A stretch of 33,201 nt of DNA from Candidatus Sulfopaludibacter sp. SbA3. GTDB taxonomy: Bacteria > Acidobacteriota > Terriglobia > Bryobacterales > Bryobacteraceae. This document shows, one piece after another, positions 1 to 33,201 of this stretch. Position numbers and translations under genes: made by a program. The stretch lies in NCBI GenBank assembly GCA_945893365.1, contig CAMDED010000082.1, forward strand, positions 1 through 33,201. The letters run 5' to 3'. Below the pieces are notes generated by a model. That model was not told where the DNA came from and made no database searches. It worked only from the letters and a program-made list of their open reading frames with translations. Positions within the stretch are counted from its first letter, which is position 1; every line of letters starts with the position of its first letter.

Positions 1-2
1 GT

Positions 3-134
3 ATCCTCGAAGGCATTAACAGCCTCGTCCAGGCCGCCAAGGCAAAGGCCAGAGGCTACCGCTCCAACCGCAACTTTGCCAGCATCATCTACCTCATCGC
101 AGGCAAACTTGATCTGTCATGTCAACCCACATGA
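3..134 (+). CDS. ISL3-family transposase, C-terminal end (cut by window edge)
   Basis: The reading frame is open from the left edge to a TGA at 132-134 and encodes the last 43 residues of a transposase. The stretch EGINSLVQAAKAKARGYRS followed by AGKLDL is the conserved C-terminal signature of ISL3-type DDE transposases (EGIN..Q..KA.ARGYR....F...IY...GKLDL). The rest of the protein lies outside the window, so I cannot tell whether the element is intact. No inverted repeat could be placed in the 212 bases between this stop and the next gene (135-346), and I see no gene there. Confidence 0.75.
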   Translation: MLEGINSLVQAAKAKARGYRSNRNFASIIYLIAGKLDLSCQPT

Positions 135-346
135 AACAGCGAAGAACCGAAAAGAAGCTGTGCGAAAAAAAATGGACGTGAGCGTCGTGAACGGGGATCT
201 CGCCCCATTGCGTGTTCATGATTCAATTATGCACTCTCAGACGCCCAAGGACCGTGCCGCCGTCCCAAAACACTGCGTAAAGCCCCGCCTGAAAGCCCTT
301 CGCCGCGCCGAAAACCGTGCGACGATGTTCTTCGGAGCCTGAAACT

Positions 347-1351
347 ATGACGCGCAGAGCATTCCTTTCCGCCGCGGCTGCCACGGCCGCTGTTCCCTTA
401 AACGCGGCCCCCCGCACCGGCATGGGCGTCGCGGTCACCTCTTACCTGTCGTTTGCGCGATACCGCGAAACCTACCAGTTCCTCGAAAAGTGCGCGGCGC
501 TTGGCGCGGGAGGCATTCAAGCCGGACTGTCGAACACCGATCCGGCCTATCTGAAGAAGGTCCGTTCGAGGGCCGAGGAATTGGGGATGTATCTGGAGGT
601 CATGGCCGGCCTCCCGAAAGGCGACCCGGCCGCATTCGAGAATTCCGTGAAGGCGGCAAAGGAGATGGGCGCGGTGTGCCTCCGCGCCGGCTGCCTTAAC
701 GGGCGGCGCTATGAGACGTTTTCGAGCCTTGAACAGTGGAAGAAGTTCGCTGCGGATTCGAGAGCCTCGCTCGACGCCGCGGTTCCGCTCGCGGAGAAGT
801 ATAAACTGCCAATCGCTCTCGAGAACCACAAGGATTGGACCGTCGATGAGATGACCGCGCTTCTGAAGAGCTTCAGCAGCGAGTACCTCGGCTGTTGCAT
901 CGACACCGGCAACAACATCGCGCTGCTCGACGATCCCATGGAATTGGTCGACCGGCTGGCCCCCTACGCGCTTTCCACGCATCTTAAGGACATGGGCATG
1001 GAGCCTTGGAAAGACGGGTTCCTTCTCTCGGAGCTGCCGCTCGGAGAAGGCTCGCTCGACTTGAAGCGGATCGTCGCGGCGATCCGGAAATCGCGTCCGA
1101 ACGTGCGGATGACGCTTGAGATGATCACCCGCGATCCCCTCGAAATCCCCTGTCTGACGGAAAAATACTGGGCGACTTTCCCGGACCGTTCCGGCACGTA
1201 TCTCGCGCGGACTTTGGCTTACGTAAGGAACAATACAAAGAGCGAGGCGCTGCCGCGCACGAAGCATCTAAGCAAGGAAGCGCAGATAAGTTTGGAAGAG
1301 GACAACGTCAAGCAGTGTCTGCACTACGCTCGCGAGCGCTTGTCGCTGTAG
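347..1351 (+). CDS. Sugar phosphate isomerase/epimerase-like TIM barrel with Tat leader
   Basis: This 334-residue protein belongs to the xylose-isomerase-like TIM barrel (AP_endonuc_2) superfamily. The ATG at 347 is preferred over upstream starts because GGAG lies at 334-337 and because it begins directly with a twin-arginine leader (TRRAFLSAAAATAA), so export is expected. The usual metal ligands of the fold are visible: Glu159 in ALENHKDW, Asp186 in CIDTGNN, His212 in STHLKD and Glu258 in TLEM. Family members isomerise or epimerise sugars or related polyols; the substrate cannot be read from sequence. Secreted versions are frequent in Acidobacteriota and Planctomycetota. It appears to stand alone, with a palindromic element just downstream. 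Confidence 0.85.
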   Translation: MTRRAFLSAAAATAAVPLNAAPRTGMGVAVTSYLSFARYRETYQFLEKCAALGAGGIQAGLSNTDPAYLKKVRSRAEELGMYLEVMAGLPKGDPAAFENSVKAAKEMGAVCLRAGCLNGRRYETFSSLEQWKKFAADSRASLDAAVPLAEKYKLPIALENHKDWTVDEMTALLKSFSSEYLGCCIDTGNNIALLDDPMELVDRLAPYALSTHLKDMGMEPWKDGFLLSELPLGEGSLDLKRIVAAIRKSRPNVRMTLEMITRDPLEIPCLTEKYWATFPDRSGTYLARTLAYVRNNTKSEALPRTKHLSKEAQISLEEDNVKQCLHYARERLSL

Positions 1352-1360
1352 AGGCGGCAT

Positions 1361-1384
1361 GTGGGACAGGCATCCTGGCCTGTC
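1361..1384. repeat. REP-like palindromic element
   Basis: GACAGGC at 1365-1371 pairs perfectly with GCCTGTC at 1378-1384 across a six-base loop, preceded by GTGGG. From memory, nearly identical palindromes of the form GGGACAGGC..GCCTGTC are scattered in many copies through Solibacter-type and related genomes. Only this copy occurs in the window. The hairpin lies 10 bases after the stop of the TIM-barrel gene and could act in transcription termination, but there is no T-run. The rest of 1352-1639 holds no gene I can support. Confidence 0.5.
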
Positions 1385-1639
1385 AACGGCCTCGTAGACC
1401 TCGTAGAAGCCCTGCGGCCCGATTTCTATCGCCCTTGCGAGCGCCATCCGGCACTTGCATGATTTTTCACTATGCAAACATTCACGGCTAATGTCCCGTT
1501 TCCGAGGGCGCTTGCCTGCGCCCGGCTCGGCTAAGGGTCCACGCAAGAACCGTCTGCGTCGGCATCTCGCACGATACGCTTGATGGCAGTTATTTTTGCG
1601 GTGGCCCTAAGTATGCATCCTGTGAACGGCGTTGCCGGC

Positions 1640-2551
1640 TCACCACTTGAGCGTGCCGACGATATCCCGCACGTTTGCCAATCCCTCACGCGCGAGAAAC
1701 CGGTTGAGTTCGCGCGCGATGCGCACCGTGGACGAAGGGTCCCAGAAGTTCGCGGTGCCCGCCTGCACGGCCTCCGCGCCGGCAATCAGGAACTCCGCCG
1801 CGTCCTCTCCGGTTGCAATGCCGCCAAGACCCACCACCGGGATCTTCACCGCCTGCGACGCCTGATAGACGAGCCTGAGCGCGATGGGCTTGATCGCCGG
1901 ACCCGAGAGCCCGCCGAAACCGGCGCCGATTCGCGGGCGCCGCCGGCGCGCGTCGATGGCAAGCGAAATGAACGTATTCACAAGCGAAATGGCATCCGCG
2001 CCCGCTTCTTCGGCCGCCCGCGCGAGCGGCTCGATCAGCGCCACGTTTGGGGAAAGCTTGACCATCAGCGGACGCCGCGCCACGCTTCTGACCGCCCTCA
2101 CGAGCTCCGCGAGGGACGCGGGGTCGCTCGAAAAGTAGATGCCCCCGTGCTTCGTATTGGGACACGACACGTTCAATTCGTAACCCGCAAGGCCCTCGGC
2201 GTCTTCGAGAACGCGCGCCACCTCCACGTAGTCCTCGACGGCGTAGCCGAATACGTTCGCGAAGACCGGAGTGGCGTAACGCGCGAGCGCGGGGAGTTTG
2301 TCCCGCACAAAGGCGCGCACGCCGATGTTCTGCAGGCCGATGGAATTGATCATCCCGCCTTCCGCCTCCCAAAGGCGCGGCGCGGCGTTGCCGTCCATCG
2401 GTTCGCGCGAGAGGCCCTTCACGATAATGCCGCCGATCGCTCCGAGGTCGGTCACGCTCTCGAACTCCACTCCGTAGGCGAAAGTGCCGGAGGCGGCAAG
2501 CACGGGATTCCGCAGGGGAATTCCGCACAGCGAAGTGGCAAGACGGCTCAT
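1640..2551 (-). CDS. pyrD: Dihydroorotate dehydrogenase, class 1B type
   Basis: This 303-residue protein oxidises dihydroorotate to orotate in de novo pyrimidine synthesis, using FMN on a TIM barrel. Visible landmarks are the N-terminal NPVLAASGTFAYG, the FMN-binding KGLS and INSIGLQN segments, the catalytic-loop ELNVSCPNTKHGG with Cys130 as general base (Cys rather than Ser marks class 1), VKLSPN, and the C-terminal phosphate-binding VVGLGGIATGEDA and GTANF. Cys and length fit class 1B, which normally partners with an iron-sulfur PyrK subunit; no pyrK is in this window. It follows the short-chain dehydrogenase gene by 13 bases on the same strand, so the two are probably co-transcribed. Confidence 0.93.
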   Translation of the reverse strand: MSRLATSLCGIPLRNPVLAASGTFAYGVEFESVTDLGAIGGIIVKGLSREPMDGNAAPRLWEAEGGMINSIGLQNIGVRAFVRDKLPALARYATPVFANVFGYAVEDYVEVARVLEDAEGLAGYELNVSCPNTKHGGIYFSSDPASLAELVRAVRSVARRPLMVKLSPNVALIEPLARAAEEAGADAISLVNTFISLAIDARRRRPRIGAGFGGLSGPAIKPIALRLVYQASQAVKIPVVGLGGIATGEDAAEFLIAGAEAVQAGTANFWDPSSTVRIARELNRFLAREGLANVRDIVGTLKW

Positions 2552-2564
2552 GAGCGAGAAGCCG

Positions 2565-3320
2565 CTACTGGGCGCACCAGCCGCCGTCGATCAGGATGTC
2601 GGTGCCGGTGATGAACCCCGCGTCTTCCGAGCACAAGTAGACGGCGAGTTGACCGATCTCCTCCACGCGTCCCCACCGGCCCACGGGAATCTTTGAAAGA
2701 AACTGCGCGTTGACCTCCGGATTCTGCATCAGCGCGGTGTTCATTTCCGTGCCGAAGGGGCCGGGGCTGATGCCGTTGACGGTGATTCCGTCCGGCGCCA
2801 CTTCGAGCGCAAGGGCGCGCGTGAGGCCAAGCAACGCCGACTTGCTCGCCGAATACGCCGCGCGGCCCGGCAGCGACACCCAGCTCATGATGGAGGTCAT
2901 GTTGATCACCCTTCCGTAGCCCCCTCCCTTCATGTGCGGCACGAAGGAGCGGCACATCAGAAAAACGCTTGTCAGGTTCGTGTCGAGCACGCTGTTCCAT
3001 TCCTCCAGCGTGAATTCGGTCAGCTGTTTGCGCACGTTGATGCCGGCGTTATTGACGAGAATGTGAACGGCTCCGCACGTTGCGAGGACTTCCCGTTCGA
3101 GGCGCCGCACGTCGCTCTCTTTCATCACATCGGCCACGAACACGTCCGCGGCGCCACCGGCCGCCAGAATACCGGCGGCCACGGCGTTCAAATGCTCCTC
3201 GTTCCGCGAGGCGAGCGCGATGCGCGCTCCTTCGGCGGCAAGCGCCACCGCCATCGCTTTTCCCAGCCCTTTGCTCGCGCCGGTGATCAGCGCCGTCTTC
3301 CCTTCCAGCTTTCGATTCAT
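2565..3320 (-). CDS. Short-chain dehydrogenase/reductase (SDR family oxidoreductase)
   Basis: This 251-residue classical SDR is a cytoplasmic NAD(P)-dependent alcohol or ketone oxidoreductase. It shows the cofactor motif TGASKGLG (13-20), NNAG (90-93), and the catalytic triad Ser143, Tyr156 and Lys160 (YSASK), followed by the PG motif ISPGPFGTEM. The C-terminal GTDILIDGGW is typical. The closest functional groups are gluconate 5-dehydrogenase and 3-oxoacyl-ACP reductase-like enzymes; the substrate is not determinable here. GGAG lies five bases upstream of the ATG at 3320. It is the first gene of a pair with pyrD and is divergent from the patatin gene across 99 bases. Confidence 0.9.
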   Translation of the reverse strand: MNRKLEGKTALITGASKGLGKAMAVALAAEGARIALASRNEEHLNAVAAGILAAGGAADVFVADVMKESDVRRLEREVLATCGAVHILVNNAGINVRKQLTEFTLEEWNSVLDTNLTSVFLMCRSFVPHMKGGGYGRVINMTSIMSWVSLPGRAAYSASKSALLGLTRALALEVAPDGITVNGISPGPFGTEMNTALMQNPEVNAQFLSKIPVGRWGRVEEIGQLAVYLCSEDAGFITGTDILIDGGWCAQ

Positions 3321-3419
3321 GCTTTCTCCAATACCCGCTTTCTTCGATACTCCAGTTTACCCGGTAGCGCTATCATGGCTACGGAGCTTCCGGAGTCCGG
3401 GGAAGGTAAAGGCGACAAC

Positions 3420-4520
3420 ATGAGCGAAGCCATTGTACTGTCTGGAGGCGGCGGGTTTGCCGCCTATGAAGTGGGAGTTATGAAAGGGCTGTTTGAAAAA
3501 CAGCCGGCATTCCGGCCCGCCATATACACGGGCGCGTCGGCCGGCAGCTACAACGCCGCGCTCATGGTTTCGCACGACAGGCTCGGACCGAAGGCCGCGG
3601 TTGAACATCTAGAACAAATCTGGATGGAAAAGATCGCAGCCAATCCCCGAACCCTCGAAAACGGCGTGTTCCGTCTTCGCGGCGATTTTCCGAGATACCT
3701 CGATGCGGTCTTCTCGCCCCACCCGTCCGTCGAACCGTTCATCGAGATGGCCGACGACGCGTCGTTTTTCGCGCAGGACTTCCTGAACCGCGCCACCCAC
3801 GCCCTGTTCTCAAAGGCTTCGTTGCAGCGCAGAGCCTTCGAGCTTGTCGATCTTACCGCGTTCTTCTCCGCGGAGCCGATGCGCAACCTGGTACGGAATA
3901 CCATCGATTTCGCGAAGATCCGGGCGTCCAGCGCGCAAATTTCGATCGCCGTGACCGACTGGCTGAACGGCGAAGTCAAGACGTTCGGCGCGGACAAGCT
4001 GACGGACGCGTTCGGTCCGCTCGCAATCGCGGCGTCCTCGGCGATTCCGGGTATTTTCCCGCCGGTAGAATGCGAGGGCTGCCATTACGCGGACGGCGGC
4101 GTTCTGGTGAATACGCCCTTGAGCCCGGCGATCCGGATGGGCGCGAACGTGCTCCACGCGATCTATCTGAGTCCGGATCCCAGCGACGTACCGCTGCCTG
4201 GCACGCAGAATACCGTCGCCACCCTGGAACGCCTGCTGATTATCGGAATCTCGGGCCGCATCACGACGGATATCGACAATCTGAGGCGCATCAACAAAAC
4301 GATCGAGAGCGGCGGCTCTACGATCTATGAGCCGCTGACCGTCCACCGCTACCGCCCCCTGCGCAGCTTGGGCGGAGTGCTTGGGCTGCTCGACTTCCGC
4401 CAGGGACGGATTGGAACCTTGATCGAGCGAGGTTACCGGGACGCGCTAGAGCACGATTGCGTGGCCAATCGCTGCGTGCTTGCCGAGGGCGCCGCGCGAA
4501 CGGCAACTGTCCGGAGCTGA
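3420..4520 (+). CDS. Patatin-like phospholipase
   Basis: This 366-residue protein is a patatin-family lipid acyl hydrolase with a Ser-Asp dyad. The oxyanion loop LSGGGGFAAYEVGV (7-20), the nucleophile elbow GASAG with Ser40, and the DGG motif with Asp225 are all present and correctly spaced. The ATG at 3420 is chosen because AAAGG (3408-3412) precedes it and because the patatin fold begins within five residues; the frame stays open far upstream but that part overlaps the opposite-strand dehydrogenase gene. There is no signal peptide, so it is expected in the cytoplasm or secreted by an unrecognised route. The substrate is unknown. Confidence 0.88.
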   Translation: MSEAIVLSGGGGFAAYEVGVMKGLFEKQPAFRPAIYTGASAGSYNAALMVSHDRLGPKAAVEHLEQIWMEKIAANPRTLENGVFRLRGDFPRYLDAVFSPHPSVEPFIEMADDASFFAQDFLNRATHALFSKASLQRRAFELVDLTAFFSAEPMRNLVRNTIDFAKIRASSAQISIAVTDWLNGEVKTFGADKLTDAFGPLAIAASSAIPGIFPPVECEGCHYADGGVLVNTPLSPAIRMGANVLHAIYLSPDPSDVPLPGTQNTVATLERLLIIGISGRITTDIDNLRRINKTIESGGSTIYEPLTVHRYRPLRSLGGVLGLLDFRQGRIGTLIERGYRDALEHDCVANRCVLAEGAARTATVRS

Positions 4521-4755
4521 ACCCGAATACTCCCGAACCCGGCCGCCAGGCATGTGGGCCAATCTCATCGGCGAGACGATGGACGGCTCCCCGCTTAACC
4601 CGAAGGCCCAGGAAAGCGAGCGGAATCTCGCGGCGGTCGCGCTGTCGAAACCGGGAATGTCCAAAGGCGGCAAGGCGCGGGCCTCAAGCCCGTCGGCGAT
4701 TCGATTCGGCAACATCAAGTCGTCACACTGGGACCGTCGTGGCTCAATCGGTTAG
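4480..4755 (+). pseudogene. Degraded small 'KGGKARA' family protein remnant
   Basis: Within this open frame, residues reading ERNLAAVALSKPGMSKGGKARASSPSA resemble the very common small bacterial family with the core NPAAVALGRLGGLKGGKARA(A/K)LSP..R.EIA..AA..RW. The first two thirds of that core is recognisable, but the glycines after VAL are changed and the following helix is lost. The frame also starts inside the patatin gene, which is not a natural arrangement. I read it as a decayed gene whose start was overwritten or lost. It occupies most of the gap between two convergent genes. The family has no established function that I can state. Confidence 0.4.
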
Positions 4756-4801
4756 GAATGCCGGTTCAGCATCCTCGGCCGCCCGCTCCAAGGTAGTAGC
4801 G

Positions 4802-5197
4802 CTATTTCTTGCCCGGATAGACCAGCGGGTAGCCCTTCTCCTTCCAATCCATCAGCCCGCAGGCGCCCAGCACCGTGTACCCGTTCTTCGTCAGGATCGC
4901 GGCGGCGGTTCCGGCACGCTTCCCGTGCGCGCACGCCGTGACAATCTGCTTGTCCTTTGGCACTTCGGCGAGGCGCGATTCGAGCTGGCCGACTGGAATG
5001 TTGACGTAGCCCTTGATGCTCCCGTTCTCCTCGATTTCCCTCGGCTCGCGCACATCCAGGAAGAACAGGTTCTTCTTCGTATCGAGCGCCTGCTTCAGTT
5101 CGTCGGAGGTGAGGGTCTTCGTCTTGCCGTCGGACTGGGCGGATGCGAGTCCAACCACGCCGAGAAGCGTCAGTGCGTAAAGGCCGAAAATCTTCAT
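4802..5197 (-). CDS. Exported rhodanese-like domain protein
   Basis: This 131-residue single-domain rhodanese has an N-terminal signal peptide (MKIFGLYALTLLGVVGLASA) and is predicted to be periplasmic or secreted. The rhodanese landmarks are FLDVREPRE (strand and loop), GYVNIPVG, and the active-site loop TACAHGKRAG with catalytic-position Cys89, which would carry the persulfide. The loop differs from the common CRSG.R version. A GTG at 5215 is an alternative start; it would overlap the stop of the upstream gene as GTGA and add six residues (MKYTDC) before the signal peptide. Either way translation is probably coupled to the upstream ThyX-like gene. A link to thymidylate synthesis is not evident; sulfur handling is the likely role. 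Confidence 0.82.
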   Translation of the reverse strand: MKIFGLYALTLLGVVGLASAQSDGKTKTLTSDELKQALDTKKNLFFLDVREPREIEENGSIKGYVNIPVGQLESRLAEVPKDKQIVTACAHGKRAGTAAAILTKNGYTVLGACGLMDWKEKGYPLVYPGKK

Positions 5198-5211
5198 GCA
5201 ATCAGTATACT

Positions 5212-6645
5212 TCACCGCTCAAGCGGGTCTTCGATCCAGGGCGGAGTGCCCTCCATCAGTCGCGCGAGCTCGGGCTCGAGTTTCTCCATGGCGCACTTCA
5301 TTTCCCAGGCGATTTCGCGATAGCTGAAGTGCCCCTTCACGCCGCTGCGTAATCTTGAAATGTATTGTGCCTCGGCGAAATCCATGCGGAACAGGAAGCG
5401 CGAACGCCCGCCGAAGGGCAATAGGTAGTGCGACACGGGCTCGGGCAGCATGCGCATCGCGTCGAAGGCCGACTGCATCGCCGCCGAGTAAACGTCGCTC
5501 ACGGCCGCTTCGGCGATCAGCGCGGGCGTGTCGAAGCCCAGTTTTCCCGTGTATGCCTGGCGCAATTGATGACAACGGCGGTGACGGTGCAGATCGCGGT
5601 AGGCGCCGATGTCCATCACGATGTCGTAGACGTAAGGACCGCCGCGGAATCCCGGCGGAAGGTCGTCACGCTGCGTCCGTCCGCCCATCGCGGCGTCGAT
5701 CACCTCCGCTCGCCGGGCGGCCGGCCAATCCGCGGCCAGGTCGTAGAGCTCGCGAAAGCTGCGGTCGGTCACGGGATAAAGAAGCGTCGCGACATTGTCC
5801 GCCGCCGCATCGGCGGGCCGCAGCAACTCGACGCGCGGCGTTGACGCGGCTGAAGCCGGCGGCAGATTCTGCGCGGCCCACAGCGTGAGGTCGCGGCGCC
5901 AGCGGCCCGCGTATTCGTCGGGCTCGGCGTGGCGGGCGAGCGTGGGCGCGACCGGCTCCGCCGCGGCTGCTTCATCCCAAATGCAATCGGGCGGCGCGGC
6001 GCAGGCTTCCGCGATCTCAAGTCCGAGCTCGCGAATCTCCTGGTACGGAGACGCGCGCAACCGGCGAATCTGCTTTTCAAGCGTGCGAATGCTCGTGACC
6101 TGGCCGACGTTGGTCGGCACGCCCCAGAACAGAAGGTAGCGCGCCACGTCGAACGCTCGCGCAGCCAGATTGCGGCGGTAAGCGTCCGGTTTCATGGCGT
6201 TGGGACGCGGCAGCTTGTTCGACAGGCACTCGAGCGCCGCGGCGTTGACCTGCGCGTACGCGCCAAGCAGGCCGTTCCCGGCGCTCCGGTAGAGTTCGGC
6301 GTGCGCGGCCGTCGCTTCGGGCGGCGTGATGAAACCCGACCGCGAGAAATCCTGATAGCGCGAAGACTTCGCCTGCCCGTCCCACAAGGGCTCGTCTTCG
6401 GCTTCGGTGGCGGCGAGTTCGGAAACGCCCTCGAAGCAGATCACGACGTGGCCCAGATCGGCGATCGAGGCATGGCCGTACTGGAAATAGAAATTCTCAA
6501 GAAAATTCTGCGAATTGTGCGTGCGTACCCAGTCGAGCGACTGGCGAATGCCGTCGGGCGAGCGGCTGTAGCGCGCGAGCGCGTACGCGCACCGTTCCGG
6601 AGGCATCGGGGCGACGGTCAGTACGCGTTTCGGTTTTTGAGCCAT
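5212..6645 (-). CDS. ThyX-like FAD-dependent thymidylate synthase, double-domain form
   Basis: This 477-residue protein is about twice the length of ordinary ThyX (roughly 220-260 residues) and appears to be built of two ThyX-like halves. The first half has FQYGHASIADLGHVV and GVSELAATEAED followed by KSSRYQDFS, matching the SxRY end of the ThyX motif but lacking the RHR triplet. The second half has DLHRHRRCHQLRQAY, which restores an RHR-like run, but it ends without a clear SxRY. ThyX makes dTMP from dUMP using methylene-tetrahydrofolate and FAD. The ATG at 6645 is chosen because the open frame upstream overlaps the divergent dut. The neighbour dut supplies dUMP, which supports the assignment. 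Confidence 0.78.
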   Translation of the reverse strand: MAQKPKRVLTVAPMPPERCAYALARYSRSPDGIRQSLDWVRTHNSQNFLENFYFQYGHASIADLGHVVICFEGVSELAATEAEDEPLWDGQAKSSRYQDFSRSGFITPPEATAAHAELYRSAGNGLLGAYAQVNAAALECLSNKLPRPNAMKPDAYRRNLAARAFDVARYLLFWGVPTNVGQVTSIRTLEKQIRRLRASPYQEIRELGLEIAEACAAPPDCIWDEAAAAEPVAPTLARHAEPDEYAGRWRRDLTLWAAQNLPPASAASTPRVELLRPADAAADNVATLLYPVTDRSFRELYDLAADWPAARRAEVIDAAMGGRTQRDDLPPGFRGGPYVYDIVMDIGAYRDLHRHRRCHQLRQAYTGKLGFDTPALIAEAAVSDVYSAAMQSAFDAMRMLPEPVSHYLLPFGGRSRFLFRMDFAEAQYISRLRSGVKGHFSYREIAWEMKCAMEKLEPELARLMEGTPPWIEDPLER

Positions 6646-6653
6646 GTCCACGC

Positions 6654-6660
6654 TATGATA
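6654..6660. promoter_or_regulatory. Possible shared -10 element between thyX-like and dut
   Basis: Only 25 bases separate the two divergent start codons. TATGAT (6654-6659) reads as a -10 element towards dut, and the same bases read TATCAT (6660-6655) on the other strand towards the thyX-like gene, with TTGATC (6681-6676) 15 bases upstream as a weak -35. dut would have a very short or absent leader, and no Shine-Dalgarno is visible before its ATG. The two promoters would compete for the same bases. Confidence 0.3.
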
Positions 6661-6670
6661 ACGAATTCGG

Positions 6671-7102
6671 ATGAAGATCAAGATCAAGAAGCTTTCCGCC
6701 GACGCCCACCTGCCTCACTACGCGCACGGGCCGGAGGAGGACGCGGGCATGGACCTGCGTTCGATTGAGCGTGCTACGCTGCATCCCGGCAAGCCGTACG
6801 CGGTGGCGACGGGAATCAGCATCGAGCTTCCGCCCGGATTTGAGGCGCAGGTGCGCCCGCGCAGCGGCTTGGCGCTCAAGCACGCACTCACGCTTCCGAA
6901 TGCGCCGGCGACGATCGACCCCGGCTACCGGGGCGAGATCAAAGTCATCCTGCTGAATCTGGGCGCCGAGAATTACGAGGTCAATCCGGGCGACCGCATC
7001 GCGCAAATGGTGATCGCGCGCTATGAGCCGGTGGAGTGGGAGGAGACGGATTTGAGCGATTCCGCGCGCGGAAAGGGCGGGTTCGGGTCTTCGGGCCGAT
7101 GA
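6671..7102 (+). CDS. dut: dUTP diphosphatase
   Basis: This 143-residue protein hydrolyses dUTP to dUMP and pyrophosphate, keeping uracil out of DNA and feeding thymidylate synthesis. All five trimeric dUTPase motifs are present in order: EEDAGMDL (22-29), RPRSGLA (63-69), TIDPGYRGEIKV with catalytic-site Asp83 and Tyr86, GDRIAQMVI, and the flexible C-terminal glycine-rich motif RGKGGFGSSGR (133-143). Length is normal for a bacterial subunit. It is divergent from the ThyX-like gene, so two consecutive steps (dUTP to dUMP to dTMP) sit back to back. A decayed phosphatase gene abuts its 3' end. Confidence 0.95.
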   Translation: MKIKIKKLSADAHLPHYAHGPEEDAGMDLRSIERATLHPGKPYAVATGISIELPPGFEAQVRPRSGLALKHALTLPNAPATIDPGYRGEIKVILLNLGAENYEVNPGDRIAQMVIARYEPVEWEETDLSDSARGKGGFGSSGR

Positions 7103-7839
7103 CCGCGCGATCGAGATCGCGGCTTCGGAGCGCAGAGTCGATCGAATTTCCGAAACCGGCTCGCGGCGCGTTATCTGCCCATGTCCGCCGTGGCCGGAGA
7201 CTTCTACGATTTCCTCCGCCCCGATGAGCATCACCTCGGCATCCAGAATGCCGATGGTTCAGGGCACGGCGTGCCGGCGGCCCTGATCGCCTCGGTGGTC
7301 AAGGGTGCAATCTCGGCCCAACTGCCTCACGCGGACGACCCGGCGAAGGTCCTGGCCGGCATGAACCAAACGCTGTGCGGAAAGCTGCAAGGTCAGTTTG
7401 TGACCGCGGCCTACCTGTTCATCGACCTCGAAGAGCGCCGAATCCGCTATGGCGCGGCCGGCCATCCGCCGCTTCTGTGGTTCAGGAAAGGCGATCGAAC
7501 GGTCGAGCCCGTGGTGAAGAACGGCCTGGTTCTCGGTTTGATCGCGAAGCTCTGTACACCTCGGTCGAAAGGCCGATCACAGGAGCCGACCGCTTCCTGC
7601 TGTATACCGTCGGACTGGTTGAAGCGACAAGCGTCTCGGACGAGGTATTCGGGGACGAGCGCCTTCAGACGATTCTGGCGGCGAGCGATAAAATCGGCGC
7701 GGACCAGTTTGCCGCTTCGCTGCTAGCCGATCTTGAACGCTGGGCCGGGTACGGCGCGGGGCGAGGGCAAGAGGACGATCTGACGATCGTGGTTGTCGAT
7801 TTGAATGACAGCGTTCCGCTTTGTCACGGGCCGGGGTGA
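7103..7839 (+). pseudogene. Frameshifted SpoIIE/RsbU-type PP2C phosphatase
   Basis: The sequence encodes most of a SpoIIE-type serine phosphatase, but not in one frame. An N-terminal piece DDRAIEIAASE (about 7098-7130) resembles the start of such domains. The frame at 7166-7535 then reads ARYLPMSAVAGDFYDF, DGSGHGVPAALIASVVK and GHPPLLW. A one-base loss near 7535 moves the rest (ALYTSVERPITGADRFLLY to the TGA at 7837-7839) into another frame. The conserved metal-binding Asp of the YTDG motif is also Val (codon 7609-7611). The frame change, 5' loss and missing ligand together mark a dead gene. Family members regulate sigma-factor partner switching. The 5' edge next to dut is approximate. Confidence 0.8.
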
Positions 7840-8111
7840 CGCTCGCGGGCCACGCGCTCGGCCAGAAAGATCTTCATCAGGGACTGGTACGGAACGTCTC
7901 TCTGGTTGGCCAGAACCTTGATGTCCGCCAGCAAGCCGGCGGGCAGGCGGAGCGAAATGGTCTCTGTAGACGGCTTCAAATTTGGGAAGACCGCCACCTT
8001 CGCGACGCTCCAATCCACGTAATCGGTCGTGTCGTGGGTCTCCCAAAATGCCCTCTCCTCCTGCTCGGATTTGAAGGATGGGACCTCCTTAAGCTTCTTT
8101 CGACTCTGCAT
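7824..8111 (-). CDS. CopG-type antitoxin of a BrnT-linked toxin-antitoxin pair
   Basis: This 95-residue protein matches the CopG_antitoxin/BrnA-like group: an N-terminal KLKEVPSFKSEQEERAFWE, then HDTTDYVDWS, and a ribbon-helix-helix C-terminal part with TISLRLPAGLLADIKVLA and RDVPYQSLMKIFLAER. Such proteins neutralise the toxin by direct binding and repress their own promoter through the ribbon-helix-helix domain. Its start lies inside the toxin gene (23-base overlap), so translation is coupled and the toxin is upstream, as in brnTA operons. Its 3' end overlaps the dead phosphatase gene on the other strand by 16 bases. The gene looks intact while both neighbours are broken. Confidence 0.88.
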   Translation of the reverse strand: MQSRKKLKEVPSFKSEQEERAFWETHDTTDYVDWSVAKVAVFPNLKPSTETISLRLPAGLLADIKVLANQRDVPYQSLMKIFLAERVARERHPGP

Positions 8112-8403
8112 AAACTTTCCGTTCCTTCCGGCTCATGGGACGAGCCGAGATTACTCGGAGCGTTGACTGGCGAAGTGTGAAAACGACTGTCAATTCTCTT
8201 AGCGAGTCCGTTCTGCCAAGGGCAAAGTACCGTGTCTCCATCGCCGAGTGCTTTGGCGCTTCCCCGACCACCAAAGGCCTATTGAAAAAGACCTGCTCCG
8301 CCTCCACCTTCGTCACGGCGTGCCGATGCTGGATCTTGGGATAGTTGCCCTCATCCCAGTCGAAGCCGGCAATGCTTCGAAAGAATTCGGGCGGCAACGC
8401 CAT
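8089..8403 (-). CDS. BrnT-family ribonuclease toxin
   Basis: This 104-residue protein belongs to the BrnT (DUF497) family, RelE-like ribonuclease toxins. Diagnostic segments are GFDWDEGN near the N-terminus, HAVTKVEAEQVFFNRPLVV, ETRYFALGRT, LTVVFTLR and the C-terminal RVISARPMSRKERKVY. It heads a two-gene operon with the CopG-type antitoxin, overlapping it by 23 bases. A perfect palindrome lies nine bases upstream of the ATG and is the likely antitoxin-binding operator. Length is slightly above the typical BrnT. Both partners being intact suggests an active module, although activity cannot be judged from sequence. Confidence 0.88.
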   Translation of the reverse strand: MALPPEFFRSIAGFDWDEGNYPKIQHRHAVTKVEAEQVFFNRPLVVGEAPKHSAMETRYFALGRTDSLRELTVVFTLRQSTLRVISARPMSRKERKVYAESKEA

Positions 8404-8411
8404 GCTTGTTA

Positions 8412-8430
8412 GTATATTGCATCAATATAC
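8412..8430. promoter_or_regulatory. Palindromic operator upstream of the toxin-antitoxin operon
   Basis: GTATATTGCATCAATATAC consists of two perfect 8-base arms around a 3-base centre and lies directly upstream of the toxin start codon (8403). It is AT-rich in an otherwise GC-rich region and contains TATATT, which could serve as a -10 element. Ribbon-helix-helix antitoxins bind such palindromes, so autoregulation is the natural inference. Nothing else is seen between here and 8593. Confidence 0.6.
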
Positions 8431-8593
8431 ATCGTTCTGCGAAGGAAGGGTAAACGGTCCCAAGAGCATTCCCCGAACGGGACGTCGCGGGCGCTCGAGG
8501 CAAGACGCGGACTTATCGTTAGGAAGGCCACGGAATTCCTCAAGCGTGGACTCCACCCTATTCGGCCCCCTGATAGACTAAAACACTAGACGC

Positions 8594-10091
8594 TTAAGGC
8601 AATTTCCCGGCACAACGAAACCCTAGGCTGTCGCTTTTGGATCGGCCGGGTCACGGACCGAGGCGCGGGCGTACTTTGGAAGGACGTTCCACGCGCCTCC
8701 GCGCTCAATACGGCGGTTGCCGCTCGGAGGCCCAACAGGGTCTGTCCATTCCCACGCGTTCCCGAGCATGTCGTACAGCCCCCATGCATTCGCCTGTTTT
8801 CCTCTCACTGGATTCAGTCGAGATCCGCTGTTCTCGCTATGCACGGCAACGTCGTCCAGCGGACCGTATCGTGGGCTCGTCGTTTTCGCTCGAGCCGCGT
8901 ACTCCCACTCCTCCTCCGTCGGCAACCCCAGCCCAGCCCACTTACAGTAATTCGTTGCGTCCCACCAGTCCACGTTCACTACCGGGAGGCTCGGATTCTC
9001 GTCCTTGCCAGCCGCCCCCCCCCGGTACCGGGCGTAGGCAGCCACGGTCACTTCCGTTTCTCCCAACCAGAATCCGCGTTCGATTGTGACCGGGTGTAAC
9101 GGCTCTTCGTTGTCGTTGCACTCGCCGTCTCCCAGTGAGCAGCCCATCTTAAACTCCCCCGGCGGAATCCAAAACGTAGTCGAGCCCGTCTTTCGGGTTC
9201 TTCCGCGCTTGGCCCGGTTTCGGCGAATCGACAACTGCGGTGGCCAGGCGATCGTCCTTGAGGCGAACCGTAGGCGGTGAAGCCGGGAGTTCCTCCTTGG
9301 CCTGTAGCTTTGGCGCCGTTGCCGTGGGTCGTCTGGCCGCCCGGTCTTCGTCCTTGGCTGGGTTCACGGGGCTGTGGCTGGCGGCGAAATAAAAGGCAAA
9401 TCCGGCAATGCAGGCCAACACTATCCCGCTTACCACAGCGGTGCGGCGAGAGAAACGGATTCGCCGTATCCACCGTAAGAGGGTGGACGCGGCACTCGCG
9501 GCTGTTCCGCCAGTTTCAGATGCCTCCAGAGTCGGGCGCTTTTCCTCCGGTCTCTCGGGCGGCTTGGCTTTCGCGCCCCCACTGGCCTGCGCAGCGACCT
9601 GCTCTTCGCCAGCCTCTGGGAAGGTTTCGCCGTGACTCGATAGGCTGCGCCGCCAGAGCGCCTGCGGTGGTTTCCGGCACTCTGGCGGGGCGTGTTGTTG
9701 CTTCTAGAGGAGCGGCGTTGGACAAAATCTCAGAAACCGCCCCGACCAGTGCGTCGAACTCGCCCGGCCAATCGACCAAGTTAGCCGTCTGAATTCTCCT
9801 GAACGCCAGTGGAATTTCGACGGCATCGAGCAAGACCGGAATGAGTATCCCTCGCCGCCTCCCTTCGTCAGCTTCATTCCGCACGTTGTCAAGACTGAAT
9901 GGAATCCCGCGACCATAGGACAATGACGCATCGGGCATCGGCTAACGCCGCCTCAATAACCTGATCCCAAGTCCCTCCCGGCGGGATGGTTTGGTCACAC
10001 CAAACGGACCAACGTTGCTGCCGCAACGCGTCCACCAGAGGCTTGACTCTGGGGCGATCGGCCCTCGATAGCTGAGAAAAATGTCGCTCAC
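8594..10091 (-). pseudogene. Decayed TIR domain / membrane / FGE-sulfatase fusion gene
   Basis: Read across frames, this is one protein: an N-terminal TIR domain (VSDIFLSY, then SRADRPRVKPLVDALR, WDQVIEAALADARCVIVLWS and GILIPVLLD), a linker, a membrane segment (VVSGIVLACIAGFAFYF), and a C-terminal formylglycine-generating-enzyme-like domain (TTFWIPPGEFKMG, GETEVTVAAYARY, LPTEEEWEYAARA, YDMLGNAWEW, GFRCAG). The frame changes near 10067, 9893, about 9650, 9181 and 8630. The original start is the GTG at 10091 with AGGAG eight bases upstream. The true end is a TAA at 8594-8596. TIR domains often cleave NAD or signal in defence; FGE-like domains modify or bind proteins. With at least five frame changes it is not translated as a whole. 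Confidence 0.82.
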
Positions 10092-10170
10092 GTGTTGGTC
10101 TCCTGTTCGGCAAAATAGAGGCGGCGACCGCTGAGCTCCCTGCCGTTCCTGCGCGTCCGCGCCACTACTA

Positions 10171-11199
10171 TCAAGGCAGCGAGCGTGGGTCGACGTCGTG
10201 AGCGACGCAGGCGACGCAGTCTCCCTGGCCCACCATCGACGGTCCGCGATTCGCCATCACCAAGCCATCCGCGTGAGCCTCGACGCGAACCGGCTCGCGG
10301 CTGGGCTGCTCCGGAAAATGAACCTGGCCCAGCAGATCGCCCTTCCGGATCGGCTCGCCCAGCTCAACGCAATTCTCATATAACCCGGATTCAGGTGCGA
10401 AGCGGTAGTCGGCGCGGTCGAGAGCCTGCACCCAGCGCGCGGGCCCCAGACCAGCCTCGGCGCGCGTTTTCTCCTTGCCCTGCAGCACGCCGCAATGAAT
10501 CAGCACGTTGCGCAGACCCGCCTGGCACTGGCGGTGAATGGTGGCGGGAACGGTTTCGCCGCCGCCCATCTCGGTGGTGATTACGATCTTACCCTGGCGT
10601 TCGGCTTCGGCCGGCAGCAGCCCGGTGCCTGCCACGTCGGCGTAAAGAAAGGCCGTTTCGGTCATGAAGGCTTCGGTGGCGAGCAGCATCCGCTCGCGCT
10701 GCCCAAGATCGGGCACCAGGTGCATGTGCGCGCACGGCAGAAAGCCCATGCTCCGCCCGCCAGTATGCAGGTCGATCACGTACTCGGCCATCGGAAACAG
10801 GACCGTCGAGAGGTAATGCGCCAGCATCTCGCTCACGGTGCCGCTTGGATTGCCCGGAAAGCAGCGATTGAAGTTGCGCCCGTCGAGCGGCGAGAGGCGC
10901 GTGGCGGCTTTCGAGGCCGGCGGATTGAGGCACGGGATGAGAATCAGGGTGCCCGTCACGTCCTCCGGCGTCAATTCGCGCCACAGCTTGAAAATCGCCA
11001 CCTGCCCCGGATATTCGTCGCCATGGTTTCCCGCCATCAGCAGTACCACGGGACCGGCGTCGCCGCGGATCATGCAGATCGGGATGGGCAGGTTGGCCCA
11101 TCCGCCGAGATTGTGCGAATAAGGAATCGCGAGAGCGCCGCACTGCTTGCCGTGCGGCTGGCTGAAGTCGATATCGGTGTGAATCTGGGTTTCACTCAT
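10171..11199 (-). CDS. Succinylglutamate desuccinylase/aspartoacylase family deacylase (DoeB-like)
   Basis: This 342-residue zinc hydrolase belongs to the AstE/AspA family, which removes acyl groups from acylated amino acids. The zinc ligands are visible as His59 and Glu62 in AGNHGDE and His145 in DLHTGG; Glu210 in TTEMGGG is the probable catalytic acid/base. RNFNRCFPG is also typical. Overall layout resembles N-acetyl-diaminobutyrate deacetylases (DoeB) of ectoine breakdown, but no other ectoine genes are present, so the substrate remains open. It follows the DUF1501 gene by 12 bases and is probably the last gene of that operon. Confidence 0.85.
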   Translation of the reverse strand: MSETQIHTDIDFSQPHGKQCGALAIPYSHNLGGWANLPIPICMIRGDAGPVVLLMAGNHGDEYPGQVAIFKLWRELTPEDVTGTLILIPCLNPPASKAATRLSPLDGRNFNRCFPGNPSGTVSEMLAHYLSTVLFPMAEYVIDLHTGGRSMGFLPCAHMHLVPDLGQRERMLLATEAFMTETAFLYADVAGTGLLPAEAERQGKIVITTEMGGGETVPATIHRQCQAGLRNVLIHCGVLQGKEKTRAEAGLGPARWVQALDRADYRFAPESGLYENCVELGEPIRKGDLLGQVHFPEQPSREPVRVEAHADGLVMANRGPSMVGQGDCVACVAHDVDPRSLP

Positions 11200-11211
11200 A
11201 CTAGCGTCGCT

Positions 11212-12597
11212 CTATGTCAGGATCTCGCGGAGTACTTTGCCGTGGACGTCGGTAAGCCGGAACTCACGGCCGCTGTAAGCGTAGGTGAGACGGGTGTGGT
11301 CGATCCCCAGCAGGTGAAGCACGGTCGCGTGAAGATCGTGAACGTGCACGCGGTTTTGTTCCGCCTTGAAGCCGAATTCGTCGGTGGCTCCGTACGTCGT
11401 ACCGCCCTTGACTCCGCCGCCGGCAAGCCAGACCGAGAAACCGAACGGGTTGTGATCGCGGCCGTTCTGCACTTTGACGCGGGAACTGGTTTCGACCGAC
11501 GGCGTTCGGCCGAATTCGCTGCCAAAGATGACGAGCGTATCCTTGAACAGGCCGCGCGACTTCAGGTCGTCGAGCAGCGCGCCCACAGGTGCGTCCACCT
11601 GACCCGCCAGCTTCTTGTGAATCATGATGTCGTCGTGGTTATCCCACGGCTGGCCGTTGCCGAAGTAGAGTTGCACCATCCGAACGCCGCGCTCGACGAG
11701 CCGCAGCGCGTGCAGGCAGCCGCGGCCGAAGTCGGAATCGCCGTAACGGGCGCGGGTCGCCTCGGGCTCGCGCGAGATGTCAAACGCTTCCGGCGCTTCG
11801 GTCTGCATGCGAAAGGCGACTTCCATGGACTGGATTGCGGCATCGAGCTGCGTGTCTTCACGGCGGGTTTCGGCGTGGAAGCGGTTGAGTTCGCCAAGCA
11901 GGTCCAGTTGGCGGCGTTTCGAGGCGGGCGCGTGGCCGGCGTCGCGAAGGTACTGGATCATTTCCAGCGGATCCTTCACGTTGTTCGGAATGTGGACACC
12001 CTGAAAGACAGCGGGCAGAAAGCTGGAGTTCCACAGCGGAGTCCCGACAACGGGCATCCCCGGGCACATGACGATGTAACCTGGCAGATTCTGATTCTCC
12101 GTGCCGAGACCATAGAGTAGCCACGATCCCATCGACGGGCGGCTCTGCAGATTCTCGCCGCAGTTCATCATCTGCAGGGACGGTTCATGGTTGGGGATAT
12201 CGGAGTACATGGACCGGATGACGCAGATGTCGTCGATGCGATCGCCAATGTTGGGAAAGATTTCACTGACTTCGATTCCGCTCTGCCCGCATTGGCGGAA
12301 CTGGAAGGGCGAACACATCAGGTTACCGGTTTTGCGCTCGGTCACCGGATTGCCGCCGGGAACGGGTTGCCCATGGTACCGGGCGAGCATCGGCTTGGGA
12401 TCGAAGGTATCCACTTGCGACATGCCGCCGTTCATGAACAGGAAAATGACGCGCTTCACCTTCGGGGGGAAATGCGGCTCTTTGGGAGCAAAGGGATTCA
12501 CGGCGGCGGCGCAGAGATCTCGCAGGCCAAGCAGGCCGAAGCCCGCTCCAAGACGACCGAGCAGGCTGCGGCGCGAGTGTGTGACAGGAGGCGGCAT
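11212..12597 (-). CDS. DUF1501 family protein with Tat leader
   Basis: This 461-residue protein is a DUF1501 member, distantly related to the alkaline-phosphatase/sulfatase fold. It starts with a twin-arginine leader (SRRSLLGRLGAGFGLLGL), then VKRVIFLFMNGGMSQVDTFDPKP, a region with HEPSLQMMN, and the conserved GSEFGRTP and NGRDHNPFGF segments. DUF1501 genes are regularly paired with DUF1549/DUF1553 cytochrome genes in Planctomycetota and Acidobacteriota, as here; their role is unproven. The ATG at 12597 is preferred; a TTG at 12603 would overlap the upstream stop as TTGA. Either arrangement implies translational coupling with the upstream gene. Confidence 0.9.
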   Translation of the reverse strand: MPPPVTHSRRSLLGRLGAGFGLLGLRDLCAAAVNPFAPKEPHFPPKVKRVIFLFMNGGMSQVDTFDPKPMLARYHGQPVPGGNPVTERKTGNLMCSPFQFRQCGQSGIEVSEIFPNIGDRIDDICVIRSMYSDIPNHEPSLQMMNCGENLQSRPSMGSWLLYGLGTENQNLPGYIVMCPGMPVVGTPLWNSSFLPAVFQGVHIPNNVKDPLEMIQYLRDAGHAPASKRRQLDLLGELNRFHAETRREDTQLDAAIQSMEVAFRMQTEAPEAFDISREPEATRARYGDSDFGRGCLHALRLVERGVRMVQLYFGNGQPWDNHDDIMIHKKLAGQVDAPVGALLDDLKSRGLFKDTLVIFGSEFGRTPSVETSSRVKVQNGRDHNPFGFSVWLAGGGVKGGTTYGATDEFGFKAEQNRVHVHDLHATVLHLLGIDHTRLTYAYSGREFRLTDVHGKVLREILT

Positions 12598-12599
12598 AG

Positions 12600-15350
12600 T
12601 CAATCCACGTAACTGAACTCGTTCGAACTGAGAAGTACTTGCGAAAACGTGAGCCAGTCGTCTTCCGAAGGCGCGACACCCAGGAAGCCGAGAGCCGCGG
12701 CCGTTTCGCGAGGATTCGGCGCGCGGCCGAAAAGCATTTCGTAGTAGGCGCGCACGCGTTCTTCCGCGCCGCCCGGTTCGATGTCGCGAACTCGCTTCGA
12801 CAGGCTGGCCGACTGCCGCTTGATGAATTCGCTATTGAGAAAGAAGAGGCGCTGAACGGACGTGTTTGTGGGGACTCGCTTCTCGGCGTGAATGGAAGGG
12901 TCCGGGAAATCGAACAGGGTCAGCAAACGCTCGGTCCGAAAGCGGCTTACTTCTCCATAAACCGTGCGCTTCCGGAAATCCTTATCCCATTTTGCCGCCG
13001 GGCCGCCCGCGGTTAGCTGGAGTTGGCCGGACACGAAGAGCATGGAATCGCGAAGGGCCTCCACGTCCAGACGGCGGCGGTTGAAGCGCGAAAGCAGGCG
13101 GTTGTCCGGATCGGCCGCCAACGCCTCTGAGCCATGGCTGCTCATCGCGTATGCCGACGAGAGTAAGATCTGCCGATGCAGCTTCTTGATGGACCAGCCG
13201 TTCTCCATGAACTCGACTGCGAGGTAGTCGAGCAACTCCGGATGGCTGGGGCGGTCGCCCGCGGCGCCGAAATTACTCAGACTGCGAACAATGCCCGCGC
13301 CGAAATGCTCGCCCCAGACGCGGTTTACGATCACGCGCGCAGTCAGCGGATTCGCGGCGCTCGCGATCTGGTTCGCCAAATCCAGGCGGCCGCTGCCGGT
13401 CGTAAGCGGCGCGGACTCGGGGTCGCCGAGCACGGAGAGAAACCGGCGAGGCACGATCTCGCCGAGACTGTACGGATCGCCGCGCTTATGCAGCGGCATG
13501 TCGCGCGGCTCCTTGATGTCCGCGAGCACGTGCAGGAACGGATAGCGTTCCGGGAGCGCCTTCTTCGCGCTGACCAGGTCCGCGCGGAGTTGATCGAGGC
13601 GCGCGTTGACGGCGGCGTCGAGGAATGGCGGGAGCTCTTTGTCGTCGAAGTAGAGGACTCCCTCCGGCCGCGATTCCCCCTCGGTCTTGCGCTTGGCGTC
13701 GAACAGATCGCCCCAGAAGACATACTTGTCGCGGGTGAGGGCGCGCGTTTCCGCGCGGCAGCCTTTGCAGTAGATGTCGTATGGGTCGGTGGATTTCTTC
13801 GACGCCTCGATGATGCGCTCGTTATATGCGGTGAGCTCGCGGTTCTCTTCGATCAGCGTGTCGACTGTGCGTTGGAAGTCACGGGACGCCGCCGCAGCCT
13901 GCTCGCGCGTGGCGGATGCGGAGAGAGCCGGCCAGAAGCGCAGGAAAGTGTGATCGTGGGGTTGGTCGAGGTAACCCGCCCAGCGATCGAGAATGCAGGG
14001 GTCGAGTCCCGGAACAGGCTCACCCGTCTTGTGCTTGCGTCCCCATGCCGCCAGGACGTAGCGTCCGGAATCCCGCGCCAGTTTCTCGCCGAGGAGCTTT
14101 CGTTCCTTGTCCAGCAACTCCTTGATCTGTTGATCGAGGTCGTGAATTTTCTTCTCGGCGGAGTGATAGGCGGTGACGGTCGCGGGCGGAGCCAGCGGTT
14201 CTTCCTTGGACTCCGTCGAAGTGAGGACGCCGCCCAACGCGTAGTAATCACGAGTGGGGATGGGATCGTACTTGTGATCGTGGCAACGGGCACAGGCAAC
14301 CGTGAGGCCCAGAAATCCTCGCGTAATGACGTCGATCCGGTCCTGCAATTCGTCCGCGCGCGCCTTGGGAGGCTCGACGATTGTATAGAACCAGGGACCA
14401 AGCGCGAGATACCCAAGCCCCTGCGTCAAACGCTTTTCGCCCGGCTTCTCCATCCTGTCGCCTGCGATTTGCGCCTTGGCGAACAGATCGAACGGCATGT
14501 CGGAATTGAAGGCTTGAATGACCCAGTCCCGGTATCGCCACGCATTCACGAACGGTTCGGGCGCGAGGCTGATTCCGTCGGCATCGGCATAGCGCGCGAC
14601 GTCGAGCCAGTGGCGAGCCCAGCGCTCGCCGTAGTGTTCGGACCCGAGAAGCCGGTCGACGATTTTGGCGAATGCGTCCGGTGATGAGTCTTCCAGAAAG
14701 GCGCGGTATTCTTCACGCGTGGGCGGAAGGCCCGTGAGGTCGAGCGTGATGCGGCGAAGCAGCGTGGCGCGGCCGGCGGGAGGAGCGGGCGAAAGCCCCT
14801 TCGCTTCCAACCTGGCGAGAACGAACCGGTCGATCGGTGTGCGCGCCCAGGATTCGTTCTTGACCGCAGGAAGCGCGCCTTTCCTCGGGCGCTGAAACGA
14901 CCAGAAATTTCGACGGCTGGCGAGATCGGACGCAGCGGCGGGGGGAGCTTCGGCGGTGTCGAAATGGGCGCCGGATTCAATCCAGCTGCGCAGGTCTTGA
15001 ATTTCCGAATCGGATAGCCGGCCGTTCGGCGGCATCTTGATCTTTTCGTGCGTGTGAGTCACGACCTGCATCAAGAGGCTGCTGTCGGCGGGGCGCCCGG
15101 GAACGATCGCGGGTCCTGAATTGCCGCCCTTGGCGACGGATTGGCGGGAGTCCAGCCGGAGTCCGCCCAAAGCCTGCTGGGTGTGGCAGGCGTAGCATTT
15201 CGATCGAAGCAGCGGCTGTACGCGGGTCTTATAGAAGTCCACCGGACCGGCCGGCGCTTGCGCAAGGAGGAATCCGGGAGCGGCAAGCACGAGTCCTATC
15301 CAGCCGCCAGTCTTCACGATTCGTTCGGGTGATCGACCGTTTGTTCGCAC
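12600..15350 (-). CDS. PSCyt1-DUF1549-DUF1553 cytochrome-domain protein
   Basis: This 916-residue exported protein has an N-terminal signal segment (IGLVLAAPGFLLAQA), a Planctomycete-type cytochrome domain with haem motif CYACH (52-56), a DUF1549 domain (PIDRFVLARLEAKGLSP, LTGLPPTREE, RWARHWLDVARYADA), a second CxxCH in VACARCHDHKYDPIPTRDYY, and a C-terminal DUF1553 domain (NPLTARVIVNRVWGEHFG, WSIKKLHRQILLSSAY, FLNSEF). The GTG at 15350 is chosen because GAGGA precedes it; a GTG at 15317 is possible. Such proteins are thought to take part in extracytoplasmic breakdown of polymers or redox steps, without firm biochemical proof. It is divergent from the glycoside-hydrolase-like gene across only 67 bases. 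Confidence 0.92.
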   Translation of the reverse strand: MRTNGRSPERIVKTGGWIGLVLAAPGFLLAQAPAGPVDFYKTRVQPLLRSKCYACHTQQALGGLRLDSRQSVAKGGNSGPAIVPGRPADSSLLMQVVTHTHEKIKMPPNGRLSDSEIQDLRSWIESGAHFDTAEAPPAAASDLASRRNFWSFQRPRKGALPAVKNESWARTPIDRFVLARLEAKGLSPAPPAGRATLLRRITLDLTGLPPTREEYRAFLEDSSPDAFAKIVDRLLGSEHYGERWARHWLDVARYADADGISLAPEPFVNAWRYRDWVIQAFNSDMPFDLFAKAQIAGDRMEKPGEKRLTQGLGYLALGPWFYTIVEPPKARADELQDRIDVITRGFLGLTVACARCHDHKYDPIPTRDYYALGGVLTSTESKEEPLAPPATVTAYHSAEKKIHDLDQQIKELLDKERKLLGEKLARDSGRYVLAAWGRKHKTGEPVPGLDPCILDRWAGYLDQPHDHTFLRFWPALSASATREQAAAASRDFQRTVDTLIEENRELTAYNERIIEASKKSTDPYDIYCKGCRAETRALTRDKYVFWGDLFDAKRKTEGESRPEGVLYFDDKELPPFLDAAVNARLDQLRADLVSAKKALPERYPFLHVLADIKEPRDMPLHKRGDPYSLGEIVPRRFLSVLGDPESAPLTTGSGRLDLANQIASAANPLTARVIVNRVWGEHFGAGIVRSLSNFGAAGDRPSHPELLDYLAVEFMENGWSIKKLHRQILLSSAYAMSSHGSEALAADPDNRLLSRFNRRRLDVEALRDSMLFVSGQLQLTAGGPAAKWDKDFRKRTVYGEVSRFRTERLLTLFDFPDPSIHAEKRVPTNTSVQRLFFLNSEFIKRQSASLSKRVRDIEPGGAEERVRAYYEMLFGRAPNPRETAAALGFLGVAPSEDDWLTFSQVLLSSNEFSYVD

Positions 15351-15417
15351 GCTTGATATATCCTCGGGGACTCTTCAATGATATATGATGAAGCGCGCTG
15401 CGAAAGGAGCGCACATC

Positions 15418-16500
15418 ATGAACCGTCGAACTTTCCTGGCGCTGACGGGCGCACTACCGGCGCCATGCCGCGCCGCGCGGGCGCGCCGAACCGAAATCTC
15501 CATTCGCGGAGAGCAGTTCTTCCTCAACGGCAAGCCCACCTACGCGGGCCGGTCGTACAAGGGACGGAAAATCGAAGGGCTGCTCATGAACATCCGGGCG
15601 GTGCAGGGCGTCTACGACGATCTCAATCCCGAAACGCGCGGAAAATGGGCGTACCCGGATACGAAGAAATGGGATCCCGAGCGCAATACACGCGAGTTCA
15701 TCGCCGCAATGCCGGAATGGCGGCGCCACGGAGTGCTCGCCTTCACGATCAACCTGCAAGGCGGAAGTCCGGAGGGCTACTCGAAGGCGCAGCCGTGGGA
15801 AAACTCCGCGATCGATCCCGACGGCAATCTGCGAGCGGCCTACATGAAGCGCCTCGAACGCATTCTCGACCGGGCCGATGAATTGGGGATGGCCGCCATC
15901 GTCGGGTACTTCTACTTCGGGCAGGATCAGCGCGTGAAGGACGAGGCCGCCGTACGCCGCGCCGTCGGGAACGCCACGAACTGGCTGCTCGATCGCGAGT
16001 ATCGCAACGTGCTGGTCGAGATCGACAACGAGTGCAACGTCAAGGCATACGATCACGACATCTTGAAGCCGGCTCGCGTCGATGAGTTGATCGAATTGGC
16101 CAAGGGATTGAAACGCGGAGGAAGGCGGCTGCTGGTGGGTACGAGTTATGGAGGCGGAGCGCCGGCCCAGGCGAACGTAGTGAAGGCGTCGGACTTCCTG
16201 CTGCTGCACGGCAACGGCCCGGACGATCCTTCACGCATTCGTAAGATGATCCGCACTTCGCGCGGGGTCGATACATGGCGTCCGATGCCGGTCGTTATTA
16301 ATGAGGACGACCACTTCCGCTTCAACGAGCCCGAAAACCACATGAATACGGCGCTCTCCGAGTATGTCTCGTGGGGATATTTCGACCCGGGAAAGAGCGA
16401 TTACGCGGATGGAAACCAGTGCCCGCCCGTCAACTGGGGGATCAACACGGAGCGCAAGCGGGAATTCTTCAATAAGGTGAAGGAAGTGACGGGCGTCTGA
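15418..16500 (+). CDS. Putative exported glycoside-hydrolase-like TIM-barrel protein
   Basis: This 360-residue protein starts at the ATG at 15418, which has AAGGAG (15404-15409) eight bases upstream. The N-terminus NRRTFLALTGALPA is a Tat-like leader. The body reads like a clan-A glycoside hydrolase: FFLNGKPTYAGRSY at the start of the barrel, VLVEIDNECN with Glu205 after Asn (strand 4 acid/base position) and VVINEDDHF with Glu296 (strand 7 nucleophile position). I infer those roles from the pattern only; the family is not a named GH family that I recognise. A decayed amidohydrolase gene follows after six bases, suggesting a former operon. Confidence 0.72.
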   Translation: MNRRTFLALTGALPAPCRAARARRTEISIRGEQFFLNGKPTYAGRSYKGRKIEGLLMNIRAVQGVYDDLNPETRGKWAYPDTKKWDPERNTREFIAAMPEWRRHGVLAFTINLQGGSPEGYSKAQPWENSAIDPDGNLRAAYMKRLERILDRADELGMAAIVGYFYFGQDQRVKDEAAVRRAVGNATNWLLDREYRNVLVEIDNECNVKAYDHDILKPARVDELIELAKGLKRGGRRLLVGTSYGGGAPAQANVVKASDFLLLHGNGPDDPSRIRKMIRTSRGVDTWRPMPVVINEDDHFRFNEPENHMNTALSEYVSWGYFDPGKSDYADGNQCPPVNWGINTERKREFFNKVKEVTGV

Positions 16501-16506
16501 GGAGCG

Positions 16507-17040
16507 ATGAATGGCGGATTTCGAATTCTCGAACTCATACGCACCTGGGCACGGCCCGGCACAGTGGCCCCCGCTAGCGCCGAGGACCTTCCGCGGAGAA
16601 TGGATCGCCACGGAATCGAGCGCTCCGTCGTCATCCCATTCCCGGTGGTGACGGACTATCGCCGCGAGCACAATCTGATCGGAAAGGCGGTGAACAGTAT
16701 GCGGATCACTTCGTGGGCGAGGAGTTCGGTTTCCGCGCGCTCAAGCTCCAGCCGCAGTATCACACGCTGAATCCCCTTGCCGACACGAGCGACTTCTTCT
16801 CCGACACGGCGCTACAGCATGGCGGTGATTTGTCACACCGTTACGGGACTGCCGTTTTCGCTGCCTTCACTCCGCATGACTATGATGCCGGCGCGATAGT
16901 TTCCCGGGCTTGGACACGTGCCGTCCAATCGCGTGATTATCGGGTGGGACTTGCCGGAAAGCGCGGGAACGGAAATCGGCGAGATTCTGACGCTCGACAA
17001 TCCCGGAGGCGGACGAGCGCATTGCTCACGGCTCCCATTG
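16507..17040 (+). pseudogene. Decayed amidohydrolase (amidohydrolase_2 family)
   Basis: The pieces of an amidohydrolase_2 protein appear in different frames. An HTH metal motif (CAT ACG CAC at 16536-16544, THTHLGT) is out of frame with the next piece, AEDLPRRMDRHGIERSVVIP. After about 16695 the frame changes for EQYADHFVGEEFGFRALKLQ and PQYHTLNPLADTSDFF, and near 16820 it changes back for AVICHTVTGLPFSLPSL. A TAG at 16897-16899 then interrupts the frame, and the barrel's middle is deleted, so FPGL is joined almost directly to NRVIIGWDLPESAGTEIG. The gene is dead. Amidohydrolase_2 enzymes hydrolyse or decarboxylate small cyclic compounds. It lies just downstream of the glycoside-hydrolase-like gene. 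Confidence 0.75.
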
Positions 17041-17049
17041 AACTCGGGT

Positions 17050-17143
17050 TCCAGGCGGCGCTCTGCAGTTGGCGAATCTCTCGCTGAAACGCGGCCGCCG
17101 CGTGCGATGGAGCAAGGCGGCACGCAAGGTGGAGGTGGGCTAG
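17050..17143 (+). pseudogene. Possible 3' remnant of a Gfo/Idh/MocA oxidoreductase
   Basis: A frame here reads ALQLANLSLKRGRRVRW and ends at TAG 17141-17143. This resembles the C-terminal helix of Gfo/Idh/MocA oxidoreductases (HLANISLKLGRKVRWDP). No other part of such a gene is visible, so this would be a short remnant fused to the amidohydrolase debris. The stretch 17144-17270 has nothing else I can identify. The match is short and could be chance. Confidence 0.25.
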
Positions 17144-17238
17144 ATGCGCGTGGGATCCGAGAGGAAGTCGCGGATCGGCTCCGGGTGTCGCAAAACGGGG
17201 CGTCCGTGGCTCCAGGGTTCCACTCGATGAAGCCCGGT

Positions 17239-17272
17239 GAATGAAGCGATCGGCTGAATGAAGCCATCGGCT
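17239..17272 (+). repeat. Two-copy 17-bp tandem repeat
   Basis: GAATGAAGCGATCGGCT (17239-17255) is followed at once by GAATGAAGCCATCGGCT (17256-17272), with one mismatch. The second copy ends on the first base of a TTGACA box. It is either a simple slippage duplication or a duplicated activator site for the following promoter. Confidence 0.6.
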
Positions 17273-17300
17273 TGACATCGCCCGGTTCCGGGTGGAGAAT
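17272..17300 (+). promoter_or_regulatory. Candidate sigma-70 promoter for the membrane protein/SelA-like pair
   Basis: A perfect TTGACA lies at 17272-17277, with GAGAAT at 17295-17300 after a 17-base spacer. The start codon is at 17319, preceded by GAGG at 17308-17311. Position and spacing fit a housekeeping promoter that transcribes the two overlapping genes downstream. Confidence 0.5.
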
Positions 17301-17318
17301 CTGACACGAGGCCATATT

Positions 17319-17735
17319 ATGAATTGGGGACGCTACGCAGCCGCATCCGCCGCCGTGTTTCTCGTACGGGACGTAATGAACGTCGTGTTTTACAGCGTCA
17401 TCAACGCGCCACACTACGAGCAGTTGGCGAAGGATCATCCGGGCATGTTCCGCACGGTAATACCGGGCTACGTTGCCACCGACCTGCTGTTTGCGTTGAT
17501 TTTGACATACCTCATTGCGCGCGCGGGCGGCGTTTTTGGGGGCGGAATGAAGGGTGGGGCCGCGCTTGGACTGCTTGTGGGGCTTCTCATGGGCGTCGTC
17601 GGAGACCTCTATATGTTTTGGGGCGTCACCTACATACCCCTTGCCGCGATGATTCAAGATATGATTTATCAGACCTTGACTCTTGTGATTCAAGGTGCGC
17701 TGGCCGGAAAGCTTTTGAAAGGAGCGACCGTATGA
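17319..17735 (+). CDS. Small integral membrane protein of unknown function
   Basis: This 138-residue protein has about four hydrophobic spans: AAASAAVFLVRDVMNVVFY, TDLLFALILTYLIARAGGVF, a glycine-rich GAALGLLVGLLMGVVGDLY, and MIYQTLTLVIQGALAGKLL. It would sit in the cytoplasmic membrane. The ATG at 17319 is preferred over a GTG at 17292 because GAGG lies seven bases upstream. I do not recognise the family, although small four-span proteins with a glycine-rich third helix are common in Acidobacteriota. Its stop overlaps the start of the SelA-like gene as ATGA, so the two are translated together. Confidence 0.75.
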   Translation: MNWGRYAAASAAVFLVRDVMNVVFYSVINAPHYEQLAKDHPGMFRTVIPGYVATDLLFALILTYLIARAGGVFGGGMKGGAALGLLVGLLMGVVGDLYMFWGVTYIPLAAMIQDMIYQTLTLVIQGALAGKLLKGATV

Positions 17736-18928
17736 GCACGAGCAGGAGGAAGTGGTTGGGAGGCGCGGGGCTGCTGAGCGCCTGGCCGTTCAAAGGATTG
17801 TTCGCCGCGCCCTCGGCGGGTCCGAACGTTTACCAGCAACTCGGCATCAAGCCGGTTATCAACTGCCGCGGCACGCACACGGTAATCGGCGCTTCAAAAA
17901 TGTGGCCGGAACTGCATGAAGGGATCGCCGAGGCGGCGAGGCACTTCGTGGTGCTCGACGAACTGCAGGACGCCGTCGGCGCGCGCCTCGCGAAGCTGAT
18001 CGGCTCGGAAGACGCCATGGTCACGACAGGCACGGCGGGGGCGATGGCGGTCGGTACCTGCGCCTGTCTTGCCGGCAGCGACACCGCGAAGATTCGCCGC
18101 CTGCCCGATCTGACCGGCATGAAGTCCGAAGTCATTATTCAGAAAATTCACCGCAACGGCTACGATCACGCGATTCGCGCGGCGGGTGTGAAGATCGTGG
18201 AGGTGGAGACCAAGGAACAGCTTGCGAACGCCGCGAACGGACAGACCGCGATGCTTTACTTCCTGGGAGGATCGAGTGGGGACTGGGAATACGAGACTCC
18301 CGTATCGCTCGAGGAGTGCCTGGAGATCGGGCGTAAAGCGGGCTTTCCGGTAATGGTGGACGCCGCCAACATGATGCCTCCCTGGGACAACATCCGGAAG
18401 CTCGGCGCGCTCGGAACGGACCTCATCGCGATCAGCGGCGGAAAGCACATGCGTGGTCCTCAATGCTCCGGGATTCTGGCCGGGCGGCGGGATCTGGTTC
18501 GCGCGGCGCGTCTGAACTCGAACCCGCACTCCGATTCGCTTGGCCGTCCCATGAAGGTGGGGCGCGAGGAGATGGTCGGCATCTGGCTCGCCGCGGAGAA
18601 ATACGCCAAGCTTGATTTCGCCGCTCTCGATCGCGAATGCTTCCGGCAGGCCGAGTATCTGACGCGCGAGCTCAAGAAGATCAAGGGACTCGACGTGAGC
18701 TACGCTCCTCACGACCGGACGCGCCGCGTGCATCGCATCATCGTCAATTGGGACGAGCAATCCCTGAAACTCACGGTGAACGAGTGCGAGAAGAAGCTGA
18801 TGGACGGGGACCCGCGCATTGCCGTGCTGCGGCAAGGGCGAAAGGGCCTGCTCTTCACGATGTTCATGAACGAGCCAGGGGATGAGAAGGTAGTGGCGCG
18901 GCGCGTCAAAGAGATCTTCGCGGCCTGA
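17732..18928 (+). CDS. SelA-like PLP-dependent protein with Tat leader
   Basis: This 398-residue protein resembles L-seryl-tRNA(Sec) selenium transferase and the DgaE/YhfS-type PLP enzymes. The pyridoxal-binding lysine is Lys238 in SGGKHMRGPQ, with the supporting Asp210 in VMVDAAN and the cofactor-binding TTGTAGAMAVGT loop (98-109). It begins with STSRRKWLGGAGLLSAW, a twin-arginine-type leader, so the enzyme is probably exported folded with its cofactor. That argues against a role in selenocysteine synthesis, and no selB or tRNA-Sec is nearby. AAAGGAG (17718-17724) precedes the ATG. A sugar-acid or amino-sugar lyase activity is a plausible alternative that sequence alone cannot settle. Confidence 0.82.
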   Translation: MSTSRRKWLGGAGLLSAWPFKGLFAAPSAGPNVYQQLGIKPVINCRGTHTVIGASKMWPELHEGIAEAARHFVVLDELQDAVGARLAKLIGSEDAMVTTGTAGAMAVGTCACLAGSDTAKIRRLPDLTGMKSEVIIQKIHRNGYDHAIRAAGVKIVEVETKEQLANAANGQTAMLYFLGGSSGDWEYETPVSLEECLEIGRKAGFPVMVDAANMMPPWDNIRKLGALGTDLIAISGGKHMRGPQCSGILAGRRDLVRAARLNSNPHSDSLGRPMKVGREEMVGIWLAAEKYAKLDFAALDRECFRQAEYLTRELKKIKGLDVSYAPHDRTRRVHRIIVNWDEQSLKLTVNECEKKLMDGDPRIAVLRQGRKGLLFTMFMNEPGDEKVVARRVKEIFAA

Positions 18929-18951
18929 CACGGACCTAAACGCGAACGGCG

Positions 18952-20286
18952 TCAGGTGGGGGTGACCGGCTCGATGCGGACTTTCGCGATACGCTTGCCT
19001 TCCATCTCAAGGACCGAGAACCGCCACCCGCGCTCCTCCACGGTTTCGCCAGCCTTCGGGATGTAGCCGAGCCGCGACAGCAGAAATCCCGCGAGCGTTT
19101 CAAAGCCGGGGCCGGCCGGGACTTCGACGCCGAACCGGGCTTCGAGATCGAGAATCGACGTCGCCCCGTCGATGTCGTTCATGGAGGAGAGCGGCCTCGG
19201 GCGGACGGTCTTCTCGTCGTACTCGTCTTCAATCTCGCCCACCAGGTATTCGAGCACATCCTCGACCGTCAGCAAGCCCGCGATCGTCCCATGCTCGTCC
19301 ACGACCATCGCCATGTGCGAGCGGCCTTGCCGAAACTCCTCCAGCATCTGGCCAAGAGGCTTTGTCTCCGGCACCACCAGATGCTTGCGAATGAGGCGCG
19401 AAAGCCGGAACTCGGCGGCGGCGCGCCGGGCGCGGATCGCGATCCGGCGTTGCTGCCAGAGGGGCAACAGGTCTTTGTAATGCAGGACGCCGATGATGTT
19501 CTCGGGGGTTCCATCGAATACGGGCAGGCGTGAATGGCGGTGCTCGACCATGGTGTTGAGGACCCGGTCGAGCGATGCGTCGAGCGGAACGGAGACGATC
19601 TCGTTTCGAGGGACCATGATCTCACGAACGTAGATTTCGTTCAGGTCGAGCGCCTGGTGAATCATCGCTTCCTGCGCCTCGGGGAGGTGTCCCGCCCCGC
19701 GGCTCGAGGTGACCATCCACTTCAGCTCTTCGGCCGAGTGGCCGCCGCTTTGGCTTCCGGTAACGCCAAAGGCCGCCGAAATCACCTCGCTCGAACGCTC
19801 CAGGAAATGAACAAACGGCGAGGAGAGTTTCGCGAATATGAGGACCACGGGCGCCACCACGACAGCCAACCGGTCCGCACGCTCGAGCGCCAGGTTCTTG
19901 GGCACCACCTCCCCAAGCACGACGTGCGCGTAGGCCATCGCCAGGAACGAAAACACAAAGCACGCGCCCCGCAACACTCCGGCGGCCGCCGACGACATCA
20001 GATCGCCGAATGCCGCGACAATCAGCTCGAATATAGTCTCTTCGCCGGCCCAGCCCAAACCAAGACTGGCAAGGGTAACGCCGAACTGTACGACGGAAAG
20101 CAGGCGTTCCGGCTTCGCTAGCAGATCGAGCGCCGCTTGCGCGCCGGCGTTCCCTTCGCTCGCCAACTGGCGCAGCCGCGACTTGCGCACCGTGAGCAGG
20201 GAAACCTCGGCTCCGGCGAAAAAGGCGTTGGCGCCCACGATGAGCGCGAGCAGCAGGAACCGCAAGCCGTAATGAGATTCGTTCAT
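18952..20286 (-). CDS. CNNM/CorC-type transporter protein (hemolysin C family)
   Basis: This 444-residue membrane protein has an N-terminal DUF21/CNNM transmembrane domain (spans around FLLLALIVGANAFFAGAEVS, VVQFGVTLASLGLGWAG, FVFSFLAMAYAHVVLGEVVP and a fourth near VVVAPVVLIF), a CBS pair (REIMVPRNEIVSVPL to HGTIAGLLTVEDVLEYLVGE), and a C-terminal CorC_HlyC domain (ARFGVEVPAGPGFETLAGFL). Proteins of this type are linked to magnesium or cobalt efflux. The ATG at 20286 gives the standard N-terminus; an ATG at 20313 is possible, and no strong Shine-Dalgarno decides. It ends 23 bases from the convergent SelA-like gene. Confidence 0.9.
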   Translation of the reverse strand: MNESHYGLRFLLLALIVGANAFFAGAEVSLLTVRKSRLRQLASEGNAGAQAALDLLAKPERLLSVVQFGVTLASLGLGWAGEETIFELIVAAFGDLMSSAAAGVLRGACFVFSFLAMAYAHVVLGEVVPKNLALERADRLAVVVAPVVLIFAKLSSPFVHFLERSSEVISAAFGVTGSQSGGHSAEELKWMVTSSRGAGHLPEAQEAMIHQALDLNEIYVREIMVPRNEIVSVPLDASLDRVLNTMVEHRHSRLPVFDGTPENIIGVLHYKDLLPLWQQRRIAIRARRAAAEFRLSRLIRKHLVVPETKPLGQMLEEFRQGRSHMAMVVDEHGTIAGLLTVEDVLEYLVGEIEDEYDEKTVRPRPLSSMNDIDGATSILDLEARFGVEVPAGPGFETLAGFLLSRLGYIPKAGETVEERGWRFSVLEMEGKRIAKVRIEPVTPT

Positions 20287-20348
20287 GCTACGGTAAGAGT
20301 TAGTGTCTCGCATCGCGCGCCGCAACGCCACGTCCGATCGCTATTCAC

Positions 20349-20378
20349 GATATCTCCCGATATCTCCCGATCGCTCCC
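20349..20378 (+). repeat. Three-copy 10-bp tandem repeat abutting a start codon
   Basis: GATATCTCCC, GATATCTCCC and GATCGCTCCC run end to end from 20349 to 20378, and the next bases GATG continue the pattern and supply the acylase ATG (20380). The repeat replaces the usual position of a Shine-Dalgarno sequence. It lies between divergent genes, so slippage here could alter leader length. Confidence 0.7.
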
Positions 20379-20379
20379 G

Positions 20380-22611
20380 ATGAAGGCCATCTCACTTGAC
20401 CGCGTTCTGAAGGTCGTCAACACGCTGATCGCAGCCGCCGTTCTTGCGGTGGGTTTCGCCGTCTATTGGATTGCGTACCGCCCCTTGCCCACCGTCTCGG
20501 GAACGGTGTCCGCATTTCTGCCGGGTGAAGCCACCGCCGCGCGCGACTCGCTCGGAGTGGCCCACATCGCAGCCGCAACCGATGTGGACGCGTTTTTCGT
20601 GCAGGGATACGTGACCGCTCAGGATCGGCTTTGGCAGATGGACACGCTGCGGCGGGCGCCTGCCGGGGAAGTCTCTGAAATTCTCGGACCGGCCGGAATC
20701 GAAGCCGACCGCGAAGCCCGCCGATTCCGCCTGGCCCGCATCGCGGAGGCGGCGGCGCTCACTTTGCCCAAGGCGGAGCGGGCTGCCTTCGCGGCGTACG
20801 CGCGCGGAGTGAACGCGTTCATGGGGACCCATACGGGACGGCTGCCTTGGGAATTTACCGTTCTTCAATATAGCCCGCGTCCCTGGACCATCGCGGACTC
20901 GATCCTGGTGGGTATCCAGATGTATCGCAGCCTTACCACGTCGTGGAGGGACGAAATTCAGAAGCGGGAGATGCTGCGGGCCGGAGATCCCGCCAAGGTA
21001 AATTTCCTGCTGCCCGTTCGCGCGGGTGGAGAGGTTCAGCCCGGTTCGAACGCGTGGGCTATTTCCGGCGCGCTGACCGCGTCGGGCAAGCCGCTGCTCG
21101 CGGACGACATGCATTTGGAGTACACCATGCCCGGCGTTTGGTACATCGTGCACCTGAAATCCGCGGAAGGACTGAATGTCAGCGGCGTCTCTTTGCCCGG
21201 AATGCCCGGTGTGATAGTGGGCCACAATGAGCGGATCGCCTGGGGCGTAACCAACCTGCACTACGACGTCCAGGACCTGTACCAGGAGAGGATCGATCAG
21301 GTGAGCGGCCGCTACGAGTTCCGTGGCCAGGTGGAGCAGGCCAGGATCGAGACGGACCTGATCCGCGTCAAGGGGCGCGGATCGATCGAGGTGCGAAACT
21401 GGGTGACACGCCACGGCCCTCTGGTGATCGCCGGGGAAAAGGAAACCCTGGCCCTGCGGTGGACGGCCGCGGAACCGGGTTTCTTTCAATTTCCATTTCT
21501 CGACATCAACCGCGCAAAGAACTGGGAGGAGTTTACCGCCGCCCTCGCGCGATTTCCAGGGCCGGGTCAGAACTTTGTGTACGCGGACACGGGAGGCAAC
21601 ATCGGCTACCACGCCGCCGGCCGGCTGCCCATCCGCAAGGGGTACAACGGCGATGTGCCGGCCGATGGCGCTTCCGGCGACTTCGAGTGGCAGGGTTTCA
21701 TCCCGTTTGAGCAGCTTCCTTCCGCCTACAACCCGGCCGGCGGAATGATTGTGACGGCGAACCAGAACCCGTTTCCGGCCGGTTACCCTTATCCGGTGAA
21801 CGGCAACTTCGCGCCTCCTTACCGCTCAACTCAAATTCGCGCGCTGCTGTCGGCAAAGAAGGGCTGGCGCGCGGAAGACATGCTCGACGTCGCGCGCGAT
21901 GTCTATTCGCAGTTCAGCCATTTTCTGGCTCAGGCGATCGTATCCGCGTACGAAAAGCGAAACGCCAGCAACCCGGCTCTCACCGAGGCCGTGCAACTTC
22001 TGCGGCAGTGGAACGGCCAAATGGCGAAGGACCAGGCGGCGCCGCTGCTGGTGACGCTCTCGTTTCAGCATCTGCGAAAAGCGGTGGCGGAAAGCGCCTC
22101 TCGCGGCTCCCCGGTTGCCTATGAAAATCCGGCCAGCACGGCCGTGGTCGAAAAACTGCTGCGGGAACGTCCCGCCGGATGGCTGCGGGACTATGACGAA
22201 GCGCTCGTGCGGGCGTTCTCCGACGCCGTGGAGGAGGGCAGCCGAATCCAGGGCCGCGACGTCAAACGTTGGCGCTACGGTAACTACATCGAGCTTACGA
22301 TCCCCCATCCGGTCGGCCGCCTGTTGCCTTGGATCGGAAAGTATTTCGGTATCGGACCCGTGACGCAGAGCGGCTCCCAAACGACCGTGAAACAGACCAC
22401 GCGGCGCCTGGGGCCCTCCATGCGGATGGCCGTGGACCTTGGGGATCTGGAAAATTCGCTACTGAACGTCGCGACGGGTCAGTCGGGACAGATTCTTTCG
22501 AGCCATTACAAAGACCAGTGGCCGGGACATTACGCGGGGACGAGCCAGCCAATGCCGTTTGGCCGCATAACGGCAAAGAACACGCTCAGGTTCGTCCCGG
22601 ATGCAAAATGA
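20380..22611 (+). CDS. Penicillin acylase family (S45) N-terminal-nucleophile hydrolase
   Basis: This 743-residue protein belongs to peptidase family S45, which hydrolyses amides such as penicillins, acyl-homoserine lactones or cephalosporins. An N-terminal hydrophobic span (NTLIAAAVLAVGFAVYW) acts as signal or anchor. The alpha part contains VQGYVTAQDRLWQMD, typical of the family. Gly222-Ser223 in QPGSNAWAISG marks the autocatalytic cut that exposes the catalytic Ser, and WGVTNLHYDVQDLY is the conserved beta-chain segment with the oxyanion Asn. The ATG at 20380 is chosen because the hydrophobic span follows; the frame is open upstream but overlaps the divergent gene. The natural substrate is unknown. 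Confidence 0.92.
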   Translation: MKAISLDRVLKVVNTLIAAAVLAVGFAVYWIAYRPLPTVSGTVSAFLPGEATAARDSLGVAHIAAATDVDAFFVQGYVTAQDRLWQMDTLRRAPAGEVSEILGPAGIEADREARRFRLARIAEAAALTLPKAERAAFAAYARGVNAFMGTHTGRLPWEFTVLQYSPRPWTIADSILVGIQMYRSLTTSWRDEIQKREMLRAGDPAKVNFLLPVRAGGEVQPGSNAWAISGALTASGKPLLADDMHLEYTMPGVWYIVHLKSAEGLNVSGVSLPGMPGVIVGHNERIAWGVTNLHYDVQDLYQERIDQVSGRYEFRGQVEQARIETDLIRVKGRGSIEVRNWVTRHGPLVIAGEKETLALRWTAAEPGFFQFPFLDINRAKNWEEFTAALARFPGPGQNFVYADTGGNIGYHAAGRLPIRKGYNGDVPADGASGDFEWQGFIPFEQLPSAYNPAGGMIVTANQNPFPAGYPYPVNGNFAPPYRSTQIRALLSAKKGWRAEDMLDVARDVYSQFSHFLAQAIVSAYEKRNASNPALTEAVQLLRQWNGQMAKDQAAPLLVTLSFQHLRKAVAESASRGSPVAYENPASTAVVEKLLRERPAGWLRDYDEALVRAFSDAVEEGSRIQGRDVKRWRYGNYIELTIPHPVGRLLPWIGKYFGIGPVTQSGSQTTVKQTTRRLGPSMRMAVDLGDLENSLLNVATGQSGQILSSHYKDQWPGHYAGTSQPMPFGRITAKNTLRFVPDAK

Positions 22612-22664
22612 CCGGCTCCCGCACCGCGTAACTTCTGCGCTATCGTGTAATTGGCCCATTTCTC

Positions 22665-23117
22665 ATGACGACCGACGAGGATTTCGCCATAATTCGCAGG
22701 ATTGCGAACGAGCGCGGCGATGCCTTGGTGAAGAAAGAAGCCGAGATCCAGCGGCTGAGTGAGGGCATCAGCGAGCGCGATAGCCGCCTGAAAAGGCTGG
22801 AAGCCGCAGCGGCGGAACGCTTAACGGCGCTTCAACGGGCACACGCGGAACTTGACTCGGTCCGTGCGGAAGCCCTCAAGCGCAGTCACGATCAAGATAG
22901 ACTCACCTCTGAACTCGCCGCTCGCGAACTCCGCATCATTGCTCTCGAGAAAGCGGCCGCGGAAAGACTACACGCGTTGCTCGAAGCTCACGCGGCATTG
23001 CGCTCGGTCCACCACGCGAGCGGCAACGCGAATTTCGCGTGGCGGGTCTGCACGCGGACATTTTCGGCAGTGCTCGGCGTCTTCCGGCGCAACGACACGC
23101 GGCCGCGAATCCTTTAG
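22665..23117 (+). CDS. Coiled-coil hypothetical protein
   Basis: This 150-residue protein is almost entirely charged helix with heptad spacing, from about residue 15 to 115, and has no signal peptide. Two segments are near copies: RLKRLEAAAAERLTALQRAH (41-60) and RIIALEKAAAERLHALLEAH (90-109), offset by 49 residues, which is seven heptads. The tail VFRRNDTRPRIL is basic. Similar coiled coils precede glycosyltransferase or methyltransferase domains in some Acidobacteriota; none follows here, so this could be a free-standing or truncated version. No Shine-Dalgarno is evident before the ATG. Function is unknown. Confidence 0.6.
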   Translation: MTTDEDFAIIRRIANERGDALVKKEAEIQRLSEGISERDSRLKRLEAAAAERLTALQRAHAELDSVRAEALKRSHDQDRLTSELAARELRIIALEKAAAERLHALLEAHAALRSVHHASGNANFAWRVCTRTFSAVLGVFRRNDTRPRIL

Positions 23118-23173
23118 GAACCAGCCGGGCGCCGAGGCCGGACGAACGAGCAAGACGCCCTTCACGGAAACCA

Positions 23174-25762
23174 TCACTTCTTCGCCAACTTCCGCACCAG
23201 GTTTTCCAGCTTGCCCATCGACTGATCGAGCAACTGCGGCCTCGTCAGCACTCCCTCGAACAAGTCGCCCGTGCGCTCGAACCGTTCGAGCGCGTTCCGG
23301 AGGTGAAACTGCGACGGCAGCAGTCCGGGCGTCACTTCGCTCCAGGCGAGCGGCGTCGCGGCGGGTGCGCCGGGATAGGCCCGCAAGACGTAGGGCGCCG
23401 CAATCGTCTTCCCCTCTCCGTTTTGCAGAAAGTCGAAATAGACTCGGCCTTTCTCGCGTTTCGCTACCGCCCGCGGAGTCGTGAACAAGTCCGGACGCTC
23501 GCTCGTCACTACATGCGCCAGTACTTCCGCGAACGTCTTCGTCTGCTCGTAGGTGTAGACAGGCTCGACGGGAATGTAGACGTGCATGCCGTCTCCGCCG
23601 GTCGTTTTCGGATAACCCTCAAGTCCGAGCAGATCGAGCTTGCTCTTGACGAGGAGAGCCGCTTCCACAATCCTGCTGAACTCGCACTGCTGCGGATCGA
23701 GATCGATCAGAATGAAGTCGGGGAATTCTAGCGACCCGATGCGGCTCATCCACGGATTCTGATCGATACAGCCAAGGTTCGCCAGATACAGCAGCGTCGC
23801 CTCGTCGTCGGCAACCACGAACCGGATCGGAGCTTTGTTGTGCTCGGAAAACACGGACTCGAATCGCAGCCATGAGGGAAAGCTCGCGGGCGCGTCCTTC
23901 TGAAAGAACCATTCGCCAGCGATTCCGTCGGGATACCGCTTAAGCGAAAGCGGGCGATCCCGAAGATACGGCAGAATCAGAGGCGCGACGCCCGCATAGT
24001 ATTCGATGACATCGCGCTTGGTATACCCTTCGGCCGGATAGTAAATCTTGCGAAGATTCGTGAACTTGAGCCGATGCCCGCCGACGTTGCGGGAGACTTC
24101 CGCGCGGTCGTCTTCGAAAAATCGCGGGCGTGGTGTGGAATTGCGCTGCGGGGCGTCGTGATGCGCGGTGGCGGCAGGCGGAGCGGACGCGGGTTCAGGA
24201 GGCGCGTTCCCTTCATCCGCGTCGTCCGCCGGTCGCTCACGTACGCACTGTTCGGGCCGCACATCGTTCCGCAAGCCTAAGAACACAGGCGCGCGCAGCC
24301 GGCCTTCGTTGGTCCATTCCAGGAACTTCACCTCGCAGACCAGCCGCGGCTCGACCCACACCACCGTCTTGCCGATCCGAGGATCGTTCTCGAACGGACA
24401 CTCCTTCGTCTCAAGCGGCTTCAGAAGCTCGGCCACGACTTTCAGCATCGGACCGTCGAAACCGGTCCCGACGCTTCCGGCGAATACGAATCTCCCACCA
24501 TCCCGGATTCCGAGCATCAGCGCTCCGAAATGCTCACGCTTGTCCTCGGTATATCCGCAAATAGCGAAGTCCTGGCGCGACAGCACCTTGATCTTGAGCC
24601 AACTGCGGCTTCGCCTCGATTCGTACGGACTATCGGCGCGCTTTGCCATCACACCTTCGAGGCCACGCTCGCGCGCCGCAACTAACAGCGCCGCGCCGTC
24701 GGCAAAATGATCCGAAAAGCGCACGAGCGGACCGGGACGCAAGATCGAATGCAGCAGCGCCTTCCGTTCCAAAAGCGGCAGGCCGCGCAAGTCGCGCCCG
24801 TTCAGGAAGAGCGCGTCGAACAGATAGATCACGACAGGCCGTTTTCGCGCCAGATTCGCGATCGCAGCGGCGTCGGACACGTTGATTCGAGACTGCAACA
24901 ACTCAAAGCTTGGGCGGCCCTGATCGTCGAGCAGCGCGATCTCTCCATCGACGATCGCATCCCGCGCCGACAAGCTCTCGGACATCGCGCTTAGCTCGGG
25001 ATACTGCCGTTCCATCGCATTGCCGTTTCGCGAGACGAGCCGCACGCGCCCACCCTCGAGAAAACAGAGCGCCCTTACACCGTCCCACTTCACTTCATAG
25101 ATCCATCCATCGCCGGCCGGGAGCGCGTTCGCCAGCACGCCCATCATCGGCGCGGCGTCGCGCGGCATCTTCGACTCGGCCCGCGTGCGCGGCGCGGGCT
25201 TGACGTCGCGCGCGATTTCCTCCTGCGTACGCCCGGTCAGAACGCTGCGCGCCTGCGCTTCGACGTCCCAGCCGGTTTCGGCAAACGCGTCTTTCTTCTT
25301 CAGCAGCAACCATTCGTTGCCCTTGCCGCGCCCCTTCATGAGAACCAGCGCGAACTCGCCCGAGATTTTCTCGCCGTGGAGGCGGAACTTGAAATCGCCG
25401 CGCGCGATTTGACCCTCTGCCGGTAAGTCGCTCAGCACCTCGAATTCGCCGCGATCCCACAGCATCACGCTGCCCGCACCGTAGTTCCCTTTCGGAATAT
25501 TGCCCTCAAAATCGCCGTAATCGAGCGGGTGATCTTCCACTCTCATGGCGAGCTGCTTCGCGCCCGGATCGAGCGTGGGACCCTTGGGAACCGCCCATGA
25601 GACCAGCACGCCGCCCACCTCCATGCGGAAATCGTAGTGCAGCCGTGAAGCGTGGTGCCGCTGGATGAAGAACCTCCTGCCGGCGGCGCCTGTTGAGGCC
25701 TGAGGCGCGGGTTCAGGCGTATTTTCGAATTTCCGCTTGCGGCTGTATTCGGCAATCGACAT
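23174..25762 (-). CDS. ligD: Multifunctional non-homologous end-joining DNA ligase LigD
   Basis: This 862-residue protein repairs double-strand breaks with Ku. Domains run phosphoesterase, ligase, polymerase. The 3'-phosphoesterase has FIQRHHASRLHYDFRME and HPLDYGDFEGNIPKGNYG (about 31-165). The ATP-dependent ligase has the adenylation Lys225 in EVKWDGVRA, DGEIALLD, and EGVMAKR with WLKIK. The primase-like polymerase begins near residue 565 (LRKIYYPAEGYTKRDVIEYY) and has the metal-binding DLDP and TTGGDGMHVYIP. The ATG at 25762 is chosen because the open frame further upstream overlaps ku on the other strand. It is divergent from ku across 75 bases. Confidence 0.96.
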   Translation of the reverse strand: MSIAEYSRKRKFENTPEPAPQASTGAAGRRFFIQRHHASRLHYDFRMEVGGVLVSWAVPKGPTLDPGAKQLAMRVEDHPLDYGDFEGNIPKGNYGAGSVMLWDRGEFEVLSDLPAEGQIARGDFKFRLHGEKISGEFALVLMKGRGKGNEWLLLKKKDAFAETGWDVEAQARSVLTGRTQEEIARDVKPAPRTRAESKMPRDAAPMMGVLANALPAGDGWIYEVKWDGVRALCFLEGGRVRLVSRNGNAMERQYPELSAMSESLSARDAIVDGEIALLDDQGRPSFELLQSRINVSDAAAIANLARKRPVVIYLFDALFLNGRDLRGLPLLERKALLHSILRPGPLVRFSDHFADGAALLVAARERGLEGVMAKRADSPYESRRSRSWLKIKVLSRQDFAICGYTEDKREHFGALMLGIRDGGRFVFAGSVGTGFDGPMLKVVAELLKPLETKECPFENDPRIGKTVVWVEPRLVCEVKFLEWTNEGRLRAPVFLGLRNDVRPEQCVRERPADDADEGNAPPEPASAPPAATAHHDAPQRNSTPRPRFFEDDRAEVSRNVGGHRLKFTNLRKIYYPAEGYTKRDVIEYYAGVAPLILPYLRDRPLSLKRYPDGIAGEWFFQKDAPASFPSWLRFESVFSEHNKAPIRFVVADDEATLLYLANLGCIDQNPWMSRIGSLEFPDFILIDLDPQQCEFSRIVEAALLVKSKLDLLGLEGYPKTTGGDGMHVYIPVEPVYTYEQTKTFAEVLAHVVTSERPDLFTTPRAVAKREKGRVYFDFLQNGEGKTIAAPYVLRAYPGAPAATPLAWSEVTPGLLPSQFHLRNALERFERTGDLFEGVLTRPQLLDQSMGKLENLVRKLAKK

Positions 25763-25783
25763 GCTTCCCCATCTCTTGGGGAC

Positions 25784-25812
25784 TGGACAGCTAACCCTTT
25801 CTCGCTTAGTAT
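25784..25812 (+). promoter_or_regulatory. Candidate promoter for ku
   Basis: TGGACA (25784-25789, five of six to TTGACA) and TAGTAT (25807-25812) are 17 bases apart, and the predicted transcript would start about 20 bases before the ku ATG at 25838, leaving room for GAGGA at 25822-25826. This lies in the 75-base divergent gap shared with ligD. No end-joining regulator site is recognisable. Confidence 0.35.
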
Positions 25813-25837
25813 GATAGCAGCGAGGAAGACCAACGGC

Positions 25838-26701
25838 ATGGCAACCAGCGTCTGGCGAGGACATCTTACATTCGGCTTGGTTTCGTTTCCCGTGCGGCTG
25901 TTCAGCGCGGCGCGGAGCGAAACCGTAAGCTTCAACATGCTTCACAAATCCGATCACTCGCGCATCAAGCAAGTGATCTTTTGTCAGGCCGAGGAGAAGG
26001 CTGTCCCGCGCAGCGAACTCGTCAAAGGCTTCGAGTACGAGAAAGACAAATACGTAATTGTAGATGACGAGGAGATCAAGAAGGTCGCGCCCAAGACCGC
26101 GAAGGCGATGGAGATTCTCGAGTTCGTCAAGAGCGCCGACGTCGATCCCATCTATCTCGAAAGCTCCTATTACATGGCTCCGGAAGAAGCAGGCGAGAAA
26201 CCCTATGCGCTGCTTTTCGAAGTGCTGCGCAAGAGCGGCTATACCGGCATCGCGAAGATCGCCATGCACAACCGCGAGCACATCGTAGTGCTGCGCCCCG
26301 GCGACAAGGGGATTCTGCTGCACACGATGTACTACGCGGATGAGATTCGCAAGGTGGACGAATTCCGGACAAACACGGAGCTCGTGAAAGACAAGGAACT
26401 GGCGCTGGCCACAATGCTGGTCGAGTCGCTAGCGGCGGAGTTCGAACCCCAAAAATACAAGGACACTTACCGCGAGAATCTGCTGCAGATGATCGAGACG
26501 AAGAAGGCGGGACTCGAAGTAGTGGAAACGCCCGCGCAGCAGTTCGCGCCGGTCATCGACATCATGGAAGCGTTGAAGAAATCCGTCGCCATGGCGAGAA
26601 AGCCCGTTAAAACGGAGACACACGCCGCGCCTCAAGCGGCGGAAGAATTCGAACTTCACACGGCGGCTTCGCCCAAGCGCAAACGAGCGGGTGCAAGATG
26701 A
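25838..26701 (+). CDS. ku: Ku DNA end-binding protein
   Basis: This 287-residue homodimeric Ku threads onto DNA ends and recruits LigD. The N-terminal VWRGHLTFGLVSFPVRLFSA, the central CQAEEKAVPRSELVKGFEYEK (residues in the bridge region) and DVDPIYLESSYYMAPEE are standard bacterial Ku signatures. The C-terminal tail is basic (SPKRKRAGAR), as in many Ku proteins that bind DNA. The ATG at 25838 is used because GAGGA precedes it and homologous proteins begin at MATSVWRG; nine extra residues would come from the ATG at 25811. Its stop overlaps the next start codon by four bases (ATGA). Confidence 0.96.
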   Translation: MATSVWRGHLTFGLVSFPVRLFSAARSETVSFNMLHKSDHSRIKQVIFCQAEEKAVPRSELVKGFEYEKDKYVIVDDEEIKKVAPKTAKAMEILEFVKSADVDPIYLESSYYMAPEEAGEKPYALLFEVLRKSGYTGIAKIAMHNREHIVVLRPGDKGILLHTMYYADEIRKVDEFRTNTELVKDKELALATMLVESLAAEFEPQKYKDTYRENLLQMIETKKAGLEVVETPAQQFAPVIDIMEALKKSVAMARKPVKTETHAAPQAAEEFELHTAASPKRKRAGAR

Positions 26702-28209
26702 AACCAATGGACAGAATGCTGTTGATGGCAGCGGCCGCGTTCACCTGCGCCGTTCTCCGCGCCGATGTCGTAGAGCAAGGACCGAAGGACTCCGCGCCAT
26801 CCGGGCTTCAGGCCGGCGTGGCGCGAGCGGACATCACGCCTCCCATCGGGCTCGCCCAATTGAACTGGGGCTCGCAGACTCACGTCGAAGCCGTGGGGGT
26901 CGACCCGGTTGGCATGTTCGCCACTGCAATCGTGCTGGCAAGCGGCGGACAGAAGTTCGCCATGGTCGACGTCGACGCTATTTTCGTCCCCGGATACCCG
27001 GAGATTGCCGCGCGCGTTTCGAAGATTACCGGAATTCCGCCGGAGCATATCCGCCTCGGCGCGACGCACACGCATGCCGGACCCGTCGTAAGCGTGGTGC
27101 GCGGACCGCTCGGCGTCGATTTCACGCCGTACCAGCGGGCGCAGGAGCGGTACACGGCAATGGTCGCCGACAAGATCGTGGGCGCGATCGTCGAGGCGAA
27201 TTCGAAACTTCGCCCGGCGCACGCCTACGGCGCGAAGGGCACGGGCACGATCAACATCAACCGCCGCGTGAGGGCGAAAGACGGGATGCCGGCGGCGGTC
27301 GGCCGCAACCCGGAAGGCTTCGTCGACCGCGACCTGATGGTGATCCGCATCGACGGCGCCGATGGCAAGCCCTACGCCGTACTCGTGAATTTCCAGTGCC
27401 ACGGCACGGTGCTTGCGTACGAGAACAAGTACTTCTCGCCGGATTGGATCGGACCCATGCGCAAGGCGGTGGAGAACGCCATACCCGGCGCGACGTGCCT
27501 CTTTTTCCAGGGAGCCGCGGGCAATCAGGGTCCTATCGAAGGATTCACGGGAGATCTGGAAGTGCCGCGGCGGTTGGGGTCCATACTCGGGTATCAGGCG
27601 GCCGCGCTCGCGCTGGGCGTCGAGACCGTGAAGCGCGATCCGCGATTTGAAGGGTTCGTGGAATCCACGGCGTTTCAAGCGAAACAGCACTGGCGCGTCT
27701 CGGGACCGCGCGACGCCGCCATGAAGTTCGCGACGAAGGCGCTCGATCTTCCGCCGAGGACGTATTCGCCGGCGGAAATCGATGAGATGTCCACGCTGGT
27801 CGCCGACGCCGAGAAGAAAGTGACGGCGGCGAAGGCGACTGGCGACGCCTGGAAGCAGCATCAAGCCGATGCGCGGCTGCGGCGCTTTTCCGACCTCCTG
27901 AAGCAGTGGAAGAAACCGCACGACCCTGCGCCGGTGAAAGTTCGGGTGCAGGTAATGCGGCTCGGCGACATGGCAATCGTCTCCATGCCTGGTGAGCCGT
28001 TCGCTGAAATCGGCGTGGCCGTCAAGAAGGCTTCGCCGTTCGCGATCACGATGTTCTGCGGATACTCGAGCGGCGAGGGCGGCGACTACATGCCGACCGA
28101 GCCTGAGTTCGCGCTGGGCGGATACGAAGTGCAGCGCACGCCCTACGGGACAGGCGCGGCGGAAAAGCTGATCCGCGAGACGATCGCGCTCTACAAAGAC
28201 GTACGGTAG
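26698..28209 (+). CDS. Neutral/alkaline ceramidase-family hydrolase, exported
   Basis: This 503-residue protein has a signal peptide (MLLMAAAAFTCAVLRAD) and the N-terminal domain of neutral/alkaline non-lysosomal ceramidases: GVARADITPPIG, the zinc-binding GATHTHAGP (His124 and His126), and NFQCHGTVL. Real ceramidases carry a catalytic Ser in a GDVSPN-like loop; here the equivalent loop reads QGAAGNQGP with no Ser. It is therefore probably a related hydrolase with another substrate or altered activity. The start overlaps the ku stop as ATGA; an ATG at 26707 is an alternative. Close family members are very numerous in Solibacter-like genomes. Confidence 0.83.
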   Translation: MKPMDRMLLMAAAAFTCAVLRADVVEQGPKDSAPSGLQAGVARADITPPIGLAQLNWGSQTHVEAVGVDPVGMFATAIVLASGGQKFAMVDVDAIFVPGYPEIAARVSKITGIPPEHIRLGATHTHAGPVVSVVRGPLGVDFTPYQRAQERYTAMVADKIVGAIVEANSKLRPAHAYGAKGTGTININRRVRAKDGMPAAVGRNPEGFVDRDLMVIRIDGADGKPYAVLVNFQCHGTVLAYENKYFSPDWIGPMRKAVENAIPGATCLFFQGAAGNQGPIEGFTGDLEVPRRLGSILGYQAAALALGVETVKRDPRFEGFVESTAFQAKQHWRVSGPRDAAMKFATKALDLPPRTYSPAEIDEMSTLVADAEKKVTAAKATGDAWKQHQADARLRRFSDLLKQWKKPHDPAPVKVRVQVMRLGDMAIVSMPGEPFAEIGVAVKKASPFAITMFCGYSSGEGGDYMPTEPEFALGGYEVQRTPYGTGAAEKLIRETIALYKDVR

Positions 28210-28371
28210 ACGACCAGGCGAACGTCCTCCGCGGATTCGCTTCCTTGTGCTTCCTCGACCAGGCCCGCGGCAATCTGGCCGGGCTTTCCCGATCTTTCGA
28301 CCCGCTCGGGGGTGACTTCCGTGAAATGAACTTCCGAAGTGCTGCTGCGCTCGCGCAGTCGCTCATGATCT
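28191..28371 (-). other. Coding-like tail without a start codon, behind the PPTase gene
   Basis: One minus-strand frame from about 28371 to the TAG at 28193-28191 reads LRERSSTSEVHFTEVTPERV and ends VRLVVYRTSL. It has protein-like composition and GC-rich third positions, but a TGA closes it upstream and it contains no ATG, GTG or TTG start. It begins where the PPTase-fusion gene stops, in a different frame, so a one-base frame change near 28370 would append about 58 residues after that protein's membrane segment. It also overlaps the end of the convergent ceramidase-family gene by 19 bases. Confidence 0.35.
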
Positions 28372-29178
28372 CCAAAAGTGACGTATCAACAGGGCAACAA
28401 CGGCCCCGACAACAAGAAGCGCAACGGAGGCGAACAGAATCCTTGGCCGGCGTGAGGGTCCGGCGGGGCCTGGAGATTCCGCGGGCGTTGCTGCGAGAGG
28501 TGCTGGCGTTCCTTCCCTGGACGGCTCGCGCCCCGGAGGAAACGCAACCGCGATGACCACCGCAGTCGCCAGTTCTCCGGTATGAGACAGACTGAGAGCG
28601 TGGGGCAATCGGACGGAGCCGGACGGAGTCTGCCACAGTAGGTAAGGTTTGCCGCCATGCTCGTGCGCGACGACCGTCGACTTAAAATCGACCTTGATGA
28701 AGGATGGATCGCATTTGCGCAGAGCTTCTTTTGCGCACCAAAACCCGGCCAAGTGGGTGCGCGGCTCGGACTGCACTACGGCATAAGCGATTTCGGACTT
28801 GAAGAACATCCCAGCGTAAAACTCGTGCTCCCAGTAGTCGCCCGCAACCGGGAGGGAGCGAACATCCTGCACGTCGATCCCTACCTGAACTCCGGCTACT
28901 ACAGCTTGGACGCGCACCATAGTGGTGTCGATTCCTCCAGTGCTCGGGGCTGGTGAGGCATTTGTTGGCTTCCCGAAGAGGGCAGCCTCCAGTTCCCCGA
29001 ATGTCGCTGGCGAAGACGCAGTGGGTAACGATAGTCCGAGACGCTTCAACCCAAGTCTGAGCTTTGCTCCACCCAGTGAGCTATCTAGACTTGCCAGGGA
29101 CGTTGCCGCAGCGACCTGATCGGGTGGCAACATCAGCATTGTGGCCACCATTCCTCGCAATTCGCTAACTTGGCTCAT
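28363..29178 (-). CDS. Acyl-carrier-like domain / AcpS-type phosphopantetheinyl transferase / membrane-anchor fusion
   Basis: This 271-residue protein has three parts. Residues 1-70 resemble an acyl carrier domain (VATMLMLPPDQVAAATSL, then LDSSLGG with Ser34 at the expected prosthetic-group position). Residues 90-215 match AcpS-type transferases that attach phosphopantetheine: GVQVGIDVQDV with Asp102, FWCAKEALRK with Glu151, and ALSLSHTGELATAVV. A proline-rich linker leads to a membrane helix (ILFASVALLVVGAVVALLI, 248-266). Its ATG shares one base with the E2 stop (TAATG), so it is translated with E2. I infer that it activates a carrier, perhaps its own domain, to receive an acyl group from E2. 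The carrier motif is not a textbook DSL. Confidence 0.75.
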   Translation of the reverse strand: MSQVSELRGMVATMLMLPPDQVAAATSLASLDSSLGGAKLRLGLKRLGLSLPTASSPATFGELEAALFGKPTNASPAPSTGGIDTTMVRVQAVVAGVQVGIDVQDVRSLPVAGDYWEHEFYAGMFFKSEIAYAVVQSEPRTHLAGFWCAKEALRKCDPSFIKVDFKSTVVAHEHGGKPYLLWQTPSGSVRLPHALSLSHTGELATAVVIAVAFPPGREPSREGTPAPLAATPAESPGPAGPSRRPRILFASVALLVVGAVVALLIRHFWRS

Positions 29179-30506
29179 TAGTACCCCGCCAAGCAAATTG
29201 AACAAACCGACCCGGGAGGGATCTCCGATTTAACGAGGATCGCCCCCAATTTTCTTAGTTTGCTTCCGTCCCTTTGGCATAGAACGCAAAACGGTTCGCT
29301 CTCTGGAGAATGAGGGCCATCCATCGGCGTGCGCTCTATTTCCGCGTGGACCTTTAAACGGCCGGAAAGATCTCGCAATAATTGCGCGGCCCTCCTTCCC
29401 TCGGCCAGTTGATGATCGAACGCCAGAGTGAGATGCAGAGTCTGCTCGCCGCTCTCACTGGCTATATCGCTCCCGACGCCCAGAATAGCCGATTGGCCTT
29501 GGCTAATCAGCGGCTGGAATAAACTGACGCCATCGCCGGAGAGATCGGATACCGTGAACGTTCCACCAAGGAAGTCGCCCGGAGCCAGCGAGTTGTCAAC
29601 ATAGGCATCGACATGCTGCTCCATGATACTGGCAATTTCCCGCAGACTCTTTTGGTCGGCATGTTTGATAACTGGAACAACCAGTCCCTGGCCACCGTCG
29701 ATAGCCCAACCAATGTTCACTTCCCGATACCGTCCCATCCGCCCCCGGTCATATAATGCGTTAAACATAGGGTACTTGTGAAGTAATCGCGCCACTTCGA
29801 AAATGATGAGAGCATTCGGCCCGGCGGTCGACAGCCCAAGCTTGTCTACTCGCGCACGGAGTTTCGGCGCCCGGCAGATCAACGTAACGGAGCTTTGGAT
29901 ACAAGCAGCCCGACCTATCCGCAGGATCCGGCCTTCGAGGACCTTTCTTCGCGCGAGGTCAACCCATTCCACGGGGACACCGGCCACCGGAGCATTCTCC
30001 GATTGTCCCTCTCTCCCCGTCCCGCTCTGCTGGTTTGGAGTAGGCAACTCCAGACCAGCTTCAACTTTGGGGGCTAACTTGCCAGCCTTACTGAGAACGT
30101 CGCTACTCCGAACCAGCGTGCCTGGTGGGAAAGCAGCCTGATCGATTCCGCACTCAGCGGCAACTTTCCGGGCCAATGGCGTGAGTCTGGCCGGAGGTAA
30201 ACCCGTCACAGGCGCCTTAGGCTCCGGCTGGGTTGCGACTAGCGTGGGCTCCGGTTCTTTCTGCGTCGCCGGAATGATCTCGCAGATAATCGAACCAACC
30301 GGCACCTCATCTCCAACAGCGGCCGCATACTGCACGATTCCGCCGTCGGGGGCGTGGATTTCCATCACCGCTTTGCTGGTCTCCACTTCGCAGATGAATT
30401 GCTCTTTCTCGACACGGGAGCCGGAGGCCACTTTCCAGGAGAGAATCCGGACAGTCTCGTCGTTCACGGTTTCATGTGGAATGGTAACTGTGATTGTCTC
30501 AGCCAT
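29178..30506 (-). CDS. 2-oxoacid dehydrogenase-type E2 acyltransferase with C-terminal four-Cys extension
   Basis: This 442-residue protein has an N-terminal lipoyl domain with Lys45 in VETSKAVMEI, a peripheral subunit-binding segment (about 106-140, LTPLARKVAAECGI), and a catalytic acyltransferase domain ending in AFDHQLAEGRRAAQLL. The active-site signature is HxxxEG (His365, Glu369) rather than the usual HxxxDG. After the domain is a 50-residue extension with Cys407, Cys410, Cys435 and Cys438 in CxxC pairs, a probable zinc ribbon not found in ordinary E2. E2 normally passes an acyl group from lipoate to CoA. Its start overlaps the E1 stop by eight bases. No E3 gene is near. Confidence 0.88.
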   Translation of the reverse strand: MAETITVTIPHETVNDETVRILSWKVASGSRVEKEQFICEVETSKAVMEIHAPDGGIVQYAAAVGDEVPVGSIICEIIPATQKEPEPTLVATQPEPKAPVTGLPPARLTPLARKVAAECGIDQAAFPPGTLVRSSDVLSKAGKLAPKVEAGLELPTPNQQSGTGREGQSENAPVAGVPVEWVDLARRKVLEGRILRIGRAACIQSSVTLICRAPKLRARVDKLGLSTAGPNALIIFEVARLLHKYPMFNALYDRGRMGRYREVNIGWAIDGGQGLVVPVIKHADQKSLREIASIMEQHVDAYVDNSLAPGDFLGGTFTVSDLSGDGVSLFQPLISQGQSAILGVGSDIASESGEQTLHLTLAFDHQLAEGRRAAQLLRDLSGRLKVHAEIERTPMDGPHSPESEPFCVLCQRDGSKLRKLGAILVKSEIPPGSVCSICLAGY

Positions 30507-32463
30507 GGCATAGCATCTCTAAGACGACCTTAATAATCGAATCGACGCTTGGCAGGCTCTCCATCTCGGCCGACCTGCAGGAAGGGAGCGGATGAGGAGC
30601 CGCGCCCAGCCGACGAGTCAATAGCGGCGTTCCCGTGCAAGACTCGTGAACCGCGGCAAGCACTTCCGCCCCAAAGCCACAAAACAATTGTCCCTCTTCC
30701 ACAACAAGCAATCTTCCGGAGACTCTCGCCGATTCAAGAATCGGCTCGATGCGCAACGGGTAGATCTGAGTCGGGCAGATGATCTCCGCCACGACTTCAT
30801 GTTCTTCGAAAAGCCGATCCATAACCTTCTCGGCGTCCACGAGACAAGCGCCATAGCACGCGATCGTGATGTCTGGCCTTGCGTGAGAGCGAATCCGTGT
30901 CGTGGGGAAGTCCTCCTCCGTATGCTCGCACCAGAAACCGGGAACGGTATGGTGCGTCACGTAGTCCCCGTAAAGTGTCTTATTCTCGATAACCAGCGTC
31001 GGCCGGTCGACAGTCGCAAACAGCCGGCCGTAAAGCGCCTGTGGGTCATAACGGTGATGAAGGGCTAGGACGCGGGTTCCCGGCAAGCCCAGGAAGTGTT
31101 TCTCCAAGCATTGGCTATGTGTTGCCCCGTAGCCTCTCTTCCCACCCATTGGTGTCCGGATCACAAGCGGCACCGTCACCTGATCGTTATACATCCAACG
31201 AAACTTGGATGCGTGGTTGATGATCTGATCGGCTGCGAGCGTCAGAAAATCTCCGAACATGATTTCGCAAACAGGATGCATCCCGCTCAATGCGAGCCCG
31301 TTCGCCAGACCGACAATCTCCGCTTCGCTAATAGGGGTATTCCGGACCCGTCCGGGGAACTGAATGCTGAGATCCCTGGTCACCTTGAATGCTCCGCCGT
31401 AGGACCCTTCGATATCCTCGCCCAGGAGGAACGACCGGTTGTCGGTTGCCAAATGATCGCGGAGCGCTTCGTGTATTTTGGTGACGACTCGTTCTTTTCC
31501 GGCAATGCTGGTCCGCCGCCAGAGTGGGGACGTCGGACCTGAACGATCTTCGCGTTCGCTGGAAGCGAACGGAGCGCACGATGCGGCCTCCACCGCCTTT
31601 GACACCAGCTCTTCAGAACGGTTCCACAGTTGGAGGGCCTCGTCTGGGTGCTCCGCCTCAAATTGGGTTAGTGGATCAATGGCCCAATAGTGCTCCAACT
31701 CCTCGCGCGGCCGATCATCGTCGCCCTTGGAGTGGGCCATCAAGCGGTACGTGTCGACACATACGAAGGCCGGACAACTGTTTTCGCGCACATGGCGGAC
31801 TGCGACCTTCATCAAATCCGTCAACTCCGCCGGCGCCCATGTGTTGCCGCGATAGGCGGCGATGCCGAAAGCTTCGGCCCGCTTGACCACGTCGCCCGAG
31901 AGCGTCTGGGACTGCCGCGTACTTTGTGCAACTCCGTTGCACTCGACGACGATCAGCAACGGGAGCAGCCAGTTGGAAGCCACGTTCATGGTCTCGTAGA
32001 CGATGCCCTCGCCGAGAGTTCCGTCACCAATGAACGCCACAGTGATGTTGTTCGCTTTAGTCAACTTTTGGGAAAGCGCCATGCCCGCGGATACCGGGAG
32101 CATGCCGCCTTGAACGCCGTTGCTGAAAACTCCACTGGCGCAGATGTGTTGGCTTCCGCCGCGCCCGCCGCATATACCGTTGGTGCGTCCCATCACTTCC
32201 GCCATGAGGCCATCCACGTCGCCGGTCCGCGACAAGTAGTGTCCGTGGCACCGATGGTTACTAACGATGAGATCCCCCGCAAGAAGGTGGCGAGCGACGG
32301 CGATTCCCGTAAACTCCTGGCCGATGCAGGTGTGAACCGTGCCGAAAAGCTTGCCCTCCGAAAACAATCTCAGGAGTCTCTGTTCAAAAGATCGGATGAG
32401 AAAAGCCTGTGCCCACGCCTCCGAACTGACCGATGAGATTGGGGAATTTAGGCGAATAGTCAT
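30499..32463 (-). CDS. Thiamine-diphosphate E1 component, fused alpha and beta subunits
   Basis: This 654-residue protein joins E1-alpha (about 1-265) to E1-beta (about 322-654) of 2-oxoacid dehydrogenases. The alpha part has SNHRCHGHYLS, GGRGGSQHI and the thiamine-diphosphate motif GDG (146-148) to Asn176. The beta part has LLGEDIEGSYGGAFKVT, NTPISEAEIVGLANGLA with catalytic-type Glu380, and GATHSQCLEKHF with His449. It would decarboxylate a 2-oxoacid, or cleave a ketose, and reductively acylate the E2 lipoyl group. The ATG at 32463 has GAGGA just upstream; the open frame beyond it has no matching sequence. It is the first gene of the operon. Fused alpha/beta forms also occur in NapB and QncN. 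Confidence 0.9.
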   Translation of the reverse strand: MTIRLNSPISSVSSEAWAQAFLIRSFEQRLLRLFSEGKLFGTVHTCIGQEFTGIAVARHLLAGDLIVSNHRCHGHYLSRTGDVDGLMAEVMGRTNGICGGRGGSQHICASGVFSNGVQGGMLPVSAGMALSQKLTKANNITVAFIGDGTLGEGIVYETMNVASNWLLPLLIVVECNGVAQSTRQSQTLSGDVVKRAEAFGIAAYRGNTWAPAELTDLMKVAVRHVRENSCPAFVCVDTYRLMAHSKGDDDRPREELEHYWAIDPLTQFEAEHPDEALQLWNRSEELVSKAVEAASCAPFASSEREDRSGPTSPLWRRTSIAGKERVVTKIHEALRDHLATDNRSFLLGEDIEGSYGGAFKVTRDLSIQFPGRVRNTPISEAEIVGLANGLALSGMHPVCEIMFGDFLTLAADQIINHASKFRWMYNDQVTVPLVIRTPMGGKRGYGATHSQCLEKHFLGLPGTRVLALHHRYDPQALYGRLFATVDRPTLVIENKTLYGDYVTHHTVPGFWCEHTEEDFPTTRIRSHARPDITIACYGACLVDAEKVMDRLFEEHEVVAEIICPTQIYPLRIEPILESARVSGRLLVVEEGQLFCGFGAEVLAAVHESCTGTPLLTRRLGAAPHPLPSCRSAEMESLPSVDSIIKVVLEMLCHG

Positions 32464-32486
32464 CTTTCCTCGCTCAGCTAGAGTTT

Positions 32487-32518
32487 TCGACCGCAAACCG
32501 GCCGTCGTTGGCGGTCGA
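32487..32518. promoter_or_regulatory. Inverted repeat in the leader of the E1-E2-PPTase operon
   Basis: TCGACCGC (32487-32494) and GCGGTCGA (32511-32518) are perfect inverted repeats around a 16-base loop, starting 24 bases upstream of the E1 start codon at 32463. It could be a repressor site or a leader hairpin. No clear promoter boxes could be fixed in 32464-32692, which otherwise holds no gene. Confidence 0.4.
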
Positions 32519-32692
32519 CCTCGAGAGCGGACACCCGATCTAGGAAGCGTGCGGTTCCAAAGGATGAGTGTATCCCATTTACCTCCCTTGCATCCAGGAA
32601 CTGCGATTGACGCGGTGGAAGGCCGCCATGGTTCTAGATGAGCATTCTCTTGAAATCTATCCAAATGGAACATTTCTATGGCAGAATGGTTT

Positions 32693-33201
32693 ATGCCATT
32701 CGTCACGAAGCGGCCGCCATTAACGCTGTCGGCAGAGGACCGGGAGAAACTGGAGATTCTGCGACGAACGTAGCGAAGAAAAGCGGAGAGTCGTTCACGC
32801 CGCCATTCTTTTGGATTGCACCGACGGGAACAGTGACAGTGCGGTCGCCGCTGCCCATCACATGAATCGGCACTCGGTCGCGCTGTGCGTCAATAAGTTC
32901 CTGAAGTTCGGGCTGGAGGCGGCTCTGGGAGAATTGCTTCGACCCGGCAAGCCCCGCCACATCTCCAGAAGACGCATTAGCCTGGGTGCTGCACCGCGTT
33001 TGGTTCAGCTAAGCCGTTCCAAATTGCATCGGATCCTGACGCAGGGCGAGACCCGGCCACATAAGGTCCGCTACTATGTGGAGCGGCGCGATCCGGAATT
33101 CGAACGGAAGATGGTCGAGGTTCTGCACGTGTACAAGGACGTGGAGATCGTGAACGCAAAAATGGTGGAAGGAACACTGAAAGAACCCACTACGGTAACG
33201 A
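32693..33201 (+). pseudogene. Decayed IS630-family transposase, running off the window
   Basis: The ATG at 32693 opens a frame (MPFVTKRPPLTLSAEDREKL) that meets a stop; a frame change near 32770 gives RSEEKRRVVHAAILLDC, then HHMNRHSVALCVNKFLKFG and EAALGELLRPGKPRHI, the helix-turn-helix region of IS630-type transposases. A further frame change near 32962 leads into PEDALAWVLHR, and a large internal deletion joins this to LSRSKLHRILTQGETRPHKV and RYYVERRDPEFERKMVEVLH, which continues to the edge. The catalytic domain beyond is outside the window. The element is dead. It lies next to the 5' end of the E1-E2-PPTase operon. Confidence 0.8.

Follow-up and report, generated by a model that had tools for sequence, protein, structure and literature searches.

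We propose that a three-gene operon in Candidatus Sulfopaludibacter sp. SbA3 supplies a carrier-bound acyl group for the decoration of a surface sugar. The operon encodes a fused alpha/beta E1, a lipoyl E2, and a carrier protein fused to an AcpS-type phosphopantetheinyl transferase domain, and these proteins would form a relay in which an acyl unit passes from E1 to the lipoyl arm, from there to the carrier, and on to a sugar acyltransferase. We assign this reading a probability of about 0.58. The gene order, domains, conserved residues, neighbors, and fusions on which it draws are direct observations, made in the window (the whole 33,201-nucleotide stretch of DNA that was analyzed) and at related loci.

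The operon in the window is real and intact. All three genes lie on the reverse strand, where the gene for the 654-aa E1 (positions 30499..32463; ATG at 32463, with GAGGAAAG directly 5' of it) overlaps that for the 442-aa E2 (29178..30506) by 8 bases, and the E2 gene overlaps that for the 271-aa carrier-AcpS fusion (28363..29178; ATG at 29178) by 1 base, as given by the ORF coordinates. The three frames are open over 4.1 kb, the catalytic residues are all retained, and no E3-like ORF was found in the window. These coordinates and domains agree with the initial annotation, which had described the same three genes, coupled by the same overlaps and lacking an E3; our analysis adds a four-Cys tail on E2 and a predicted membrane helix at the C terminus of the third protein.

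E1 matches the Pfam models E1_dh, Transket_pyr, and Transketolase_C, so that the domains of a thiamine diphosphate enzyme are present. RenH, from the renieramycin clusters, is 47% identical to the window E1 over 650 residues, and by virtue of this identity, the link to tetrahydroisoquinoline pathways suggested in the initial annotation holds. In the renieramycin clusters of Candidatus Endohaliclona (MK748462-MK748465), which we take to be a nonribosomal peptide synthetase (NRPS) context, a fused E1 (RenH) is likewise followed by a lipoyl E2 gene (RenI). Nevertheless, RenI is without the four-Cys tail of the window-type E2, and in the annotated stretch, it is followed by a methyltransferase gene, with no carrier-AcpS gene. 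A GGSQH motif is found clade-wide in E1 (83/83 loci, comprising the best 80 of 564 relatives, two fetched loci, and the window) at a position where PDH presumably has Met. This invariance is suggestive of a polar substrate, a pocket reading that we set aside as an argument.

E2 matches the Pfam models Biotin_lipoyl and 2-oxoacid_dh, the latter at model positions 58-225 of 232. Its lipoyl domain (30267..30506) carries the lipoyl Lys45 (30372-30374), which is kept in 41/41 E2s (relatives from the best 80 of 564, two fetched loci, and the window). The catalytic domain (29334..29915) has the E2-core fold, as evidenced by a comparison with 3mae (Z 25.4, 192 residues aligned, rmsd 2.3), and contains the catalytic His365 (29412-29414), which is present in 40/41 E2s, the exception being the second E2 of locus L034. 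A match to E3_binding scored 17.5 bits, below the cut-off of 23.7, and a check for a canonical E2 motif by pattern gave 0 matches and was dropped. E2 could still use CoA. At its C terminus (29181..29294), E2 has a tail with four cysteines (Cys407, 410, 435, and 438) that is conserved in 41/41 E2s, its pattern being found in 40/40 carrier-linked E2s. This tail appears to be an undescribed feature and is zinc-ribbon-like by pattern.

The third protein joins a carrier domain (28963..29178) to an AcpS-type phosphopantetheinyl transferase domain (28537..28896) and a predicted C-terminal membrane helix (28369..28440). Both the fold and the acidic and Lys active-site residues place the second domain among AcpS proteins: it scores 33.3 bits against the Pfam model ACPS (cut-off 25), compares with AcpS and with the fungal FAS phosphopantetheinyl transferase domain at a Z of about 15, and has D102, E151, and K155 conserved in 39/39, 38/38, and 38/38 relatives, respectively. 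The AcpS and fungal FAS domains share its fold, but the domain described here differs in being joined to a divergent carrier and to a predicted membrane helix. This helix (residues 247-270) is predicted in the AlphaFold2 model, and hydropathy calls a C-terminal membrane helix in 22/38 complete relatives, window included.

Judging from its sequence, the carrier domain is a divergent one, with no match to Pfam PP-binding in the window protein and one match among 36 relatives (E 0.24). Its Ser34 (29077-29079) is nevertheless present at 40/40 triplet loci (from the best 80 of 564, two fetched loci, and the window). When an N-terminal profile of 35 relatives was compared with the PDB, 14 of the 23 listed matches were carrier proteins, and the best of these, 2ehs (E 0.0046), was colinear and aligned Ser34 to the DSL serine; a designed protein, unrelated, ranked first overall (E 0.0027). 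In the AlphaFold2 model, helices span residues 3-14, 29-32, 34-46, and 60-68, and Ser34 opens a helix within a small helix bundle. Conservation, model, and profile matches hence agree on Ser34 as an attachment residue that opens helix II, as in acyl carrier proteins. The Foldseek and VIA-align lists for this protein are dominated by the AcpS domain and barely probe the carrier fold. The conservation of Ser34, the AcpS residues, the lipoyl Lys, and the catalytic His, along with a polyketide synthase fusion at locus L101, supports the initial proposal that a lipoyl E2 delivers to a carrier whose phosphopantetheinyl transferase is built in.

The three genes recur together. Our set of 83 E1 loci consists of 80 from one scan by two peptide patterns (the best 80 of 564 relatives), two fetched loci, and the window, and proportions drawn from it apply to the closer relatives of the window E1. 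E1, E2, and carrier-AcpS genes are found together at 40 of these loci (37 of the 80 scanned, the two fetched, and the window), spread across several phyla, and this recurrence indicates that their co-occurrence is more than chance. The gap between the E1 and E2 genes is at most 15 bases in 38/40 triplet loci, and that between the E2 and carrier genes is at most 15 bases in 37/40; counted among the 40 is L034, where an ABC-transporter gene separates two E2 genes. At six same-clade E1 loci (L078, L080, L085, L089, L102, and L127), no lipoyl gene was found over at least 8 kb downstream, which counts against the relay. The initial annotation had held that homologs always adjoining an E3 and acting with CoA would speak against its proposal; as to the former, an E3-like ORF was found at just 1 of the 83 loci (L083, right after the carrier gene). 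Two metagenome-assembled genome titles, Klebsiella pneumoniae (L070) and Lachnospiraceae (L083), are possible binning errors. No description of the three-gene arrangement was found in a search of an open-access library, as the initial annotation had supposed for this exact arrangement, but genomes themselves often contain it. Within the phylum of the window, the full-length carrier protein is patchy, occurring in 3/396 genomes, and a plasmid search with it gave zero matches. An E2 search among close relatives gave matches in 60/61 genomes, none but the window itself above 103 bits, and these were read as other E2s.

Neighboring genes in relatives suggest where the acyl group may go. Pfam Hexapep is present in the gene directly upstream at 18/38 loci, mostly from the best 80 of 564, compared with 1/36 downstream genes and 4/110 other genes of the same loci (Fisher P = 2e-9, which overstates independence because the loci are related). 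The other 20 of the 38 upstream genes have no Hexapep match; genes were called automatically, and some of these "upstream genes" are shadow ORFs. Local hexapeptide models find an acyltransferase partner at 21/40 loci but were trained partly on those very genes, which leaves the Pfam counts as the independent measure. At 20 further loci (among the best 80 of 564, two fetched loci, and the window), the lipoyl domain is fused directly to a hexapeptide sugar-type acyltransferase that replaces the E2 core. Pfam confirmed 10/10 of the fusions sent, with PglD_N in four of them, and the lipoyl Lys is retained in 20/20. Other arrangements include an MBOAT gene after E2 (L090), GNAT and FemAB-type genes after E2 (L125), and a triplet surrounded by a flippase-like gene, glycosyltransferases, and a hexapeptide gene (L035). 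Sugar genes were not seen near some triplet-type loci (e.g., L069). Overall, comparison of these relatives points to sugar acylation over peptide natural products, which the initial annotation had missed.

We infer each chemical step of the proposed relay, together with its sugar acceptor and acyl identity. E1 would load its thiamine diphosphate with an acyl or two-carbon unit drawn from a small donor and then reductively acylate the lipoyl arm of E2, while the carrier's own AcpS domain would install the phosphopantetheine arm. E2 would then pass the acyl group to this arm, bypassing CoA, with the four-Cys tail possibly serving in carrier docking and the C-terminal helix keeping the carrier at the membrane. 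From the carrier, the group would move to an acyltransferase, of the hexapeptide kind or another, that belongs to a polysaccharide pathway, and dihydrolipoate would be reoxidized by a shared E3 or other oxidant.

Reductive acylation of lipoate yields dihydrolipoate with any donor. Because an oxidant is thus needed either way, a missing E3 leaves the donor undecided; moreover, E3-type proteins occur elsewhere in the window genome, and L083 has its E3-like gene. We therefore reject the argument in the initial annotation that the lack of an E3 fits a ketose donor, while its lipoyl E2, carrier, and built-in phosphopantetheinyl transferase and its tetrahydroisoquinoline kinship stand. As a first guess by analogy, the acyl group may still be glycolyl from a ketose, because of the RenH kinship and the published NapB/NapD scheme; an acyl group from a 2-oxoacid would come second.

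In general, sugar acyltransferases are described as using acyl-CoA donors. A broader reading, which we hold tentatively and at somewhat less than even odds, is CoA-free glycan decoration, in which a dedicated E1 would charge a lipoyl arm as the donor for a sugar acyltransferase, either directly (in the fusions) or via a self-priming, membrane-held carrier. If true, sugar acyltransferases would have a new source of donors, borne on a lipoyl arm or a carrier and made by a thiamine enzyme devoted to the task; the group transferred would be poorly available from CoA metabolism, glycolyl for example, and a single E1 clade would serve sugars, polyketides, and peptides alike. The relay, if true, would account for such E1 genes in polysaccharide clusters and would give structure chemists reason to examine these glycans for acyl groups out of the ordinary. 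Through the lipoyl-hexapeptide fusions, two proteins suffice for a test, and further examples could be sought by way of the carrier that primes itself and of the E2 four-Cys tail.

Besides RenH/RenI, the closest known systems include NapB/NapD, QncN/QncL, and DinU/DinS/DinT, thiamine-dependent E1-like proteins proposed to furnish a carrier protein with a hydroxyethyl unit drawn from D-xylulose-5-phosphate, according to the available part of the source (PMC7570522). They share with the operon an E1-like supply to a carrier, the naphthyridinomycin and quinocarcin proteins being likened to it by description; on the side of the window, a homologous E1 (via RenH) and a lipoyl E2 encoded together with a carrier, if a divergent one, fit this type of transfer. 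As described there for dnacin, DinU (306 aa) and DinS (754 aa) work with a free carrier, DinT (76 aa), that has neither an AcpS fusion nor a membrane helix, unlike that of the window (PMC7570522). Acyl carrier proteins also occur in sugar-modification loci, namely, the flagellin glycosylation islands of Enterobacteriaceae, where, in the portion of the report available, they accompany fatty-acid-type genes rather than E1 and E2 (PMC4875605).

Other explanations account for parts of these data. An ordinary 2-oxoacid dehydrogenase, in which E2 together with a shared E3 would yield acyl-CoA while the carrier-AcpS gene, serving another carrier pathway, would lie alongside by chance, is in keeping with the thiamine E1, the E2 fold and retained His (as in the pyruvate and branched-chain complexes), the E3-type proteins elsewhere in the genome, and the E3-like gene adjoining the triplet at L083. 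It is improbable given that a carrier-AcpS gene follows E2 at 37 of the 80 scanned loci (best 80 of 564) across phyla, that acyltransferases replace E2 cores at 20 loci, and that an E3-like ORF adjoins only 1 of 83 (best 80 of 564, two fetched loci, and the window). Also, unlike in those complexes, the window has a carrier-AcpS gene and not an E3 gene beside E2, whose four-Cys tail and unmatched N-terminal part of the Pfam model set it apart. The view that the set provides a starter or extender acyl unit to polyketide or nonribosomal peptide synthesis, in the manner of the tetrahydroisoquinoline pathways, draws on RenH, on the L101 fusion of a window-clade E2 to a polyketide synthase (KS plus three PP-binding domains), on genes upstream of L061 and L062 that read as NRPS-like, and on ACP-E1-E2 cassettes found in Streptomyces sp. 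NBC_01136, within an NRPS cluster, and in Paenibacillus, within a ketoacyl-synthase cluster. We regard it as rather unlikely for this operon, since carrier-linked loci have glycosyltransferases and hexapeptide genes in their neighbor tallies and no polyketide synthase or NRPS gene was found among the window ORFs read or partly Pfam-scanned, on a contig that ends just upstream. Less probable still is that E1 attaches a two-carbon branch directly to a carbon of the sugar. Sugar genes do neighbor related loci, and AviB1/AviB2 and YerE also handle thiamine-dependent two-carbon units in sugar pathways, E1-like pairs doing so for avilamycin and, as proposed for Pau11/Pau12, paulomycin; yet these systems form a C-C bond on the sugar carbon and, in the part of the source available, are described without a lipoyl E2 or carrier (PMC4425429), whereas window-type loci keep the lipoyl Lys and the carrier Ser without exception.

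It is also conceivable, if on balance unlikely, that the family works as proposed while the window copy is an unused relic severed from its cluster. The open frames and intact catalytic residues speak against this, and the patchy distribution and the surroundings for it: downstream lie ordinary non-sugar genes, and upstream there is an IS-like remnant at the contig end. No acyltransferase or polysaccharide gene adjoins the operon in the window, which counts against the main reading. As candidates for the acyltransferase that the relay would need, a search of the window genome with the L060 hexapeptide protein gave one 38% match, serine acetyltransferase-like and among ordinary genes, which we rejected, and contig C203, which opens with the window's final 149 bases, had no recognized acyltransferase. 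The upstream remnant (32634..33201) belongs to a repeated element with 11 matches in the genome and the remains of a transposase that we take, from its sequence style, to be IS630-like; its only Pfam match is HTH_31 (E 0.0021), and a fuller copy lies at L177:8410-9411.

Three consecutive open frames occupy positions 28363-32463 on the minus strand of the window, sharing 8 bases at one junction and 1 base at the next, with the purine-rich GAGGAAAG preceding the first. Pfam assigned the products as a fused alpha/beta thiamine-diphosphate enzyme (E1), a lipoyl acyltransferase (E2), and an AcpS protein. Frames and domains thus bear out the operon of E1, E2, and a carrier-AcpS fusion described in the initial annotation. 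Structural comparison matched the modelled E2 (pLDDT 85) to E2 cores with a Z of about 25, and the AcpS part to known structures of AcpS and of transferase domains from fungal FAS with a Z of about 15. Pfam gave no name to the carrier part of the third protein (its first 95 residues). When a profile of this N terminus from 35 relatives was compared with the PDB, two acyl carrier proteins, 2ehs at E 0.0046 and 6lvt at E 0.0053, were matched end to end, with Ser34 aligned to the DSL serine of both. The top match was an unrelated designed protein (E 0.0027), and named carrier proteins made up 14 of the 23 matches listed. AlphaFold2 modeling of the carrier-AcpS protein (36 sequences, mean pLDDT 86) placed helices at residues 3-14, 29-32, 34-46, and 60-68, followed by the AcpS fold and a final helix at 247-270.

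The operon copy in the window is intact, yet it lacks context. Upstream of E1, a repeated element carrying what remains of a transposase (IS630-like by look) occupies the contig end (32634-33201); the genome contains 11 matches to it, and a more complete copy lies at L177:8410-9411. A contig starting with the same 149 bases as the window end has no recognised partner gene. Downstream, Pfam identified a ceramidase-like gene and an ordinary LigD whose domains are phosphoesterase, ligase, and primase-polymerase (23174-26323). The reading of the operon therefore rests on its relatives. Another fused E1 (307.7 bits), adjoined by an E2, is encoded in the same genome (G000) at contig C11:595-3688.

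Three aligned E1s served as the query in a scan of 84,980 species genomes. The best 80 of 564 relatives were retained and, after addition of the window and of two separately retrieved loci, gave 83 E1 loci. E1, E2, and carrier-AcpS occur together in 40 of these (37 among the best 80 of 564); the operon is real and widespread. A lipoyl domain is joined to a hexapeptide acyltransferase in 20 loci, an E2 core is present without a carrier gene in 10, and a contig end falls inside the lipoyl gene in 2. No lipoyl gene was found in the other 11, where the contig stops less than 1.5 kb from E1 in 5 cases and not in 6. Lipoyl-less loci with at least 8 kb downstream (L078, L080, L085, L089, L102, and L127; same-clade E1s) come from five planctomycetes and one Saccharothrix. 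Mapped onto the E1 tree, carrier linkage requires 13 changes, versus 27.8 in shuffles; it is clustered, yet often gained, lost, or moved. Full-length carrier-AcpS proteins were found in 3 of 396 genomes of the window's phylum (239, 236, and 224 bits); scores then fall to 94.6 bits, for a match covering the AcpS portion alone. The closest named E1s bear the label Acidobacteriota.

In carrier-AcpS, Ser34 (40/40), D102 (39/39), E151 (38/38), and K155 (38/38) are invariant. Among 41 E2s from 40 loci, the lipoyl Lys45, Asn15-Asp16, and Cys407, 410, 435, and 438 are retained in all 41, and His365 in 40. The sole loss of His365 is in the second E2 of L034 (L034:13031-14365), which lies beside the first and keeps the lipoyl lysine and four cysteines. 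The four-Cys pattern occurs in 40/40 carrier-linked E2s, in 0/20 lipoyl-hexapeptide fusions, and, among the ten E2s without a carrier gene, only in L061, L062, and L075. Genes read as NRPS precede the L061 and L062 E2s, and one read as a polyketide synthase comes after L075, indicating that the four-Cys tail goes with carriers.

The neighboring genes point to sugars. Using Pfam at E 0.001, we found Hexapep in the gene directly upstream of the operon in 18/38 loci, compared with 4 of 110 other genes sampled at random from the same loci (the draw covered 365 of 387 genes; by Fisher's test, p 2e-9, uncorrected for kinship). Directly downstream, Hexapep occurs in 1/36 and glycosyltransferase family 2 in 8/36. 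Around the L035 triplet lie glycosyltransferases together with one flippase-like and one hexapeptide gene, and the surroundings of L034 read as an O-antigen-type ABC exporter with sugar-nucleotide enzymes. Among the loci judged for it, a polysaccharide cluster is not apparent at some, L069 being one.

Lipoyl-hexapeptide fusions lie directly behind the fused E1 at L072, L079, L082, L084, L086, L091-L093, L095-L100, L109, L120, L129, and L131-L133. All 20 retain the lipoyl lysine. Pfam, run on 10 of the 20, found Biotin_lipoyl and Hexapep in 10/10, with PglD_N between them in four (L097, L099, L109, and L131). Three further loci tell the same story with other acceptors. A single 2,390-residue protein of Ruminiclostridium sufflavum (L101:11941-19113) unites a lipoyl domain and E2 core with ketosynthase, dehydratase, ketoreductase, and three PP-binding carrier domains; an MBOAT gene follows E2 at L090, and GNAT- and FemAB-type genes follow it at L125.

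We infer every chemical step of the proposed relay from these parts. E1 would load the donor onto thiamine diphosphate, and the lipoyl arm would then take up the acyl group. AcpS would set a pantetheine arm on Ser34, to which E2 would hand the acyl group. The carrier, for which a membrane helix was called in 22/38 complete proteins, might meet the sugar acyltransferase while held at the membrane; in the fusions, the acyltransferase may be supplied by the lipoyl arm itself. A relay that would end on the carrier is well supported by sequence, and both the neighbors and the fusions lend support to its use on sugars. The relay itself would be a variant on known relays; its sugar branch would, once demonstrated, be a new way of acylating glycans.

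The absence of E3 had been taken as a sign of a ketose donor, which was not borne out: dihydrolipoate needs reoxidation with any donor, so a missing E3 is uninformative here. E3-type proteins are encoded at other places in the window's genome, with four Pyr_redox_dim matches; one of these is on contig C49, where an E2 lies 1.3 kb away. An E3-like gene directly follows carrier-AcpS at L083:6080-6696, cut by the contig end, the sole case in 83 loci.

Searches confined to open-access literature turned up no paper on either an E1-E2-carrier/AcpS operon or lipoyl-hexapeptide fusions. Among plasmid records, RenH from the renieramycin clusters is the closest named E1 relative (47% identity), and in two records a free carrier protein is annotated next to E1 alpha and beta. 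The dnacin paper credits NapB/NapD-like proteins with supplying a hydroxyethyl unit derived from xylulose 5-phosphate, alongside a free carrier (PMC7570522), lemonomycin is the subject of a review (PMC9268379), two-carbon sugar branches are treated for paulomycin (PMC4425429), and a survey includes carrier proteins in flagellin glycosylation islands (PMC4875605). Among individual loci, a lipoyl-synthase-like radical SAM gene adjoins E1-E2 at L061:13127-14182, and lantibiotic-dehydratase-type genes lie next to same-clade E1s at L062:13306-15972 and L127:7699-9969.
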